IMG/VR virus record: IMGVR_UViG_3300042691_023046
Span: 1-64,000 of that record
DNA from: a virus
DNA length: 64,000 bases
Strand: one strand, 5' to 3'
Made by a program: the position numbers and the translations under genes. Shown in pieces: positions 1-64,000 of this stretch; position 1 is the stretch's first letter; each line of letters starts with the position of its first letter. A model generated the notes under the pieces. That model worked only from the letters and a program-made list of their open reading frames with translations. It was not told where the DNA came from and did no database searches.

Positions 1-3000
1 CAACAATTTTGTGATAAATTAGGTATTAATGTTAATATAGTTGATGCTGTTGATAGAGATGGAAATCTATTAGATTATAATGCTGTAGCTAAATTTACAC
101 AATCTAATATGAAAGCTGTTATTGATTTAGTTAAAGGTAAATTAGGTTATGATACTTTTACAGAAGAAACAGTACATTTTTTAACTTGGATGATGCGTGG
201 AACACCTTTATATAAATCTATGTTTAATGATATTGTAAATCAACCTATTTATAATACAGTAAAAGAAAATTATGCTCATAAATATACTACTGAAACTCAA
301 TTTAGAGAAGAAGCTATAACTCAAATGATAGTACAAACTTTATTAAAACAATATAAAGAAGGTACTAAATTAACAGAAAATCAATATAATGAAATAACTA
401 ATGATGTTAATAGAGTAAGTAGATGGTGGAATAAAGTTTTAGCTTATTTAAAAAATTTATTTAATAAAATAGAAGTTAATGAATATGATTTAGCTGCTAT
501 GAAATTATTATTTGGTGATACTAATGATTTAAATTTAAGTAATATTAATAGTAATGAAGAAATGTTACAATTAGCTGATAAACCTATTCAAGAACAAATT
601 GATGCTTATTATGAAGCTATTAAAAGTAGAAATATAGTATTAGAAGAATCAACTCATAAATATACAGAAGAAGGTGTGGAATTTAAAGAAAGTTTAACTG
701 AAAGTATTTCTAAAAATGAACAGTTTCCAGATAGAACAACTAAAGAAAAAATAAGAGATAACTTTTTAAAAGAAAATGGTACAAAAGCACATAAAGATTT
801 TCAAAATTCTTTTATTAGACAAGTAGAACAATTAAACGGTGAAATAAAGACAGCTAGAGAATTATTTACAGATGAAGATACTAGATATGAAATAAATAAA
901 TATGTTAAAAATTTAATTAATAGTTATCCTAAAGGTACTAAATTTATAATAGAAACTCCTATTGGAACAAAAGATAAAAAATTAGCTGGCACACCAGACG
1001 TTGTTATAATTTATGATGAAAATGGTAAAGTTAAAATAGATATATTAGATTATAAATTTGTTGAATTTACTAAAGTTAATGGTGTTGTAATTGATGAAGA
1101 AATAAAACCTTACAAAAAGAAAAAATACACTAAACAATTACAAGGTATTAAAACTATTTTACAAGAAGAATATGGTATAAATGTACCTATAAACGGATAT
1201 ATATTACCTATGAGTGTTAATGTAGGTTTTGATAAAGCTAGTCAAAATTACACTATAGCTAGTATTGAAGTTGGTAATTTAAATTATGATAAAGATAAAT
1301 TATATTTAAATAGAATACCACTAGAAACTAATAAAACAGATGATAAAACAGTAAATTCTATACTAGATGGTTTATTGGCTACTAAAGAGAGAATAAGGAA
1401 AAGACAAACTTCTGGTGATTCAAAAGCTGATTTAAACAAACAAGCTAGACTTAAAGATATTAATGAAGCTATTAAAAAAATAATTCTTACTAAACAATTA
1501 GATAGTTTTTTTGATGAAGCTATTAGTGAAATAGATTTAGCAATAGAAAATATATCTGATGAAAATATATCAGAAATAGGTGATTTATTAGCTTTTTATA
1601 AAAACTTAAATTTTAGTGATTATAAAAATAAAAACACAGATAAAGAAAATATTGATAGTAAAATTAGTGATTTTAAACATAAAGTAGATGATTTAGAAAG
1701 TGCTTATTTAGTAGAATTAAATAAAAGTGCTGAAAAAATAGCTGAACTTACAGGTGTGGAAGATGTTAATATTCCTCAAAAAGATATTAGTTGGTGGAAT
1801 AAAACTTTAAGTTATTTTTCAACAATTGATAATCCTTATATAAAAGCTTTATATAAATTAGTAATAAAAGCTAAAGATGATTCAAAAGTAAAATATGAAG
1901 AAGCTTTAACAAAAATAAGTAAATTATCAAATGGTGTTTTAGAATACGCTAAATCTAATGGTATAGACCCTAATAAAGCTTTTGAAATTTTTATTAAACG
2001 AGATAAATATAATAATATTGTATTATTAGATATGTTTAGTAAAGCTAGTAGAGATAAAATTCAAAAAGCAAGAGAAGATAAAGATTATATTACATTGCGT
2101 AAAAATTTAATATTTGATGAACTTAAATATAATGAAAGAGTTGCTAATGATAAAGCTTTTTATACAGAAAAATATAAAAATTATGCTGATAGTGATAAAA
2201 AAATTCAACAATTGTTAGATACATTAGAAAAACAATTTGATGTAAGAAAATCAGAATATGCTTTAATAAATAAAAATAATAGGTATCTTAAATTAAATGA
2301 TAAAACTTTAGAATTAAATGAAGATTATAAAAAAATACAATCTAATCCAGATTTAAAAGCTTTTTATGATTATTTTATTGAAACTGTACAAGAAAGTAGA
2401 AAAAAACTAGGATTAGATTATGATGCTAAATTTATACCACAAGTAGTGCAATCAATGTTTGAAGCAGTAAAAGATAATAATTATAATTTTACAGATAAAT
2501 TTTGGAATGAAGTATCAACTTCACAACAAGGTAGTTATGGTGAATTAAATTCATTAACAGGAAATCCAGATTATAAAATAGCAGTTCCTTATAATAATAA
2601 AATAGGTAAAGAAGCTTCAACTGATTTAGGTAAAGTATTAGCTTTATGGACTAAAGCAGCTTTAGATGCAGAACATTTAGGAGAAATAGAAGATTCAGTA
2701 CATATTTTAAAACAGGCTTTACAACAGCAGAAATTTTTTAGAACAAGTGCTTTAGGAAAGAAAATGTTCAATAATGAAAAAGGAGAATTTGAAATAATAA
2801 AAGCAGATGATACTAAAACATTAGCAGCTTTTATAGGTTTTATGAACCAAGCTTTATATAATATACAAATTACTGATGATGTAGCATTTAAAAAAACTAG
2901 AACTAAAAAATTATTTAATGAAGATGGTACACCTAAAATGAAAGATGGTAAACAAGAAACAGAAGAATATGAAATGAATGTTAGTTTAGCTAAGTTTATT

Positions 3001-4299
3001 CAAAAAATTCAATCTTATTTATCTGCTAAATCTTTAGGTTTAAATGTTATTTCAGCTACAGCTAATATTGGTGGTGGTTATTTAAATGGATTATATGAAG
3101 GAGAAAAAGGTATTCATTATAATAAAAAACAATTTTTAAAAGCTTCTAAATTATTTACAGCAGGAAAACTTGGTGATGTTAAAGTTATGACTGCTATAAG
3201 ATATTTTGATATATTAGGAGATATGGAAGGTTTTAATAAAGCAAATGCTTTATCTGTTAATGCTATGGATAGATTTTTTACTTATGATAAAATATACGCT
3301 TTACAAAAAGGAGGTGATACTTTAATTCATAATACAGTTCTTATATCTTTAATGCAATCACATGGTATAAATATTGATGGTAAAATTAAAAATTTAAGAT
3401 TATTACCAGAAGGAACTAAATCTATACTAGATAGTATGGAGTTAAATGGTGATAATTTAGTAATTAAAGGTATAACTGATAATAAAGATAATACTGAATA
3501 TTTAAATTTTAGAAGAAAAGCTTTATCAGTTAGTCAAAAAATAATAGGTGCTTCACCAATGTATGATATTAGATTAGTAAATCAATCTATATTAGGTAGA
3601 ATATTAATGCAGTTCAGAGGTTGGATGCCTAGAATGATAGAAGAAAGAGGAGGAACATTAAAATATAATAATAATTTAGAAGAATTTGAAAAAGGTAAGT
3701 TTATATCATTTGGACAATTTTTAATTGATAATATAGCTAAAAATTCATTTGAACTCTTAAAACAATTTGGTGATATTGGTAATAATATTGAAGAAATATT
3801 AGGTAATAAATGGGAATTATTAGATGAAGAAGTTAAACAAAAATATCTTAAAAACAGTGCTAATGAAGCAGAAGCTAAAATAAGATATATAGCTTTAGAA
3901 AAAGGTAATATAAAAGCTACTTTGTTAGAATTAAAAACTATATTAGGAGTTTTAGGTTTAATAATGTTAATGAATGGTGGAGATGATGATGATAAAAAAA
4001 CAGGTTTTAATAAATTTGCAAATAAAGTAGCAGATAGAATGTATAATGAATTATCATTTTTTATAGTACCTAGTTCAATTAATACAATTATTAATAAACC
4101 AGCACCTATTATGTCAGTATTAACAGATGGTGTTAAATTAGGAAATGATTTTATAGGTCAATCAATAGGTGTTTTAACAAATTCAGAAGAAATGATGAAA
4201 AAAAATAAACCTATAAAACAATTAGGTAAAATGTTTCCTGTAGGAAATGAAATAGTAAAAGATTTATCAATTGTATTTGATGATAAATATTGGGAGTAA
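1..4299 (+). CDS. Giant late protein with PD-(D/E)XK-like segment (5' partial)
   Basis: The frame is open from base 1, so the gene starts before the window; the first ATG in view is at 109. At least 1432 codons are present. Near the N-terminus (from 109, about residues 18-26) is an EExxHF-type stretch, FTEETVHFL, which may be a degenerate metalloprotease helix. About residues 290-345 read like a PD-(D/E)XK nuclease core: GTPDVV, then ILDYKF, then a Gln-rich KKKYTKQLQG segment. Long Lys/Asp/Glu-rich helical regions follow. A conserved-looking MQFRGWMPRMIEERGG lies near residue 1165, and a hydrophobic ILGVLGLIMLMNGG stretch precedes a DDDDKK patch. Crassvirales carry very large late proteins, including virion-packaged polymerase subunits and cargo proteins. 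I see no polymerase active-site motif here, so an injected or polyvalent virion protein is the better inference. Confidence 0.8.
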   Translation, partial: QQFCDKLGINVNIVDAVDRDGNLLDYNAVAKFTQSNMKAVIDLVKGKLGYDTFTEETVHFLTWMMRGTPLYKSMFNDIVNQPIYNTVKENYAHKYTTETQFREEAITQMIVQTLLKQYKEGTKLTENQYNEITNDVNRVSRWWNKVLAYLKNLFNKIEVNEYDLAAMKLLFGDTNDLNLSNINSNEEMLQLADKPIQEQIDAYYEAIKSRNIVLEESTHKYTEEGVEFKESLTESISKNEQFPDRTTKEKIRDNFLKENGTKAHKDFQNSFIRQVEQLNGEIKTARELFTDEDTRYEINKYVKNLINSYPKGTKFIIETPIGTKDKKLAGTPDVVIIYDENGKVKIDILDYKFVEFTKVNGVVIDEEIKPYKKKKYTKQLQGIKTILQEEYGINVPINGYILPMSVNVGFDKASQNYTIASIEVGNLNYDKDKLYLNRIPLETNKTDDKTVNSILDGLLATKERIRKRQTSGDSKADLNKQARLKDINEAIKKIILTKQLDSFFDEAISEIDLAIENISDENISEIGDLLAFYKNLNFSDYKNKNTDKENIDSKISDFKHKVDDLESAYLVELNKSAEKIAELTGVEDVNIPQKDISWWNKTLSYFSTIDNPYIKALYKLVIKAKDDSKVKYEEALTKISKLSNGVLEYAKSNGIDPNKAFEIFIKRDKYNNIVLLDMFSKASRDKIQKAREDKDYITLRKNLIFDELKYNERVANDKAFYTEKYKNYADSDKKIQQLLDTLEKQFDVRKSEYALINKNNRYLKLNDKTLELNEDYKKIQSNPDLKAFYDYFIETVQESRKKLGLDYDAKFIPQVVQSMFEAVKDNNYNFTDKFWNEVSTSQQGSYGELNSLTGNPDYKIAVPYNNKIGKEASTDLGKVLALWTKAALDAEHLGEIEDSVHILKQALQQQKFFRTSALGKKMFNNEKGEFEIIKADDTKTLAAFIGFMNQALYNIQITDDVAFKKTRTKKLFNEDGTPKMKDGKQETEEYEMNVSLAKFIQKIQSYLSAKSLGLNVISATANIGGGYLNGLYEGEKGIHYNKKQFLKASKLFTAGKLGDVKVMTAIRYFDILGDMEGFNKANALSVNAMDRFFTYDKIYALQKGGDTLIHNTVLISLMQSHGINIDGKIKNLRLLPEGTKSILDSMELNGDNLVIKGITDNKDNTEYLNFRRKALSVSQKIIGASPMYDIRLVNQSILGRILMQFRGWMPRMIEERGGTLKYNNNLEEFEKGKFISFGQFLIDNIAKNSFELLKQFGDIGNNIEEILGNKWELLDEEVKQKYLKNSANEAEAKIRYIALEKGNIKATLLELKTILGVLGLIMLMNGGDDDDKKTGFNKFANKVADRMYNELSFFIVPSSINTIINKPAPIMSVLTDGVKLGNDFIGQSIGVLTNSEEMMKKNKPIKQLGKMFPVGNEIVKDLSIVFDDKYWE

Positions 4300-4306
4300 A
4301 AATGAT

Positions 4307-4342
4307 AAAAAACAGCTAATCAATTAAGATTAGCTGTTTTTT
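4307..4342. terminator. Bidirectional intrinsic terminator between convergent blocks
   Basis: Perfect 15-bp stem (4307-4321 with 4328-4342, loop AATTAA) with A-run on the left and T-run on the right, so it can stop transcription from either side. It separates the rightward late gene from the last leftward gene. Confidence 0.9.
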
Positions 4343-4555
4343 TTATTGTGTTAATTTTACTTCTCCTGTAAAATCTTGAAAATCATTCATATTCCACATT
4401 TCTTCATAATAACCAAAATTGTGGTCTGGTCTTTTACTTATAACCATCCCTCTTTGTGGTTCTATAAATAAAACAATAAGATTGTCCATCGTTTTATTTA
4501 CCATCATTTTTGGAAATTTGTTGTTAGAATCATTTATAATAGTATCTATTTTCAT
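4343..4555 (-). CDS. Hypothetical protein, 70 aa
   Basis: Last gene of the leftward block, its stop abutting the bidirectional terminator. No recognisable domain; the middle has a hydrophobic strand (LIVLFIEP) followed by an aromatic, acidic C-terminal half (NFGYYEEMWNMNDF). It lies 12 bases downstream of the radical-SAM-like gene and is probably cotranscribed with it. Confidence 0.7.
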   Translation of the reverse strand: MKIDTIINDSNNKFPKMMVNKTMDNLIVLFIEPQRGMVISKRPDHNFGYYEEMWNMNDFQDFTGEVKLTQ

Positions 4556-4567
4556 GTTATTTTTTTT

Positions 4568-5461
4568 TTAAAATATATACCTTATAGGTATATTTAAATC
4601 TGATTTTACTAAATTAGTAAATTCATTAACTAATTTGTATTTTAAATTGTATTTGTATCTAACATTGTTACCACCATATAAACTTACTTTAGTTTCTTGT
4701 ATATTAGGTGTCCAAAGTAATAATTCTGGTTGTTCTATATTTTTACTTAAATTAATATTATGTAGATTTTCATTATGTGTTAAAAATATACATTCTAATC
4801 CACATTGTTTTTTAAAATCATCTGATACTTCATTATTAATTATTTTAAACAACTCTTTGTAATCTTCTATCCAATTAGGTTGATATATAATAGGACTAAA
4901 GTTTATATGTGTTGAATATCCAGCTTTATATAATTTTTCTAAAAACTTAATTCTATTAATAATTGGGCTTGTACCTTTTTCTAAAATTTGTCTTATAATT
5001 TCTGGCATTAAACTCATTCTAACTCTAATTTTATTATTAGGTTCGTAATCTAGTAATTTGTTATTTACCCATTTAGTTGCAAATGTAGCAGCTAATTTAG
5101 GATGATTTTTAAAATAATTAAATACATAAAACCAATTATAATGTTTCCACATATAGTTTATATCTGTATCACATGAAATATCTACATAATAATAAGTATC
5201 ATCTATTTGATTTGGTTTTTTAGGAAAAATTTCATCTTTTATAGCTAAATCACATTGATTTAATATTTCATCTGTATTTGTGTTAATATAAATTAATTTT
5301 CTACCAAATCTAGCAACATAACAATAACTACAAGGATTATCATATTCATTTGATTGTGTATTAGCACAACCTAATATAAAATTAGCTGATGTATAATCTG
5401 CACTTCTACCATTTTCTTTACATATAATTGTTTTAGTTTTTTGATATTTTATTATTTTCAT
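4568..5461 (-). CDS. Radical SAM protein, spore photoproduct lyase-like
   Basis: 297 aa. Near residues 31-50 a Cys at GC is followed, after a stretch reading ANTQSNEYDNP, by CSYCYVARFGRK. The C...CxxC spacing with a Tyr and basic residues after it resembles the cluster loop of spore photoproduct lyase-like radical SAM enzymes rather than canonical CxxxCxxC. A SDRMSL-like segment (RVRMSLMPEIIRQ) and THINFSPII continue the barrel. SplB-family enzymes bind a [4Fe-4S] cluster and cleave SAM; in the namesake this repairs thymine dimers. Repair of the very T-rich phage DNA is a plausible but inferred role. It sits among nucleotide metabolism genes. Confidence 0.7.
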   Translation of the reverse strand: MKIIKYQKTKTIICKENGRSADYTSANFILGCANTQSNEYDNPCSYCYVARFGRKLIYINTNTDEILNQCDLAIKDEIFPKKPNQIDDTYYYVDISCDTDINYMWKHYNWFYVFNYFKNHPKLAATFATKWVNNKLLDYEPNNKIRVRMSLMPEIIRQILEKGTSPIINRIKFLEKLYKAGYSTHINFSPIIYQPNWIEDYKELFKIINNEVSDDFKKQCGLECIFLTHNENLHNINLSKNIEQPELLLWTPNIQETKVSLYGGNNVRYKYNLKYKLVNEFTNLVKSDLNIPIRYIF

Positions 5462-5575
5462 TAACTAATTCTTTTTTATCAATACATTTTTGACATTGTA
5501 AAAGTAAATGTAATTCATTTTTTTTACATATAATACTTCATTACAATTATTATTTATACATTTTTTTGGTATCAT
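5433..5575 (-). pseudogene. Small zinc-ribbon-like protein interrupted by a -1 frameshift
   Basis: Fills the gap between the SplB-like and dNMP kinase genes. From ATG at 5575 the frame reads MIPKKCINNNCNEVLYVKK and then, after an A8 run (5518-5525), a non-descript tail ending at 5465. Stepping back one base in the A-run instead gives NELHLLLQCQKCIDKKELVN, supplying the second Cys pair (CQKC) to match CINNNC, and ends at 5433 inside the next gene. The zero-frame codons preceding ATG are GTA AAA AAA, a canonical A_AAA_AAA slippery site. This could be a programmed frameshift, transcriptional slippage, a homopolymer sequencing error or a true lesion. Confidence 0.5.
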
Positions 5576-6369
5576 ATTATTTTTTCTTTAATAAGTATAA
5601 CTTTAACTTTTTCTATTAATTCTTCAATAGTACCATTATTATCAATTATATAATTAAATTCAGCATTATCTAAAGCTGTTTCACTAGGATGTAATTCTAC
5701 ATAAGGTCTATTACCTTCTGATAAAAGCCTATTAACTCTAATGCTAATTCCACCTCTACTTTTAATTGCTTCTAATTCGTTTTCAAATCTAGTATCGGTT
5801 ATAATCCAATTAGGATAAGTTTCACTATTAGGAACTCTTTCTTCAGGACTACATTCTCTATCCATTGGATTAACAAGTCTGTACTTGTAAGTAACTTTAT
5901 ACTCATTCATTAAACTATTAACCCAAACATTTTCATTAAGTATATTTCTCATACAATCTGTACCAACTAATTGTAACATTTTTCTTACAGTTAATAGTTC
6001 AGTATCTTCTACAATAATATATTCTCTGTTTTTATATTTTAATCTTTCTTCAAACTCTTTATTCCAAACATAAGTATAAATTCCATTTTTAACTTTTAGT
6101 TGAATATATTTTTGTTTCCATTCTTTTCCTAATTTACTATTTTTAAAATCATTATCTTCTAATTGTTCTCTAGTACAACCAATTAATAAACAAACTATGT
6201 CTTTTAAAGTATCTGCAAATTTTTTTATTTGAAAAGTTTTAGTTGTATTTAAATTAAAATACTGCTCAAATGAATAATCAATATAAACATAATCTCTTGT
6301 TAAATACTGTATAATTTTACCTACAGTATCTTTACCACTTCCTATTTTACCGCTAATTGCTATTATCAT
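5572..6369 (-). CDS. Deoxynucleoside monophosphate kinase (T4 gp1-like)
   Basis: 265 aa. N-terminal P-loop GKIGSGKD (residues 7-14) after a hydrophobic strand, followed by KKFADTLKDIVCLLIGCTREQLED, typical of phage dNMP kinases, then LLTVRKMLQLVGTDCMRN and WIITDTRFENELEAIK, the lid/substrate segments. The family phosphorylates dNMPs to dNDPs for phage DNA synthesis in the cytoplasm. The stop overlaps the frameshifted small gene; the start overlaps the ThyX stop by one base, so it is translationally linked to ThyX. Confidence 0.88.
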   Translation of the reverse strand: MIIAISGKIGSGKDTVGKIIQYLTRDYVYIDYSFEQYFNLNTTKTFQIKKFADTLKDIVCLLIGCTREQLEDNDFKNSKLGKEWKQKYIQLKVKNGIYTYVWNKEFEERLKYKNREYIIVEDTELLTVRKMLQLVGTDCMRNILNENVWVNSLMNEYKVTYKYRLVNPMDRECSPEERVPNSETYPNWIITDTRFENELEAIKSRGGISIRVNRLLSEGNRPYVELHPSETALDNAEFNYIIDNNGTIEELIEKVKVILIKEKII

Positions 6370-7169
6370 TATATTTTTTTATTTTTAAATGTAATTTGTC
6401 CTTGCCCTTCTAACATTTCTATTTTAGCATCTGCAAATATAGCAGGATATTTATCTTTAACTAAATAATATATTTGATTAAATATAACTCTAATTTCCCA
6501 TTCAGCATGAATTGATGTTCTAGCTTCAATAGTTTGTCTTAATGTTCTTAAATTAACACTAAAACCTATTTCATTAGATTGACCATTAGGCATAATTCTT
6601 CTCATCGCAGATGTATATTTTTTCTTTTTAGAAAAATCAGTCATGCTATCTAATCCTAGTTTTTCTTCAATGATTTTATATTGATTTTCAATAGATTTTC
6701 TTATTTCTTCTATTTCATCATAAACTGGTTCTAATATAGGGTCAACTACTAATTTTAATACATCATTTCTAACATATCTACCACTTGTTTGACTAAATGC
6801 AGTTCCTACCCTATGTCTTACTAATTCATGTGTAAACACTCTACTACAATCAGTTACTACAAAATTTAAATTACAATGTTCAAAAACACTTCCATGTTGT
6901 GAATCAATTGTACTAATAATATTATCATGTATAGCTCTAACTTTACTAATATTTTTATTTTTCTTATTAGTTAAACTAGCATAACATAATTTAGCATAAA
7001 AAGAACAAAGTATTTCTCCTTCATTTAAACCTTCTTTTATACTTTGATTAATTTCATCAACAAATTCAAATTGGTCAGTATCAGTTAAATATTGTATTAA
7101 ATTATCTATATTTAATGATGTTGCTCCTATAAAATAGGTTTTTGGTATTACAAAATTTTTATTTTTCAT
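6369..7169 (-). CDS. thyX: Flavin-dependent thymidylate synthase ThyX
   Basis: 266 aa. Contains the ThyX signature RHRxxxxxSxxSxRY as RHRVGTAFSQTSGRYVR (residues 118-134), and an upstream SVFEHCNLNFVV helix/strand with the FAD-site His. ThyX methylates dUMP to dTMP using methylenetetrahydrofolate and FAD. For a genome this rich in A and T, dTTP supply is an obvious need. The next gene in the operon is dNMP kinase, which acts on the product. Confidence 0.93.
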   Translation of the reverse strand: MKNKNFVIPKTYFIGATSLNIDNLIQYLTDTDQFEFVDEINQSIKEGLNEGEILCSFYAKLCYASLTNKKNKNISKVRAIHDNIISTIDSQHGSVFEHCNLNFVVTDCSRVFTHELVRHRVGTAFSQTSGRYVRNDVLKLVVDPILEPVYDEIEEIRKSIENQYKIIEEKLGLDSMTDFSKKKKYTSAMRRIMPNGQSNEIGFSVNLRTLRQTIEARTSIHAEWEIRVIFNQIYYLVKDKYPAIFADAKIEMLEGQGQITFKNKKI

Positions 7170-7173
7170 TTTT

Positions 7174-7524
7174 TTAACTTTTTACAAATTCTATTATTTG
7201 TATAGATAATTGTTCTATCAATTCATCTATACCGCTTTCAGTAATATTTTTATTAATTTTTATATTAAGATTTAATTTACCATCGTTTGTTGCTACAAAT
7301 GAATTAGTAACATATTCTTTATTATTATAAAAACTTAATACTTTTTCTCCTAAATTATCACTCCAATTTTCATCTATCCATTCTTTAGATTCTTTTAAAC
7401 CTATAGAATTTAACATATAAAAATTTTTTACAGCTTCTAATTTAATATTTTCTTTTTGGTATCTATTAAATTCAGAAATTAAATGTTCTTCTGATTGATA
7501 CCATATTTTTTTATTTCCTATCAT
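7174..7524 (-). CDS. Hypothetical protein with an L7/L12-like helix
   Basis: 116 aa. Residues 30-53 (KLEAVKNFYMLNSIGLKESKEW) resemble the 'IKxVRExTGLGLKEAKxxV' helix pair of ribosomal L7/L12 C-terminal domains. The remainder is a short beta/alpha tail. The resemblance is only a motif; the function is unknown. It sits 4 bases upstream of thyX. Confidence 0.7.
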   Translation of the reverse strand: MIGNKKIWYQSEEHLISEFNRYQKENIKLEAVKNFYMLNSIGLKESKEWIDENWSDNLGEKVLSFYNNKEYVTNSFVATNDGKLNLNIKINKNITESGIDELIEQLSIQIIEFVKS

Positions 7525-7540
7525 TTTATTATTTTATTTG

Positions 7541-8053
7541 TTATAACATATAATTATTTACAATAATATTGTAATTATCAGTAACTCTTTTTGAAAAAAT
7601 ATCATTAATAGTTTCAAAATAGTTATTTATTTTTGTATTACCATTATAAACTAAAGTTCTATTAATAGAATATTTTTTACTTTTAAATAAATTTACTATT
7701 TCAGATGGTTGATAAGCATTTCTTGTTGTTAATATGTGCATTATTGTATATCTAGCTGATACTGTATGAGTTTCTCTTAATTTACCAAATAATTGATTTA
7801 TTTCAATACCCCAAACTTTACAAGTTTCTACTATTAATTTTTCAAAAATACGTTGTTTTTCATTATTATTAGAAGTAAATTTACCTGTTATTTTTACATT
7901 TTTATTAACAATTCTATTTAATATTTCTAATTCAAGTATTCTTCTTTCTAATGTCAACATATATTCTGATTGACTTTGTTGAAGTTGTAATAATTCTTTA
8001 TATCTATGATAATTCTTTTCACGAACAGATTTTTTTTCAACTTTATCTACCAT
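7541..8053 (-). CDS. DnaA domain IV-like DNA-binding protein
   Basis: 170 aa. An N-terminal charged coiled-coil (about residues 1-55) precedes a C-terminal segment, residues 70-160, that follows the DnaA domain IV pattern. It has a helix ending in VWGIEINQLFGK, the basic LRETHTVSARYTIMHIL helix, an LxxRNAYQPSEIVNLF helix, and a final YSINRTLVYNG segment in place of the DnaA 'DHSTV' signature. Domain IV recognises DnaA boxes. There is no AAA+ domain, so it may be a site-specific DNA binder or origin factor. Its start overlaps the UNG-like gene stop by 7 bases. Confidence 0.72.
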   Translation of the reverse strand: MVDKVEKKSVREKNYHRYKELLQLQQSQSEYMLTLERRILELEILNRIVNKNVKITGKFTSNNNEKQRIFEKLIVETCKVWGIEINQLFGKLRETHTVSARYTIMHILTTRNAYQPSEIVNLFKSKKYSINRTLVYNGNTKINNYFETINDIFSKRVTDNYNIIVNNYML

Positions 8054-8712
8054 TTTATTTCTTTTTGATTTGTTTCTAATAATATTTTGTTTATTTGATT
8101 AAAACAATCGTTGTATATCCATTTTCTTTTTTCATAAAATGTTATACTAGGGTGTTCTAATTCAATAATTATTGCTTTTTTTGAATTAATATACTGTTTA
8201 AGATTTACCACTTCTTTTCCTAGAAGTAAATAAATAACAGTATTTTCTTTTGCTTCTAAAGATAAAAGAAGGGCTTGAATAAACTTTTCCCAACCAATAG
8301 ACTTATGACTACCAGATTTGTTTTTTTCAACACTCAAAGACTTATTAAGCAGTAAAACTCCTTGTTCAGCTAGTCTAGTTAAATCCCAATCTTGTAATCT
8401 AAAACCATCATAAACACTTTCTTCAATAGCATTTAATATATTTAATGTAGTTAAAGGTACTGATAAATTTTCTTCATTACAACTAATAGCTAATCCATCA
8501 GCTTGTCCTGTAATATGTGGTTCTTTATCAATTATAACTACTTTAATATCTTTCCATTCTGTTAATTTTAATGCTTTAAAATAATCTTTATTTACTGGTT
8601 CTATTTTACAACCACGTTCTCTTTCTTTATATAAATGAGTACCTATATTTTTAAAATAGGTACTCACAAATTCATTTTTTAGGATTTTATCCCATTGTTC
8701 TGATATTACCAT
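8047..8712 (-). CDS. Uracil-DNA glycosylase-like protein with altered catalytic motif
   Basis: 221 aa, about the length of family 1 UNG. KVVIIDKEPHITGQADGLAIS (residues 57-77) aligns with UNG 'vilGQDPYHgpgqAhGLaFS', but the GQDPYH box reads DKEPH, so Glu64 sits where the catalytic Asp should be. GVLLLNKSLSVEKNKSGSH...GWEKF is the family's 'GVLLLNtvLTV..g.a.SH...GWe.F'. LEHPSITFYEKRKW is the HPSP loop without its last Pro. Canonical UNG excises uracil from DNA. The changes could reduce activity or turn it into a uracil-DNA binder. Its neighbour is a very acidic small protein. Confidence 0.85.
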   Translation of the reverse strand: MVISEQWDKILKNEFVSTYFKNIGTHLYKERERGCKIEPVNKDYFKALKLTEWKDIKVVIIDKEPHITGQADGLAISCNEENLSVPLTTLNILNAIEESVYDGFRLQDWDLTRLAEQGVLLLNKSLSVEKNKSGSHKSIGWEKFIQALLLSLEAKENTVIYLLLGKEVVNLKQYINSKKAIIIELEHPSITFYEKRKWIYNDCFNQINKILLETNQKEIKW

Positions 8713-8933
8713 TCTTCATCATCTTCATCATCAATATCATCAAAATCTATAAAATCAATACTATCAGAACCATCAAATAAATCTTCATCTTTAAAATCTA
8801 AACTATTATCTTCACTTTCAAAGTCCAATTTATCATTTTGTTGTGAATCATCATATTTATCAAGTTCTTCAATTTCACAACATTCATCAGCTATACACTC
8901 TTTTGGTGTTTTACAATTTAAACATGTTTTCAT
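8706..8933 (-). CDS. Highly acidic small protein with N-terminal Cys cluster
   Basis: 75 aa. The N-terminus has CLNCKTPKECIADECC, a possible metal site. The rest is almost entirely Asp/Glu/Ser with aromatic spacers and ends FDDIDDEDDEEW. Such composition occurs in DNA mimics and in acidic tails that bind SSB partners. It overlaps the start of the UNG-like gene by 7 bases, so the two are coupled. A DNA-mimic role is inference. Confidence 0.78.
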   Translation of the reverse strand: MKTCLNCKTPKECIADECCEIEELDKYDDSQQNDKLDFESEDNSLDFKDEDLFDGSDSIDFIDFDDIDDEDDEEW

Positions 8934-8937
8934 AATT

Positions 8938-9309
8938 TTAAGCTCCCCATTTTTTTAATAATTTTTCTATTTCTTCAAAGTTTCCTACTGCTAACAAACC
9001 TTTTATATTTGTAGCTAAATCTTTTTTAATATTAGTTTTATCTTTATAACCTATAGTTTCTTCAAATTGATTTATTTGAATAGTTTGTTTATTTAATTTT
9101 TCTTTTAAAGCTATTATTTCATAATGTAAATCTTCATTTTCTAATACTAATTTTTTATTTTCTAAATGAATATTTAAATTAGGATATTGCATTAAACCTG
9201 CAATATATAAACCATAAGCTGTTTTATAACCTTTAGCAAAATCACCTTTTTTATCAACTATTGTTTTTTCAAATGTTTCTAATATATTTTTTATTTGGTC
9301 TAATATCAT
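8938..9309 (-). CDS. Hypothetical coiled-coil protein, 123 aa
   Basis: Helical throughout, with a predicted coiled coil around residues 50-95 (ENKKLVLENEDLHYEI, then ALKEKLNKQTIQINQFEETI). Ends KKWGA. Four bases from the acidic gene and overlapping the upstream gene by 4 bases (ATGA). No catalytic motif seen. Confidence 0.75.
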   Translation of the reverse strand: MILDQIKNILETFEKTIVDKKGDFAKGYKTAYGLYIAGLMQYPNLNIHLENKKLVLENEDLHYEIIALKEKLNKQTIQINQFEETIGYKDKTNIKKDLATNIKGLLAVGNFEEIEKLLKKWGA

Positions 9310-10034
9310 TTAATTTCCTCCAATTCTTCTAATTTTAAACTTAAATGGTCAAATATATGTTCGTAATCACTACCATAAAAACCCCAACAACTATCAATTT
9401 CTTCTAATTCAATGTTTTTTGTACTTTCTGCTATTAATTCACTTTTATTTATAAAATTATTTTCAGAACTGATATTATCTAAATTTTCTTTTGTTATAGT
9501 ATAAGTTTCAACTTGTTCAAATACTTTAAACCCATAAACTTCTCCTGATAAATATTGATTCCAAGTTTTAATTAAATTTTCTACATAATTAGTTCTAGCT
9601 TCTTCTTCTGTTAAATTTTCTTCATTTTTAGAACTACCTTTTAATAAATCTTTTTTAATTAAAATAAATCCTGTACTACTTGTGTCCCATCTATCTCCAT
9701 TGTGATTTAAACTTAAACTAACTCCTCCATGAATATGAGCATATACAGTAAAAATATGATATTCTGAATAATTAACACCTTTATTGTATTCCCATTTTTC
9801 TATAACTTCTTTGTAATTAAATTTATTTTTATCTTCAATAGATTCTAAATAATTTAAATAATTATAAATTTCTTTACAAATAAAACCATCTCTATTAATT
9901 GTAAAATCTTTATGTTTATATACTAAAAATATTTCATCATTTTCCCAATCATCAGGACTTTCTGGATTACTATCTTGAAAAATATGTAATTCTTGATTTT
10001 TATCTTTTATTTTGTATTTAATTACTGCTATCAT
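9306..10034 (-). CDS. Conserved phage protein of unknown function
   Basis: 242 aa. The central part reads FTVYAHIHGGVSLSLNHNG followed by RWDTSSTGFILI, and near the C-terminus are YLSGEVYGFKV and DSCWGFYG. I recognise this pattern (a His-Ser/Gly strand, 'wDts..Gfi', 'YL.GeVyGf' and 'DSCwGfyG') from many tailed-phage proteins without assigned function. Start MIAVIKYK; stop overlaps the next gene. Confidence 0.78.
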   Translation of the reverse strand: MIAVIKYKIKDKNQELHIFQDSNPESPDDWENDEIFLVYKHKDFTINRDGFICKEIYNYLNYLESIEDKNKFNYKEVIEKWEYNKGVNYSEYHIFTVYAHIHGGVSLSLNHNGDRWDTSSTGFILIKKDLLKGSSKNEENLTEEEARTNYVENLIKTWNQYLSGEVYGFKVFEQVETYTITKENLDNISSENNFINKSELIAESTKNIELEEIDSCWGFYGSDYEHIFDHLSLKLEELEEIK

Positions 10035-10044
10035 TTTTATTTAA

Positions 10045-10287
10045 TTAGTATTTTCTATAAAAAAAATCTACAAATTCTTTAAATCTTATATCTTGTAATT
10101 TAAATAAATCTGCTGCTATTTTATCATGATTTTCATCTTCATTATGTAAACAAATAGTTTCATAATGTGAATCTACATAAGTTAAAATATGTTTTTCACT
10201 TTGATTACACCATACAAGTATTATTGTATTTGGATTTATTTTTTCTTCTTCATTAAAACTCTTATCTTTTATATTGTATTGTAACAT
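10045..10287 (-). CDS. Hypothetical protein, 80 aa
   Basis: Small mixed alpha/beta protein (IILVWCNQSEKHILTYV) with a C-terminal aromatic helix (RFKEFVDFFYRKY). No known domain. It lies in the run of small genes just downstream of the DNA polymerase, 10 bases from the next gene. Confidence 0.7.
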   Translation of the reverse strand: MLQYNIKDKSFNEEEKINPNTIILVWCNQSEKHILTYVDSHYETICLHNEDENHDKIAADLFKLQDIRFKEFVDFFYRKY

Positions 10288-10291
10288 AATT

Positions 10292-10501
10292 TTATACTCC
10301 TATTATTATTTCACCTATTTGTACATCTCTACTTAATATTACTGCCATACCTAAATATTCTCCTAAATCTAAATTTTTAGCTAATTCTTCATTTATAAAA
10401 ATATTTCTTTCTGTTACTGGATTTAAAATAACATATTCAGCTTTAAAACCTTTAAGTTGAATATTAAATTTTTTATTATTTATTTGTTCTATTATTGTCA
10501 T
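10292..10501 (-). CDS. Hypothetical protein, 69 aa
   Basis: Beta-rich small protein (FKAEYVILNP ... GMAVILSRDVQIGEIIIGV). No recognisable domain. One base separates it from the upstream gene, so expression is likely coupled. Confidence 0.68.
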   Translation of the reverse strand: MTIIEQINNKKFNIQLKGFKAEYVILNPVTERNIFINEELAKNLDLGEYLGMAVILSRDVQIGEIIIGV

Positions 10502-10502
10502 T

Positions 10503-10724
10503 TTATTCTATTTTTATAAATTTTAAATTTGTTTTAGTTTTTCCATGAGTATAATAACCTTTTTTACTTCTACTATTTCTAACAATAGTATTACTTTTAA
10601 TACCTAACATATTAGCTATTTTTGTTAAAAATTCTTTTTCATGAATAACTTCTTTTGTATCAAAATTTATAACTTTATAATAAGTTCTGTTAAAATATTC
10701 ACTATCTTCTATATTTTGTATCAT
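10503..10724 (-). CDS. Small putative HTH protein, NUMOD-like
   Basis: 73 aa. KVINFDTKEVIHEKEFLTKIANMLGIKSNTIVRNSRSK resembles the small modular helix-turn-helix of NUMOD1/intron-encoded nuclease repeat regions (strand, 'eF.s...ia..LgI...ti...', basic tail). No nuclease core is present. It overlaps the polymerase stop by 4 bases. Confidence 0.68.
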   Translation of the reverse strand: MIQNIEDSEYFNRTYYKVINFDTKEVIHEKEFLTKIANMLGIKSNTIVRNSRSKKGYYTHGKTKTNLKFIKIE

Positions 10725-12745
10725 AATAATTGTATTTGTTTTGATTCAAATTCATTTTGTATTTCTCTACATTTTATTATATAATAATCATAATTTATAT
10801 CATAATATCTTAAAAGTTCTGATTGTTCTGTTAAATCTACTTCACCATCTTCTGTATTATAAATTTGAAAATTTCTTAAATCTTCATATTTATTAAATAT
10901 TTTAACAGCAAAACCTTTTAACATATTTTCTGGTTCTTTACTTGAAGGTTTTTCTTTATATAAATATGCTCCTTTGTTTGAAACATAAAACCTGTTTAAC
11001 CTTTGTTGTCTGAAACCATTCCAGAATACTTTATAAGATTTATCTACTTTATAACAAGCACAAAAATCATATATATCTGTATGATTTTTAATAGTTGTTT
11101 CAAACGGTATATTATTAATAAAATATTCTCTTAAAGCTATTGATATAATTGTAAAATCATGTGAACGTGATAATTCCATAAATACATCATCTAAAGGTTT
11201 ACTTATAAAATAACCTTTTTCTTTATATTTACCTTTATCATCTACTGCTAAATAATTATTAATATTGTTTCTAATTACTTTTTTGTAAATAACAGATTCC
11301 ATTTCCATTTTACTAATAGTTTCCCACTCTTTAATTATTTGTTTAACTTGTTCTTTAAGTTCTTGTTTATATTTAATAGTAACACCATCAGTGTTACACA
11401 TATCTATTATAACACCTATATTAGCAAGTTTTTCACATAACATTAAAAGAAATAATTGTCCATTAATAGTTATCATTAAAGTTTTTGACCAGTCGTACAT
11501 ACAAGTGTATTCAGAATTTAAATTCCCAAAAAATCCTCCATTTAACGCTAATTTTAATAAGTTTGCTTCTGCTGATTTACCTAAACCTTCACGTTTAAGT
11601 TTTAATCTTTCATTTTTTATATTATTTAATTCTTCTGCAAATTCATTACCTAAATGTTTAGGAACAACTTTCCATTCAGCACCTAAACTTGGGTAGTAGC
11701 TACTGACATCAACGTCCTCATATATAAATCCTTCTTCTTGTTCAACAATTTCTGCTTTATGATAACTGTGTAATCCACCGCTCTTGATATCATATCTTAA
11801 ACCTTTAAACATAACTTCAAATGATAATTCATTTGTACTTGTTACTGATAAAGTTTTTAAATGTTCTAATAAAGCATAAAAATTCTTATATTGTGAATGT
11901 TGTTTACTTTTTAAAGTATAAGTATAAAGTTTTAAATCTAAATCATTTTTTGGTTTATCAAATTTTATAACATCAAAAATAATATCTTTTAAATGAACTA
12001 TTGAATTATGTGTTCTTAAATCTTTAACTACTGATTCTTCTAAACCTGTTCTATCACAATATCTTTTAACTAATACATTTAAACCTAATTTAACAGAATC
12101 CCAACTATAACAATGAAAACCATATTTTCTATGTGCTGCTAATCTTAAATTTATTTCTCCAACCATTAAATTAGCTAATATTTTAGTAATCTTCATATTT
12201 CTAGTTCCATGATTGAATATTATATCCATTTCATCAAAATCTAAATATTTATCTACATCTATTGGTTGTTCAGTTATATCAGGATAATTAATGTTACAAG
12301 CTAAAGTATTTAATGATAACTTTTTAGAAATTCTAAGCATTTTACTCCAATAAAGAAATAAATCAATACTTATAGGTGGAAAACCATATTTATATTTTTT
12401 ATAAAAATCAAAATTTTTCTTAAAACCATATTTCATTTCAGTATCACTATCTTCTGTCATTTTATCATTTAAAGTTTTTAATTCTTTATTGATAGTATTT
12501 GTTGAAGCGTTAGAAAATCTATTATAGTTTTTTATTAAATAATTAATTATTATATCATCATAGTTTATATTGTTAAAACCTATTACATAATGAGTGTCTT
12601 TACTTTTAAATAATTCTACTATTTCTTTTAAATCATTTCTTCTATAAGATATTTCAAATAATCTTTGTTCATTAGTACTAAAATCTTCAATACTGGCTGA
12701 AAAAAAGTTAGAGTAAACCTCAATATTATATATAAACCTATTCAT
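10721..12745 (-). CDS. Family B DNA polymerase
   Basis: 674 aa. Exonuclease half: Exo I position reads IYNIEVYSNFF (Asn7 instead of the usual Asp of DxE), Exo II is GFNNINYDDIIINYL. Polymerase half: motif A DVSSYYPSLGAEW (about residue 343), motif B LLKLALNGGFFGNLN (about 395), motif C CNTDGVTIKY (about 450, TDG in place of the usual DTDS). This is the replicative polymerase. Crassvirales carry either family A or family B enzymes. A basic C-terminal domain follows motif C. The Exo I change questions the proofreading activity. It is followed at 4 bases by the Gp157-like gene upstream in transcription. Confidence 0.92.
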   Translation of the reverse strand: MNRFIYNIEVYSNFFSASIEDFSTNEQRLFEISYRRNDLKEIVELFKSKDTHYVIGFNNINYDDIIINYLIKNYNRFSNASTNTINKELKTLNDKMTEDSDTEMKYGFKKNFDFYKKYKYGFPPISIDLFLYWSKMLRISKKLSLNTLACNINYPDITEQPIDVDKYLDFDEMDIIFNHGTRNMKITKILANLMVGEINLRLAAHRKYGFHCYSWDSVKLGLNVLVKRYCDRTGLEESVVKDLRTHNSIVHLKDIIFDVIKFDKPKNDLDLKLYTYTLKSKQHSQYKNFYALLEHLKTLSVTSTNELSFEVMFKGLRYDIKSGGLHSYHKAEIVEQEEGFIYEDVDVSSYYPSLGAEWKVVPKHLGNEFAEELNNIKNERLKLKREGLGKSAEANLLKLALNGGFFGNLNSEYTCMYDWSKTLMITINGQLFLLMLCEKLANIGVIIDMCNTDGVTIKYKQELKEQVKQIIKEWETISKMEMESVIYKKVIRNNINNYLAVDDKGKYKEKGYFISKPLDDVFMELSRSHDFTIISIALREYFINNIPFETTIKNHTDIYDFCACYKVDKSYKVFWNGFRQQRLNRFYVSNKGAYLYKEKPSSKEPENMLKGFAVKIFNKYEDLRNFQIYNTEDGEVDLTEQSELLRYYDINYDYYIIKCREIQNEFESKQIQLL

Positions 12746-12749
12746 TAAT

Positions 12750-13328
12750 TTATTTAATACTTAAACTAAATTTTTCATTTATTCTAGCACCTTCAATTAA
12801 CTCACCAGCTTGTAACAGCTCTTTAATTGGAGTTTTTAATACTTCTACTTTAGTTTCAAATACTTTTCCTGTAGCTTCTACTATTTTAGCTAATTCTTCA
12901 TAAGAAACTCTATCTTTAATAGTTAAAGATTTATATTTCTTATCAATAATTTCTTCATCAATTTCTACTGGTGTAGATTTAGTAGTACCTAATTTAAATG
13001 TACCTGCTGTACTTCTCCAAATATCTTTTTTAGGGTCTTTTTCACCAAATAATCTTAAACCACCTAATAAAGAATCTTTAAATCTTTTAATCATTAATTC
13101 TTTAGATGTTTTAACTTTATTTATTCTTTCCATTTCTGTATCACAAAATGCAACATCAGCTTCTAATGTTTTAATAATTTTACAAAATTGTTCTGATTTT
13201 GTAGCCCATTCTTCTGTTGTAAAATTTAATAAAGCATTTTGTTCATCTGTTAAAACACCTTCTTGACTTTCTGCTTCACTCATTAAATTTAAGTAAAGGT
13301 TTTCTATTTTATATAAACTACTATTCAT
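12750..13328 (-). CDS. Siphovirus Gp157-like protein
   Basis: 192 aa. An N-terminal helical/coiled part (to about 90) with repeated Glu/Lys heptads is followed by TAGTFKLGTTKSTPVEID and a C-terminus reading TPIKELLQAGELIEGARI...FSLSIK, matching the Gp157 family pattern 'pi.K..IK..lk.G..i.Ga.l.....l.IK'. The family is common in phage recombination/replication regions; its function is not settled. Its start overlaps the frameshifted HNH gene. Confidence 0.83.
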   Translation of the reverse strand: MNSSLYKIENLYLNLMSEAESQEGVLTDEQNALLNFTTEEWATKSEQFCKIIKTLEADVAFCDTEMERINKVKTSKELMIKRFKDSLLGGLRLFGEKDPKKDIWRSTAGTFKLGTTKSTPVEIDEEIIDKKYKSLTIKDRVSYEELAKIVEATGKVFETKVEVLKTPIKELLQAGELIEGARINEKFSLSIK

Positions 13329-13652
13329 TTGTTTGTTGTTTCTTTAAATTTTTGTTTTTCCAATAATGTTTAATATTTTCACTTTGAGTTGTCCATTCTA
13401 AATTATCTTTTGTAAAATCTTTTTTATTTAAATTTTTATGATTTATAATTTTACAATTATTAGGATTAGGTATAAAATGAACACCTATCATTACATGAAT
13501 TAATAATGTTTTAGATTTACCATTATATCTACTTTATAAGCTGGATAATTTCTACTATTATCTATTTTTAAAATTTTATTTTTATTTATATGTTTTAACT
13601 GTCCTAATTCATTAATCAGATAATTAGGAGCTTTTTGACATACTGTCCACAT
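13321..13652 (-). pseudogene. HNH homing endonuclease-like gene with frameshift
   Basis: Starts MWTVCQKAPNYLINELGQLK (ATG at 13652; NUMOD4-like opening). After KVD near 13530 the frame runs to a stop, but one base back it reads YNGKSKTLLIHVMIGVHFIP, then NPNNCKIINHKNLNKKDFTK and DNLEWTTQSENIKHYW, the classic free-standing phage HNH sequence 'iHrLva.hFipNp.n...vnHi....~n..~NLEW.t..eNi'. About 110 codons in total, 332 bases, so one base is missing or an extra step is needed. It lies between two intact genes and overlaps both, as expected for an intergenic homing endonuclease. Probably inactive unless frameshifting or a sequence error explains it. Confidence 0.72.
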
Positions 13653-13654
13653 AT

Positions 13655-13939
13655 TTAATTTTGTTTATTTAATCCTATTAAATTTTTTTCATATACACAA
13701 TAACAACTATGAGGTGTACTCCATAATTCTCCTGTATTATTACCTAATTTTTTATATTTACCTGCCCAATAACCTAAATTATTACCATAACTATGTGCTA
13801 CAATATCTCCATCTACAATAGGTTTATTTTGATTTATTTTATAAATTTCTTCATAATATTCAACTAAATTTTTATTATGTTTTAAAGTTATAAATTGTAA
13901 CCATTCATTAAATGTTTGTGTTATTTCTGTTTTACACAT
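13655..13939 (-). CDS. Hypothetical protein, 94 aa
   Basis: Helical N-terminus (EWLQFITLKHNKNLVEYYEE), then VDGDIVAHSYGNNLGYWAGKYKKLG and a Ser/Cys/Tyr C-terminus (TPHSCYCVYEKNL). No known family. Two bases from the HNH-like gene. Confidence 0.65.
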   Translation of the reverse strand: MCKTEITQTFNEWLQFITLKHNKNLVEYYEEIYKINQNKPIVDGDIVAHSYGNNLGYWAGKYKKLGNNTGELWSTPHSCYCVYEKNLIGLNKQN

Positions 13940-13966
13940 ATTCTTCTAATGTTTTTTTTTGTATTT

Positions 13967-14383
13967 TTATATACTTAATTTAAATTTGATTCTACCTGTA
14001 TTTTGAGTTGTATATAATTTAGTTATAAAAGCTTTATAAATTTGACTATCATTATGTATAATTCCTAATTTTTCTAAACAATCAGTAATTGCTTTAGCTG
14101 TATTATCATAATCAGGTTTTTTCCTCATAGGAAAATTATCAATAAGATGTTTTTTTGGTGTTGAACTTGGATAAGGAAAATAAACAATTAATTCTAAAAT
14201 ACCAAAATCTTGAGGTAAAATATTATGTTTTTTCATTTCATATATCATACAATCTTGATAGGCTTTATATTTCGCTGGCATGTAAGCCCCAAATTTACCT
14301 AATCTTGGTCTTGGTGATGTTTGAGGTGTTAAATCTAATTCATACCAACCTTCATCATTTTCTTCTTTACTGTCTATTCCCAT
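13967..14383 (-). CDS. rusA: RusA-family Holliday junction resolvase
   Basis: 138 aa. Contains the RusA core: KKPDYDNTAKAITDCLEKLG with Asp91, Asp93 and Asp101, then IHNDSQIYKAFITKLY, matching 'kPDiDNl.Kai.DaL...i..DDsqI'. The N-terminal strand-loop (SPRPRLGKFGAYMPAKYKAY) fits the family. RusA cleaves four-way junctions, here likely debranching replication or recombination intermediates before packaging. It neighbours primase and polymerase. Confidence 0.88.
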   Translation of the reverse strand: MGIDSKEENDEGWYELDLTPQTSPRPRLGKFGAYMPAKYKAYQDCMIYEMKKHNILPQDFGILELIVYFPYPSSTPKKHLIDNFPMRKKPDYDNTAKAITDCLEKLGIIHNDSQIYKAFITKLYTTQNTGRIKFKLSI

Positions 14384-14384
14384 T

Positions 14385-14654
14385 TTATATTTTTACTCTA
14401 ATTAAATTATTTTTTAAAAAATAAGATATACTATAAGGACAATTTAAAAGTTCATCAAAAATATTATCATAAATATATTCTTTTTCTACCCATTCTTTAA
14501 CTAAAGGTTGTCTATTAGCATCTAATTGTTCTTGAATAGTTTCTTTAGTATCTTCTATTGATGTAAAAAACCAACTTTCTCCTCCTGATGTTAATAATAT
14601 TTCATATTTAAAACTTTTTACAAATTCATCTCTTTTTGGTATTCTATATTCCAT
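14385..14654 (-). CDS. Hypothetical protein, 89 aa
   Basis: Small alpha/beta protein with LLTSGGESWFFTSIEDTKE and a C-terminal aromatic helix (CPYSISYFLKNNLIRVKI). No domain recognised. It overlaps the upstream gene by 11 bases. Confidence 0.68.
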   Translation of the reverse strand: MEYRIPKRDEFVKSFKYEILLTSGGESWFFTSIEDTKETIQEQLDANRQPLVKEWVEKEYIYDNIFDELLNCPYSISYFLKNNLIRVKI

Positions 14655-14937
14655 TTCCTTTTTGTTTCATTGTGAATAACCAAGCGTTAAATGTTTTTTC
14701 TGCTTTTTTTTCTTCATTTTGTTTAAAAATAAAATATTCTTTATTAGTCATATTATTAGGTTTATATTTAAAAAAATTATTACTACAATAAAATACTTCT
14801 TGACTATCTTTTAAATCATTTATAAATATATTATTATTTTCTAATATAATTCTATATTCATCAGCTAATTGATAATTTTTATTATTTCTAGCTTCTTGTC
14901 TTTTATAGATTATTTCATCTAAGTTTAAATTACCCAT
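14644..14937 (-). CDS. Small protein with CysRS DALR-like segment
   Basis: 97 aa. Residues 10-45 (YKRQEARNNKNYQLADEYRI ... NIFINDLKDSQEV) look like the C-terminal helical segment of cysteinyl-tRNA synthetases ('R..AR..kd...AD.iR..L...gi.i.D...G'). No synthetase core is present, so it is a stand-alone helix pair of unknown role. It overlaps the primase stop by 8 bases. Confidence 0.68.
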   Translation of the reverse strand: MGNLNLDEIIYKRQEARNNKNYQLADEYRIILENNNIFINDLKDSQEVFYCSNNFFKYKPNNMTNKEYFIFKQNEEKKAEKTFNAWLFTMKQKGNGI

Positions 14938-15934
14938 ATATTAAATTGTGTGTTACTTCTATTGCTTTTTCATAATTAATTTCTTTTACTATATCTGATA
15001 TATCTTTAGGTAAATCTAAATCATGTACTATATAATCAACTCCTAAATCTTTTGATTGTTGTTTCATAGCTTCAATTCCAGCTTTATCATTATTGTACCA
15101 TAAAATTATATTTTTGTATTTAGTTTTAAGAAATTCTATTTTCTTTTTTGTTGGTTTAATTGTTTCACTCATTGTAGCTGCTACTTCAAAACCAAAAGTA
15201 TATTCTTTTTCTATTTTTCTTAAAACTTTTACATCTTTATAACTTGATTGTAAAATCAATAAATCTTGATTATATTGTAATTCATGTTCTCCTTGTAATA
15301 TTTCAGAATTATTATGTAAAAACTTTAACTCTCCTTTGTCTTTAGATGCAAAAGGAATATAGATTTTATAATTATAATCTCCAAAATGATACGCAAACAT
15401 AATTTTATCACTTTGAAACTTCATATCATTATACCAATAACATTTAATAGGATGAATATTAGCTAAATCATCTTTAGTAGTTAAATTAAATTGTTTCCAA
15501 AAATCATAATGTTTTTTAGTCCATTCTGTTCTTTTAATCTTTATATCTAATTTTGACTTTTCTTGTGTTAATTTGATTAACTGTTCTTTTGATAAAATGT
15601 ATTGATATTCAGTAAATTCATTACCATCTAAAAGAGAGAAATGTTTGGCTATAATTTGCAATACTTGATTAAAGTTACAATCTGGTGTAATTGATTGAAT
15701 TAAACCAAAACAATCATAACCTTTTGTTTGCGCCCAATCTCTAAACCATAATTTACCATCAGGAAATATTTTAATAGTACATGTAGGATTAGGGTCATTT
15801 CTTAATATATTACAAAACATTTTGTTTGTACCTATATAAGTATAGTCTATATTTAAATATTTACAAAATATATCTGCTTCTGTAATATTATCTAATATGA
15901 ATTTTTTATTGATTCTTTGGTCTATTGGTATCAT
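14930..15934 (-). CDS. DNA primase (DnaG/Toprim type)
   Basis: About 334 aa from Met at 15934 (MIPIDQRINKK). An upstream Met at 15967 would place the start inside the stem of the preceding terminator, so I prefer 15934. The N-terminal half has RNDPNPTCTIKIFPDGKLWF and DWAQTKGYDCFGLIQ, as in DnaG zinc-domain/CHC2-like regions though without the full Cys set. The C-terminal half has the Toprim motifs FGFEVAATMSE (Glu) and LWYNNDKAGIEAMKQ (Asp-containing DxD-like). It makes primers for the family B polymerase; the DnaB-type helicase is encoded nearby. Confidence 0.88.
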   Translation of the reverse strand: MIPIDQRINKKFILDNITEADIFCKYLNIDYTYIGTNKMFCNILRNDPNPTCTIKIFPDGKLWFRDWAQTKGYDCFGLIQSITPDCNFNQVLQIIAKHFSLLDGNEFTEYQYILSKEQLIKLTQEKSKLDIKIKRTEWTKKHYDFWKQFNLTTKDDLANIHPIKCYWYNDMKFQSDKIMFAYHFGDYNYKIYIPFASKDKGELKFLHNNSEILQGEHELQYNQDLLILQSSYKDVKVLRKIEKEYTFGFEVAATMSETIKPTKKKIEFLKTKYKNIILWYNNDKAGIEAMKQQSKDLGVDYIVHDLDLPKDISDIVKEINYEKAIEVTHNLIYG

Positions 15935-15952
15935 ATTTTCAAATTTAAGTAA

Positions 15953-15989
15953 AAACAAAAAAAGCATACTGTATTTAAACAGTATGCTT
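15953..15989 (-). terminator. Intrinsic terminator
   Basis: 11-bp perfect stem (15962-15972 with 15979-15989, loop ATTTAA) followed, in the leftward direction, by a T-run (A-run at 15953-15961 on the + strand). It ends the transcript of the 282-aa protein and lies just ahead of the primase. Confidence 0.85.
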
Positions 15990-16003
15990 ATATTAATTAT
16001 TTA

Positions 16004-16852
16004 CTATAAATTTGAATTAAAATCTGATTGTATAGTTTCGTTGTCAGGAGTATCAATTTGTGTTGTAGGATTATAAACTCTAAGTTTTAAATCTTTATTG
16101 TATTCTGCTTTAAATTCACCATTATCTTCATTAAGTGCTTTAATAAAAGCATTTTTTGAATTTTTCATTGTAGCTCTTGTAAATTTCTTAGTATAAACAT
16201 TTTGATAGTATTTACCATTTTTTTCTTTTACACCTAATAAACAAGTTACTTCATTAGTTGCTACAGCTTTAACATAATTTCTTAATTCTGTAACATCACC
16301 TTTCATAATAGCTTCTCTATTTTTAAAACCTGCTTTTTCATCATAACCAATATATAAAAAAGCTTTAAAGAAATCTAATAAAGCAGCTTCTCCTACATAA
16401 GCTTGTACAATAGGTTCTTCTTTATAAAACCATTCCATTTTAGGATTGTTTGTGATAGTTTCTAAAGATTTACTATATGAAGCATTACCTAAACCATTAA
16501 TAAATTGTGAATTTCCTTTACTACTTAAACCAAAAGTAGGACTAACTAAAAATTCTAATTTAGCCGATACTTTTTTAGTACCTTTATTTAAATTATCTGT
16601 TTTAGTATCTAATTCTTCTACTAAACAATTATTTGATAAATAAATTACTATTTTATTTTGTATTTTATCATTACCTTCTTCATCTTTACCTAAAGAAATA
16701 CCTACATATTGAGGTTCTTTTTCTATACTTGAGCCTTGTAAAGCATTTAATTCTTCTAAAGTTGGATTGATTGCTACTATTCTTAAATCGGCTAATCCTG
16801 TAAAATTGGTTATTGTTGATTCTACAAATTCTTCTTGTTTTTTACCTTGCAT
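16004..16852 (-). CDS. Unknown replication-region protein, SSB candidate
   Basis: 282 aa. Beta-rich with acidic stretches and an acidic/polar C-terminus (TPDNETIQSDFNSNL). Repeated short strands (KIVIYLSNN, SAKLEFLVSP) and conserved-looking NPKMEWFYKEEPIVQAYVG. I do not recognise a family. Position between primase and recombination genes, own terminator, size and acidic tail make a single-strand DNA-binding role possible, but this is inference. Confidence 0.78.
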   Translation of the reverse strand: MQGKKQEEFVESTITNFTGLADLRIVAINPTLEELNALQGSSIEKEPQYVGISLGKDEEGNDKIQNKIVIYLSNNCLVEELDTKTDNLNKGTKKVSAKLEFLVSPTFGLSSKGNSQFINGLGNASYSKSLETITNNPKMEWFYKEEPIVQAYVGEAALLDFFKAFLYIGYDEKAGFKNREAIMKGDVTELRNYVKAVATNEVTCLLGVKEKNGKYYQNVYTKKFTRATMKNSKNAFIKALNEDNGEFKAEYNKDLKLRVYNPTTQIDTPDNETIQSDFNSNL

Positions 16853-16889
16853 GTTATTTTATTTTAATTTTTGTAATTTTTTAAGACAA

Positions 16890-16915
16890 AAAAAGCAGTA
16901 TTTCTACTGCTTTTT
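16890..16915 (-). terminator. Intrinsic terminator
   Basis: 11-bp perfect stem AAAAAGCAGTA/TACTGCTTTTT (16890-16900 with 16905-16915, loop TTTC), T-run in the leftward direction. Terminates the 224-aa gene transcript. Confidence 0.87.
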
Positions 16916-16938
16916 AATTTTTATAATCAAATTGCTAA

Positions 16939-17613
16939 TTAAGCACTTTGATTATCTTCAAAGTTTGCTGTTACATCATTAGATTCTACTGGTCGATTTG
17001 TAGGTTCTACTACTGTATTAGCTTTTTTAGCTGCTAATGTAACTGCTCTTGCTGCCATAATAGCATCAATTCTTTCTTGAGGAATTTCTCTAGTTTTTTC
17101 TAAAACTGATGGAATTTCTGATGCTACTACTTTATAAGCTTTTATAATACCTTGTTCAATTTCTTCTTCTGTACGTTCAACTTCTACTAAATTTAAATGT
17201 TGACTGTAGCTATAACCTTCTACAAAACCTTTAATAGCAATAGTTCCATCTGCATTTTTTGGAGCAACTATTAATTCTGCTGCTAATAACACATTTGCTA
17301 AATTATCACTTTTATATGACCTTGATTTTTTGTTATTAGATTTACTAGTTAATTTAAATGCAGATGCTCTTTTATCTGTATGTGGTAATGTAGATACTTG
17401 TACAAAAGTTTCATCATCACTTAAACCAGTAAGGATAGCATTGTTATCTAAATTTAATTTTTTCCATGAACCGTTGAAAAAGAAATTTGTTAATACTTCT
17501 CCTTTACGAAAAATAGATTTTACTACTATATCTGATGATTCTGTAGTTGATGTGTTTACATTTGATAGTGATTGAACACCTAATTTTCCATTGTTACTTC
17601 CTAAAATTTTCAT
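16939..17613 (-). CDS. Unknown abundant-protein candidate, 224 aa
   Basis: Monocistronic: its own promoter (17657-17687) and its own terminator (16890-16915). Beta-rich N-terminus (KSIFRKGEVLTNFFFNGSWK), basic middle (KLTSKSNNKKSRSYKSDNLA), a helical Ala-rich segment (DAIMAARAVTLAAKKAN), and an acidic C-terminal tail (VTANFEDNQSA). No family recognised. The arrangement and the acidic tail recall single-strand DNA-binding proteins and other abundant replication proteins; this is inference only. Confidence 0.8.
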   Translation of the reverse strand: MKILGSNNGKLGVQSLSNVNTSTTESSDIVVKSIFRKGEVLTNFFFNGSWKKLNLDNNAILTGLSDDETFVQVSTLPHTDKRASAFKLTSKSNNKKSRSYKSDNLANVLLAAELIVAPKNADGTIAIKGFVEGYSYSQHLNLVEVERTEEEIEQGIIKAYKVVASEIPSVLEKTREIPQERIDAIMAARAVTLAAKKANTVVEPTNRPVESNDVTANFEDNQSA

Positions 17614-17656
17614 ACTGTTTGTTTGTTGTTTTTTAATTTATTGTTATTTATTGATA

Positions 17657-17687
17657 CAAATGTAACTCTTTTTTGTATTCTTGTCAA
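17657..17687 (-). promoter_or_regulatory. Bacteroidota-type promoter
   Basis: On the - strand TTGAC (17683-17687), 18 bases, then TACATTTG (17657-17664), matching the Bacteroidota -33/-7 pattern TTG...TAnnTTTG. The predicted start of transcription lies about 37 bases before the ATG at 17613. The surrounding 17614-17797 gap is otherwise non-coding. Confidence 0.75.
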
Positions 17688-17797
17688 GTAATTTCTTTTA
17701 TATTTTTTGTTTTTTACTAAATATTTTTTATATGTATAGTTTTATAAACACTTTTGTACTTGCAAATACAAAAGAAAATTACTTATTTGAATTATTT

Positions 17798-18505
17798 TTA
17801 TTGTCCATTATAATCTTTTAATATAGCATCTACTATTAACTGTAGATTATTAGGTATATATTCAGTTTCAAACATTCCCATAGGACTTCTAGCAGTATCA
17901 TTCATTGATAAAGTTCTTAATTTATATCTTTCTGGGTCAGTAGCTTTTTTATCTTCATCTATATGAGTATAATAAGTATGTGATAAAGCACCTTCTATAT
18001 TATATTTGGTAGCCATTTTACCTAATACTTTTAATCTTTGTCTATCTGTACCTTTCGATTTATAATCTTCAATATGCCCCATCATAAAAATTATTAAAGG
18101 GTCTTTACTATTAGCGTGAATAGCAGCTATAGTTTTTTTACATTCTTTATACCCTGTTATAATTTTATAATTTTTCTTTTCTCTTGAATATTTTTGTCTA
18201 GCTCCTATAAATGTAAGCGGTTTTTTATCAATATTTAACCAATATGTTTCATCAGGATTAAGAAAACTTCCTCCTACTGTTTTACCACTACCTTCAAAAC
18301 CTAAAATAGCTACTGGAATAGTGTTTGGTAAAGATTTTATATAATTATATAAATCTAATAACTCTACTCCAAAATCTCTCCATTCATCATAAGTAGCACC
18401 TCTATTCTTTTTTTCCATTAAATCTAAATGTACATCAGATTGTAACTGATTAATAGTATCTATGATAGCTACTCTATATTTTTTTTCTACTACTATTTCT
18501 CCCAT
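17798..18505 (-). CDS. Sak4-like AAA ATPase with rearranged Walker order
   Basis: 235 aa. The parts of a Sak4-type (RecA-like core) recombination ATPase are present in an unusual order. Residues 11-52 hold the Walker B strand and following helix (RVAIIDTINQL ... ATYDEWRDFGVELL), normally in the middle of the protein. The P-loop comes after it (VAILGFEGSGKTVGGSFLNP, residues 66-84), then KKPLTF...KYSREKKNY. The usual downstream LIIFMMGHIEDYKSKGTDRQ and TARSPMGMFETEYIPNN close the protein. Sak4 proteins assist single-strand annealing recombination, often with a phage SSB. The start overlaps the upstream gene by 13 bases. Confidence 0.78.
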   Translation of the reverse strand: MGEIVVEKKYRVAIIDTINQLQSDVHLDLMEKKNRGATYDEWRDFGVELLDLYNYIKSLPNTIPVAILGFEGSGKTVGGSFLNPDETYWLNIDKKPLTFIGARQKYSREKKNYKIITGYKECKKTIAAIHANSKDPLIIFMMGHIEDYKSKGTDRQRLKVLGKMATKYNIEGALSHTYYTHIDEDKKATDPERYKLRTLSMNDTARSPMGMFETEYIPNNLQLIVDAILKDYNGQ

Positions 18506-18723
18506 TTGTATTCTTTAAATGTTTTACTTGTTAAAATTAAATTACTTGGTATTTCTATTTCATATATACCTTCAAAGCATACATTATCTTTAAGTCTTTG
18601 AATTACAAGACTTCTTCTTTCTTTGTTTTTAAACGAATCTACTAATTCATTATCTACCATAATAAAAGTTTCATGTTCTCCTTTTAAAATAGCTTCTATT
18701 GTTTGATTTGTTAATGCTAACAT
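18493..18723 (-). CDS. Hypothetical protein, 76 aa
   Basis: Small protein between the helicase and the Sak4-like ATPase, overlapping both ends (1 and 13 bases). N-terminal helix LALTNQTIEAILKGEHE, then strands. No domain recognised. Confidence 0.7.
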   Translation of the reverse strand: MLALTNQTIEAILKGEHETFIMVDNELVDSFKNKERRSLVIQRLKDNVCFEGIYEIEIPSNLILTSKTFKEYKWEK

Positions 18724-19865
18724 TATTTTTTTGTTTTTGTTTTAATTAATTCTAAAAAAGGTTTACTAAAATCTTTTATTTTTTTATACCATTGAGGATT
18801 TTCATTAAATTCTTTTGCTATTGGTATTTCTTCAAAATAACCACATATACCTAAAAATCTAAATGCTAATTTAACTCCATCTCTACCTCCTCTATTTTTA
18901 ATTATAAAGCCCATTCTAAAATTATCAGTTATATCATAATCTATTCCTTTTAAAACATAATCTTGATAATTATCTAAATTATGTCTTTTAGGGTGCATTA
19001 ATGCTAATACAACATTAGCATCTTCTTGTGAATTACCTGTTTCTTTAAAATCAGTTAATTGTGGAGTAAGTTCTTTAAATTTTTGTCTTTGTATATCTCC
19101 CAACTCTCTATTAAATTGTGAAACTACTACAGGACTTATTTTATATTTATTTCTTAATTCTATTAAATAACTACAAAGTTTATCCATACTTAATTTTTTA
19201 TTTAATTTTATACCTTTTTCACTTTCAGATTTAATTAAAGAATAATGGTCAATTATAACTATTACATATTCATTAGGTTTATTAGGTTTATATGTTGGAA
19301 TTTTTTTTACTATACCTTCTACTTTTTTATCATATTCTGGCATTGTACCGTTATCAATACAATATTTTTCAACTTGTTTTTTAATACCTGTTGGATTTAA
19401 AGCTATATCTTCAAATTCTATATGTGAAAACAATTTTTCAAAATATTCTTCATAACTAGCAACTAAATTGTAATGTTCATCAGATAATCTATTTTCTACA
19501 TCATTATCATGTTGCATATCCATACCTACAATATGTTCTGGGTCTATCTCTATTTTATGGTCTTGAAATATTTGATATGATACCCATTTAGCTAATTTAG
19601 ATTCTAAATCTATTTCAAACGAATAATAAAAAATTTTTAAAGTTTCTTTTACATTATTTTCTGTAATATGTTTGTAAGGATTTAATATAAAAGCTTCATC
19701 AGCAAAACCTGTTTTACCACAACCTGTTTCTGCCCCAATTAAATAAAATTTCTTTTTTTGTATCCCTCTTAAATATTTATCTAATCTAGGAAAACCCATA
19801 GGTATTCCTTTATTTAAACCTTCTCTACCATCTCTCACATACTTTAAAAAATTTTGATACATCAT
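18723..19865 (-). CDS. DnaB-type replicative helicase
   Basis: 380 aa, corresponding to the C-terminal RecA-like domain of DnaB with only a short N-terminus. GIPMGFPRLDKYLRG opens the domain, Walker A is GAETGCGKT (about residues 44-52), Walker B is VIVIIDHYSLIK (about 200), and YKISPVVVSQFNREL is the motif with the sensor Gln/Arg. The hexameric helicase unwinds the fork on the 5'-3' strand and pairs with the phage primase. The DnaB N-terminal primase-interaction domain is absent. Confidence 0.87.
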   Translation of the reverse strand: MMYQNFLKYVRDGREGLNKGIPMGFPRLDKYLRGIQKKKFYLIGAETGCGKTGFADEAFILNPYKHITENNVKETLKIFYYSFEIDLESKLAKWVSYQIFQDHKIEIDPEHIVGMDMQHDNDVENRLSDEHYNLVASYEEYFEKLFSHIEFEDIALNPTGIKKQVEKYCIDNGTMPEYDKKVEGIVKKIPTYKPNKPNEYVIVIIDHYSLIKSESEKGIKLNKKLSMDKLCSYLIELRNKYKISPVVVSQFNRELGDIQRQKFKELTPQLTDFKETGNSQEDANVVLALMHPKRHNLDNYQDYVLKGIDYDITDNFRMGFIIKNRGGRDGVKLAFRFLGICGYFEEIPIAKEFNENPQWYKKIKDFSKPFLELIKTKTKK

Positions 19866-19869
19866 AATT

Positions 19870-20523
19870 TTAAATATCTCCTATATTGTCTTTATTAACT
19901 CCTTCTAATTCTACTTCTTCTTGTATAGCTAACCATAATTTAGATTCTAAAGCTTTTCTAATACCCATACCATTAAATTTACCTTCATTTACATATTTTC
20001 TATATTTAGAAAACATTTCTACTATAAGTTTATGTTTAATAATATCACCATTTGTTATAGTATTATAATATTCATAAAATTCATTTCTATCAGGTATAAT
20101 TTTAATAGCTTGTCTTTTACCATCAATTGTAATCCATGAAGGATAAGCTAATAACATTTCTTCTGCTGCTTCTTCTTTATCAATGTATAGTTTATCTCTA
20201 AATGTAGGTGTAACCATGTACATTTCTAAATATTTAGCATCAGAAAATACTGTTTTTCTTACTACTTTTTTTTCTTGTACAGGTATTGTTAGTAAAGTTG
20301 CTTTACCTTCTTTATTTTTACCATAATTAAAAATATAATCTTTTTCTTCTAATCCATCTATTTCTTCATAACTAAATCCTCCATAAGCTTTTGTATAATG
20401 TTCTAATAATTGTTGTTTTTCTTCAAATGTTGAAGCCATTAATATTACACAAAAATATAATTGATTTGGTGTAATATCTAATTCTTTCATAATTGAATGA
20501 AATCTTTTAGCGTCATATATCAA
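19870..20523 (-). CDS. Hypothetical replication-region protein, 217 aa
   Basis: Helical and charged. N-terminus KELDITPNQLYFCVILMAS looks like a helix-turn-helix or winged-helix opening. The C-terminal third is KYVNEGKFNGMGIRKALESK. It is 4 bases upstream of dnaB in the transcript, so a helicase-loader or initiator role is conceivable but unsupported by any motif. Confidence 0.75.
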   Translation of the reverse strand: MIYDAKRFHSIMKELDITPNQLYFCVILMASTFEEKQQLLEHYTKAYGGFSYEEIDGLEEKDYIFNYGKNKEGKATLLTIPVQEKKVVRKTVFSDAKYLEMYMVTPTFRDKLYIDKEEAAEEMLLAYPSWITIDGKRQAIKIIPDRNEFYEYYNTITNGDIIKHKLIVEMFSKYRKYVNEGKFNGMGIRKALESKLWLAIQEEVELEGVNKDNIGDI

Positions 20524-20554
20524 AATTTTCCTCTCTTTCTTATTTTATACATAT

Positions 20555-21157
20555 TTATTCTATTAATTGTTTATTTTCTGCATTAAATTTTAATCCATGT
20601 AAAGGACATTCAATAATTTTTTGCCATTTTCCACCTTTATTATTACGACCTAATTTTTTAAATACAACAGGTTCTTGTGATAAATTATATCCTCTATGAG
20701 GACATTTATTGTTTTTAATACATTTATTTTTTAATTTATCTATTTTAACTTGTCCTGCAATACCATAATTATTTAATCTAATACATTTTAATTCTTTGTA
20801 TTCTATTTTATAATGTTGTTCAAAATCTATATTTAATTTAGGTTCTAAATCATATCGTATATTAGGTGCAAATTCATGATTACTGTGAAGTTTTAAAGGG
20901 TTATTATATTTACCTGTTTCTATAAATCTAAAATCTACATGATAATGTTTATAATTTTGTCCATTTTCTTTGTCTGAATGTAGATGATTTATTATAGGAT
21001 AAATATGAAGTCTAATAGATTTACGTAATTTTAATTTATTTTTACTATTTATATACCAATTTTCATTATTTAAATAATATTTTTTAATAATACAAGGTAC
21101 TAAATACATTTGTCCTATAATAGGTTGAGTTTTTAATTCATCTATTTTTTGTAACAT
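20555..21157 (-). CDS. Rieske-like [2Fe-2S] protein
   Basis: 200 aa. The C-terminal quarter has both Rieske boxes: CPHRGYNL (Cys152, His154) and ECPLHGLKFN (Cys184, His187), i.e. CxH - 29 residues - CxxH, the ligands of a [2Fe-2S] cluster. The N-terminal part (GQMYLVPCII, then IINHLHSDKENG and KHYHVDFRF) is rich in His/Asp and may be a second metal site. Rieske domains carry electrons to oxygenases or are structural. No oxygenase subunit is seen here, and the phage role is unknown. It lies between replication genes and may serve redox chemistry on nucleotides, RNA or protein. Confidence 0.72.
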   Translation of the reverse strand: MLQKIDELKTQPIIGQMYLVPCIIKKYYLNNENWYINSKNKLKLRKSIRLHIYPIINHLHSDKENGQNYKHYHVDFRFIETGKYNNPLKLHSNHEFAPNIRYDLEPKLNIDFEQHYKIEYKELKCIRLNNYGIAGQVKIDKLKNKCIKNNKCPHRGYNLSQEPVVFKKLGRNNKGGKWQKIIECPLHGLKFNAENKQLIE

Positions 21158-21159
21158 AT

Positions 21160-21366
21160 TTATTTTATATTATCTAATGGGTAAGATTCTTTGTGAAATT
21201 TTTCAACATCAAGTGTTTCTGAACCTTCATCACCTTTTAAAAAATAAGTATAATCTTCTGCTATATTCCTTTTACATTCTTCTACATGTAGTTTAGCAAA
21301 TTCAATTAACATATCTGTAGTATTATTAAAATTACCTTTATCTAAAAATTCTGCTGCTGTTATCAT
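21160..21366 (-). CDS. Hypothetical protein, 68 aa
   Basis: Helical, acidic (ITAAEFLDKGNFNNTTDMLI, LHVEECKRNIAEDYTYFLKG). No family. Its start overlaps the SF2 helicase stop by 4 bases and it precedes the Rieske-like gene by 2 bases. Confidence 0.7.
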   Translation of the reverse strand: MITAAEFLDKGNFNNTTDMLIEFAKLHVEECKRNIAEDYTYFLKGDEGSETLDVEKFHKESYPLDNIK

Positions 21367-22550
21367 TTTATTTCTTCTATTGTTTTAATCCATTTTACGT
21401 TAAAAATCTTTTGTTGTCGTTTTTTTAACCATCCTATTTCTACAGTATTTTTTATAAATAAATTTATAAATATAGCTTCTTTACCTTTTACAAATCTAAT
21501 TGTACGACCTAAACTTTGCAGAGCATCTATTCCTGTTGAAGTATAAGCTGCTGCAATACCTACATCTACATTTTCTACATCTAAACCTTCATTTAAAGAT
21601 TTAACTGATACTAAATGCTGAACATCATTATTTACATAATCTTGTAAAATAGCTGCTTTTTCATGTTCATTTTTAATACCAGAATGATATACTTTTGAAC
21701 TTGGTAATATTTTTTGTACAGCATCAGCATATTTTTTAGTTTGACTAAATATTAAAGCCTTCTTTTCTTTTCCTAGATGGTCAAGAATTAATGGTATAAT
21801 ATCAACTTTTGCTTTAGCTCCATATACTATAGATTTTCTTGTAGTAGTAGCACCATTATGTCTAACAATTCTCATTTGTATATCTTTATAATTAAAATCA
21901 TTTTCTTCACAAAAGTTTTTTAAATACTGTTTGTCTTTTAAAGCTGTAAATGGATTTAATCCTTCTAAATATGGTGAATGAGCTTTTATTAAATTAGTTG
22001 CTTTATCATATTTCTCCTGTTCTTCTGGTGTAAATTCTAGTTCTAAATTGTAAACTTGAAAAGAAGAAACCCATCCTTTAGTTAGAGCTTCTTCTAATGT
22101 TACTTCTCCACAACAATAAATACCTTTAGCGTGTAAAAATGCTATTTTTTGTTTATCTAATGTAGCTGTTACTAAAAATCTATAATCACAAACAGTATTA
22201 TTTAATAAACTACTAAAATAAAACGCTGCTTCATTTGTAGCACGATGTACTTCATCTATTATTAATAAATCACATTTTTGTGGTGTTGCTACATAACTAT
22301 TAATTACAAATACTTTAGCGTTTAATACATTATTATCTATTAATAATTGATTCCATTGTGATTGTAATACTATTGTAGGTACTACTATATGTACTACTTT
22401 TTCTGGATTAAATCTTTTAATCGCTAATATACATAAATAAGATTTACCAAAACCTGTAACTGCTGTAATGTATCCATTTGCTTTAAATTTACTTATCCAT
22501 GTATCTATTATTTCATTTTGTCTTTTAAGTTTAGATTCATTAATTAACAT
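21363..22550 (-). CDS. SF2 DNA/RNA helicase
   Basis: 395 aa. Motif I AVTGFGKSYLC (about residue 33), motif II LLIIDEVHRATN (DEVH), motif III LVTATLDK, and C-terminal motifs ALIFSQTKKYADAV, VSVKSLNEGLDVENVD and ALQSLGRTIRFVKG (motif VI). Similar compact DEAD/DEAH-like helicases in phages (UvsW-type) remodel replication and recombination intermediates. The start overlaps the 3D-domain gene stop. Confidence 0.88.
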   Translation of the reverse strand: MLINESKLKRQNEIIDTWISKFKANGYITAVTGFGKSYLCILAIKRFNPEKVVHIVVPTIVLQSQWNQLLIDNNVLNAKVFVINSYVATPQKCDLLIIDEVHRATNEAAFYFSSLLNNTVCDYRFLVTATLDKQKIAFLHAKGIYCCGEVTLEEALTKGWVSSFQVYNLELEFTPEEQEKYDKATNLIKAHSPYLEGLNPFTALKDKQYLKNFCEENDFNYKDIQMRIVRHNGATTTRKSIVYGAKAKVDIIPLILDHLGKEKKALIFSQTKKYADAVQKILPSSKVYHSGIKNEHEKAAILQDYVNNDVQHLVSVKSLNEGLDVENVDVGIAAAYTSTGIDALQSLGRTIRFVKGKEAIFINLFIKNTVEIGWLKKRQQKIFNVKWIKTIEEIK

Positions 22551-23043
22551 GGCGGATTATTACATTTTTAAATTTACCACCTATTTCTTTACCTATTAAT
22601 ATATCAATAGTTCTTACTAATCTTTTATTTCCAAAATCAGCTATTGTATAATAACCGCTAAATTTACCACAATTAATTAATTGTACTTTTTCTCCACAAT
22701 AAAATTCTGCTGCTAAATCTCTTGATAATCCTATATATCTATGTTTATATGGATTTTTTAAATCAATTTTATTATTACAAGCTGTTCTATCTGGTGAACT
22801 ATCACATTGATGTATTGTAGGATTATAAGTTGTAGCTGTTACTAAATAAGCTTCTTTTTCATTACTATCTATAATAGAATAATACATATCTTTATATAAA
22901 CTGTCATTATATTTATTAATTTTAGTTTGTTTTACAATATGATTTTCTAATCTAAATATACCTATTATTGTACATATAAATATAAGAACATTTAAAGTTA
23001 TGTATATTTTTCTATTACTTAGTACTTCTTCTTCTTCTACCAT
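22540..23043 (-). CDS. Membrane-anchored 3D-domain (double-psi barrel) protein
   Basis: 167 aa. One N-terminal transmembrane helix (ITLNVLIFICTIIGIF, about residues 12-28) is followed by a periplasmic-type domain: ATTYNPTIHQCDSSPDRTA, then YIGLSRDLAAEFYCGEKVQL, YYTIADFGNKRLVRTIDIL. The pattern 'YnP...cD..p..Ta.n...d', 'ialSrdl', 'G..v', 'v.D.m..r....iDi' is that of 3D/RlpA-like double-psi beta-barrel hydrolases of the cell wall. It is among early genes rather than in the lysis cassette, so it may act on the envelope early or be regulatory. Confidence 0.75.
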   Translation of the reverse strand: MVEEEEVLSNRKIYITLNVLIFICTIIGIFRLENHIVKQTKINKYNDSLYKDMYYSIIDSNEKEAYLVTATTYNPTIHQCDSSPDRTACNNKIDLKNPYKHRYIGLSRDLAAEFYCGEKVQLINCGKFSGYYTIADFGNKRLVRTIDILIGKEIGGKFKNVIIRHVN

Positions 23044-23798
23044 TTTATTATTTTATTATTTATTATTTCTTGATTTTGATTTATTATTTCTAATTCATCA
23101 AAAAAGTTTAATTCTTGCAATTGTTTTTGCAACTGTTTAAGTTTATAATCATTAGGTACAATATTTCTAATTTGTTTACATAAATCAGAACATTGCATTA
23201 ATCTTTTAATTATAATATTATAATCAAAAGTAGGTTCTCCTATTCTTACTTCTAAAGTACCTAAATCATTAAAATACCACCAATTAGCAGTTTTACTATA
23301 ATCAAAAGCAGTTTCCCATTCTTTTAAAGATTCAGTAATATAATCATAACCTTTTGGTTGTTGTCTATAACCACTTACATTTATTTCACTCCAAATATCA
23401 GTTAAATCTGTATGATAATGTGTGCTTGATTCAGTATTATTAATAGACATATCTTTCATTAAATTGCAAATATCATATAAACAAACCATACCTTTTAATC
23501 CTGATGGTATTCTATATCTTTGTTCATAACTATCAACTTTTACCTCCATTATATTAGGTATTTTTTTAAATGATTCTTCATCATAATTACTCTGTTGAGA
23601 ACATTCAAATTCCATACCATGACTGTAAGGTAAATAACTATCAATAATATCTATAATATATTGATTTTTAATATTTAATAAAGGTGTTGGATTATTATAA
23701 ATACAATCTTCCAACACCTTTAAATGATTATCTGTACCCTTCTCCTCTACTACCTTGTTTAGATTGTGCTGGTTTAACAGGTTCTTGTTTCGCTTCAT
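23037..23798 (-). CDS. Amidoligase-like enzyme
   Basis: 253 aa. Three signatures of the glutamine-synthetase-fold amidoligases appear in order: HGMEFECSQ (GxExE-like, about residues 60-68), STHYHTDLTD (HxH, about 122-131), and GTLEVRIGEPTFDYNIIIKR (ExR). These normally ligate carboxylates to amines with ATP. The N-terminal 24 codons overlap the preceding gene's tail, so the true start may be later, but no Met is available between there and GMEFE. Target unknown; a modification of a peptide, cell wall or phage protein is possible. Confidence 0.65.
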   Translation of the reverse strand: MKRNKNLLNQHNLNKVVEEKGTDNHLKVLEDCIYNNPTPLLNIKNQYIIDIIDSYLPYSHGMEFECSQQSNYDEESFKKIPNIMEVKVDSYEQRYRIPSGLKGMVCLYDICNLMKDMSINNTESSTHYHTDLTDIWSEINVSGYRQQPKGYDYITESLKEWETAFDYSKTANWWYFNDLGTLEVRIGEPTFDYNIIIKRLMQCSDLCKQIRNIVPNDYKLKQLQKQLQELNFFDELEIINQNQEIINNKIIKW

Positions 23799-24339
23799 CT
23801 ATTTTAGGTTTTATTTCTTCTACAACTTTTTTAACTTCTTCTACTTTAACTTTAGGTTTTTCAGTAGCACTTTTTTCAATTAAAGCTTTTTTTTCAATTT
23901 TTATTTGAGTTTTGATATTTTCCTTAACTTTAGCTTTAGCTACTACTTTAGGTATCATTAAAGTTTCAATTTGTTCTTCTAACTTTTTACCTGTAGGTGT
24001 AGAAACATTAGTTAATTTATTATATTTTTCAATAAGACTTAATGTTTCATTATAATGTTTTTCTGAATAATCAACAGTCATAACAACTTTATTCATAATA
24101 ACATTAGTTTTACTACCTACTCTTTTAATTTTAATAGCTATTGGTTTAACAATAGGTGTTTCAACTTTAGGAGCAACTGTTTTAGTTGCAACTTTTTTAA
24201 CAGGAACTACTTTTTTAACTGGTGTTACTTTTTTTGCAACTGTTTTTTTAGCTACAATTGGTTGAGCAGATTTAACTACTTTTTTAGCTGCTACCTTTTT
24301 AGGTGCTACTTTTTTTACTACTTTTTTAGGTGTTGCCAT
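23728..24339 (-). CDS. Histone H1-like Lys/Ala/Val-rich protein
   Basis: 203 aa. The first 70 residues are a low-complexity K-A/V-P repeat (ATPKKVVKKVAPKKVAAKKV) resembling histone H1 tails and bacterial Hc1/AlgP-like proteins. Then come a short folded-looking segment (IKIKRVGSKTNVIMNKVVMT) and a helical region, then a second Lys/Glu/Pro-rich tail. It is likely a DNA- or RNA-binding nucleoid-type protein. The stop lies inside the amidoligase-like gene. Confidence 0.78.
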   Translation of the reverse strand: MATPKKVVKKVAPKKVAAKKVVKSAQPIVAKKTVAKKVTPVKKVVPVKKVATKTVAPKVETPIVKPIAIKIKRVGSKTNVIMNKVVMTVDYSEKHYNETLSLIEKYNKLTNVSTPTGKKLEEQIETLMIPKVVAKAKVKENIKTQIKIEKKALIEKSATEKPKVKVEEVKKVVEEIKPKIDEAKQEPVKPAQSKQGSRGEGYR

Positions 24340-24340
24340 T

Positions 24341-24844
24341 TTATTTGTTTGTTATAATTGAAATTGAAAATTCTGTTATTGCTTTTTCTTCATCTTGTTC
24401 TATAATTTTAGATTCTACAAAATATGTTAAAGTATCTAAAAGTTCTAATTTACTTTCATTATCCCATTGTTCATTTATTTCTATATGTGATTCTTCTGGA
24501 TATTCTTCAATATCTTCTAATGTACGAGTTTTTTGAATAGAAATAATTTTTGTATTTTCTAATAAATTATTATAATTAGTAACTAATTCATTATAATTAT
24601 TAGTTAATTCATTATAATTATTAACAATTTCTTCATTAACTTTAACTAAAGCGTTATATTCATCAGTTAATTTAGATATTTCTTCATTTTTAACTTCTAA
24701 TTTTTCTTGTGAATTAGTATAATTTTCAATTAACTGGTTATTATTTTTTTCAGTTATTTTATACTGTTCTTTAGATTTTTCTATTAATAAATTTAATTCA
24801 TTAATTTTTTCATTAGCTTTTCTTAAATTGTTTATGTTAAACAT
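24341..24844 (-). CDS. Coiled-coil protein with NYNEL repeats
   Basis: 167 aa. Long coiled coil from residue 5 to about 105 with a tandem seven-residue repeat (NNYNELTNNYNELVTNYNNL), then an acidic helical tail. Probably a structural or adaptor protein. It overlaps the rIIA-like gene stop by 13 bases. Unknown function. Confidence 0.75.
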   Translation of the reverse strand: MFNINNLRKANEKINELNLLIEKSKEQYKITEKNNNQLIENYTNSQEKLEVKNEEISKLTDEYNALVKVNEEIVNNYNELTNNYNELVTNYNNLLENTKIISIQKTRTLEDIEEYPEESHIEINEQWDNESKLELLDTLTYFVESKIIEQDEEKAITEFSISIITNK

Positions 24845-27495
24845 ACTTCTGTTTCCTCATTTTTTATTTGTGTTGGTGAGTTTAATAATTTAATTGGTTT
24901 TGGTGTCCATGTAATTTCTCCATGTCTAACACTATAATTAGTTAATGGTATTTCTGTTTCTACTAATTCAAAACTATCTAATACAGGAATTACTTTTTCT
25001 TTACCTATATTTATATCTGGTTTATGATAAAAATTAATATTAACTTTTTTACCTTTTTCTTTTAAATAATTTACTACATGAGGTAAACTATCTTCATTAA
25101 TTTTTACATATCTAACTAATTCAGCATTTTTAAAATAATTATCAATATAATCAATTTTTTCTTTGATTATAGGATTTATTTCTATTTTTAATATTTCTGT
25201 ATTAGATTTGTATAAACTAATAAGTTCTCTAAGAGTTTTTTCTATACTACTAGGATATTGTTCTTTAAATTTATATATTTCTTCATAAACTGTTGAAAGA
25301 TAATAATTAAATTCTTTTATTTCATCTGCTTCTAAATTAAAAGCATGGTTATTTTTTATTTCTACACTTGTGAAGAAATTTTGTATTACTTTTAAGTCCA
25401 TAATTTGTGATACATGATAAATGTTTTTAGTTTTTGTTTTAAGTAATGATTTTAAATTGTTTTTAGCTATTTGATAAACTCTAATAATTTGATGATTTAC
25501 ATTAATACATCTATATGCAGTTCTATCATACCAATCTTTATATTTTTCTTTTTTATAAGGTTCATATTCTTTTATTATTTCTGTAAATAATTCTAAACCT
25601 TTTCTATCTTCTTGAAAACCATAAACTATAATACCATCAAATTTATCTGTTAATTTTGTTTTATCTTTTAACTGATGTTTAGAAGTATAAGGTACAAAAT
25701 GTAAATCATATCTATCATTTAATATCATATCTTTAACAGAAATAACTCTTTCTAATCTAGTTGATTTATTAGCTATATAAGCTTCTTTAGCAATAGCTTT
25801 TTGTTCATCTAACCATGTTTGAGGAATTTCAAATGTTTCAAAATCTTTAACATTTAATGTTTTAAATAATTCTTCTGTAATAATACGTTTGTATTCATAA
25901 ACAACTTTAGCTGTACCTAATGGGTAAGATTCATAAATATTATGTCTTTTTTCTACTGTATCACTATATGATTGTTTTTTCCAATATCTAGTTTCATCAT
26001 TAAAAACAATTGAATTATCTGTTATTTTATGTATTCCTAAATTATTGCAAAAGTTTTCATATAATATAGTATTATATTGGTGTTTAGTTTTATCTTCATT
26101 AGATTTTTTATGTATAAAACCTTTATAATCATCTTGCAAAAATACAGCATTTTTTACATATTTTTTAAAATCAAGTGTTAATTCTTTATTTTTATTTTTA
26201 AAAAATTGAAATTCATTTTTATTAATTTTTAAAATACTAGCTTCTGATTGTTTTTCTCTACAATCTTCTAATCTTATTCTTCTAGGAGTAATAAACCAAA
26301 AAGGATTTACTCCCTTTTTTAATTTAATTGGTAAATGAGCAATAGGTTTATAAGTAATAGGATTTAAATGATATTTTTGTTTATCATTTATTAAAATACT
26401 TGTTAAAGCAGTTATATTTAAATTTTCAAAATTTGGTAATTTTAAATAATGATAAGGACTATCTTCAAATTTCTTTTTTTTATCAGTATATTCAAATAAA
26501 TCTTCTATTGGTTGTTGTTGCTCATTATATTTATCTACTAATTCTTGTAAAGCTAAATCAATTCTTTCATTAATTAATTTTTTAGCATCATCTGAATATT
26601 CAATAAATTCTCTAGTCATACCAACCATTAATTCACCTATTTCAAATTTAATACCAATTGGTATATTAATAGGTTCTCTACCTATTATTCTCCAATCAAC
26701 TGTATAACAAACTTTTCCAAGTATTAAATGTATATCTTCTGCATATTGTTTATTTGTTTTATATTTAAAATAAGTTCCTTCTATAATTTTTGAATTATTA
26801 AAACTTGCAGCATGATTTCTACTATTATAAGTTTTAAAATCAAATACAACATTATCAAAAAAACATAATTCACTTAAAGCTGTTTTAGCTATTAAATCAT
26901 CTTCTTCAATATATCTTTTACTCCAACCAGAATAATTAGCATTTTCTACTTTTTCAGTTTTTAAATATATTTTAACTGTAGTACCAGAATGTTCATCAAT
27001 TGGTTCATTTATAATAACAGGTGATATAACAGGTAATTCTGATGTTTCACAATAAATAAGATAATCATTTAATAAACCATCTTTTACTGTTCTTAACTGC
27101 ATTTGTTTTTGATAACCTAGTCCACTTTTACTTCCTATACCAAATCCTCCTATAGCATCATTCGTTTGTTCTTTTGTACTATCTAATAAACTACTAAATA
27201 TTTTCTTCACAAACTCATAAGACATTCCTACACCTTTATCAATAAAAGCTATAAATATTCCTCCATCATCTTCATCAATTTGAACTATAACTGGTTCTGT
27301 TGAATTTATCTCTTTATGAGCATCCCAAGCATTACTTGTATATTCCCTAATAAACGAACTTCTTATTGATTTATAACTTCCTAATAATAAACTAAATAAT
27401 TTACTTGTATTTTTAGTGTTTACAGTCATTTTTATTTCATCATCTGCTGAAATATTACCTGCTGTTTCTAATAAAACTTCTGTTTTTATTATCAT
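24832..27495 (-). CDS. rIIA-like GHKL ATPase
   Basis: 887 aa. The N-terminal GHKL (Hsp90/MutL/gyrase-type) ATPase has an N-box SSFIREYTSNAWDAHKE, a G1 box AFIDKGVGMSY and a G2 box IGGFGIGSKSGLGY. The next segment (QKQMQLRTVKDG) and large C-terminal helical region resemble T4 rIIA. rIIA proteins are membrane-associated and affect exclusion by prophages and lysis timing; their mechanism is unknown. No rIIB partner was recognised among the neighbours. This is the largest gene of the leftward block. Confidence 0.82.
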   Translation of the reverse strand: MIIKTEVLLETAGNISADDEIKMTVNTKNTSKLFSLLLGSYKSIRSSFIREYTSNAWDAHKEINSTEPVIVQIDEDDGGIFIAFIDKGVGMSYEFVKKIFSSLLDSTKEQTNDAIGGFGIGSKSGLGYQKQMQLRTVKDGLLNDYLIYCETSELPVISPVIINEPIDEHSGTTVKIYLKTEKVENANYSGWSKRYIEEDDLIAKTALSELCFFDNVVFDFKTYNSRNHAASFNNSKIIEGTYFKYKTNKQYAEDIHLILGKVCYTVDWRIIGREPINIPIGIKFEIGELMVGMTREFIEYSDDAKKLINERIDLALQELVDKYNEQQQPIEDLFEYTDKKKKFEDSPYHYLKLPNFENLNITALTSILINDKQKYHLNPITYKPIAHLPIKLKKGVNPFWFITPRRIRLEDCREKQSEASILKINKNEFQFFKNKNKELTLDFKKYVKNAVFLQDDYKGFIHKKSNEDKTKHQYNTILYENFCNNLGIHKITDNSIVFNDETRYWKKQSYSDTVEKRHNIYESYPLGTAKVVYEYKRIITEELFKTLNVKDFETFEIPQTWLDEQKAIAKEAYIANKSTRLERVISVKDMILNDRYDLHFVPYTSKHQLKDKTKLTDKFDGIIVYGFQEDRKGLELFTEIIKEYEPYKKEKYKDWYDRTAYRCINVNHQIIRVYQIAKNNLKSLLKTKTKNIYHVSQIMDLKVIQNFFTSVEIKNNHAFNLEADEIKEFNYYLSTVYEEIYKFKEQYPSSIEKTLRELISLYKSNTEILKIEINPIIKEKIDYIDNYFKNAELVRYVKINEDSLPHVVNYLKEKGKKVNINFYHKPDINIGKEKVIPVLDSFELVETEIPLTNYSVRHGEITWTPKPIKLLNSPTQIKNEETEVCLT

Positions 27496-27794
27496 TCTAT
27501 TTCTCCTAATTCTTTAAGTAATTTTTTAGTATCTTTTGCGTGTATGTTTATACTAACATCTAAATCATCTAATTCAATAAACATTTTTAAAGCTTCTACT
27601 AATTTTTCATAATTATTACAAGCATGTACTATAAATTCAATATCTTGTCTTGTGTGGTCAATTAAATCTTCATCAGTATAATCTTCAACTACAGTTATAT
27701 TTTTTGTATTATCAATAATTTGAAATAATAACGGTGTTTCATCTGTATTATTTACCCAATCAAACGGTAATTCACTTTTTGGTCTAATTTTCAT
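27492..27794 (-). CDS. Hypothetical protein, 100 aa
   Basis: Starts KIRPKSELPFDWVN, contains an acidic middle (VVEDYTDEDLIDHTRQDIEF) and helical C-terminus. Its stop overlaps the rIIA-like start by 4 bases. No family recognised. Confidence 0.7.
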   Translation of the reverse strand: MKIRPKSELPFDWVNNTDETPLLFQIIDNTKNITVVEDYTDEDLIDHTRQDIEFIVHACNNYEKLVEALKMFIELDDLDVSINIHAKDTKKLLKELGEIE

Positions 27795-27824
27795 AATAGC
27801 TATATTTTTTAATTTTAAATAAAA

Positions 27825-27858
27825 AAAACTCTATTAATATTGCTATTAATAGAGTTTT
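27825..27858 (-). terminator. Intrinsic terminator
   Basis: 15-bp perfect stem (27825-27839 with 27844-27858, loop TTGC), T-run in the leftward direction. Separates the 27882-29341 genes from the rIIA operon. Confidence 0.9.
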
Positions 27859-27881
27859 ACTAATCAACATTTATTTATTTA

Positions 27882-28322
27882 TTATGAAATAGCTTCTATT
27901 TTTTGTTTTAAATTAGAAATAATTTCTTCAACATTTCTAGTTTCACTATCAATAGTAGTTAAATATAATTTTTTATTTTCTTCTAATTTTTTAATTGTTT
28001 GTTGACAATTATCAATATTATCCCAATAAATATCAGAAAAATTATTCATAGCATCATTAGTTTCTACATCTTTTAAAGTTACTTTTGCATAAGCATCTTC
28101 TAATGCTTGTTCAGCATCTTCAATTTGCTCGTCTAAAGTTTCTATATTATCTCTAATTTCTGCTACAAACTTTTCTAAATTTTTAGTATTAGTTATAATT
28201 GATTTTTGTAACATTTTTACTTGTTTTTCTAAAAAACTTTCTATTTTACCTGCTTCATCTAATTTTAAAATAGATAAAATTTTATCTTTTAAACTTCTAA
28301 TTGTTATTGCTGTATTTTTCAT
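27882..28322 (-). CDS. Coiled-coil protein, 146 aa
   Basis: Almost entirely helical. Heptad regions from about residue 25 to 140 (EKFVAEIRDNIETLDEQIED; NCQQTIKKLEENKKLYLTTI). Function unknown. Followed by a strong terminator. Start overlaps the upstream gene by 26 bases. Confidence 0.75.
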   Translation of the reverse strand: MKNTAITIRSLKDKILSILKLDEAGKIESFLEKQVKMLQKSIITNTKNLEKFVAEIRDNIETLDEQIEDAEQALEDAYAKVTLKDVETNDAMNNFSDIYWDNIDNCQQTIKKLEENKKLYLTTIDSETRNVEEIISNLKQKIEAIS

Positions 28323-28599
28323 TTCTTTGTTGTTTAATCATTTTTAATTGATAAGCTTGTTCAGCATCATTTATCATTCTATTTACAAGACTATTATGTA
28401 TTTCATAATCTTTAATATAATGATTTAAGTTTATGTTTATAATAAAACATTTATGATATGTTTCTACATTAATTGTTTCACCAAAAAAGATATATTTTTT
28501 CTTTTGTGTAATAATTTTGTCATAAAATATAGTTAAATTATGAATTAAATCTACACTATAATAGTACTTATTGTTTTTTATAAATAAAGGTGTTTTCAT
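28297..28599 (-). CDS. Hypothetical protein, 100 aa
   Basis: Begins MKTPLFIKNNKYYYSVDLIH, with strands (KYIFFGETINVETYHKCFI) and a helical basic C-terminus. No known family. Overlaps the upstream gene by 1 base (TAATG arrangement). Confidence 0.7.
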   Translation of the reverse strand: MKTPLFIKNNKYYYSVDLIHNLTIFYDKIITQKKKYIFFGETINVETYHKCFIININLNHYIKDYEIHNSLVNRMINDAEQAYQLKMIKQQRNEKYSNNN

Positions 28600-29099
28600 T
28601 ATTCACTTGAATTATATAATTGTTCAACTTCTTTTAAAGTATTGTATAATCTACTTTCTTCATCCATAAAAGGAGCAAGTTTATTTTTTGCAGTAGTTAA
28701 TTTACTAATCATAGAAGAATGTGTAATAACTTTAATTCTTAATTTTAAATCAACAATTATATCTCTTATTAATATATTTTGATTGTTTTTAAGTTCTATA
28801 AAACCTGTTTTAAACATTAATTGACTATTATGTAATACATTATTATAAATATTTTCATAATGTGCTAATGCTCTATATAACCAAGATATATCAGTACAAA
28901 CACTAATATTAACAGTATTTTGTGTTGTTTCAAAATTTGTTATAGCACTACAAATATATTTTATTTCTGGTGGTAAACCTAAAGATGCTAATTTTTCATC
29001 TATTTTTTCTATTTCTAATTTAATAGCATTTTGCATTTGTTTTTTACTACTAGACTTTTTAATAGATATTTTACTTTCTTTTTTTACAATGTTTGTCAT
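28599..29099 (-). CDS. Hypothetical helical protein, 166 aa
   Basis: A Lys/Ser-rich N-terminus (VKKESKISIKKSSSKKQMQN) followed by alternating helices (TNFETTQNTVNISVCTDISW). No recognised domain; may bind nucleic acid through the basic tail. First of three overlapping genes ending at the terminator 27825. Confidence 0.72.
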   Translation of the reverse strand: MTNIVKKESKISIKKSSSKKQMQNAIKLEIEKIDEKLASLGLPPEIKYICSAITNFETTQNTVNISVCTDISWLYRALAHYENIYNNVLHNSQLMFKTGFIELKNNQNILIRDIIVDLKLRIKVITHSSMISKLTTAKNKLAPFMDEESRLYNTLKEVEQLYNSSE

Positions 29100-29104
29100 A
29101 ATTT

Positions 29105-29197
29105 TTATTGTTTATTGTGATGATTATACCATGCTTTAAGTATTAAGTTTTTAACTATTTCGTAAATAATTATTGTTAGTATTATTATTTTTATCAT
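29105..29197 (-). CDS. Small membrane peptide, 30 aa
   Basis: MIKIIILTIIIYEIVKNLIL then a short polar tail ending NKQ. It has one predicted transmembrane helix. Too short to be certain, but it fills a gap in frame with A/T-rich sequence before the ATG. Confidence 0.4.
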   Translation of the reverse strand: MIKIIILTIIIYEIVKNLILKAWYNHHNKQ

Positions 29198-29200
29198 AAT

Positions 29201-29341
29201 TTAATTTTTTTTTGAAAATATACCAAAATAATAAGCTTCTACTCTAGGTTTATAAATTTTTCTTTTACTATATAAATGTCTTTGATACCAATATTGTTTA
29301 CATTGTATTAATCTAATTGTTTGATTTCTATTTAAATTCAT
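29201..29341 (-). CDS. Small basic peptide, 46 aa
   Basis: MNLNRNQTIRLIQCKQYWYQ then RHLYSKRKIYKPRVEAYYFG, ending KKN. Strongly basic and aromatic. Occupies the space between the tRNA region and the 29.1 kb genes, with an A-rich sequence before the ATG. Unknown function. Confidence 0.5.
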   Translation of the reverse strand: MNLNRNQTIRLIQCKQYWYQRHLYSKRKIYKPRVEAYYFGIFSKKN

Positions 29342-29364
29342 GATTTTGTTTATTTATTTTTTAA

Positions 29365-29388
29365 AAAGAGTATCTGTATCTACTCTTT
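29365..29388 (-). terminator. Probable terminator of the tRNA transcript
   Basis: 8-bp stem AAAGAGTA/TACTCTTT (29365-29372 with 29381-29388), followed leftward by T-rich sequence. It lies downstream of the tRNA-like gene. Confidence 0.65.
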
Positions 29389-29446
29389 ATTCACAATTTA
29401 CTCAATACAGTGAGATTAAAACAATTAAGTACCACCTTAATTTTGA

Positions 29447-29548
29447 AAAGATTATAGGATTCGAACCTATGGACATAAATATATTGAATATCTAGTTTCA
29501 TATTTATATCTATTCTAGTTTAACATTTAACCATTCTGCCAAATCTTT
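29447..29548 (-). tRNA. Divergent tRNA with insertion in the anticodon region
   Basis: Reading the - strand: a 7-bp acceptor stem (29542-29548 with 29447-29453), a perfect T-arm with loop TTCGAAT (stem 29454-29458/29466-29470) and a plausible D-arm with GGTTAAAT. The body is about 102 nt, longer than a normal tRNA. In the anticodon/variable region the sequence AAACTAGA occurs twice, 24 bases apart. It therefore looks like a class II (Ser/Leu-type) tRNA with an inserted or duplicated stretch. I cannot assign the anticodon. Confidence 0.6.
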
Positions 29549-29555
29549 TCTTTTA

Positions 29556-29644
29556 TTAATTAATAAAGAATCAATGAATAGGAAAAGTCTATTAACCCAT
29601 TGCTGCTATTCAATATATTTGCAGTTCTATCTTTATTAAATTAA
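29556..29644 (-). ncRNA. Structured RNA element beside the tRNA
   Basis: Protein-free sequence closed by a 14-bp stem with one bulge (29556-29569 with 29630-29644). It contains two internal hairpins: AATAG/CTATT with a 7-nt loop (29577-29581/29589-29593) and CTGC/GCAG (29603-29606/29621-29624). The cloverleaf-like layout could be another degenerate tRNA or a small RNA. The rest of the 29342-29739 gap holds a 7-bp hairpin near 29425-29444 and nothing else I can name. Confidence 0.45.
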
Positions 29645-29739
29645 TATTTTAAATAACAAGCATTAATGTACTACGTTTAACATTTAAGTTTACTTCTTCC
29701 ATATATTTACTACTTTATCTCTTATTATTTAATTTTTTA

Positions 29740-30348
29740 TTAGTAACTAGCAGTAGTGAAATCTTTCACTTCTTCTTTAGTAGGTTCATTAGCTAATTGT
29801 AATGGTGTACCTACACTTCTATCAGCTTTAAATTTAGCTGCATCTAATTCAGTTACTTTTGTAATACTGGCTGCACTATCATAAGTCCATTCTACACTTC
29901 TGTACACTGGTAAACCTCCTACTAATATATTTTCATTAGTTGATGGGTTTAATTTAGGTTGTGAAACACCTTTACTACCATCTTTATTTATCCATGTTCT
30001 AGGTTCAAAAGATTCCATTTCTTTTAAATTAACATGAATTTCTTGTTCTGCTATATTGGTAAATATTTCATCTGCTGTCGTTCCTACTTCAAAATTTACT
30101 AATTCAGTTTTAAAGTTTTGCCACATTTTAATAATATGTGAGTTCCAACCTAAAGCTAAACTCATTGGATTTTTATTACCATTGTCTGCACTTTGTACAA
30201 ACATTACACTTAAATAATCTGAATTTGATGTTTTATCAATAGCTGCTACAAAAGCATATCCACTATTTAATTCTTTTGCAAATTCTTTTTGAATTTCACT
30301 GTTTTTTGATTTTCCTGTAATTACTGTTTTTTCTGTTCCTGTTGTCAT
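29740..30348 (-). CDS. Hypothetical protein, 202 aa
   Basis: Starts MTTGTEKTVITGKSKNSEIQ. Beta/alpha mix with YAFVAAIDKTSNSDYLSVMF and a C-terminal segment SFEPRTWINKDGSKGVSQPK. Relatively even codon use and size suggest a moderately expressed protein; no domain identified. Flanked by T-rich gaps. Confidence 0.78.
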   Translation of the reverse strand: MTTGTEKTVITGKSKNSEIQKEFAKELNSGYAFVAAIDKTSNSDYLSVMFVQSADNGNKNPMSLALGWNSHIIKMWQNFKTELVNFEVGTTADEIFTNIAEQEIHVNLKEMESFEPRTWINKDGSKGVSQPKLNPSTNENILVGGLPVYRSVEWTYDSAASITKVTELDAAKFKADRSVGTPLQLANEPTKEEVKDFTTASY

Positions 30349-30393
30349 TTTGATTGTTTTTTGTTTTTATTTGTTACTTTATTTTATTTTACT

Positions 30394-31170
30394 TTATTTA
30401 TATGATTCTTTTAATTGTTTAATAATATTTGAACCATAACTATTTTCTACTAATTTTATAAATTCTATTACTGTAAATTTATCTTTTTTAATATTAATAT
30501 TATTATTTATACAAAAAGAATTTCTTCCCATATCACAACTTCCTGTTAATTTATAATGCCAATTATAATATTCAATAGCTTTATATTTTTTATTATTATT
30601 ATTAAAAAATTGTTTAAATTTTATAATTCTATCTGTAATAGGTAATTTTATTAATAATTTATTTTGTAATTGTTCAACAGCTTCTTTAATTGTGTTTCCA
30701 TGAGCAAATTCATTTTCTCCTTTAGCTATATAACAAGAAATTAAAGATAAATCTTCTTGTACTATAAAACCTTTAGCTATATTATTTTTAACAGATATAA
30801 TTATAGTTTGAATATTATCAATTAAATATATTTTTTGACTATTCAATGAAATTAATCTATCTCCATCTCCATATCCATCTCCATCTCCATATCCATTTTC
30901 ATATCCATTTTCATCTCCATATCCATTTTCATATCCATTTTCATTTCCATATCCATATCCATTTCCATATCCATCTCCATATCCATTTCCATATCCATTT
31001 CCATATCCATTTCCATTTCCATCTCCATATCCATTTCCATTTCCATCTCCATCTCCATATCCATTTCCATCTCCATCTCCATATCCATTTCCATCTCCAT
31101 CTCCATATCCATTTTCATTTCTACTTATATATGTAAAATTTCTTTTAATAAAACATTCTATTTTTTCCAT
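30394..31170 (-). CDS. Gly-X repeat protein of a gut-phage family
   Basis: 258 aa. A short head (EKIECFIKRNFTYISRNEN) is followed by about 85 residues alternating Gly with Tyr, Asp, Asn or Glu (residues 18-102, for example GYGDGDGNGYGDGDG). A conserved C-terminal part follows: KIYLIDNIQTII, AKGFIVQEDLSLISCYIAKG, FAHGNTIKEAVEQLQNKL, YYNWHYKLTGSCDMGR, KFTVIEFIKLVENSYGSNII. I recognise this combination from Bacteroidales phage proteins; the function is unknown. The repeat may form a disordered or amyloid-like segment. Start overlaps the DUF6948-like gene stop by 13 bases. Confidence 0.83.
   Translation of the reverse strand: MEKIECFIKRNFTYISRNENGYGDGDGNGYGDGDGNGYGDGDGNGNGYGDGNGNGYGNGYGNGYGDGYGNGYGYGNENGYENGYGDENGYENGYGDGDGYGDGDRLISLNSQKIYLIDNIQTIIISVKNNIAKGFIVQEDLSLISCYIAKGENEFAHGNTIKEAVEQLQNKLLIKLPITDRIIKFKQFFNNNNKKYKAIEYYNWHYKLTGSCDMGRNSFCINNNINIKKDKFTVIEFIKLVENSYGSNIIKQLKESYK
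30860..31119. repeat. Hexanucleotide tandem tract (CCAtNN)n inside a gene
   Basis: About 43 consecutive 6-bp units reading CCATAT, CCATCT, CCATTT or CCATTTTCAT-type on the + strand, equivalent to GGA plus (T/G/A)AT or GAA codons on the coding strand. Because the unit is 6 bp, gain or loss of units keeps the reading frame. It generates long spurious open frames on both strands here. Confidence 0.9.
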
Positions 31171-31463
31171 ATAGGCACATTTTCAATATTAATTATTGCT
31201 TTATCTGTACATGTAATAATTTGAATATAATTACTAATTGTAGCTTCTTTATTTACAACTGTAAATTGACATTCATTTGGATTTTTAACTCCTTCTTCTG
31301 CTATTTGCTCAATAGCATTTGCACCAGACCAATAATATAATTTTCTTACATTATTTAATTGAACTTCTAATTCATTTTTATTTACTAATGTACCAAAAAA
31401 TACTCCTGCTTTATCAGCTCTTACAATTACTTTTTTACCTATTTGATTATTTATTTTTGTCAT
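31158..31463 (-). CDS. DUF6948-like protein
   Basis: 101 aa. KKVIVRADKAGVFFGTLVNK, VRKLYYWSGANAIEQIAEEG, VKNPNECQFTVV and a final ENVPIWKK match the DUF6948 pattern I recall ('kViVR...AGVFf..l', 'aRrlwYW.GA.sl.qla.eG...P..c.f'). Function unknown; common in gut phages and conjugative elements. Coupled to the Gly-X repeat gene. Confidence 0.75.
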   Translation of the reverse strand: MTKINNQIGKKVIVRADKAGVFFGTLVNKNELEVQLNNVRKLYYWSGANAIEQIAEEGVKNPNECQFTVVNKEATISNYIQIITCTDKAIINIENVPIWKK

Positions 31464-31493
31464 AATTTTAATTATTATTTTTATTTAATTAAA

Positions 31494-31526
31494 AAAGCTA
31501 CTAATATATTATGTATTAGTAGCTTT
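31494..31526 (-). terminator. Intrinsic terminator
   Basis: 13-bp perfect stem (31494-31506 with 31514-31526, loop TATTATG) with T-run leftward. Ends the short transcript from the promoter at 31931-31960. Confidence 0.88.
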
Positions 31527-31531
31527 AATTT

Positions 31532-31687
31532 TTATTTTTTACAAGAAGCTTTCATTCTTTTTAATAATGTTTTATCTTCTGGTGTTTTTTGAAATATAGT
31601 TCTATCTATATTTACTTTATTTTGATTTATTTCAGCTTTAATAGCTGCATTGTATTGTGCTGCTTTTAATTTTTCTGCTTCTGTCAT
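31532..31687 (-). CDS. Small helical protein, 51 aa
   Basis: MTEAEKLKAAQYNAAIKAEI, then NQNKVNIDRTIFQKT...LLKRMKASCKK. Highly helical and basic at the C-terminus; stop lies just before the terminator stem. It overlaps the preceding zinc-ribbon gene by 50 bases. Codon pattern and composition look real; function unknown. Confidence 0.6.
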   Translation of the reverse strand: MTEAEKLKAAQYNAAIKAEINQNKVNIDRTIFQKTPEDKTLLKRMKASCKK

Positions 31688-31898
31688 TTTGATTAATTGG
31701 TTTTAATTGTTTTATTTGTTCTAATGATAATAGTTTAAATCCTTCTCTTTTACCTAAAAAATCACATGAAATACACGCAACAGTTTTTATACTATTGTAT
31801 TTTTCATATTCATGTAATTGGTCAAAAAGTAAATTACTACAATGTGGACAAGCCAACATATTGTAGTGTAATGTTTTGTTAATTAACTCGTTTCTCAT
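31638..31898 (-). CDS. Zinc-ribbon protein, 86 aa
   Basis: CPHCSNLLFDQ (residues 17-20 Cys pair) and CISCDFLGKREG (residues 41-45) form a CxxC...CxxC zinc ribbon. The C-terminal part is basic. Probably a small nucleic-acid-binding or regulatory protein. It has its own promoter upstream and forms a two-gene unit with the 51-aa gene. Confidence 0.75.
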   Translation of the reverse strand: MRNELINKTLHYNMLACPHCSNLLFDQLHEYEKYNSIKTVACISCDFLGKREGFKLLSLEQIKQLKPINQNDRSRKIKSSTIQCSY

Positions 31899-31930
31899 TG
31901 TATTATTCTCCTTTCTTTATTTTAGTACTA

Positions 31931-31960
31931 CAAATGTACTACTTTATTTATATAATACAA
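31931..31960 (-). promoter_or_regulatory. Bacteroidota-type promoter
   Basis: On the - strand TTG (31958-31960), 19 bases, TACATTTG (31931-31938). The predicted transcript starts about 25 bases before the ATG at 31898. The sequence GTACATTTGTAGTAC around the -7 box is also a partial inverted repeat (GTAC...GTAC). Confidence 0.75.
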
Positions 31961-31989
31961 GTAAATTTTATTTATTTAACAAAAATAAG

Positions 31990-32208
31990 CTAACATTGAC
32001 TACCTTTACCATGTAAATCTATCCAATAATTATTTTTATTTACATATTGTCTTATAAAATGTACACTTAATACTGCTAATCCTATTCCATCTAAAGAGAG
32101 AAGAATCAGAAATATATAAACTGGTCTTACATTAAAACAAATTGACATTAAAGTAAAAAATTGTAATATAAAAATTAAAAAGATTACTATTTTAATTGAT
32201 TGTTTCAT
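31990..32208 (-). CDS. Small membrane protein, 72 aa
   Basis: Two predicted transmembrane segments (IKIVIFLIFILQFFTLMSI and VYIFLILLSLDGIGLAVLSV), ending with a short polar tail. Precedes a second membrane protein at one base. Function unknown. Confidence 0.72.
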   Translation of the reverse strand: MKQSIKIVIFLIFILQFFTLMSICFNVRPVYIFLILLSLDGIGLAVLSVHFIRQYVNKNNYWIDLHGKGSQC

Positions 32209-32209
32209 T

Positions 32210-32716
32210 TTATTTCCAATTAATTTTAGGACAATTATTATTATACCAAGATTTAGTATAATTTATTACAATATTATTAGAAGTTTTTTCTTTTATAGTT
32301 TTACTTACATCTATTATTTTATCTGCTGTTTTATATTTTGACCAATAATAACTTATAATTACAAATAAAGCTATAAATATAATTACTTCACTACATATAA
32401 CAGCATTGTTATCATAACTGTAAGAATTAAGTAAATATAATACAAAATTATATAAACACCACATTACAAATATTATTCCTGCTGTAAGTATATAACCAGC
32501 TATTCCTAAACCTGTTCTACCAGTATCTATTTTATCATAGTCTTTTTTTACAAACATACTATATATATTAACTGGTATTCTAAAAATAACATTTGGTATA
32601 AATAATAATATTGCTACTACTAATTTCCAAAATAAAGGACATAAGTTATTTGGTACTTTTTCTGAATATGTATAGTACCATAACCATACATACCATGAGT
32701 TTAATTTTAATTCCAT
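32210..32716 (-). CDS. Multi-pass membrane protein, 168 aa
   Basis: About four transmembrane helices (LFWKLVVAILLFIPNVIF; GIAGYILTAGIIFVMWCLYN; VLYLLNSYSY; VIIFIALFVIISYYW) and a cytoplasmic basic tail. With the 72-aa gene it suggests a membrane-modifying early pair. No family recognised. Confidence 0.75.
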   Translation of the reverse strand: MELKLNSWYVWLWYYTYSEKVPNNLCPLFWKLVVAILLFIPNVIFRIPVNIYSMFVKKDYDKIDTGRTGLGIAGYILTAGIIFVMWCLYNFVLYLLNSYSYDNNAVICSEVIIFIALFVIISYYWSKYKTADKIIDVSKTIKEKTSNNIVINYTKSWYNNNCPKINWK

Positions 32717-32719
32717 AAT

Positions 32720-33000
32720 TTATTTAAATTTTAAAAAGTTTAACATTCTTGTTAATTTACTTATTTTTTGTGTTTGTTTTCTTTTAGCTTTTTTACTTCT
32801 CCATTTAGCTAATTTTTTAAAATAACCTTTATCACTTTTAAATTGGCTTTTAGGATAATTTTCTCCTGATTTAATACCAGTTCTAAATTCTTTATCTTCT
32901 GTAATACTAATATCTGTTTGTATTACTTCTGTAAAAGCTTTACCTGTTTTTTGTTAATACCTAATCTATGGATAGTAACATTTGTTTGTTGGGTTGTCAT
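32720..33000 (-). pseudogene. Small basic protein interrupted by a -1 frameshift
   Basis: From ATG at 33000: MTTQQTNVTIHRLGINKK, then an A6 run (+ strand T6 at 32947-32952) after which the zero frame stops quickly. One base back it reads TGKAFTEVIQTDISITEDKE, then FRTGIKSGENYPKSQFKSDK and a very basic tail, to a stop at 32720. Together about 92 aa of consistent composition. It is either a lesion, a sequencing indel or a slip site. Confidence 0.5.
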
Positions 33001-33029
33001 AATTGTTTTATTTAAATTGTTAATTACTA

Positions 33030-33057
33030 AAAGCTTGAGTTTAATAACCCAAGCTTT
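33030..33057 (-). terminator. Probable terminator at the end of the 64-aa gene
   Basis: 8-bp stem AAAGCTTG/CAAGCTTT (33030-33037 with 33050-33057) overlapping the stop codon at 33041-33043; leftward flank is T-poor, so efficiency is uncertain. Confidence 0.5.
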
Positions 33058-33235
33058 CTAAATATTTTTCATCACATGTTATTATAACACTATTTTTATA
33101 ATATACTGTGTTTACTGGTGGTGCTTGTATATCTTGTTTATTTATTAAACAAAAATGCAAGTATTCTTCTGCTGATAATTCAATTTGTTTTGTTTTTGTT
33201 ACTTCTTTAGTAGAAGTTGTTGATATGTTTTTCAT
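33041..33235 (-). CDS. Hypothetical protein, 64 aa
   Basis: Ser/Thr/Lys-rich N-terminus (KNISTTSTKEVTKTKQIELS), then AEEYLHFCLINKQDIQAPPV and a strand. No family recognised. Its stop is inside a hairpin. Confidence 0.65.
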   Translation of the reverse strand: MKNISTTSTKEVTKTKQIELSAEEYLHFCLINKQDIQAPPVNTVYYKNSVIITCDEKYLESLGY

Positions 33236-33325
33236 TTTATTTATTAGTTATTTAAATTTATTCATTGTGTATTGTATGAGAATATTTTATAGAAGTATTT
33301 ACACTTGTCCACTTTGACATAGTAA

Positions 33326-33859
33326 TTAATATATTACAGTTAAGTAATTAGTTTTATCTTGTGTGTTAAAATTTCCATTAACTAAAATATTACACATTAT
33401 ATTAGCTAATTTTTCAGTTGTATGTTTATCATAAGGATGGTTAAATTCAATATCTTCATACTCTTTTTCTATTAATTTAAATGTACTAAGGTCAAATCCT
33501 TTTATATTATCAAAATTTCCATCACTTCTATAAAAACTATCAGAACATATACTATTACCTAATCTAATTTGACTAAGCATTAATCCTCCTCTGCCACATA
33601 CATAACATTTTGGTAATTCGTTATTTAATATTTCTTGAAATTCTTTAGAATCTTTTGTTTTAATAGTATTTAAAGAATTACTCCAATATTGACAATAACT
33701 ACCATTTACAATATTATTTACAATTAATTGTAAACAATCCCAAGCTATTTCTAATCTTTTTCCTTCATCGTTTAACCAATTAAAATATTCATTTCTTTCT
33801 TCAATATTTTGAATTGGTTGTAATACACTTTTAAATGTAATATTTGGTATTATTTGCAT
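33326..33859 (-). CDS. Putative zinc-binding protein, 177 aa
   Basis: Central CYVCGRGGLMLSQIRLGNSI followed by C (about residues 95-118), a possible zinc knuckle with CxxC and one distal Cys. Otherwise helical and acidic; the C-terminus has HPYDKHTTEKLANIMCNIL. This pattern (CxxCxxGGLMxSxIR) occurs in unassigned phage proteins. Confidence 0.72.
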   Translation of the reverse strand: MQIIPNITFKSVLQPIQNIEERNEYFNWLNDEGKRLEIAWDCLQLIVNNIVNGSYCQYWSNSLNTIKTKDSKEFQEILNNELPKCYVCGRGGLMLSQIRLGNSICSDSFYRSDGNFDNIKGFDLSTFKLIEKEYEDIEFNHPYDKHTTEKLANIMCNILVNGNFNTQDKTNYLTVIY

Positions 33860-33881
33860 TATGTTTATTTGTTTTAAAAAG

Positions 33882-34073
33882 TTAAAAATATTTTTTCATT
33901 TTTGATTGTAGTAGTTTTATAATAATAACTAACATTATCCAAATACTCATGTATTGCATAAATGTCATTTTATATCCAATTTCATCTAAAGATAATATTA
34001 TAATTATTCCTATTAAATAGTATAATATATCTAAAAATATATATATTGTGTTATATAATTTTTTATCTTTCAT
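33882..34073 (-). CDS. Small membrane protein, 63 aa
   Basis: Two predicted helices (YIFLDILYYLIGIIIILSL and SIWIMLVIIIKLL) with short basic ends. Function unknown; one of several small membrane genes in this accessory region. Confidence 0.68.
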   Translation of the reverse strand: MKDKKLYNTIYIFLDILYYLIGIIIILSLDEIGYKMTFMQYMSIWIMLVIIIKLLQSKMKKYF

Positions 34074-34082
34074 GTTGTTTAT

Positions 34083-34379
34083 TTAACAATTTGTACCACT
34101 TAGTATTTTACTAGCATCTTCTTTATTTAATTTATCAAAAGTAATAAATTCATTAAAATTGATAATTTGATATTTTGCAGCACTATTTGGATTTTCTAAT
34201 ATATAATCCCATTCAAGAGCAATACTTAAAATGTTATGATATTCTTTTGGTATTAGTTTTTTAAGTCCTTCTTTATTTTCATCTGTAACCTGTACAATTC
34301 TATAAATAGTTGTATCATTGTGTTTTGTAAATACACCATCAAAGATAGGTGTATGTGAAGTTTGTTTTATATTGTTCAT
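34083..34379 (-). CDS. Hypothetical protein, 98 aa
   Basis: TPIFDGVFTKHNDTTIYRIV, then a helical charged part (EGLKKLIPKEYHNILSIALE) and an acidic C-terminus. No known family. Confidence 0.7.
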   Translation of the reverse strand: MNNIKQTSHTPIFDGVFTKHNDTTIYRIVQVTDENKEGLKKLIPKEYHNILSIALEWDYILENPNSAAKYQIINFNEFITFDKLNKEDASKILSGTNC

Positions 34380-34411
34380 AATTTTTTTAGTTTAAGTATT
34401 AAATAAACATT

Positions 34412-34501
34412 CTACATTATTATAATTATTAAGTTAACACATTTCTAGTTGAACCTTATGCTAATAATTCATTCGCTTATAATAATTACCATTTAAGGTA
34501 G
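34412..34501 (-). other. Imperfect base-paired non-coding stretch
   Basis: CTAC (34412-34415) pairs with GTAG (34498-34501), and AATTATT-AAG pairs with CTT-AT-AATAATT inside, giving a long imperfect stem around TTCTAGTTGAACC. It could be a degenerate tRNA-like or small RNA. Little else is in the 34380-34552 gap. Confidence 0.3.
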
Positions 34502-34552
34502 TAAAATGTTTAATATTTTTAAAGATTTTGTTCAATAAATTAGGCTTTGTTG

Positions 34553-34780
34553 TTATAATTGTTTTTGTATTTTATCAAAATAATCTTTTAATTCTTTATG
34601 TGATTCAAAATCATAATTTAAATCATTAGGATTATCATTTTTATGTGTAAAATATTGTTTTTCACTATTACTATAAGTAATTTCAATACTATCATTAACA
34701 TAAGGACAACTTTTAGGTGCTGATATTAAACATATATCTAATATATATTTAATATTATGATTTAATTTAGGTTCATTCAT
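34553..34780 (-). CDS. Hypothetical protein, 75 aa
   Basis: YILDICLISAPKSCPYVNDS followed by a strand and an acidic helical C-terminus (SHKELKDYFDKIQKQL). Two bases from the upstream gene. No family recognised. Confidence 0.68.
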   Translation of the reverse strand: MNEPKLNHNIKYILDICLISAPKSCPYVNDSIEITYSNSEKQYFTHKNDNPNDLNYDFESHKELKDYFDKIQKQL

Positions 34781-34782
34781 AA

Positions 34783-35493
34783 TTATAACTTTTGTTCAAT
34801 AAATTCATCAATAAAAGCAACTCTATCATTATCACAAGGTTTACAATAGATTGTTGCTGATTTACAAAACTTAGTATTATAACTGTTTTCAAATTTTCTT
34901 AATAATTCTGTTATTTCTAAACTATTCCAACTATCTTTAATTAAGTTAATATTAATAGTATTGTCAGGATTTATTAATAATTTATTATCACAAGCAGGAC
35001 AATCATCATTAAAAGCTGTACATAAAGCGTTTAATTCTTTACATTTAGTTTCATACTCTACCATTACTTTAGTAATTATATTGCCTTTATTGTATTCAGA
35101 TATAAATATTTCAATAAATGATGTTGGAATTTGTTGTACCCATACATTTTCTCCAGACTGTTCTTTTTTATTTACTAGTGAACTATCTGTTGTAGCTATT
35201 ATTTTTTTACAAAATTCAATTAGGTGATTTATTTCTTTATTTGCATTGAATATAAAATTAGAACTAATTCTTATACATTGATAAATAATTTTAGAATAAC
35301 TTTCTCTTATATCATAAAACCAATCACCTTCTTCTATTTTATCATTTGAAGTAATATGTAGTTCATAATATTCATTTTTAAATGGATTATATAATTCTTC
35401 ATCAATTATAGTTAAATATTCTTTATCTGAATTTAGTTTATTATTTGATTTAATAGCAATTATTGCTATATCATGTTGTTTAAAGTTTTTCAT
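34783..35493 (-). CDS. Hypothetical protein with Cys pairs, 236 aa
   Basis: An N-terminal beta-rich part (FKQHDIAIIAIKSNNKLNSD; EGDWFYDI) reminiscent of unnamed gut-phage proteins, a helical middle, and CPACDNKLLINP (CxxC, about residue 170), later CKSATIYCKPC. Four or more Cys suggest a zinc-ribbon fold. Function unknown. Confidence 0.72.
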   Translation of the reverse strand: MKNFKQHDIAIIAIKSNNKLNSDKEYLTIIDEELYNPFKNEYYELHITSNDKIEEGDWFYDIRESYSKIIYQCIRISSNFIFNANKEINHLIEFCKKIIATTDSSLVNKKEQSGENVWVQQIPTSFIEIFISEYNKGNIITKVMVEYETKCKELNALCTAFNDDCPACDNKLLINPDNTININLIKDSWNSLEITELLRKFENSYNTKFCKSATIYCKPCDNDRVAFIDEFIEQKL

Positions 35494-35494
35494 A

Positions 35495-35716
35495 TTATTT
35501 ACTTAGTTTAAGGGTATCTCCAATATTCCACTTATTAACGGAATCATATATTTCTAAATTTTGCGTACTAGCTCCATTTATAGCAAAGAAATGTATTTCA
35601 TCAGTATTTCTACTTATTTTTTTTATGCTAGTTACAACCATTACTTCATTTCTATTGTCAATAGGAAAACAACTACTAGTTATTCCAATTAATAATATTA
35701 TTATTAGCTTTTTCAT
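35495..35716 (-). CDS. Small lipoprotein, 73 aa
   Basis: Signal peptide KKLIIILLIGITSSC with a lipobox-like TSSC, Cys at residue 16, then a beta-rich mature part (RNEVMVVTSIKKISRNTDEI; NKWNIGDTLKLSK). Expected to be anchored in a membrane, perhaps affecting phage adsorption or exclusion; this role is inferred. Confidence 0.75.
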   Translation of the reverse strand: MKKLIIILLIGITSSCFPIDNRNEVMVVTSIKKISRNTDEIHFFAINGASTQNLEIYDSVNKWNIGDTLKLSK

Positions 35717-35753
35717 TTTATTATTGTTTAATTGTTAATTTAATTGTTTAATG

Positions 35754-36083
35754 TTAATACAAATCTTCTGATGTTAAACCAATGATATTTGTAGCATAAC
35801 CTTTATTTGGTCCAATTATTTGATTGGCTTCAAATGCTATTTTATATGCTTCTTGTCTATTTACAAATCTATTAGTATTTGTAATAAAACCTTGAATACA
35901 TTTGTTCATTAATTTAACTATATCTTCTCTATTAATATCTTTCATCATTAATTTAAATGTATATATACAATTATGATGTCTTCTACCACCAATAACAAAA
36001 CCTGATGTTATATTTATAGGTTGATGAATATGTATTATATCATCATTATAATGATTAGCTGCACAAATTATATATTCTTTCAT
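35754..36083 (-). CDS. Hypothetical protein, 109 aa
   Basis: Begins KEYIICAANHYNDDIIHIHQ, with GFVIGGRRHHNCIYTFKLMM and EGF-like HNC. Common in gut-phage accessory regions ('aaih..d......qP.ni..GfVi.GrRH.nci.t'), function unknown. It sits immediately beside the tRNA-like gene. Confidence 0.72.
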   Translation of the reverse strand: MKEYIICAANHYNDDIIHIHQPINITSGFVIGGRRHHNCIYTFKLMMKDINREDIVKLMNKCIQGFITNTNRFVNRQEAYKIAFEANQIIGPNKGYATNIIGLTSEDLY

Positions 36084-36108
36084 ATTTTTAATTAATTTAA
36101 TTGTTTGT

Positions 36109-36193
36109 GGAGAAAACAGGATTGGAACCTGTACCTAGTAACCAGTCTTAACTTGGTGGACATACCATTACGCCATTTATAACCCATTTCTCC
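36109..36193 (-). tRNA. Divergent tRNA-Leu(UAA) candidate with D-arm insertion
   Basis: On the - strand: 7-bp acceptor GGAGAAA/TTTCTCC (36187-36193 with 36109-36115), T-arm ACAGG TTCCAAT CCTGT (stem 36116-36120/36128-36132), anticodon arm ACCAA-GTTAAGA-CTGGT giving anticodon TAA (36148-36150) with one A-C mismatch at the loop end. The D region is about 10 nt too long because ATGG occurs twice (ATGGGTTATAA then ATGGCG), as if an 11-nt unit was duplicated. Leu assignment depends on the mismatch and is uncertain. Confidence 0.6.
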
Positions 36194-37737
36194 ATTTAAT
36201 ATTACAGGTAATTACTCCTGTTGCACAATGTTGCTACATTCGACATGTATTTATATAAGTTGTATAAATACTATTTACTTCTTCAAGCTCTTGTAGTTCC
36301 AACTACGATAATATATTACTATATTAAAGGCATTACATAGGCTCTTATCCCTATTAAGATATTTATAATGCTGCCACCATATCTTTTACTTAAATTATTA
36401 CTAAATGTTTTTACCATTACAATTCCTATCAGTATATCTACCATCGTATATTGCACTTATTAGTATTTTCAAAGATATTTTATATTTCTCTACCATTTAA
36501 CAGGTATGAATTATTAAACAATAATAAATAAGATTTACTATTTCGGCATGATAAAACCATTACGTTATATCTTTCAAATGTCCTAATTATTATTTCAAAT
36601 AATTACTCATTTATTATTGTTTTTTTTTTACTACTATTATGTTTTTTGGTAATCATTACATTAGGTCTTTCTCCTAATCTCCCCAAGTCAATTGTAGCTT
36701 CTGACTAATATCTTAAAAATGTAGGTTGTTAATTGCTATTTTTAGAAATTATATTTCACCATATTATTATGGACTAACAACACTACATTTTATATTTTAA
36801 CATTAAGGTTTTATTTAATTAGACTTTATACTATACCTTTTTATGTTAAAATATTTACCTTCTGCACTCAAACTATAAGAAGTAACTTATTATATTATTA
36901 AGTTTTACTTTCAAACTTATAGTTTGCTCATTCTTAGGAATTAATTAACTTAGAGGACATTGCAATCTGTTTAGTCTTAGGTTAATTAAGTAGTTTCACA
37001 TCTTATACATTTATCTTTAATGTATGCTATAAATAAGCTAAATAAGAAGTCTTTATATCTACATAAGTTATGGTGCATTAATATTAAATCCTTTTACACA
37101 AATTGTAATACTTACTTGATATTACTTTTATTGTAATTCAATAGCTCATGCTGCCAGACTTATAGAGATATTACAATTGTGTATTAGGAATATTTTATTT
37201 AAATTTAATCTTACAGTAGTTTGTACACAGCTATAGTAAGCATAATACCTAGTTCTTGAATCTAAGTTTAACTTTTTGTTTTTGTTTACTGTTAAATGAT
37301 GTACACCATTTACTTAATCCACAAGATATATTGACTAGTTTTTATCTTGGTTTCTCATAATCTTACTAACATATGATTAAGTTTATAATGTTAGCAGCAA
37401 GATTTTAAATTTTTTTTATTCATAAGTTGCTTCTGTTTCTATACAACAGATAAGATTTAATAAAAAACAGTATGATATTACTAAGTTGTGCTATATCATC
37501 AAGTAAGTTTTATTTATACTTAGATTACGTTATACTCCTGTTTTTTGAGAATTAAACTCTACAAAGTTGCACTTTGTCATGCGGTATTATTTCAACAGCA
37601 AGTCCTGCGAATTGGACAGAGTTTAATATTTTAAATTAACTGTACAAATTGTAATAGCTGTACAGTAATTCGGGTGCATTAATTTCCCTATCATAATCCG
37701 TCACTATTACAACTGTACAGTTAATATAATTAATGTT
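36194..37737 (-). ncRNA. Large structured non-coding region (candidate ornate large RNA)
   Basis: About 1.5 kb with no plausible protein frame on either strand but many paired segments. Clear stems are: 36247-36255/36263-36271; 36517-36529/36609-36621; GTAG+TTGTTA/TAACAA+CTAC at 36721-36731/36775-36786 enclosing two hairpins; 11 bp at 36869-36879/36916-36926; 9 bp at 36941-36949/36981-36989; 7 bp with 7-nt loop at 37005-37025; 14 bp at 37096-37110/37169-37182; 7 bp at 37322-37328/37343-37349; 7 bp at 37366-37372/37388-37394; 9 bp at 37552-37560/37618-37626 closing three branches; and 21 paired bases at 37635-37657/37704-37725. The adjacent genes are leftward and a tRNA follows at the 3' side, so the - strand is the likely RNA. 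Size, multibranch loops and tRNA adjacency recall GOLLD/ROOL RNAs, but no family is assigned. Confidence 0.6.
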
Positions 37738-38157
37738 TTAACTAGTTCTAAGTATTTTATTAAATTGTTCAATTGATATAGTTTTTTCCCAATCAATTCC
37801 TCCATGTTTAATAAATACTTCTTCTAATACTGTAATTGGTATATTACCAACTGTTCCTGTAGTATCATTTGGATTATCTCCATATTCAGACATTAATGGT
37901 TCATGTTCAGATGTAAATCCAAATTCTACTGATTCATAAGTATGTCCTAATGTTCTATATCCATTTTCTGTACCACAATAATTACCATTATGTATTTGTA
38001 ATGATACATTAAATCCATCTTTAGCATATATTCTAGGACAATAAAAGTATTGATTATCATAGGACATTTGTTTTCCCATAAAATCTTTTTTACCTGATGT
38101 TATTGATGGTTGAAAAATAGACATTATTATTAGTCTAAAAAATAGTGTTAAATTCAT
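37738..38157 (-). CDS. Conserved phage protein of unknown function
   Basis: 139 aa from 38157, or 128 aa from the second Met (38124, MSIFQPSITSGKKDF), which I find likely because the first residues are an unconvincing hydrophobic extension. Contains YFYCPRIYAKDGFNVSLQIH, NGNYCGTENGYR, SVEFGFTSEHEPLM and HGGIDWEKTIS. This order is familiar from many gut-phage small proteins with unknown function. It lies directly upstream of the structured RNA region. Confidence 0.78.
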   Translation of the reverse strand: MNLTLFFRLIIMSIFQPSITSGKKDFMGKQMSYDNQYFYCPRIYAKDGFNVSLQIHNGNYCGTENGYRTLGHTYESVEFGFTSEHEPLMSEYGDNPNDTTGTVGNIPITVLEEVFIKHGGIDWEKTISIEQFNKILRTS

Positions 38158-38200
38158 AATTTTATAATTGATTGTTAAATTGGTTAGTTAATAAGTTTAA

Positions 38201-38232
38201 TACAACTGCATCAAATTAATGATACAGTTGTA
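38201..38232 (-). terminator. Hairpin downstream of the 65-aa gene
   Basis: TACAACTG-C-ATCA pairs with TGAT-A-CAGTTGTA (38201-38213 with 38220-38232), 12 bp with one mismatch. The leftward flank is A/T-rich without a long T-run, so attenuation or RNA processing is possible. Confidence 0.55.
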
Positions 38233-38238
38233 ATGTTG

Positions 38239-38436
38239 TTATTTTTCAATTGGTTTAACATTAGTAACATTATTACCATGTAACAAACTATTTAAATTAG
38301 CATCTAATTCTTCAAGTTGTTTAGTAGTTATTAATTTTACTTGATGTGCATGATTTAATAATGTAGTTAATTTACCATAAGCTTTCATTGTTTTATGGTC
38401 TAATGCTACTTGAATTGCTTCTTGATTATGTAACAT
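38239..38436 (-). CDS. Hypothetical protein, 65 aa
   Basis: Helical (EAIQVALDHKTMKAYGKLTT; ITTKQLEELDANLNSLLHG). Three His residues in the first half. No known family. Its promoter must lie in the 38437-38953 gap. Confidence 0.7.
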   Translation of the reverse strand: MLHNQEAIQVALDHKTMKAYGKLTTLLNHAHQVKLITTKQLEELDANLNSLLHGNNVTNVKPIEK

Positions 38437-38953
38437 AATTGTATTTATTAGTGTTGTTATTTATGATTAATTGTTTAATTTATTGTTTACAAATGTGAAG
38501 TTAAATGATGTGAATATCATGAAGATATGTGAATGTGTTATAATAAATGTGCAATTTTTATTTAGTGTAATGAGAGTGTAGATTAATATTGTTGGGTTGT
38601 TAACATTTAACCAACCTCCATAACATTTAACTATCACATCAAATAATTATTTATCATATAACTATTATATAATAGCTATACATTTCCATCACATACCTGT
38701 TAATTTAATCAACATACATAATTACAATTTAAGCTCCTTAAACTAATATTCTCCTACACTTTTAAATTATTATTATGTTATTAACTACACTTCATTCACA
38801 CTAAATATTATATGTTTACAATTGTAAAGTTATATAATTTATAACTTGTTGTTAATCACCCATTTCTCTCTTTAGAAGCAAATAGATATACAATTATAGA
38901 TACACTATTAATACACACAATAAAATAAGGAGAGTTTAACACTCCCCTTATTA
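38437..38953. other. Non-coding gap, probable leader/regulatory DNA
   Basis: About 500 bases without a credible gene. It holds a hairpin GGTTG-TTAA/TTAA-CCAACC near 38595-38616, a repeat of TAACATTTAAC (twice near 38600-38635), a CACATTTG box on the - strand at 38490-38497 (one base off TAnnTTTG) and otherwise A/T-rich sequence with few G. It is probably a long 5' leader or promoter region; no ORF or known RNA recognised. Confidence 0.4.
38924..38952 (-). terminator. Intrinsic terminator
   Basis: 12-bp stem with one A-C mismatch (38924-38935 with 38941-38952, loop TTAAC), T-run leftward. It ends the 79-aa gene transcript. Confidence 0.8.
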
Positions 38954-39193
38954 TTATTTGATTGCTGCTAACAATTCTTCCATTGTAGAATATTCTACTT
39001 CGGCTTCAATAACTTTAGCAAAATTAACGTATTCTAATCCTAGCTTAGTGAATACTCCTGATTTAATAACTTTATCAGTTTTTAATTGCTTAACAAATTC
39101 TGCTTCTGTTCCATTGTAAAACATTACTGTATTATCCTCAATGAAATCAACTCTAATTCCTTTTTCTGCGTTACTAATTTTAATTTTTTTCAT
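38954..39193 (-). CDS. Hypothetical protein, 79 aa (first leftward gene)
   Basis: KKIKISNAEKGIRVDFIEDN, then a helix EAEFVKQLKTDKVI and acidic C-terminus ending TMEELLAAIK. First gene after the divergent control region and followed by its own terminator, so it is probably transcribed early and strongly. No family recognised. Confidence 0.75.
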   Translation of the reverse strand: MKKIKISNAEKGIRVDFIEDNTVMFYNGTEAEFVKQLKTDKVIKSGVFTKLGLEYVNFAKVIEAEVEYSTMEELLAAIK

Positions 39194-39655
39194 GGTACGG
39201 TGTATTTAATTGTTGTAGTTTAGTAAGGGTCGGGTTGTTGATGTGGTAGCCCCTTCTCTACATTTAAAACAAATTTTCAATTTTTACAAAATTTTAAAAA
39301 ATAATTTTTTTATCAACATAGGGGTCTATCATTACTTTTTTCTAATTTTATTAATTTCTTAATTTTTAAATTTTATAAAAAAAATTTTTATTGACCCTAC
39401 TCATTATCACACTATATAGGTGTAAATTTATTTTCAATTTGGATTCCTTTAGAAGCCTATTCATAGGCAGTTAAAATACCCATGTTCACAGGAAACACTA
39501 TATAAGTTATTGATTGTTAGTTGTTAAAGAAGTTAAATGATTGTATAATAATAAAATCTATAATTTGACAGTTTATTCAATTGATATTCAATTACTTAAA
39601 ACATATTTTTATAAACAGTATTGTTTTATTGAACAATGTTCATATATTTGTACCC
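39194..39655. promoter_or_regulatory. Divergent control region between leftward and rightward blocks
   Basis: No gene fits. Features: a G/C-rich strip GGGTCGGGTTGTTGATG then TGGTAGCCCCT (39228-39255), ATCAACATAGGGGTC (39313-39327), TGACCCTAC (39401-39409), a hairpin GCCTA-TTCA-TAGGC (39455-39468), an imperfect palindrome ACACTATATAGGTGT near 39409-39423, and the rightward promoter 39621-39650. The GGGTC/GACCC patches separated by long A/T tracts are repeated in opposite orientations and may be binding sites; origin function is possible but unproven. Confidence 0.6.
39621..39650 (+). promoter_or_regulatory. Rightward Bacteroidota-type promoter with operator-like palindrome
   Basis: TTG (39621-39623), 19 bases, TATATTTG (39643-39650). 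The spacer contains a perfect inverted repeat TGAAC-AAT-GTTCA (39630-39642), suggesting control by a dimeric repressor. The predicted transcription start falls at or within a few bases of the ATG at 39656, so the first transcript may be leaderless. Confidence 0.75.
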
Positions 39656-39952
39656 ATGCAAGACATAGATATAATTTTACACTTTCAAGAAACATTAAAT
39701 TTTTTAACTCCTCATAATATACTAAAAATAGATATTATATCAATAGATATAAAAGTTAAAAATAATATAGGTACAATAGATATATTAGCACATAAAAATG
39801 TAGATGAAAATTTAGAAGAAGTTGGTAAATTTAATTATAAAGGTAAATATTCAAGTGATAAAACACAACTAATGAGATATTTAACATCTTGGTGTGAAAA
39901 ATATAAAGTAGAATATTATATTAATTTATCAGATAGTAGAGAATATAAATAA
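39656..39952 (+). CDS. Hypothetical protein, 98 aa (first rightward gene)
   Basis: I chose Met at 39656 (MQDIDIILHFQETLNF) rather than 39581 because the promoter -7 box lies between them, so the upstream Met would not be transcribed. Alpha/beta mix (NILKIDIISIDIKVKNNIGT; KYSSDKTQLMRYLTSW). No known family. Confidence 0.72.
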   Translation: MQDIDIILHFQETLNFLTPHNILKIDIISIDIKVKNNIGTIDILAHKNVDENLEEVGKFNYKGKYSSDKTQLMRYLTSWCEKYKVEYYINLSDSREYK

Positions 39953-39953
39953 A

Positions 39954-40118
39954 ATGACAGCACAAAACATAATAGATTATTTAAATAAATTAACTTCATT
40001 TGATAAAGAACAGGAGTTAAGTATTTTTGTTTCTAATGAAAATGGAACATTTAATTATAAAAAGATAAAAGATTTATTTATATCAGCAGAAAACATATTA
40101 GTAATTACAAATGAGTAA
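39954..40118 (+). CDS. Small hypothetical protein, 54 aa
   Basis: MTAQNIIDYLNKLTSFDKEQ, then ELSIFVSNENGTFNYKKIKD. Begins one base after the previous stop and overlaps the next start (ATGAGTAA). Likely real given spacing; function unknown. Confidence 0.65.
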   Translation: MTAQNIIDYLNKLTSFDKEQELSIFVSNENGTFNYKKIKDLFISAENILVITNE

Positions 40119-40647
40119 ACATATACCAGATTCTCTTAAAGGAGTTAAATCACCATTTATAGATAATTTAGTTATACCTATATTTACTAGATACAACACA
40201 GAAGATGTATCTAATCCTTCTAAATCTGTAATAAAAAATGATATAATAGTAGCAACAGGAGAAACACATAAAATATCAAGAAGTTATACCTTAGAAAAAG
40301 ATAGAAAAGTTGATTTATATTATGAAAATAATGGAGAAGATTTAAAACCTTATTATACAGCTTTATCAAAAGAAGGTAGAATGTTATTAGATTATATTTT
40401 ATTTTATTGTTTAAGAGAAAATAAGTTGTTGTGTTATATAGATACAAAAGATTTTATGGATAAATATATGATAAAATCTAGGACAACTCTTTGGAATAGT
40501 AAAAAGAATTTAATAAATTTGACTTTTATTACAGCTACTTCTTGTCAGAATTGGTATTGGATAAACCCTAAGTTTATGTTTAAAGGTTATAGAAGTAAAG
40601 TAATAGAACTAAAAGATAATTTAAAATACACAACTAAAGAAGATTAG
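40111..40647 (+). CDS. RepL-like winged-helix replication or regulatory protein
   Basis: 178 aa. The C-terminal half has a RepL-type winged helix: LSKEGRMLLDYILFYCLREN, KDFMDKYMIKSRTTLWNSKK, NLINLTFITATSCQ and a closing NWYWINPKFMFKGYR, matching 'L...a..Ll.yi...l......i.....f....is..tv..a...L....fI......nwY.iNP..~f.G.R'. RepL proteins initiate plasmid replication. Here it may be an origin-binding or transcription factor made early. Confidence 0.75.
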   Translation: MSKHIPDSLKGVKSPFIDNLVIPIFTRYNTEDVSNPSKSVIKNDIIVATGETHKISRSYTLEKDRKVDLYYENNGEDLKPYYTALSKEGRMLLDYILFYCLRENKLLCYIDTKDFMDKYMIKSRTTLWNSKKNLINLTFITATSCQNWYWINPKFMFKGYRSKVIELKDNLKYTTKED

Positions 40648-40648
40648 T

Positions 40649-40867
40649 ATGTCAATTCAAAAAGAAACAAATAGTTTTAATGGTAGTAGCTTTTCTATAA
40701 GTCATATTATAGAAATGTTAGAATTTTCATCAAAAACTACAATAACTAAACAATATAATAAATGTAAAAATGAATTAAATTCTAAAATAAAAGGAACAAT
40801 TTTATTTTATGGTACACCAGGAAAAATAAACAATAATAATTTTGAAGAATTATGGAAGAAACTATAA
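40649..40867 (+). CDS. Hypothetical protein, 72 aa
   Basis: SFSISHIIEMLEFSSKTTIT followed by a Lys-rich segment and a strand GTILFYGTPGKI. Directly follows the RepL-like gene by 1 base and overlaps the next gene by 16 bases. Possibly a partner of the RepL-like protein. No known domain. Confidence 0.68.
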   Translation: MSIQKETNSFNGSSFSISHIIEMLEFSSKTTITKQYNKCKNELNSKIKGTILFYGTPGKINNNNFEELWKKL

Positions 40868-41127
40868 TAGAAAAAAGTATAATAGAACAAATAAAAGATG
40901 TTAATTCTTACTCTGAATTAACTTTAGAAACTTTTAATAAATTTATAAAAGATTTAGAAGGAAGTGCTAAACAACAATCTAAACCAGAATTTAAACTACC
41001 TTCAAAAGAAGAATTATTAAAATTAGATGATAATAAAAGTTATATGTTTGAAGGTAGTATATTTAATGGTAAATTTTTAAAAGAATTAGATAGTTATCTT
41101 ACAGAACAATTTAATAAAGTTAAATAA
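40852..41127 (+). CDS. Hypothetical acidic helical protein, 91 aa
   Basis: MEETIIEKSIIEQIKDVNSY, then LETFNKFIKDLEGS and a Lys/Glu-rich helical stretch ending LDSYLTEQFNKVK. Likely helical; function unknown. Confidence 0.7.
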   Translation: MEETIIEKSIIEQIKDVNSYSELTLETFNKFIKDLEGSAKQQSKPEFKLPSKEELLKLDDNKSYMFEGSIFNGKFLKELDSYLTEQFNKVK

Positions 41128-41129
41128 AT

Positions 41130-41381
41130 ATGTTTCCATTTATACAATCAACTTTAATATTACCACCTTTATTTGATGAAGAAGGTAATGAAATTAAAAA
41201 ACAAGAAAATGTAAAATCTTTAATTAACTTAGAAGATATACACACAATGTGTAATTATCCTTGTGAAATAGGTACAGCTTTATCTATAATATATAAAACT
41301 ATAGATGGTAATTTTTTATATCAAGATAATTTTTTAAGAATACATCAAGAGTTATTAAAATTTCATAATTGGAAAAAATAA
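41130..41381 (+). CDS. Hypothetical protein, 83 aa
   Basis: MFPFIQSTLILPPLFDEEGN, a helical middle, DIHTMCNYPCEIGTALSIIY. Two Cys flanking a turn. No known family. Confidence 0.68.
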   Translation: MFPFIQSTLILPPLFDEEGNEIKKQENVKSLINLEDIHTMCNYPCEIGTALSIIYKTIDGNFLYQDNFLRIHQELLKFHNWKK

Positions 41382-41410
41382 ACAAAATTTTATAATAACA
41401 AATAATTAAT

Positions 41411-41558
41411 ATGCCAAAAGATAAAGTATTTACAATAGAAGAAATTAGAAATTGGTTATCAGAAGAAACAGGAATGTACGTTACTGATTTAAATAATAAA
41501 AAAAATTAATGTTCAAGAAAAGTTTGATAAATTATTAAAAACAATTAAAAACAATTAA
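41411..41558 (+). pseudogene. Small protein with a frameshift in an A8 run
   Basis: From ATG at 41411: MPKDKVFTIEEIRNWLSEET, then GMYVTDLNNKKN and a stop at 41509. The A8 run (41498-41505) precedes the stop. Removing one A gives INVQEKFDKLLKTIKNN and a stop at 41558, a natural helical continuation. The 32-aa product would also be possible on its own. Confidence 0.45.
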
Positions 41559-41565
41559 ATATACA

Positions 41566-41850
41566 ATGACAAATTATTTTAAACCTAAGTATGATTTAAA
41601 TACATCTTTATATATTATATTAACAAATGATATTAATATAACAGAAGTATTTATTAGTAGAATAGAAGTTTCAAAAGGATTTACTAAAGATAGTAATAAA
41701 ATAAATTATGAATACTATTATAGTATTCCTCATTATCCAGAATATTTTAAAATAAATATAGATAGTGAAGATAAATTATCAAATAGTAGAAATATAAGAT
41801 TATATGAATCTGTAGAAGAATTAAAAAATAATATAATAGTTAAACAATAA
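41566..41850 (+). CDS. Hypothetical protein, 94 aa
   Basis: Alpha/beta protein (KYDLNTSLYIILTNDINITE; YEYYYSIPHYPEYFKINIDS) with acidic C-terminal helix. Four bases upstream of the next gene; unknown function. Confidence 0.7.
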   Translation: MTNYFKPKYDLNTSLYIILTNDINITEVFISRIEVSKGFTKDSNKINYEYYYSIPHYPEYFKINIDSEDKLSNSRNIRLYESVEELKNNIIVKQ

Positions 41851-41854
41851 AATT

Positions 41855-42367
41855 ATGCAAGAACAAATTAAAAAATTAAGAGTACAAATTGATGGATACT
41901 ATCAATTAACTAAAGAATTAAAACCTATTGATAGAAAGCCAGAACCATTAACTATTGAAATGGTAAATTCTAAAGAAGTAAATGATGCTGCATATTCATT
42001 ACTATACTCTAAAGCATGGTTAGGTAAAGTATTAGAAGCATTAGGTACAGAAAATCCTTATGGTAACGGTTATAAAACTAAAGAGGATATTGTACCTACA
42101 CAAGATGTTTCTAATGGACAAGGATTATTTAAAGATAACTTTGAATTATTGTGGTGGAAAAATGAATTAAACCACATAGAAAAGGTAGATTGGTTAAGGT
42201 GTTCTATCGAAGATACTATTAAAAATTTATTATTAATAGAAAGTTTATTTACAGGACATAAAACAAGAGAGTTTTCTATAGCTAGAACAAATTGTTATAA
42301 TCATTTGTGCGAGGCTAAATTTGCTTTAGGGTTTGAATTAGCTAGAGTAAGAGAGGAGAATGTATGA
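41855..42367 (+). CDS. Helical protein, possible Acb2-like relative
   Basis: 170 aa. Segments DAAYSLLYSKAWLGKVLEAL, GTENPYGNGYKTKEDIVPTQ and a C-terminal REFSIARTNCYNHLCEAKFA are the pattern of a phage helical family often near Acb2-type genes ('aAy.lLy.ArmWLGk.L', 'r..sla.t....A.f.LG..la'). It may bind nucleotides or act as a helical assembly; the role is unknown. It overlaps the next gene by 4 bases. Confidence 0.7.
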   Translation: MQEQIKKLRVQIDGYYQLTKELKPIDRKPEPLTIEMVNSKEVNDAAYSLLYSKAWLGKVLEALGTENPYGNGYKTKEDIVPTQDVSNGQGLFKDNFELLWWKNELNHIEKVDWLRCSIEDTIKNLLLIESLFTGHKTREFSIARTNCYNHLCEAKFALGFELARVREENV

Positions 42368-42585
42368 ACAATAAAGAGATAGAAGAATATATTAAATGTA
42401 AAGAAAACCCTTATTACTTTATGACAAATTATATGTATGTAACAAATTTTCATACTAATAAAAAAGAATTGTTTACAACACATTTAAATGAAAAAGAGTT
42501 TAATGAATTGTTTAAAGTTAAGATAGACAATGTAATAACAGATAAGTTAAATAAAGTAAAAGAATTAAATCATGAAAAACTTTAA
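42364..42585 (+). CDS. Hypothetical protein, 73 aa
   Basis: NKEIEEYIKCKENPYYFMTN, YMYVTNFHTNKKELFTTHLN, then a Lys-rich end. The 'YMYV.N......f.t.l.E..FN..F' order is typical of small phage proteins of unknown function. ATGA overlap with the previous gene. Confidence 0.68.
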   Translation: MNNKEIEEYIKCKENPYYFMTNYMYVTNFHTNKKELFTTHLNEKEFNELFKVKIDNVITDKLNKVKELNHEKL

Positions 42586-42649
42586 CTTCTTTCTCTTTAG
42601 AAGGAAATAAAAAATAAAACAAATCAATAAATTTTAAATAAAATAAATT

Positions 42650-42949
42650 ATGAGTAAAACAACAAAAGAAGTTTCTAAAGAAGAAACATCACCTATTGTA
42701 GAAACAATAGAAGCAACTACAGAAGTAGTTGAAACAGTAGAAAATCCTATAACAGAAAGATTAACAGGTGAAAAAGGTGCTGATGGTGTAATGGGTACTG
42801 ATGGTATATCAGAAGATTTACAAGAAAAACAACCAGAAGTTATAGTTCCAGAAACTATAGAAGAATTACAAAAAGAAAGTGAAGTAGAAGAAGCAGAAAT
42901 ACCAACTGCTCCTACAGCAAATTATTCACCAGAAAATCATCATTATTAA
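42650..42949 (+). CDS. Hypothetical Glu/Thr/Val-rich low-complexity protein
   Basis: 99 aa. Acidic and Thr/Val-rich with a short collagen-like GEKGADGVMGTDG in the middle. No enzyme motif. May be intrinsically disordered. Preceded by a 64-base A-rich leader. Confidence 0.7.
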   Translation: MSKTTKEVSKEETSPIVETIEATTEVVETVENPITERLTGEKGADGVMGTDGISEDLQEKQPEVIVPETIEELQKESEVEEAEIPTAPTANYSPENHHY

Positions 42950-42953
42950 AATT

Positions 42954-43409
42954 ATGCTAGAATTTAAAAATTATATTGGTACAAAAAAGCTTAAAGCTAC
43001 ACCAATGAACAAAGAAGAATACTGTCAATATAGAAATTGGATAGTACCAGAAAATGAAGTACCTACAGAAGATGGATATTTAGTAGAATATCAAGATGGT
43101 GGAAAACCTAATGATGAAAGACATGAAGGTTATATTTCATGGTCGCCTAAAGATGTTTTTGAAAAATCTTATATAGAAATAGTAGAAGAATCTTTTTTAG
43201 ATAGAGTAATTAAAGAAGAATACGAATTAGGAGTTAAAATAACTGCTTTATCTAACTTTTTAAATAAAGATTATGTAAATAAAATAACAGGTGATTTACA
43301 ATTTTCTTATTTAAATTTACAAAGAAGTGCTATGATAGCATACAGACAAATATTAATTATTAGAATAGAAGATTTAAAAAGTAAAGAAGAAAGTAAAGAA
43401 CAAAAATAA
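42954..43409 (+). CDS. Two-part protein: YISWSP domain plus Acb2-like C-terminal domain
   Basis: 151 aa. Residues 1-75 are the conserved phage segment with GYLVEYQDGGKPNDERHEGY and ISWSPKDVFEKSY. From about residue 82, SFLDRVIKEEYELGVKITAL, SNFLN..., then FSYLNLQRSAMIAYRQILII follows the pattern of the Acb2 cyclic-oligonucleotide sponge ('flerv..E..eL..rI.kL..fl......l......LL..Ql.aM..Y...L..Ri'). Acb2 sequesters CBASS messengers. Whether this fused form does so is inference. Confidence 0.75.
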   Translation: MLEFKNYIGTKKLKATPMNKEEYCQYRNWIVPENEVPTEDGYLVEYQDGGKPNDERHEGYISWSPKDVFEKSYIEIVEESFLDRVIKEEYELGVKITALSNFLNKDYVNKITGDLQFSYLNLQRSAMIAYRQILIIRIEDLKSKEESKEQK

Positions 43410-43933
43410 TGGAAAACAAATATTTATTTGACACAAATTTAGAACCATCAGAATATGATGTTTTAATAAATCCAATACCTTTAAAGAAAACAGGTATTAT
43501 ATTAATGGATAAATCTTTAAACAAAGATGAAATATTACCTTATGTGATATTAGAGGTAGGTAGTGAAGTAAAAAATTATAAACAAGGAGATTTTGTTTAT
43601 GTTTTAGGGGATATAGTAGGTTATCCTCATTTAGTAAATGATGAAGGTTTACATGTAGGTCAAGTTAATGTAGGTTTTATAAAATCAAAAATAAAAAATA
43701 ATAATGAATTTATAAAACTTTATAATGAAAGAATTGATGCTTTAGTAGCTGAACAAAAAGCTATTAATGAAAGATTATTAGTACCTAAAGAACAAGGAGA
43801 TATATTTTTAAATGATACTCAAAGAAGGGAATATTATAAAAAAACTAAAAAAGAACAAGAGGAAATTGATAATGATATTAAATTAAATCAATTATATTTC
43901 AAACCTAAAAATAAAAATCAAATAACCAACTAG
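43409..43933 (+). CDS. GroES-like (Cpn10) protein
   Basis: 174 aa. YDVLINPIPLKKTGIILMDK, then LPYVILEVGSEVKNYKQGDF and VYVLGD follow the GroES order 'vlikPi...kt.giil', 'vleVG..v..~k.GD.Vlv'. T4 gp31-type phage GroES proteins help fold capsid protein. The C-terminal half is a charged coiled coil (LVAEQKAINERLLVPKEQGD), absent from GroES. Last gene before a terminator and the late block. Confidence 0.65.
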   Translation: MENKYLFDTNLEPSEYDVLINPIPLKKTGIILMDKSLNKDEILPYVILEVGSEVKNYKQGDFVYVLGDIVGYPHLVNDEGLHVGQVNVGFIKSKIKNNNEFIKLYNERIDALVAEQKAINERLLVPKEQGDIFLNDTQRREYYKKTKKEQEEIDNDIKLNQLYFKPKNKNQITN

Positions 43934-43949
43934 TTAAGAAAAAAATATA

Positions 43950-43979
43950 AAAGTGCTATACTATGTATGGCACTTTTTT
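43950..43979 (+). terminator. Intrinsic terminator before the late block
   Basis: AAAGTGC/GCACTTT (43950-43956 with 43970-43976) with loop of 13 and a T-run to the right. It separates early rightward genes from the late genes. Confidence 0.85.
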
Positions 43980-44013
43980 ATTACTTTTGTTTGATTAATA
44001 ATATTATTTTTGT

Positions 44014-44280
44014 ATGAAACATGATAAAACTATAACAGATATTGTAGAACAATTAGCTACAGAATATAATTTATTACCTAGTGATGTATTTGAATTAATT
44101 AAATTCCAAGAAACACAAACAGTAAAAATTATAGAAAACTCAATTGATAAATTACATAATATAAGAGTTGATGTTACAGGAAATTATAATAAAATAAAAA
44201 TAATACATTTAATTAAACTAGAAATAGATGAAACAAAAATTAAGAAAATTAATGATTGGATTACTGCCAATCAGAGTTAA
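44014..44280 (+). CDS. Hypothetical protein, 88 aa
   Basis: Helical (KTITDIVEQLATEYNLLPSD; ETQTVKIIENSIDKLHNIRV). TATTTTTG lies just before the ATG (44005-44012) but lacks a good -33 partner, so a promoter here is uncertain. First gene of the late block. Confidence 0.7.
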   Translation: MKHDKTITDIVEQLATEYNLLPSDVFELIKFQETQTVKIIENSIDKLHNIRVDVTGNYNKIKIIHLIKLEIDETKIKKINDWITANQS

Positions 44281-44455
44281 TATTAAAATTATACCTGATT
44301 TATGGGTATTAAGACCATATAAAGAAAAAATATTTTATACCATAGATAAAGAAAACTACACACCAATAAGTTACAGAATATTGTGCTTTTCTATTGTTTA
44401 TGTTACATATAAAGATATAACAAACAATGATAAAACTAATAATATTAGAAGATAA
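44252..44455 (+). CDS. Hypothetical protein, about 67 aa
   Basis: Alternative frame bridging 44014-44280 and 44427-45020, overlapping both. MIGLLPIRVNIKIIPDLWVL, then RPYKEKIFYTIDKENYTPIS, CFSIVYVTYKD. Beta-rich with plausible codon use, and it fills an otherwise empty 146 bases, so I keep it. An upstream Met at 44228 is possible. Confidence 0.55.
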   Translation: MIGLLPIRVNIKIIPDLWVLRPYKEKIFYTIDKENYTPISYRILCFSIVYVTYKDITNNDKTNNIRR

Positions 44456-45020
44456 TAAACCAGTATTTAATCCAGAAATAAGAATGTTTAAGCCTTTTAA
44501 AAGGCTACTAGAAAGAGATAAAAGTTCAAAGGGTGATGCAGATGGTAGAAAAAAACTAATAAGTACAAAAGAATTAGCTTTTATTTATTGGTTTATAGAC
44601 CCTAGAAGTAATTATGTAGATGTTTATCCTGATGAAAAAATAAGAACAGAAAGAATAAAAAAGCATTTAGATTTACCAGAAGAATGGAAAATAGATGTTG
44701 ATATAAAAGAAGCTATTGATTTTTATAAAGAACAAATAAATATTGATTTTGATATGATGTATTTAGAAAGTAATATATCAGCAGCAAGTAAAACTAGAGA
44801 TTGGTTAATGAGTGTTGATTATAGTTTAAGAGATAGTAAAGGTAAAATGTTTTATGACCCATTACATGTAGCAAAAATAAACAAAGAAGCTGGTGGAGTT
44901 ATAGAAGGATTGAAAATGTTAAAAAATAAAGCATTAAAACCAGAATCTTTAAGTACAAAAATTAGAGGTGGTGGTGAAAAATCTTTATTTGAAGATGCTG
45001 ATACGGAGGATGATGAATAA
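44427..45020 (+). CDS. Terminase-associated protein (small subunit candidate)
   Basis: 197 aa, directly upstream of TerL (stop overlaps its start). Contains FKPFKRLLERDKSSKGDADG, KKLISTKELAFIYWFIDPRS, NYVDVYPDEKIRTER and a C-terminal acidic tail. This 'pFk.i.eRDKs.kgd.d.rkk......aFIYf..D.~S' protein is conserved before TerL in crAss-like phages as I recall; it may be the small terminase or an accessory. Confidence 0.75.
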   Translation: MIKLIILEDNKPVFNPEIRMFKPFKRLLERDKSSKGDADGRKKLISTKELAFIYWFIDPRSNYVDVYPDEKIRTERIKKHLDLPEEWKIDVDIKEAIDFYKEQINIDFDMMYLESNISAASKTRDWLMSVDYSLRDSKGKMFYDPLHVAKINKEAGGVIEGLKMLKNKALKPESLSTKIRGGGEKSLFEDADTEDDE

Positions 45021-47158
45021 TGGAACATGTATTATCCCAACCTAAAATAAAAGATTTAACAAAATTAATTGATTTTGGTTTTGATACTAAATTGTTTAGT
45101 CCTGTAGCAGAGTTATTTGAAAAAAATGGTAAATATCCAGATAAAAACCAAGTAGATTGGTGGAAAGAACAAAAAAAGATATTAAAAAAAGGATATACTG
45201 TTAATGGTTGGAAAATAACAGGAGAACATTATGGTTATTTAAATTTTAATAAAATAAAACTTACCGAAGATAAAGATTTATTAGGTGGTAAAGTTAGTAA
45301 AAGAAGAAGTGTAATAGAAAAGAAAACTGTATTTCCTAAATTTTGGGATGGTGATTATGTCTTTTATTGGTGTAAAGAAATAGCCAAAAAAGGAATGGAT
45401 GAAGATGAATATCTGAAACTAAAATTACCAATTAAAATAAGAGTAGAAACAGATATAGATGGTACAAGATATGTAGGTGGAGGTAAAAACTTATGTGTTG
45501 GTAAAAAAAGAAGGTTTGGGGCAAGTTATAAATTAGCTTATAATGCAGCACATAATTATGAAACTAAACCTACTTCAATGACTATATTAGCAGCTTATGA
45601 TATGAAATATCTTACAAAAGATGGTATCATGAGTAAAACAAAAAGAGCTATAGATTTTTTTGATGTTAATTGTGAACCATTTAGAAAGAGAAGATTAAAG
45701 AATGACACCGAAGATATTATGTCTGGTTACAAACAGAATGTTGGTGGTGTTGAAACAGATGCAGGTTATAGAAGTAGAGTAGCAGCAATATCTTTTGGAT
45801 TAAGTGCAGATGCAGTCAGAGGACAAGATGTTACAGATATATTTGTAGAAGAAAGTGGTAAAGCACCTAATCTTATAGCTATGACAAATGCTACAATAGA
45901 TTCATTGAGTGATGGAGCATCAAAAAGTGGAACTATTATATGGTTTGGTACAGGAGGAGGAAAAGATAATAACTGGGCAGGATTTAAAGAAATTTTTTAT
46001 AATCCTACAAGTTATGGAGCATTAGAAATAGAAAACGAATGGGATGAAAATGCTTTAGGTACTTATTGTGGTTTATTTATTCCTGATTATTGGAATGTAG
46101 TAGGTTACATGAGTGAATATGGAGAAAGTTATATTAATGAAGCAAGAAAAGTAGAAGAAGCACATCAAATAGAAGTATATTTAAATAAAAATGATGCTAG
46201 AGGTTTAACAGCTAGAAAGATGGAACATCCATTTTGTCCTGCTGATGCTTTTAATGTTACAAGTAAAAATATATTTGATATACACGCTATAAGAACTTGG
46301 AAAAACTATTTAAAATATAGTGGTTTAAATAAAGATTTAGCTACTGTAGGAAGATTAGAAAGAAAACAAGATGGTGAGTTAAAATTTGAAATAGATAATA
46401 AAATGTTACCTATTTATGAATATCCACCACCAAAAGGAGTAACAAAAGGAGCAGTTGTTGTATGGGATTTTCCTAAAAAGTTTAATGGTTTAATACCTGC
46501 AAACTTATATATAATAGATGTGGATGGTTATAGACATGACCAAACATCAGGAGATTCAGTAGGAGCAATATATGTTAGTATGAATACTAATAATTTAATT
46601 TCTAAAAATTTAGGAGATAGATTAGTAGCAAGTTATGTAGCAAGACCACAAAGTCAAGATGATTTTAATAAAGTGTTGTATGATTTAGCAGAATTTTATA
46701 ATGCTAAAATAGCTTTTGAAAATGATGAACCAGCAGGGATAGTAGATTACGGTAAAAGATTTAAAAAATTAGATAGAGTAGAAAGTCAATTTGAATTAGC
46801 TTATGATGAAAAACTAAAAACAGGTAACACAATGAAACGTGGTTTTGGTATGCACATGGGTAGTGGTAAAAATAATGAAAGAATATTAACAGGTGATGGT
46901 TATATAAAAGATTGGTTAGAAACAACTAGATATACAGATGAAGATGGTAAAGAAACATTAAATCTTCACACTATATATGATATAGGTTTACTAGAAGAAC
47001 TTGAAAGATATAATCCAGAAACAGGAAATTTTGATAGAGTAGCAGCATTTAGAATAAGAATGTATCATACTAAAGAAATGATATATAAAAATAGACAAGC
47101 ACAAGTAAAAGCAAAAAGTAATAAGGTGAGTTTTTTTCACCATAATCATTTTCAATAA
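45020..47158 (+). CDS. terL: Terminase large subunit
   Basis: 712 aa. ATPase: modified Walker A in GGGKNLCVGKKRRFGASYK (about residues 150-170), Walker B DIFVEESGK (about 270), coupling region IIWFGTGGGK. Nuclease: NLYIIDVDGYRHDQTSGDSV (about 495) with the first acidic residues, IAFENDEPAGIVDYGK (about 562), and the late GLLEELERYNPE segment. The protein pumps DNA into the prohead and cuts it at the portal. Size fits the crAss-like family. Ends 11 bases before the portal gene. Confidence 0.9.
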   Translation: MEHVLSQPKIKDLTKLIDFGFDTKLFSPVAELFEKNGKYPDKNQVDWWKEQKKILKKGYTVNGWKITGEHYGYLNFNKIKLTEDKDLLGGKVSKRRSVIEKKTVFPKFWDGDYVFYWCKEIAKKGMDEDEYLKLKLPIKIRVETDIDGTRYVGGGKNLCVGKKRRFGASYKLAYNAAHNYETKPTSMTILAAYDMKYLTKDGIMSKTKRAIDFFDVNCEPFRKRRLKNDTEDIMSGYKQNVGGVETDAGYRSRVAAISFGLSADAVRGQDVTDIFVEESGKAPNLIAMTNATIDSLSDGASKSGTIIWFGTGGGKDNNWAGFKEIFYNPTSYGALEIENEWDENALGTYCGLFIPDYWNVVGYMSEYGESYINEARKVEEAHQIEVYLNKNDARGLTARKMEHPFCPADAFNVTSKNIFDIHAIRTWKNYLKYSGLNKDLATVGRLERKQDGELKFEIDNKMLPIYEYPPPKGVTKGAVVVWDFPKKFNGLIPANLYIIDVDGYRHDQTSGDSVGAIYVSMNTNNLISKNLGDRLVASYVARPQSQDDFNKVLYDLAEFYNAKIAFENDEPAGIVDYGKRFKKLDRVESQFELAYDEKLKTGNTMKRGFGMHMGSGKNNERILTGDGYIKDWLETTRYTDEDGKETLNLHTIYDIGLLEELERYNPETGNFDRVAAFRIRMYHTKEMIYKNRQAQVKAKSNKVSFFHHNHFQ

Positions 47159-47169
47159 AAGATATATAA

Positions 47170-49539
47170 ATGGATGAAGTTTTAATAAGACCCAAACAAA
47201 AAGTTTTACAAGGAGTAAAAAATACAAAAGATTGGAAACATAACAATATTAGATATTGGGGAAGTAAATGTAATGCCACATTCTTTAATTTTAAAGATAT
47301 GCTTGTTTTATTTAAAACAGCAGCAGGAATATTAGATGAATCTGATTATACTTATATTACTAATCCTTTAAATACTACTGACCCTAAGTTAAAAGGTTAT
47401 CCTGCAAAAATGAGAAATTTAGATATTGTTTCTCCTAACATTATGATGTTAATGGGGGAATTAATAGATAGATTTTTTAATCCTGTAGTAGTTATATTAA
47501 ATAGTGATGTTAAAAATCAAAAACTTGAAAAAGATTATGAAATTATAAAAAACTATTTAAAACAAGAATTTATTAACGGTTTAGTTTCAGATGGTTTATT
47601 ACCACAAGAACAAGCAGTAGAACAATCACAACAAAAATTAGAAAAAGAATTAAGTAAAGATTATAAAAATGAATTAGCTATTATAGGGCAAAATGCTTTA
47701 GAATATATAATGTCGTTTAATGAAGTACTTAGAATAAGAAGAAAAACATTTTATGATTTTATAGTATGTAGTAGGTTTTTTACATATAGAGATATATGTA
47801 ATGAAGATTTAGATTATGAGTACGTTTCACCTTTTGAATTATCTTATTTAGCATCACCTAATGTTGATTTTGTAGAAGATGCACAAGCTGTAAGAAAAAG
47901 GGTAAAAATGACAATTAATCAAATTATTGATAAATTTAGAGAGCATCCTGATTTTACAAAAGAGATTATAGATGATTTAGAATTAAATATTAGTTCAATA
48001 GGAGGAGCAGGTTTTAGTTTAAATGCACCAGATTTAACACAACAATTTAATAGTGTATTTTTAACTAATAATTTACATTCTAGTACAGATGGTACAGGAG
48101 TAGAACATATTCAATGGACTAGTATGAAACTAATGAAAAAAGTAGAAGGTACTAATATTGATGGTTCAAAATACATTGAAGAATATGATGAATCTTACAT
48201 TCCTTTAGAAGGAGAAAAAGTAACTGATATATGGGTAAATTCTAAACATGAAGGTTATATTATAAATGATAAATGGGTATTAGGTGGAGAAGCTTTAGAA
48301 TATCAAAGAGGTAATATTAATAATCCTAGTAAATGTAAAAATTCATATAATGGTAGAATTTTTGGTAATAATTATGTAATTCCACAATCTATTGTACAAA
48401 AAGGTTTAATTTATCAAATTAAATATAATACTGTGCATTATTTAATGGAAAAAACATTAGCTAAAAATAAAGATAAGATAACAATCTTTCCTATGGGTTT
48501 AGTTCCAGAAAAAGAAGGTTTTGATATGTTTACTACAATGTATTATGCTGATGCACATGGATTTTTATTTATAGATGAAACTTCTGAAAAAGCTATAGCA
48601 GCTTTACAATATATGAAGGTATTAGATATGTCTTTAGGTAATTACATACAACAGTCATATCAAATACTACAGCAAATTAAACAAGATTGGGATGATAGTG
48701 TAGGAGTTAATAGACAAAGAAAAGGAGCTATGTTAGCTTCTGATGGTAAAGGAGTATCTGAACAAGCAGAGTATAGAAGTGCTGTAATGAGTGAAGAATT
48801 TTTTATGCAGCATGAAGAAGCCATTATTAAAGATATACAATGTTTAGTTGATTTAAGTAAAGTAGCTTGGCAACATGGTAAAAAAGCATCTTTTTTAAAT
48901 AGTAATAGTAAAGAAGTAATGTTAGAAATAGACCCTACAGTATATAGTGGTTTAGATTTAGGAGTATTTGTTAAAAATAGTAAAAAAGAACAACAAAAAA
49001 TACAAGCTTTTCAAAGTCAAGTTGGTACAATTGCTCAACAAACACAAAATTTTAGTATGTTAGGTAAAATATTAGATAGTACTAATATGGCTGAACTTAT
49101 TAAAGATATGGAAGAACTTGAAAATAAATTAAATGAACAACAACAAGCGCAACAAGAAACAGAAAATAAACTTGAAGCAGCTAGATTAGAAAGTGAAGAA
49201 AAAGATAGACAATTAAAAGTTTATGAAATTGATGAAAATAATGAACGTGCAAGAGATACAGCTTTAATATCTGCTCAAGCATCTTTATTAGGTAGTCAAG
49301 AAGGTGTAGAAGGAGTAGATGATGCTATGTTATTAGAAGATATGAATCATAAAAGATTAGAATTAGCTTCTAAAATAGGGATTGAAAGAGAAAAAATATT
49401 AGAATCTAAAAATAAAAGAATAGATGATAATAAAAATAAAGCAGAAGATAGAAAAATTGATATAAAAAATATGGCTAATGACTTAGCTATTGCAAAACAA
49501 AACAAAATCGGCAGAAACAAACCAACAAGTAAAAAATAA
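47170..49539 (+). CDS. Portal protein
   Basis: 789 aa, directly after TerL. N-terminal segment WGSKCNATFFNFKDMLVLFK, a middle with VGVNRQRKGAMLASDGKGVS after the helix QQSYQILQQIKQDWDD, and a long C-terminal coiled coil (NEQQQAQQETENKLEAARLE). The position and length agree with crAss-like portals, dodecameric rings at the capsid vertex. The C-terminal coiled coil may form the internal barrel. Confidence 0.85.
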   Translation: MDEVLIRPKQKVLQGVKNTKDWKHNNIRYWGSKCNATFFNFKDMLVLFKTAAGILDESDYTYITNPLNTTDPKLKGYPAKMRNLDIVSPNIMMLMGELIDRFFNPVVVILNSDVKNQKLEKDYEIIKNYLKQEFINGLVSDGLLPQEQAVEQSQQKLEKELSKDYKNELAIIGQNALEYIMSFNEVLRIRRKTFYDFIVCSRFFTYRDICNEDLDYEYVSPFELSYLASPNVDFVEDAQAVRKRVKMTINQIIDKFREHPDFTKEIIDDLELNISSIGGAGFSLNAPDLTQQFNSVFLTNNLHSSTDGTGVEHIQWTSMKLMKKVEGTNIDGSKYIEEYDESYIPLEGEKVTDIWVNSKHEGYIINDKWVLGGEALEYQRGNINNPSKCKNSYNGRIFGNNYVIPQSIVQKGLIYQIKYNTVHYLMEKTLAKNKDKITIFPMGLVPEKEGFDMFTTMYYADAHGFLFIDETSEKAIAALQYMKVLDMSLGNYIQQSYQILQQIKQDWDDSVGVNRQRKGAMLASDGKGVSEQAEYRSAVMSEEFFMQHEEAIIKDIQCLVDLSKVAWQHGKKASFLNSNSKEVMLEIDPTVYSGLDLGVFVKNSKKEQQKIQAFQSQVGTIAQQTQNFSMLGKILDSTNMAELIKDMEELENKLNEQQQAQQETENKLEAARLESEEKDRQLKVYEIDENNERARDTALISAQASLLGSQEGVEGVDDAMLLEDMNHKRLELASKIGIEREKILESKNKRIDDNKNKAEDRKIDIKNMANDLAIAKQNKIGRNKPTSKK

Positions 49540-49545
49540 AAATAA

Positions 49546-49579
49546 AAGTGTTATATCAAGTAAGGGATATTTTACACTT
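49546..49579 (+). other. Intercistronic hairpin after the portal gene
   Basis: AAGTGT+ATATC pairs with GATAT+ACACTT (49546-49557 with 49566-49579), without a T-run, so it is not an obvious terminator. It could limit or protect RNA between portal and scaffold genes. Confidence 0.5.
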
Positions 49580-49622
49580 GCACAGAAATATTAACTAAAT
49601 TAAATTTGTAACAGAAATCAAA

Positions 49623-50711
49623 ATGGAAACAGACAACAATCAACAATTCCAAGTAGCAGCTTCTCAATTAAAAGGTGTACAATTAGATAAACCAGTAGAA
49701 GTACCAATTATTACACCAGAACCAGTATTAGGTGAAGATGGAAAACCAATAGCAGTAATACCAGAAGTAATAGAACCAGATTTACCTGATTTTATTAAAA
49801 CTTTAATAGGTAAACAACCAGAAACAGTAGCAAATAATAATGATGGAAAAACAAAAGGTGATGAACCCCATCCAAATTTTTCAGCTATTGAAAATCTTTT
49901 AAATGATTGGGGAATTAAACCCGATGAAATAGAAGGAGTAGATATTAAATCAAATGATTTAGATGATATAAAAAAAGTATTTTCTAAACGTGAAGAACTA
50001 ATAAGAAAAGAAGCAGTTACAACATTAAGACCAGAAGTACAAGCTTTACATGACCATTTAGAAAGTGGAAAAGGTTTGGATTCTTGGAATAAAAAACAAG
50101 AAAGTATTAATTGGGAAAATGTTAAACAAAATTTAAAACAAGATGATATTGCTACTTTAGAACAAATAGTAAGAAATGGTTTAGTAAGTTCTGGTTTAAA
50201 AGATACAGTTATTAAATCTGCAATTGAAAGTTTAAAAGATGAAGATGCTTTATATACCACAGCACTTGATTTTGTTAATAAATTTGATGCAGCAGATAAA
50301 GCAGCTATAAAAGAAATAGAAGATGCGGAAATTGCTATGAATTTAGCTAATAAATCTGATATTGAAAAAGTTGTTAATACTGTAAGTGATATAGTTAAAT
50401 CAGGTACTTTTAAATTATCAGATAATCATAGTTTTAATATACCAGAAGTAGAAAGAAAAGAATTTTTAGAAACAGTTCTTGACCCTAGTAAAAAAACAGC
50501 TTTATATGAAAGTTTAGATTATAATCAATCTTTAGCAGTAGATTATATAGTGAGTAAAATTAAAGCAGGTAAAATAGCAGATATAAAATTTGGCACAGTA
50601 GTTAAACCAACTATTGTTGTAAAAGGAAGTAATCCTGTTAAAGTTAATGGTAATGAAGTAGAAGGAGGAGAGTTGTCATTAGAAAAAATGAGAGAACGAA
50701 TGAGAAACTAA
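49623..50711 (+). CDS. Scaffold-like head assembly protein
   Basis: 362 aa. Acidic, Pro-rich N-terminus (PVEVPIITPEPVLGEDGKPI), a helical charged middle and a C-terminal segment (GGELSLEKMRERMRN) that is basic, as in scaffolds that bind coat protein. Position between portal and major capsid protein supports the role. No protease motif seen. Confidence 0.75.
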   Translation: METDNNQQFQVAASQLKGVQLDKPVEVPIITPEPVLGEDGKPIAVIPEVIEPDLPDFIKTLIGKQPETVANNNDGKTKGDEPHPNFSAIENLLNDWGIKPDEIEGVDIKSNDLDDIKKVFSKREELIRKEAVTTLRPEVQALHDHLESGKGLDSWNKKQESINWENVKQNLKQDDIATLEQIVRNGLVSSGLKDTVIKSAIESLKDEDALYTTALDFVNKFDAADKAAIKEIEDAEIAMNLANKSDIEKVVNTVSDIVKSGTFKLSDNHSFNIPEVERKEFLETVLDPSKKTALYESLDYNQSLAVDYIVSKIKAGKIADIKFGTVVKPTIVVKGSNPVKVNGNEVEGGELSLEKMRERMRN

Positions 50712-50741
50712 TAAATATAAAAATTTTAATAATAAAATAAA

Positions 50742-52244
50742 ATGAACGGAAAAATAGCAAATGAACTAGTCTTAACACAAGACACTTATAAAGATAGTGC
50801 TTATTCAAGCATTACTGAATTAAGTAAAGCTTTACAGACTGATGCAGAATGGTTATCACCTATAGTAACTTTTTTATCTTATACAGATACTAAATACTAT
50901 ATGAAGAAAAACTACCCTTTTTTATACCAAACAGAAGGTAATAAAAATGTAGAAAGTTTAACTAAATTAGGTAATGCTAATTTTGAATACAAATATCCTA
51001 TTATAGGTAGATTAAAAACTACTAACCAAGTAGCAGTTACTTCTTTTTCATCTACAGACCAAGTAGGTAAAAATGGTATGCCTTTCCAAATGATATTTGC
51101 AGATAGACAGTTTTCAATAGGACAAACAGTTTATCCTTATGGTGTAAGTTCTAAATTACAATGTAGAGTATTAGTAGCACCAGAAAAAGTAAGTAATGGA
51201 TATAAATATACATTTAAAATATTTAATTCAAGTCCTACTTTGTTTTTACCTTTTCAAAGTTTAATAGCAGGAGCAGTTTGGAGTGCAGGTTTAAGAAAAG
51301 TTGCATTTGAAGGTTCAAAAGGAGGAGAATCACGTTCTCAATTACCTAGTACAGCAACTAATATGGTAACTTTAACTCGTAATACTTACAAGTTTAAAGG
51401 TAACGTAGATAAAAAAGTAATGAAATTTTCTATTCCTATAGATGGACAGAAATTTACTACTTATATGGATTGGGAATTGTTTTTAAGTAAAATTTATTTT
51501 AAAGAAGAACAAGAAGAAGATTTATTATGGTCGCAATATGGTAAAACTGCTAGTGGAGATTTCTCTAACTATGATGATGATGCTCCTATTACATCAGGAG
51601 CAGGTATTGAGCAGCAAATTCCTAGTAGTAATTCAGATACTTATAGTTTTTTAACTTTAAATAAGTGGAAAAATATTGTACGTGAGGTAACTTATGGTAT
51701 TAATGATGATATTACAGATTTACATGTTTACACAGGTAGAGGTGGTATGGAAGAATTTGATAATGCAGTTAAATCTGGATTTGTTAATTTCTTATCTAGT
51801 TCTAATGTATTAGCTAATAGTGATAAATTTATACAAGGTGCAAATTCTTGGGATATGACATTTGGTTCATATTTTAATAAATATCGTGTAGTTGATGGAC
51901 AAGTAATAACAGTACATTATCACCCATTATTAGATTTTGGTCGTAGAGCAAAAGCAGCAGTTAAGCATCCTGTTACTGGTTTTCCAATGACATCACATAA
52001 TTTCTACTTTATAGACCAATCACAAGTTGATGGTAAACCAAACTTACAATATGTAAGTGAAGATGGTAGAGAAAAAATGAAGATTGTACAAGGTATGACA
52101 GGTATGCCAGTAGGATTTACAGATAGTGTAAATGTTTCAACAGATAAAGATGAAACATCTATAGAATGGATGAAATCACATGGTATTTTAATTCGCAGAC
52201 CTTCTAGTTGTTTCAAATTAGAATGTACATTAAGCGGATTTTAG
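50742..52244 (+). CDS. Major capsid protein
   Basis: 500 aa. N-terminus (VLTQDTYKDSAYSSITELSK, then DAEWLSPIVTFLSYTDTKYY) resembles crAss-like major capsid proteins, whose HK97-fold N-arm contains such a 'dtYkDSayssItel..al..da.WlspivtfLsyt.tKYym' sequence. A large insertion with Gly-rich loops is in the middle, and AAVKHPVTGFPMTSHNFYFI near the C-terminus. It is the last recognised head shell gene and lies before the tRNA-like element. Confidence 0.85.
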   Translation: MNGKIANELVLTQDTYKDSAYSSITELSKALQTDAEWLSPIVTFLSYTDTKYYMKKNYPFLYQTEGNKNVESLTKLGNANFEYKYPIIGRLKTTNQVAVTSFSSTDQVGKNGMPFQMIFADRQFSIGQTVYPYGVSSKLQCRVLVAPEKVSNGYKYTFKIFNSSPTLFLPFQSLIAGAVWSAGLRKVAFEGSKGGESRSQLPSTATNMVTLTRNTYKFKGNVDKKVMKFSIPIDGQKFTTYMDWELFLSKIYFKEEQEEDLLWSQYGKTASGDFSNYDDDAPITSGAGIEQQIPSSNSDTYSFLTLNKWKNIVREVTYGINDDITDLHVYTGRGGMEEFDNAVKSGFVNFLSSSNVLANSDKFIQGANSWDMTFGSYFNKYRVVDGQVITVHYHPLLDFGRRAKAAVKHPVTGFPMTSHNFYFIDQSQVDGKPNLQYVSEDGREKMKIVQGMTGMPVGFTDSVNVSTDKDETSIEWMKSHGILIRRPSSCFKLECTLSGF

Positions 52245-52306
52245 TTTATAGTATTAAAGATAGAAATATCTGGTAATATATGGAGGTTCGATACCTCCAT
52301 AAACTA
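52243..52306 (+). tRNA. tRNA-like element lacking a D-arm
   Basis: A 7-bp acceptor-like stem AGTTTAT/ATAAACT (52243-52249 with 52299-52305) and a perfect T-arm GGAGG-TTCGATA-CCTCC (52282-52298). The D-arm is missing and the anticodon-like arm is AGATA/TATCT with a 4-nt loop. It starts on the last bases of the capsid stop codon. It may be a degenerate tRNA, or a tRNA-mimic for processing or protection of the mRNA 3' end by host enzymes such as RNase P. A charging role is unlikely. Confidence 0.55.
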
Positions 52307-52317
52307 CATTATTACAT

Positions 52318-52372
52318 GTATGAGAAAAAAAAGATTTAAAGCAAGAGAGTAGTTATATTTTCTCCTTCATAC
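52318..52372 (+). ncRNA. Stem-loop after the tRNA-like element
   Basis: GTATG+AGAAAA pairs with TTTTCT+CATAC (52318-52328 with 52358-52372) enclosing about 29 nt. With the tRNA-like element it makes the 52245-52414 gap structured. Purpose unknown. Confidence 0.45.
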
Positions 52373-52414
52373 AAGGTAACAAAAACATTATACAAATAAT
52401 AAAACAACCAAACA

Positions 52415-53509
52415 ATGACACAAACAACAACACCAGAAGAAAAACCAAGTTTATTAAAAAATAAAGCAGAAGTAAAACCAGAAATTTTAGTAGATGCTTT
52501 AGAAAATTTTACACCTGTAGCAGAATTAGGTATTAAACCAAAAGTAGATATACCATCAGAAGCAATTCCAGTAATAACTACAACAGATAAAGAAAAAAGA
52601 GTTATTAGAAAAGTAATCTTAAAAGTAAATAGAATGGAAAATGAACATTCTGTTATGCCTAAAGATTTAAGAGAATATAGACAAAGAATTAGTTCTGAAA
52701 TTAAAATGTTAGGAGGAATACCTACAACAGATTGTATTAAAGGTTTAACAAAAGACCAAGAAGAATACTTATTACCACAAACTTTAGGTATGCGCCCACA
52801 TGAAAATGGTTGGCAAGCTAGAGTAAGAGATTTTTGGTTAGATAGAAGTTTTATTATAGAAGGTGAAAAAACTTTAAATGCTAGTGCAACTATTAGAACA
52901 ATTACTAATTCATTAGGTCAATCAGTAGAAATAGAAGTTCCTGATAATTTAGATGAATATATTAATTGGGGTATGGCTATGGAAAGTTCAAAAGTAGCTA
53001 AAACAAAAATGGAAAAAGATAACAGTTCGTTATATGCTGTTATAATGGATGATACAGCAGAAATCGAAAGAAAACAAATAGAAGATTTAAGTATATTAGA
53101 TGCAGCAGATTTAGCTTATGTAAATTTAATAAGAGATAGTTCAACCGAAGCTACATCTAATAAAATAGATTGGATTTTAGCTAAAATTAAACAACCTAGT
53201 GAAAATTATTATTCAGCTTCACCAGAAATTAAAAAATTAAGAATTAGACGATTTAAAGATGAAAATCCTACTTCTTTTATAGAAGAATTAAAAAATCCAA
53301 ATTTAGAAGCAGAAGCTTTAATTAACACAGGATTAAATGAAGGAGTTATTTCATTAGATGGAACAACTTATTTCTTTGGATTAGAAAATTTAGGTACTTA
53401 CGCAGAAGCAGTACATTATGTAGGAAATGCTAATACACCAGAAAAAACAATGATATTGCAAAAATTAAAAAGCACTTTAAAAGTAGCTACTGGAAAAAAA
53501 ATTAAATAA
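52415..53509 (+). CDS. Structural protein, 364 aa
   Basis: Follows the capsid gene after the structured gap. The N-terminal part is Thr/Pro/Glu-rich; TTDCIKGLTKDQEEYLLPQT, LGMRPHENGWQARVRDFWLD and IDWILAKIKQPSENY follow. I recognise the middle as a conserved crAss-like post-capsid protein without a clear function; a head-associated role is likely. Confidence 0.78.
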   Translation: MTQTTTPEEKPSLLKNKAEVKPEILVDALENFTPVAELGIKPKVDIPSEAIPVITTTDKEKRVIRKVILKVNRMENEHSVMPKDLREYRQRISSEIKMLGGIPTTDCIKGLTKDQEEYLLPQTLGMRPHENGWQARVRDFWLDRSFIIEGEKTLNASATIRTITNSLGQSVEIEVPDNLDEYINWGMAMESSKVAKTKMEKDNSSLYAVIMDDTAEIERKQIEDLSILDAADLAYVNLIRDSSTEATSNKIDWILAKIKQPSENYYSASPEIKKLRIRRFKDENPTSFIEELKNPNLEAEALINTGLNEGVISLDGTTYFFGLENLGTYAEAVHYVGNANTPEKTMILQKLKSTLKVATGKKIK

Positions 53510-53533
53510 AAATTTTAAATAAAATAAATAAAA

Positions 53534-55153
53534 ATGAATAAATTACTAATTTTAAGTGGTACAACAAACCAAACTTATGGTAGAAGTGCAGCTTCTACTA
53601 CTAAAAATACAGGTTTAACAACTGATATATTAAATGCAGGTTGTGTTGGTATATATGGTTTAGTAGGTACTGATGCTACTACAGCAGCTAATAACGGTAA
53701 AAACTGTTTAGTAGGTGATGTAGCAGGTACAGGAGTTATTACTGGTGCTGCATTTTTAGCAGGAGGTGGAGATTTTGTACAAGTAGTACAAGGTGTTAAT
53801 CCATTAACAGGTACACCTATATCAACACATATTATAAACCCTCGTAGAGTAACTAGAATTACTAAACAAGTTTATACTAGCCCTATTAATGAAGTTTCAT
53901 TTTTAGGTTGGAATGGAACAAGTGGTAGTTTAAATTTACCTACTATTACACAAGGTTCACAAGGTACTTTGTTATCAGTAGGAGTAGAACAAAATGCAAA
54001 TTTGCAAATCAGAAATCAAGAAGATTATGATACAGGAGTTTTATTAACAACTGATACAGGATACACTATATCTTCAAAACTTGTAGTACAAATGAATAGT
54101 GCTAATGGTTATTTAACTCAAAGAGGTTTTGTAACTGGTAATGGTACTCAAGCAGATTTTACAGGTACAGCTACAGCTATTCTTTATACTAAAGATTCTA
54201 CTACAGCTTCTTTTGTAATTCAAGATGCTACAAATGGTTGGGTAGCTAGTACAGGTACAGTAGCAGCAGGTGATACAATAGGTATTGCTCATGCTAATAT
54301 GAAATCAGTAACTTTTACAGCTACACTATTAGGTACAGGAGCAGGTAGAACAATCGTAACAATTGGTTCAACAATATATAATATAGCAGATGCAGGTACA
54401 GCAGCTCAAAATGCTACAGCTATTGCAGCAGCTATTAATGCAGGTTCTCAAGCAACAGCCACAGTATCTACAGCAGATGTAACTATAGTATTAAATCCTA
54501 GTTCATTAGGTGCTAAAATATTAGTACAATTAACTGCTGATGATGCAGCTTGGACTACACCTACTTTAACAGTAAATTCAACTACTGGTGATACAACAAA
54601 TGTTTTACATAGAGCATTAGCAACAGTTTCAGCAGCAGCTACTTTTGAATTAGATAGACCATATAGAGGTGAAACAGGTTATTTCTTAGGATTAACTTCT
54701 ACATCTTTAGGTACAGGTATTGTAACAGGTACAACTGAATGGGGTGTTAAAATGTTAATTTTAACAGCAGGAGATAAATATGAATATGCTAAACAAGGTG
54801 TTTTACAATATGCTACTTTAACTCAAAGAGAAATAACAGGAGCAGTAAATCCTTCTTATGGTTTTGGTACTGGTCAATCTGTAGCAGATATGGAAAAATT
54901 AACTGTAGTTTATCGTGGTCAAATTGACACAATAGATTTAAGAATGAAACAGTTACCTAGATATGCTAATTTAGCAACTAATTATGATTTTTATACTATT
55001 CAATACAGCACATTAAATGATAGAGATGCTTTAGAACAAAGTGTTGTAAATTTAGTAGATGTAGGTTTAGCAGTTCCAGTAGGACATGCAGGACAAGCAG
55101 TATTAGAAACAGTAATGAAAGCTTTATTTAGTTCTGCTGTAGTTAATTTCTAG
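53534..55153 (+). CDS. Structural protein, Gly/Thr/Ala-rich, 539 aa
   Basis: N-terminus LSGTTNQTYGRSAASTTKNT then AGCVGIYGLVGTDATTAANN and IVTRVGTT-like beta-rich repeats, with a middle low-complexity Thr/Ala-rich domain (GTAATAILYTKDSTTASFVI-like). The C-terminal YANLATNYDFYTIQYSTLND is conserved-looking. Likely a tail tube, capsid decoration or similar abundant virion protein; which one I cannot tell. Confidence 0.78.
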   Translation: MNKLLILSGTTNQTYGRSAASTTKNTGLTTDILNAGCVGIYGLVGTDATTAANNGKNCLVGDVAGTGVITGAAFLAGGGDFVQVVQGVNPLTGTPISTHIINPRRVTRITKQVYTSPINEVSFLGWNGTSGSLNLPTITQGSQGTLLSVGVEQNANLQIRNQEDYDTGVLLTTDTGYTISSKLVVQMNSANGYLTQRGFVTGNGTQADFTGTATAILYTKDSTTASFVIQDATNGWVASTGTVAAGDTIGIAHANMKSVTFTATLLGTGAGRTIVTIGSTIYNIADAGTAAQNATAIAAAINAGSQATATVSTADVTIVLNPSSLGAKILVQLTADDAAWTTPTLTVNSTTGDTTNVLHRALATVSAAATFELDRPYRGETGYFLGLTSTSLGTGIVTGTTEWGVKMLILTAGDKYEYAKQGVLQYATLTQREITGAVNPSYGFGTGQSVADMEKLTVVYRGQIDTIDLRMKQLPRYANLATNYDFYTIQYSTLNDRDALEQSVVNLVDVGLAVPVGHAGQAVLETVMKALFSSAVVNF

Positions 55154-55162
55154 TAAATTAAT

Positions 55163-55849
55163 ATGACAGTCAAAGAAGCATATATATATATTCAACAAGG
55201 GCTGCAAAATATTGCAGCCTTTGTTTATTCTGATGTGTTATTACCAGAATTAGATGTGTTTTGGAATGAAGGTACAAACAAATTAATAGAATTAGCTTTT
55301 CCTGATGAAAGTAACGATAATCAAAATAAAAAATATCAATCAGTACAAGCTAGTTTAGATGATTTAAGAGTATTAGAAATTTTAAATCATAGTCCTACTA
55401 TAACATCAGAAGCATTAGGTAGTTATACTACTAGTTATATAACATTACCTAGTAATTATAGACATTTGTTAAATGATACTACTACAGTTAAAAAAATAGG
55501 TTGTGAAACTTATGTACAAGCACCTAACAGATTAACTAAAAGTGAAGATATATATAATTTATTAGAAACATCAGTTTTTAAAACAAGTGTTAAAAGTCCT
55601 ATTTCAAGATTAACAGGAAATAGATTATATGTTTATCAAACATATAAAGGAATAAAACAATTTGATATAGGTGCTATACTTATAGATTATATTAAAAAAC
55701 CTGATGTTGTTGCTTATGGTAGTACTGGTAATACAGTATTACAATTTCCAGACCAAGTTTGTTTTAAAATAATAGATATAGTATTAATTTATATAGCTAT
55801 TGTAGCAGAACAAAACCCAAATAAAATTCAATTTTTAAGTAAAGTATAA
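55163..55849 (+). CDS. Ring/connector-like structural protein
   Basis: 228 aa. Helix AYIYIQQGLQNIAAFVYSDV, then strands (DDLRVLEILNHSPTI) and YITLPSNYRHLLNDTTTVKK, plus a C-terminal helix (DQVCFKIIDIVLIYIAIVAE). 'lP.~yr.l........k' is typical of head-tail connector/ring proteins in crAss-like phages. Its start of translation follows 9 bases after the previous stop. Confidence 0.72.
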   Translation: MTVKEAYIYIQQGLQNIAAFVYSDVLLPELDVFWNEGTNKLIELAFPDESNDNQNKKYQSVQASLDDLRVLEILNHSPTITSEALGSYTTSYITLPSNYRHLLNDTTTVKKIGCETYVQAPNRLTKSEDIYNLLETSVFKTSVKSPISRLTGNRLYVYQTYKGIKQFDIGAILIDYIKKPDVVAYGSTGNTVLQFPDQVCFKIIDIVLIYIAIVAEQNPNKIQFLSKV

Positions 55850-56721
55850 TGGTATTAAAAATAGTACAAACAGCAGAACTTAATCAAAAAGGTAATATAA
55901 TTACTTTAAAAGATATAACAGGAGCAGATAATATATTAGATAGTACTAAATATGCTACAGGAAGTACTAATTTAAATAGAAATATACAAAACTCTATTAG
56001 TGAAGTAATAATAACTACACCTACTAATACTGTTTACAGTATTGTTGATAATTTAGCTATGACAACATCAAATGCTAATATTATAGCTAAAGGTACTGTG
56101 TTTCCTAATGAAAGTACAACTAAACTTATTGCACCTACAGATATAGGATTAACTTCAAATTCTTTGTTTCCTGATGGTATTTATAAAATAGAAGTTTATC
56201 AACATTATTTGATAGATAATATAGAAGATGGAACAGGTTATAGAATAAGTGATTTATCTTTAACTTTAGGAGGATATACTAATACAATTAAATTAGGGTA
56301 TGTAGATACTTTATTGGGTAAATTTGTAGCCAATAATGATGGAGGAACACCTGCTTTATTAGCTTCTTATACACAATTTAATAATAATGTTTTAAGTGTT
56401 ACAGGTGATACAATGTTATGTGATAAACCTTTATTTACAAGTGTATTAGGTTATACATGTTTTGCTACATATAAAACAACATTATATGTAAAAAACACAA
56501 CTAATTTATTAAATTGTTTTCAACCTAAAATAGCTAAAATAAGTATATCTGAAAAATCATGTTGTGCTAGTTGTAAAGATACACCACAAAAAGCAATAGA
56601 AGATATTTTTTATGGTTTGTTTATAATAGATGCACAATTTGCAGATGGTTTATATGATGAAGCTAATAAAGGTATTTTAACATTAAATAAAATATGTAAT
56701 AATGAAGGGTGTAATTGCTAA
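55849..56721 (+). CDS. Structural protein with Cys-rich C-terminus, 290 aa
   Basis: Beta-rich body (KDITGADNILDSTKYATGST; ISEVIITTPTNTVYSIVDN), then Cys clusters CCASCKDTPQKAIEDIFYG and a final ICNNEGCNC. The Cys pairs could bind metal or form crosslinks. Starts one base before the previous stop (TAATG). Likely tail or connector component. Confidence 0.75.
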   Translation: MVLKIVQTAELNQKGNIITLKDITGADNILDSTKYATGSTNLNRNIQNSISEVIITTPTNTVYSIVDNLAMTTSNANIIAKGTVFPNESTTKLIAPTDIGLTSNSLFPDGIYKIEVYQHYLIDNIEDGTGYRISDLSLTLGGYTNTIKLGYVDTLLGKFVANNDGGTPALLASYTQFNNNVLSVTGDTMLCDKPLFTSVLGYTCFATYKTTLYVKNTTNLLNCFQPKIAKISISEKSCCASCKDTPQKAIEDIFYGLFIIDAQFADGLYDEANKGILTLNKICNNEGCNC

Positions 56722-56993
56722 TGATAACTACAGAAGAATTAAATACTTTAAAATCAAGAACAACAGAATATTTTGCTCAATTAGGTAAAAATAATTTTAA
56801 TAGTTTAAGATTTGGTACAGAATTATGTACTACTAAATTTACTATTTTAAAAGAAGTATTAATGTATCAATGGGTTTTAAGTACATGGCAACAATACTTA
56901 GATGGTACAATAGTACCTGATGTTAATTATATAACACAATCAGATTTAGATATTATAGTAAATAGGTTAAATTATATAATAGATGGGATTTAA
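56715..56993 (+). CDS. Small structural protein, 92 aa
   Basis: ITTEELNTLKSRTTEYFAQL and LKEVLMYQWVLSTWQQYLDG, helical. Overlaps the flanking genes by 7 and 11 bases, consistent with coupled synthesis in the tail/fibre cluster. Function unknown. Confidence 0.7.
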   Translation: MLMITTEELNTLKSRTTEYFAQLGKNNFNSLRFGTELCTTKFTILKEVLMYQWVLSTWQQYLDGTIVPDVNYITQSDLDIIVNRLNYIIDGI

Positions 56994-57717
56994 TATATTT
57001 TCTAAAGCTACACATGAATCAGAAGTAGGAAATACTTCATTTGATAAATTATTTGATTTAAACAAATCAAATGATTGTGGTTGTAAAGATGGTAAAGATG
57101 GGCAGTCCATAACTGTAGTTTCTTCTTCTTTAGATGAAAGTGGAAATACTATTGTATTATTTAGTGATGGTTCAACTGTTACAATTAATAAAGGTAATAA
57201 TGGGGCAGATGGTTCTAATGGCTCTAATGGAATAAATGGTACAGATGGAACAGATGGTACTAATGGTAAAAGTATTTCAGTTTTAAGTCAAACAATAGAT
57301 AGTAATGGTAATACAATTATTACACTTACTGATGGAGTTACTAATTGGAATATACTTGTTAATAAAGGGACTAATGGAACAAATGGAGTAGATGGAACTA
57401 ATGGTACAAACGGGGTTGATGGTATAGATGGAATAAATGGTACAGATGGAACAGATGGTAAAAGTGCTTATGAAATAGCTGTATTAAATGGTTTTGTAGG
57501 AACAGAAGCAGCATGGCTTCTTAGTTTAAAAGGTTTAAATGGAACTAACGGTACTAATGGAACTGATGGTACAGATATATCTACATTACCTTATTACAAT
57601 GAAGCAGGGACTTTAATATCACCTTCACCTAATCCTTGTTCAACTGGTAAAACTTATATTTTAACACATGGTTGTAAAAGTGGTGTGCCAACTTTTTATT
57701 GGCAAGAACAACCTTAA
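56983..57717 (+). CDS. Collagen-like fibre protein
   Basis: 244 aa. Several Gly-X-Y blocks, mostly GTDGTNG and GTNGVDG (for example residues 80-97 and 128-160), joined by globular repeats ITVVSSSLDESGNTIVLFSD and ISVLSQTIDSNGNTIITLTD. A SAYEIAVLNGFVGTEAAWLL module, familiar from phage fibre proteins, follows. The C-terminus has CSTGKTYILTHGCKSGVPTF. Probably a trimeric head or tail fibre involved in adsorption. Confidence 0.8.
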   Translation: MGFNIFSKATHESEVGNTSFDKLFDLNKSNDCGCKDGKDGQSITVVSSSLDESGNTIVLFSDGSTVTINKGNNGADGSNGSNGINGTDGTDGTNGKSISVLSQTIDSNGNTIITLTDGVTNWNILVNKGTNGTNGVDGTNGTNGVDGIDGINGTDGTDGKSAYEIAVLNGFVGTEAAWLLSLKGLNGTNGTNGTDGTDISTLPYYNEAGTLISPSPNPCSTGKTYILTHGCKSGVPTFYWQEQP

Positions 57718-57752
57718 TACTTTTTTAATTTTTAATTATCAAACAATTTAAT

Positions 57753-57760
57753 TATATTTG
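57753..57760 (+). promoter_or_regulatory. Weak promoter-like -7 box
   Basis: TATATTTG just before the ATG at 57766, but at the -33 position only TTT is found. May be a weak internal promoter for downstream fibre/lysis genes, or chance. Confidence 0.3.
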
Positions 57761-57765
57761 CAATT

Positions 57766-58068
57766 ATGTGGGAATTTATAGAAAAATTAATAACAGATAT
57801 TACTGTATGTACAGCAGTAACAGTAAATAGTACAACAAAAACAGAAGCTTTATTAAATACTAGTAAAAGTTATAAATGTAAAATTATTGAAGTAAGAAAT
57901 ACTTCAAGTACTGATAATATAAGAGTATATACTAATAATTCAACAGAATATTTTACAATGTTACCACTTGAACGTAGAGTAGTTATGGTAAAAAATTTAA
58001 GCGATTTAGCATTTAGTTTAGCTGTAGGTACTACATCTACAAGAATAGAGTTAGTAATAGAAAATTAA
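57766..58068 (+). CDS. Small beta-rich structural protein, 100 aa
   Basis: Beta-rich (AVTVNSTTKTEALLNTSKSY; KIIEVRNTSSTDNIRVYTNN) with a C-terminal GTTSTRIELVIEN. Could be a fibre knob, decoration or accessory. Unknown family. Confidence 0.68.
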   Translation: MWEFIEKLITDITVCTAVTVNSTTKTEALLNTSKSYKCKIIEVRNTSSTDNIRVYTNNSTEYFTMLPLERRVVMVKNLSDLAFSLAVGTTSTRIELVIEN

Positions 58069-58081
58069 TAAATAAATTATT

Positions 58082-58783
58082 ATGACTAGACAAACAGCAA
58101 GAAGTTCATTAGGTAGTGGAGGAAGTTCATTAGTAAATGGAATACTACAAATAGCAGGAGGAGTTGGTTTAGACACTACTTTAAGAAATATAACTGACCG
58201 ACTAGGAACATTAAGTCCTTTAAATTTAAGTACAGCACAAGTAAATATAGGTGGTGGTACTTCATTAGGAAGATTAGTTATAAGAGGTGATGGTACAAAT
58301 CCAATTAATAGATTTGAAGATAGTACAGGAACTTTATTTTGGAGTTTAAATGCAGCAGCTACTATTCAACGAATAGGAGGTACAACTTCAAGTTTTCCAG
58401 CTATAAAAAGAAATGGTTCAGCAATTGATTTTAGATTAGCTGACGATAGTGCTTATTGTGCAATTAGTGCTTATGATGTTCAAGTATTTAACAGTAGGTA
58501 TTTTTTATTAGGTTCAAATTCGTCAGGTACAGCAGGAGTATTAATGTCGGGCTTAGGGCAAGGAATACTTAGTTTAACAGATGCAGGAGCAACGAATGGT
58601 ATTACACAATTAAGATTTGGTAGAGGTTCAGATATTGGTATTTTTAATGGAACAGGTAGTCCAGAAGGAGTAGTTACAGCACCAGCAGGTTCAATTTATT
58701 TAAATAAATTAGGAGGTGTTTTTACTAGTGTATTTGTTAAACAAACAGGAACAGGTAACACAAATTGGGTAGGTATAGGATAA
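58082..58783 (+). CDS. Fibre-like protein, 233 aa
   Basis: NLSTAQVNIGGGTSLGRLVI, RGDGTNPINRFEDSTGTLFW, SLNAAATIQRIGGTTSSFPA and a C-terminal APAGSIYLNKLGGVFTSVFV. The 'v.f.......v.....g' and 'paGsiy....Gg....vf.k.tg.g..nW' patterns are typical of phage fibre C-termini. Likely tail or head fibre. Confidence 0.75.
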   Translation: MTRQTARSSLGSGGSSLVNGILQIAGGVGLDTTLRNITDRLGTLSPLNLSTAQVNIGGGTSLGRLVIRGDGTNPINRFEDSTGTLFWSLNAAATIQRIGGTTSSFPAIKRNGSAIDFRLADDSAYCAISAYDVQVFNSRYFLLGSNSSGTAGVLMSGLGQGILSLTDAGATNGITQLRFGRGSDIGIFNGTGSPEGVVTAPAGSIYLNKLGGVFTSVFVKQTGTGNTNWVGIG

Positions 58784-58802
58784 TATATTAAATAATAAAA
58801 AT

Positions 58803-59111
58803 ATGATAGTATTAAATGAAATAAGTGTAATAGAAACAGGTGCAGAAGTAAGCTACAAAGCTAAAGAACTTACAATTAAGTATGAAGCTGATTTAGAAAC
58901 TGAATTAATTGATGGAGTTCTTACAAAAGTAGGAAAAATTAAAAGTTGGATATTTAATGAAACTGGTAACAATATAATGAGTGTTCAAAGAATTGATAAT
59001 GACAAAGATTTTATTGGTAAAGATATTTTAGGAGAATTACATAAAATATATATTATACAATTAAAATCATTAAATCCTAATTTAACTTTTATAGATACTT
59101 ATAATAAATAA
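58803..59111 (+). CDS. Hypothetical protein, 102 aa
   Basis: Alpha/beta (IVLNEISVIETGAEVSYKAK; YEADLETELIDGVLTKVGKI). Mid-cluster position between fibre and lysis genes. No family recognised. Confidence 0.7.
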   Translation: MIVLNEISVIETGAEVSYKAKELTIKYEADLETELIDGVLTKVGKIKSWIFNETGNNIMSVQRIDNDKDFIGKDILGELHKIYIIQLKSLNPNLTFIDTYNK

Positions 59112-59113
59112 TT

Positions 59114-59275
59114 ATGTTAAAAATTGAAATATCAGAACAAGAAGCTCAATTAATACTAAATGGGTTAGGAGAATTAAAAGCTAAAGAAAGTATTGAATTT
59201 ATTTTAAAATTTAGACTAGTTTGTGAACAACAAATAGAAGTTAATCGAAATAAACAAATAAATAAAAAAAAATAA
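59114..59275 (+). CDS. Small hypothetical protein, 53 aa
   Basis: LKIEISEQEAQLILNGLGEL, KAKESIEFILKFRLVCEQQI then a Lys/Asn-rich tail. A compact helical protein of a kind often found in phage genomes; starts two bases after the previous stop. Confidence 0.65.
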   Translation: MLKIEISEQEAQLILNGLGELKAKESIEFILKFRLVCEQQIEVNRNKQINKKK

Positions 59276-59301
59276 AAGTTAAATAAAATTAATAAAAAAA
59301 A

Positions 59302-59622
59302 ATGACTACATTAGAAATGGCAATAATTGTGATAGGGGTTTTGTGGGGAATACTAGGAATACTAGTAGGTATAATTTGGAATGATAATAAAGCTAAAATA
59401 AAAGCTTTAGAACTAATAACAACTAATTTAGATTCAAGAGTTCAAAAAGTAGAAGATATTCAAGGTACAGCTATAAAAAATTTAGAAAAAAAGTTTGAAA
59501 AACTAGAAGATAAATTTGATATACTTACAACAAAAGTAAATGATTTAAGTAATTATATTACAACTTCTACAAAAACTGAATTAAGAATATTAGAAACTTT
59601 AGAAAACTTTAATAAAAAATAA
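59302..59622 (+). CDS. Membrane protein with coiled coil (XhlA/holin-accessory-like)
   Basis: 106 aa. One N-terminal transmembrane helix (MAIIVIGVLWGILGILVGII) followed by a long coiled coil (VQKVEDIQGTAIKNLEKKFE; KLEDKFDILTTKVNDLSNYI). XhlA-like proteins assist lysis by holins. It precedes the two-helix holin candidate by 2 bases. Confidence 0.72.
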   Translation: MTTLEMAIIVIGVLWGILGILVGIIWNDNKAKIKALELITTNLDSRVQKVEDIQGTAIKNLEKKFEKLEDKFDILTTKVNDLSNYITTSTKTELRILETLENFNKK

Positions 59623-59623
59623 T

Positions 59624-59845
59624 ATGAAAACAAATGTATCATTTAAAGATAATCCTATTACTACAACAATAGGTATAATACTTATTATGGTAAGTGTAAT
59701 ATTACTTATTTTACCTTATTTTATAGTATTAAATGAAAGTGTACAGTGGTATATACCTGCTGTATTAGGAGGTATAGGTATATTATTTTTGTTAGCACCA
59801 GATAAATTAGTTTCAATTGTAGTTTCAAAATCAGATAAAATATAA
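59624..59845 (+). CDS. Holin candidate
   Basis: 73 aa. Two transmembrane segments (TTIGIILIMVSVILLILPYF and WYIPAVLGGIGILFLLAP) with charged ends, fitting a class II holin. It is in a row with a coiled-coil membrane protein, DUF5675 protein and spanin-like genes, so a lysis role is well supported by context. Confidence 0.72.
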   Translation: MKTNVSFKDNPITTTIGIILIMVSVILLILPYFIVLNESVQWYIPAVLGGIGILFLLAPDKLVSIVVSKSDKI

Positions 59846-59847
59846 CT

Positions 59848-60102
59848 ATGAAAGAATTATTAGCAAAACTATGGGTTAGTATAAACCAATCAGATAGTAA
59901 AGATATTAGTATTTTTAATATTTTAAAAAGATTAAGTGAATCAAGTGAAGTTGAGAAAATTGTTATACCTAGTAAAACAAATGAAGAAATATACGCTATA
60001 GTATCTCCTAGTACAGGATTAATGTTTATTGATAAAGATATAAATAAAATAGTTTTTTATAATGGAACAGGTTGGGAAACTATAGTATCAGAAGTACAAT
60101 AA
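59848..60102 (+). CDS. Hypothetical protein, 84 aa
   Basis: KELLAKLWVSINQSDSKDIS, TNEEIYAIVSPSTGLMFIDK and a C-terminal VFYNGTGWETIVSE. The 'YNGt.We.i' ending occurs in phage fibre/accessory proteins. Lies between holin and DUF5675 gene. Confidence 0.68.
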   Translation: MKELLAKLWVSINQSDSKDISIFNILKRLSESSEVEKIVIPSKTNEEIYAIVSPSTGLMFIDKDINKIVFYNGTGWETIVSEVQ

Positions 60103-60113
60103 AATTATAAATT

Positions 60114-60545
60114 ATGGAATTAGAAGTAAATATATTTAAAAAAGCTGATACTTATAGAGCAGGAAAATTATCTATTAATGGTAAATTTTTTTGTTATACT
60201 CTTGAAGATAAAGATAGAGGATTATTACAATCAATGTCTATTGAAGAAATAGCTAAAATAAAAGTACCTAAACAAACAGGAATACCTTTAGGAAAATATG
60301 AAGTAACAATTACTATTAGTAATAGGTTTAAAAAACCTATGATTCAATTAATGAATGTAAAAGGTTATGAAGGAGTTAGAATACATGCAGGAAATACATC
60401 AGCAGATGTGGAAGGTTGTCTTGCAGTAGCTTATGAAGATTCATCTGATGGATTTGCAAGTAATAGTAAAGCTTGTGCTGATAAATTATTTAAAGATATT
60501 GAATTAGCAATTAAAAAAGAAAAAATATGGATAACAATAAAATAA
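60114..60545 (+). CDS. DUF5675-like protein, endolysin candidate
   Basis: 143 aa. ADTYRAGKLSINGKFFCYTL, EDKDRG, TGIPLGKYEVTITISNRFKK, EGVRIHAGNTSADVEGCLAV match the DUF5675 pattern ('Gkl.i.g...c.tlEd..r', 'ip.G.y.v..~.s..f', 'iriH.gN...dteGCil'). It has a His and Cys in a pocket, recalling L,D-transpeptidase-like chemistry. In phages it often replaces a lysozyme; a lytic role is inferred from position. Confidence 0.8.
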   Translation: MELEVNIFKKADTYRAGKLSINGKFFCYTLEDKDRGLLQSMSIEEIAKIKVPKQTGIPLGKYEVTITISNRFKKPMIQLMNVKGYEGVRIHAGNTSADVEGCLAVAYEDSSDGFASNSKACADKLFKDIELAIKKEKIWITIK

Positions 60546-60880
60546 CTAAAACATTATTTTTATTATTATTGTTATTTATAGTATTATTTAGTATAGTAAT
60601 TTATAAATATATTAATTTATCAAATACAAAAGATATACAATATGACAATTATGAAATAGAATTACAATTAAAACAAGATAGTTTTAATAATTTACAGAAA
60701 CATTCTGATAGTATAGAAATTTTATTTAATTCTAAACAAGCTACAATAATAAACAATACTTATATATATGAACAACAAAATAAAAAAATTGGTAGTGCTA
60801 ATGTTACTTTTACTGACAGTTTGTTTAAAGCAAACTTACAGTCAGATTATAAAAAGTATGGACACCTTATCACAAACTGA
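60527..60880 (+). CDS. Inner-membrane spanin-like protein
   Basis: 117 aa. N-terminal transmembrane helix (TLFLLLLLFIVLFSIVIYKY), then a coiled-coil region (YEIELQLKQDSFNNLQKHSD) and a C-terminal part. Topology matches an i-spanin. It overlaps the DUF5675 stop by 19 bases and the next gene by 113 bases. Confidence 0.65.
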   Translation: MDNNKITKTLFLLLLLFIVLFSIVIYKYINLSNTKDIQYDNYEIELQLKQDSFNNLQKHSDSIEILFNSKQATIINNTYIYEQQNKKIGSANVTFTDSLFKANLQSDYKKYGHLITN

Positions 60881-61166
60881 TAAAAAATTAATTAATATTG
60901 TACATAATATAGTTGTACAACAAGATTCAACTATTAAAAATTTAGATACATTAATTGTTTTTCAAAAACTTATGTTAGTAGATAAAAACAAACAAATAAT
61001 AGTTTTAAAAGAAATTAATAAAATTAAAGATAAACAATTAGGACAAACTACTAATCAAATTATAAATTTATCTAAAGAAAATAAAAAATTAAAAGTATAT
61101 AAACAAATAGTATTTGTTGTAATACCTATAGTTATAATAGAAACTTTAATAATTATATTTAAATGA
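60768..61166 (+). CDS. Nested spanin-partner-like protein
   Basis: 132 aa. Starts inside the previous gene in another frame. N-terminal hydrophobic KKLVVLMLLLLTVC (a signal or lipobox-like LLTVC), then a coiled coil (VQQDSTIKNLDTLIVFQKLM), and a C-terminal transmembrane helix (QIVFVVIPIVIIETLIIIF). Embedding resembles Rz/Rz1 pairs, but the C-terminal helix is unlike Rz1. A start at 60859 (MDTLSQTDKK) would avoid the overlap. Confidence 0.6.
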   Translation: MNNKIKKLVVLMLLLLTVCLKQTYSQIIKSMDTLSQTDKKLINIVHNIVVQQDSTIKNLDTLIVFQKLMLVDKNKQIIVLKEINKIKDKQLGQTTNQIINLSKENKKLKVYKQIVFVVIPIVIIETLIIIFK

Positions 61167-61792
61167 AATTTTCAACTTTTGTAGATATATTAGCTGTAGA
61201 ATTAAAAAAACCTTTTGATGCTGTTACTAAAGCTATAGTAACAGAATTAATTATCTCTAGTAGAGAACAATTAATTAGACAGCAGTATGAAAGAGATAAA
61301 TCATTACCTATTAATGCTATTGTATCTACATGTTTTACACTAGAATTAAAACCTAGTATGGATTGTTGTGAATTAGATTTAGGTTGTCAATTTTTAAGAA
61401 CAGTTGATAAAATACCATTACCAATAGATATTAAAGATAATACTTTATTTAACTATGTTGGTGGTATGACAGGAATGGTAGGTTTTACTTATTTAAAACC
61501 TGATGAAATAGGAAAAGTTAGATATAGGAAATTTAGTAGAAATAATATATTTTATACTTGGATAAATCAAAGAATAGTTATTATAAATAGTGTAACACTA
61601 GAAGAAGTTAAAGTAAGATATGCTCCTGCAAATCCTTTAGAATTAGCAGAAATATCTAATTGTAGTGGTAAACCTTGTTATAATTTAGAAGATGAATTAT
61701 TTATAGAAGGACATTGGGAAGATGCTATTACTAAAATGATATTACCTAAATTAATGAATGTACCAGAAGAACAAATAGTAGTAGATAAATAA
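61163..61792 (+). CDS. Ring/connector-like structural protein, 209 aa
   Basis: FVDILAVELKKPFDAVTKAI, VSTCFTLELKPSMDCCELDL, QFLRTVDKIPLPIDIKDNT, LEEVKVRYAPANPLELAEI. Conserved Cys/Pro strands and 'vry.panp' recall ring proteins joining capsid and tail in crAss-like phages. Overlaps the previous gene by 4 bases. Confidence 0.75.
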   Translation: MKFSTFVDILAVELKKPFDAVTKAIVTELIISSREQLIRQQYERDKSLPINAIVSTCFTLELKPSMDCCELDLGCQFLRTVDKIPLPIDIKDNTLFNYVGGMTGMVGFTYLKPDEIGKVRYRKFSRNNIFYTWINQRIVIINSVTLEEVKVRYAPANPLELAEISNCSGKPCYNLEDELFIEGHWEDAITKMILPKLMNVPEEQIVVDK

Positions 61793-62451
61793 TGAAAACA
61801 TACGGATTACCTCAATTATATATAGATTATATAAATACTCCACAACATACAAAATTAGTAGAAAATGTAAAAAGATTATCAGTTAATCCAAATAAACTAA
61901 TATCTGAACATAGAGTTAGAAAAGAAAAAATAGAAACAATAACAACTTTAAATCAAGATGTACACGCTGCTATTATAAAAAAATTTAATTTAGCTATTAG
62001 AGAAAAAATATTAAAAGGTTATTATTATAATTTTGGTAAATTAGGAGGTATTTGTATGGGTAGATTTGAAAGAACTCATACTAAAACAGCAGTAGATTGG
62101 AAAAAATCTAATGATTATAAAAAACAATTAATAGCAGAAGGTAAAGAACCTGCTAAAAAGATAAGTAAAGATGAAGATGGTAATCTTATAATGACTAATG
62201 ATAATTATTGGTTATTTTTTAGAACAGATGAATATTATGTAGCTTTAACTACAAAAAAATATTATTATCCTCCTAAAGAAAAAGGAGGAAAAGTTAATTA
62301 CTACAATTGTTTAGTAAAAAATAATTATTACTGGAAATATACAGTATTAAGATTATTTACAGCTAGAATGAATGAGTTATTAAACAATGGAATTATAAAT
62401 CCAAATTTTGTAAGAACATATAAGAAAAAACCAAAAGTTAATGGAAACTAA
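61792..62451 (+). CDS. Structural or assembly protein, 219 aa
   Basis: Basic (RLSVNPNKLISEHRVRKEKI; GKLGGICMGRFERTHTKTAV) with Tyr/Lys-rich C-terminus (KKYYYPPKEKGGKVNYYNCL). A similar YYYPPKEKGGKV motif is familiar in tail-cluster proteins of these phages. Starts one base before the previous stop (TAATG). Function unknown. Confidence 0.72.
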   Translation: MKTYGLPQLYIDYINTPQHTKLVENVKRLSVNPNKLISEHRVRKEKIETITTLNQDVHAAIIKKFNLAIREKILKGYYYNFGKLGGICMGRFERTHTKTAVDWKKSNDYKKQLIAEGKEPAKKISKDEDGNLIMTNDNYWLFFRTDEYYVALTTKKYYYPPKEKGGKVNYYNCLVKNNYYWKYTVLRLFTARMNELLNNGIINPNFVRTYKKKPKVNGN

Positions 62452-63343
62452 AACAATCAGCAGTTACTATATATTACAAAGATTATCAGCTAATCATTCA
62501 TTTAATTTAAGTGCAGAAGAAGCAAACATGATTGATTGGATAGGGCAAGCTATGAGATTTATAGGTAAACATGTTGGTTTTACTACTAATATATGTAGTA
62601 ATGTTTATGTAGAAAATTATAAAGTGTGTTATCCTTCTGATTTAGAAGGACTTTTAGCAATTTTATATAATGGGGTTTTATTACCTTTAGGTTCAGATAT
62701 ATCAGGAATAGGTTTTAGTAGAGCTATACCACAAGAATCTATTAATATAGTGTCTAACAATGAATATATATTAGAATTAAATGGTTATAAACAACAACAA
62801 AAAGAATTAGTTAGTATGTATGCTTCTGCTCCATTACAATCTACAGCAGATTTAATAAATGAAGTATCAGCTAAAATAAATAGTATTGAAACTTATATAT
62901 CAGGTATAAATCAATCATTAGCTAAAAATGTAAATCAAACAGGACAATTTTATAATACTAAATTAAATTTTATAGAAACTTCATTTGAAACAGGTTATAT
63001 AGATATTATTTATGTGGGTTTTCCTATTGATAATAACGGTTATCCTTTAGTAATAGATAATGAATTTTATATACAAGCTATAGAATGGTATATTATTTTA
63101 ATGATGATACAAAAAGGATATAAACACCCTATTTTTGATTATAAATATGCTAAAGAAGAATTTTGGGGAAATCCTACACAAAGAACAGTAGGTTGGAGAG
63201 CAAAAGCTTCAAATAACGCAGCTTTTCCATCTATACAAGATAATGAAAGATTTGCTAGAATGTGGACACAATTTAAATTTAGACGTGAGTTACCACTACA
63301 ATTATTTAATAGAACAGAACAACCTTATGGAACAATATATTAA
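62441..63343 (+). CDS. Tail/ring structural protein, 300 aa
   Basis: NMIDWIGQAMRFIGKHVGFT, NYKVCYPSDLEGLLAILYNG, EFYIQAIEWYIILMMIQKGY and AKEEFWGNPTQRTVGWRAKA. The conserved 'W.G.A~~~Ig', 'v.yp.~l..l.~i.~ng..l' pattern occurs in ring/connector proteins of crAss-like phages. Overlaps its neighbours by 11 and 1 bases. Confidence 0.75.
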   Translation: METKTISSYYILQRLSANHSFNLSAEEANMIDWIGQAMRFIGKHVGFTTNICSNVYVENYKVCYPSDLEGLLAILYNGVLLPLGSDISGIGFSRAIPQESINIVSNNEYILELNGYKQQQKELVSMYASAPLQSTADLINEVSAKINSIETYISGINQSLAKNVNQTGQFYNTKLNFIETSFETGYIDIIYVGFPIDNNGYPLVIDNEFYIQAIEWYIILMMIQKGYKHPIFDYKYAKEEFWGNPTQRTVGWRAKASNNAAFPSIQDNERFARMWTQFKFRRELPLQLFNRTEQPYGTIY

Positions 63344-64000
63344 TGAAACACATTGGATTAGAAAGAGATTTAAGTAATGAAGATATACCAGTTAATCATA
63401 GTATTGATGCTAAAAATGGTGTAAACTCTAAAATAAAAGGAGCTTCTATTAATGAAGGAGGTTTTAAAATTTATCAAAAAGCAGGAACAGCACAATCGTA
63501 TAAATATAATTTACCTGTTACATTAAGTTCTGTAGTATATAAAAGAAAACCTATAGGAGAAATACTTATAGATGATGATACTTTTGTTATATTCAGTTTA
63601 GGTTATACATCTACTGTAAGTAGTACTGGTTTATTTAGTTTTAGTGAAATAGGGTTATTACAAAAAAATGGTAATTATATAGCTTTAATAAATGATTATA
63701 GTAATACTGAAAAATTTAGTTTTAATCCTAGTTTTCCTTATACAGGAGAATTTACAAGAAATTATTTAAATGAAATATTAATAGTAGCTACAGATAATAA
63801 TTTTACTCCTTTATATATTAATATAACTAAATTATTAAATAATGCTATTTTAACAGGTTCACCTTTAATATCATTTGTGTTAAATGATTATATAATGTTT
63901 CCTACTGTAAATATTATAAATACAAGTATAAAAATTAATGATACAGGAGGAACATTAGAAAACGGTGTTTATTATTTAAGTTATATTTATGAAAATGAAG
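63343..64000 (+). CDS. Tail protein (3' partial at the window end)
   Basis: Starts at 63343 (TAATG overlap) as MKHIGLERDLSNEDIPVNHS and remains open for 219 codons to the last base. Contains SIDAKNGVNSKIKGASINEG, EILIDDDTFVIFSLGYTSTV, NYIALINDYSNTEKFSFNP and repeated beta strands. The N-terminal 'd.s.ed.p.....da.N..........~n~~g~' is that of large tail (muzzle/hub-type) proteins in this group. The remainder lies outside the window. Confidence 0.75.
   Translation, partial: MKHIGLERDLSNEDIPVNHSIDAKNGVNSKIKGASINEGGFKIYQKAGTAQSYKYNLPVTLSSVVYKRKPIGEILIDDDTFVIFSLGYTSTVSSTGLFSFSEIGLLQKNGNYIALINDYSNTEKFSFNPSFPYTGEFTRNYLNEILIVATDNNFTPLYINITKLLNNAILTGSPLISFVLNDYIMFPTVNIINTSIKINDTGGTLENGVYYLSYIYENE

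Follow-up and report, generated by a model that had tools for sequence, protein, structure and literature searches.

The window analysed here, the first 64,000 of the 83,728 bases of the viral record IMGVR_UViG_3300042691_023046, has a G+C content of 24.1%. A 69-bp direct repeat is common to both ends of the 83.7-kb genome, which is therefore probably complete and circular. The phage is crAss-like (Crassvirales), as judged from a capsid protein that matches the Pfam family Crass_capsid (E = 5.5e-56) and from terminase and portal matches. The gene of interest, at 8047..8712 on the minus strand, starts with ATG, stops with TAG, and encodes a 221-residue protein predicted from sequence and fold matches to be a catalytically impaired homologue of family 1 uracil-DNA glycosylase (UNG). 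It resides in a replication module that comprises ThyX, a nucleotide kinase, a DNA polymerase, a Gp157-like protein, a Toprim (primase-like) protein, and a DnaB helicase. The flavin-dependent thymidylate synthase ThyX (6369..7169; Thy1, E = 4.1e-37) and the deoxynucleotide monophosphate kinase (5572..6369; DNMK, E = 1.1e-16) share the strand of the UNG-like gene, and the DNA polymerase gene (10721..12745, minus strand; phrog_1252) lies close to it. The neighbouring small ORFs and the polymerase gave little or no match to Pfam, PHROG, and PDB.

Several other products of the window are worth recording. A 75-aa protein encoded at 8706-8933 overlaps the start of the UNG-like gene; it has a Cys-rich start and no Pfam match, and its highly acidic tail, which closes with DDEDDEEW, is possibly a DNA mimic or a protein-contact tail. 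Positions 4568-5461 encode a spore photoproduct lyase-like protein (Pfam SPL, E = 6.2e-18), here in a crAss-like phage, and 20555-21157 a phage protein with a Rieske [2Fe-2S]-like domain (E = 3.7e-5). A 258-aa protein at 30394-31170 carries a long Gly/Tyr/Asn/Asp repeat, encoded by a tandem array based on a 12-base unit at 30862-31121.

A uracil-DNA glycosylase fold with an altered active site

The UNG-like protein is homologous to family 1 UNG over its full length, in sequence and in fold. It matches the Pfam UDG family with 28.1 bits (cut-off 24.3), and the best phmmer hit among solved UNGs is a whole-length match to the Coxiella enzyme (3tr7, E = 3.7e-27). NCBIfam UNG models match with E-values down to 9.5e-51; one equivalog model scores above its cut-off and four score below theirs. 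The AlphaFold2 model, built with 54 aligned sequences, has a mean pLDDT of 96, and VIA-align superposes it on DNA-bound human UNG with Z = 30.8 and 1.8 Å over 217 residues. With E. coli Ung and human UNG the protein shares full-length homology, the fold (Z about 30, 1.8-2.0 Å), the LLLN motif, the catalytic His, H136, and W141; it differs by D64E, Y66H, F77I, Q63K, and G62D, and in the PPS, GS, and Leu loops. The PHROG family to which it belongs (12143) is labelled ‘unknown function’, and single-protein searches of viral_contigs with the UNG-like protein, and likewise with the polymerase, returned no relatives. A sequencing error or a chance ORF was considered and rejected, given that the Glu described below is common to a syntenic homologue from another metagenome.

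To describe the active site, we number residues as in E. coli Ung, which serves as the ruler. A passage of PMC1936997, which also holds a motif table, names Q63, D64, Y66, F77, N123, and H187 as active-site residues, and D64 is described in part of PMC13160076 as the residue that activates water. The window protein includes VVIIDKEPHITGQADGLAIS, then QGVLLLN, then ELEHPSITF. Its motif 1, the water-activating loop (residues 62-67, 8512..8529, minus strand), reads DKEPHI in place of GQDPYH, encoded by GAT AAA GAA CCA CAT ATT, and thus carries G62D, Q63K, D64E, and Y66H. Neither the GQDPYH box with Asp64 nor the Tyr66 and Phe77 of family 1 is found: His occupies position 66, and Ile at residue 76 (8485..8487, minus strand; codon ATT) aligns with the base-stacking F77 of E. 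coli. The uracil-specificity motif LLLN with Asn123 is kept (residues 120-123, 8344..8355, minus strand, by alignment), as are H187-P188-S189 and the fold core. The HPSI stretch (residues 187-190, 8143..8154, minus strand, by alignment) belongs to a Leu-intercalation loop that reads HPSITF for HPSPLS, in which HPS and the catalytic His are kept while the Leu is lost; this Leu is also absent from many Asp-type phage UNGs. The PPS loop reads PLT (S88T, L89T), and K replaces S in the Gly-Ser loop (GS to GK). The initial annotation, made from the DNA letters, had described an ORF at 8047-8712 with DKEPH, HPSI, and Glu at the Asp position, all of which we confirm; its statement that the remaining fold motifs are intact does not hold, given the further changes G62D, Q63K, Y66H, F77I, S88T, L89T, the Lys of the GS loop, and the altered Leu loop.

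The extent of the change can be gauged against 32 alignment columns that are at least 90% conserved among 80 Asp-type rows. The window protein departs at 10 of them and its sister from phage G019 at six; L012, the next crAss-like relative, agrees at all 32, and Asp-type rows depart at 0.80 columns on average and at eight at most. In the window protein, the departures fall on six of the nine pocket columns versus four of the 23 others (Fisher p = 0.013, a post hoc comparison); the conserved sites changed outside the pocket are L89T, W114L, T127S, and A168V. In a set of 159 unique UNG-like sequences, His66 and Ile77 are each confined to the window protein.

Relatives in crAss-like phages and the recurrence of Glu64

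Sister phages were found using the major capsid protein (50742..52244, plus strand) as bait, and their records were then examined for UNG. A UNG match was present in five of the 21 sister records, the other 16 being fragments of 5.9-26.5 kb. The five phages (G019, G001, G004, G006, and G029) have capsid proteins 41-54% identical to that of the window. The nearest relative found is G019 (IMGVR_UViG_3300043436_003696, 90 kb; capsid 51% and UNG 46% identical), whose UNG box reads GQEPY in a pocket otherwise intact except for S88A. The next is G001 (IMGVR_UViG_3300045922_000122; capsid 52-54%, UNG 37-38%), with GQDPY, the box also found in G004, G006, and G029. Homologues with the restored box, which the initial annotation had set against its own reading, do exist in related crAss-like phages, yet the closest one found carries Glu.

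These phage UNGs are orthologous to the window protein by sequence and, in the two that were compared (G019 and G001), by position: in all three genomes the UNG gene is opposite in strand to, and faces, one common large ORF. The replication module is co-linear between the window and its sister phages. Two local features of G019 stand out, namely a MazG-like pyrophosphohydrolase encoded two genes downstream of UNG (L150, 4381-4920) and a polymerase swap, in which the phrog_1252 polymerase of the window (10721-12745) is replaced, at the equivalent place in the replication module near UNG, by a polymerase of family A that an HNH ORF interrupts (L255, 10608-13107). Eight of the 29 window proteins tried found a match in the stretches of G019 that were compared. 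The UNG-like protein is 45.5% identical to its counterpart, inside the 38.9-74.1% range of the other seven, and the gene therefore evolves like its neighbours. Base composition by codon position also resembles that of other phage genes, and on these sequence measures the gene does not appear to be simply rotting.

To place the substitution in a wider context, 206 UNG-like loci from viral contigs and phage records were reduced to 160 unique sequences, of which 159 were aligned, with rows extracted mechanically. Four of the 159 rows contain one in-frame stop each. Position 64 is Asp in 142 sequences, Glu in 15, Thr in one, and Cys in one, with 10 of the 15 Glu rows stemming from a scan directed at Glu. 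N123 is invariant across the 159 sequences, and H187 is changed in two, phi14:2 (Asp) and L173 (Tyr), both of them Glu rows. Together with E. coli Ung the alignment gave 160 rows, thinned of similar ones to 92 for a quick tree search from which the motif columns were left out; two of the rows with a stop remain, including the Glu row L149. The window protein and that of G019 are joined with support of 99, and they group with G001, G004, G029, G006, and others with moderate support (88-92). The fewest Asp/Glu changes on the 92-row tree number eight, or four without the rows from the Glu-directed scan. A single clade of the window, G019, and phi14:2 is not rejected (p-AU = 0.15), and the true minimum may accordingly be one change lower. 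A single origin of all Glu rows was rejected on the tree (p-AU = 1.4e-66). As reconstructed, the Asp-to-Glu change appears to have arisen several separate times in phages. A strong preference for Glu over every other replacement is weakly indicated (binomial p = 0.038 over six events, counting phi14:2 separately from the window and G019).

Other pocket changes occur in seven of 10 Glu rows versus five of 80 Asp rows, and in five of five Glu rows once those of the directed scan are set aside, in a comparison that ignores relatedness among the sequences; the pocket is otherwise complete in three of the 10 Glu rows. This excess of pocket and H187 changes would fit the relaxed selection on catalysis expected after an Asp-to-Glu change. 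A scan blind to motif 1 added 48 unique Asp sequences and one Cys sequence, besides the already known G019, and Glu is therefore uncommon. In viral contigs, GQEPY (with a GAA codon) was found at 29 loci, 12 of them within UNG-like genes, versus two of 23 for the matched control GQNPY (AAT codon). The pattern GQEPYHG with three preceding hydrophobic codons had no match in 84,980 cellular genomes; opened to Asp or Glu, it matched at least 119 stretches there, with Asp codons in all 80 loci listed.

Cultured phages also carry the substitution. Among phages of Flavobacterium psychrophilum, 13 records have a UNG gene that matches the FPSV-D18 gene, with its GEEPY box, at 99% identity or more, and 16 records have one that is 93.8-94.4% identical to it, represented by Fpv1 with GQDPY; the boxes were read in Fpv1 and FPSV-D18 alone. 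Over about 6.4 kb surrounding the gene, Fpv1 (L106) and FPSV-D18 (L375) differ by 32 substitutions, 31 of which lie within 160 bases of the UNG gene from the box on (L106, 3025-3184). The difference looks like a local mosaic exchange of the catalytic segment, in which GQDPY and GEEPY are swapped between stretches that are nearly identical elsewhere. In Cellulophaga phage phi14:2 (Crassvirales, Steigviridae), the annotated uracil-DNA glycosylase (L001, 2417-3127) has Glu64, Lys63, and Asp for the catalytic His187, and is probably misnamed as an enzyme, going by these residues. It resembles the window protein in Glu64 and Lys63 (GKEPY) and differs from it in keeping Y66, in having F77Y, and in the lost catalytic His (H187D). 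The ‘putative uracil-DNA glycosylase’ of the prototype crAssphage, Carjivirus communis gp15 (L110, 407-961; 184 aa), has no family 1 motif recognisable by eye.

Possible roles of the protein

A phage with uracil-containing DNA has genes that raise dUTP, such as dCTP deaminase, and no thymidylate synthesis. The window phage has ThyX, and dUTPase (PF00692, PF08761), dCTP deaminase (PF22769), and MazG were not detected in its 83,728 bases; nothing therefore indicates dU in the virion DNA. The absence of dUTPase is by itself weak, since none was found in seven of seven related records either. A uracil-DNA phage was rejected as an explanation, on the presence of ThyX and the failure to find dCTP deaminase or dUTPase, the two genes that the initial annotation had proposed to look for elsewhere in the genome. 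Its pseudoenzyme idea fares differently in its two parts. A phage UNG fold with a damaged catalytic site is supported by the pocket changes, the Glu of the sister, the kept fold, and the neighbour-like divergence. The role it proposed, in which the protein protects or marks uracil-DNA by binding it, or else blocks host UNG, we consider very improbable: the UNG fold, H187, and N123 are kept, but the genome has ThyX and no detected dUTPase or dCTP deaminase, the reading of uracil is further weakened by the loss of both the pocket Tyr66 and the stacking Phe77, and we did not meet evidence of UNG homologues that inhibit UNG.

The reading we favour, at about even confidence, is that the protein is the UNG orthologue of related crAss-like phages, with catalysis lost or strongly reduced and the fold kept, and that it serves as a non-catalytic, DNA-binding replication accessory. 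The sister has GQEPY and the next relatives have GQDPY, which places the D-to-E change first and the later losses in the window lineage. The water-activating Asp64 would have become Glu in the common ancestor with G019, and the uracil pocket would have changed further in the window lineage (G62D, Q63K, Y66H, F77I). The protein would then most likely have been retained as a DNA-binding accessory of its replication module, of a kind comparable to vaccinia D4, possibly with a partner protein. The loops that contact DNA, PPS and HPSPL, have changed too, so DNA binding may be weaker as well. A bolder form of this idea, which we hold to be quite unlikely, is that Asp-to-Glu is a recurrent, selected switch that makes of a repair enzyme a reader of DNA that does not excise, or else a replisome subunit (or that retunes it against a host factor), with the window protein as a late stage whose pocket has been rebuilt; the switch would spread by local recombination between phages, as the Flavobacterium pair suggests.

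Among the alternatives, a working but slow glycosylase is unlikely. Glu64 would act as the general base while N123 and H187 do the rest; the protein could excise uracil slowly, given that Glu retains a carboxylate and that both other residues are still there. Glu accounts for 15 of the 17 rows without Asp, though 10 of the 15 came from the Glu-directed scan, the Asn control falls within UNG-like genes less often than GQEPY, and the G019 pocket is intact save for D64E and S88A, with N123 invariant. According to a portion of PMC10776899, the UDG superfamily has no site that is invariant in all its members, and active ones without Asp may therefore be expected. Against a slow enzyme, the failure to find GQEPYHG in the 84,980 cellular genomes suggests that Asp and Glu are not equivalent, and the window protein also lacks Y66 and F77; the stacking-Phe mutant F65A of UDGX is reported as inactive in the same source. 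The joint change of Y66 and F77 in the base pocket, with H187 and N123 kept, could instead reflect a changed base specificity, in which Y66H and F77I admit another pyrimidine, such as a modified base that belongs to the host or to a competing phage. Enzymes of the superfamily with changed specificity exist, and Brig3 is described in part of PMC13160076 as excising 5hmC; yet Brig3 is a bacterial defence enzyme whose homology to UDGs is given there as weak, no base-modification genes were noticed in the vicinity, and D64E is common to the sister G019, where the pocket is otherwise nearly canonical. We regard this explanation as improbable, and give a similarly low probability to a gene on its way out, in which the need for catalysis has passed but the ORF is still unbroken. 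The changes at conserved sites outside the pocket speak for such decay; the intact ORF, the pLDDT of the model, the usual codon-position composition, the neighbour-like divergence, and the persistence of Glu after divergence from G019, now at 46% identity, speak against it.

Known systems and significance

A precedent for the favoured accessory role is vaccinia D4, a poxvirus UNG that is also a processivity factor, with altered motifs and a need in replication that is independent of catalysis, as set out in sections of PMC2630940 and PMC1936997; in the former, the vaccinia UNG protein is required for replication while its catalytic site is dispensable. D4 differs in that its Asp, Tyr, Phe, Asn, and His are all retained; it is an active UNG. 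A D4-like factor would be a UNG-fold subunit held on the polymerase through an A20-like partner; the window gene lies near a DNA polymerase gene. UDGX, another member of the UDG superfamily, also has an atypical motif 1, which reads GEQP and is accompanied by an extended loop bearing the cross-linking His109 (in an extract of PMC10776899); the window protein has DKEP, not GEQP, at motif 1.

The presence of UDG in crAss-like phages was already known, as stated in a passage of PMC7886860. A search of the open-licence PMC literature turned up no account of a UNG with Glu in the place of Asp.

The usual view of UNG is that of a housekeeping enzyme of repair, and its phage copies carry the annotation of active enzymes. 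Should phages repeatedly drop the catalytic Asp and yet keep the protein, UNG would have a second, non-catalytic job in phage replication, of the kind seen in poxviruses, and some phage ‘uracil-DNA glycosylase’ labels would be wrong. The nearly identical cultured Flavobacterium phages, with natural Asp and Glu versions, make the question directly testable.
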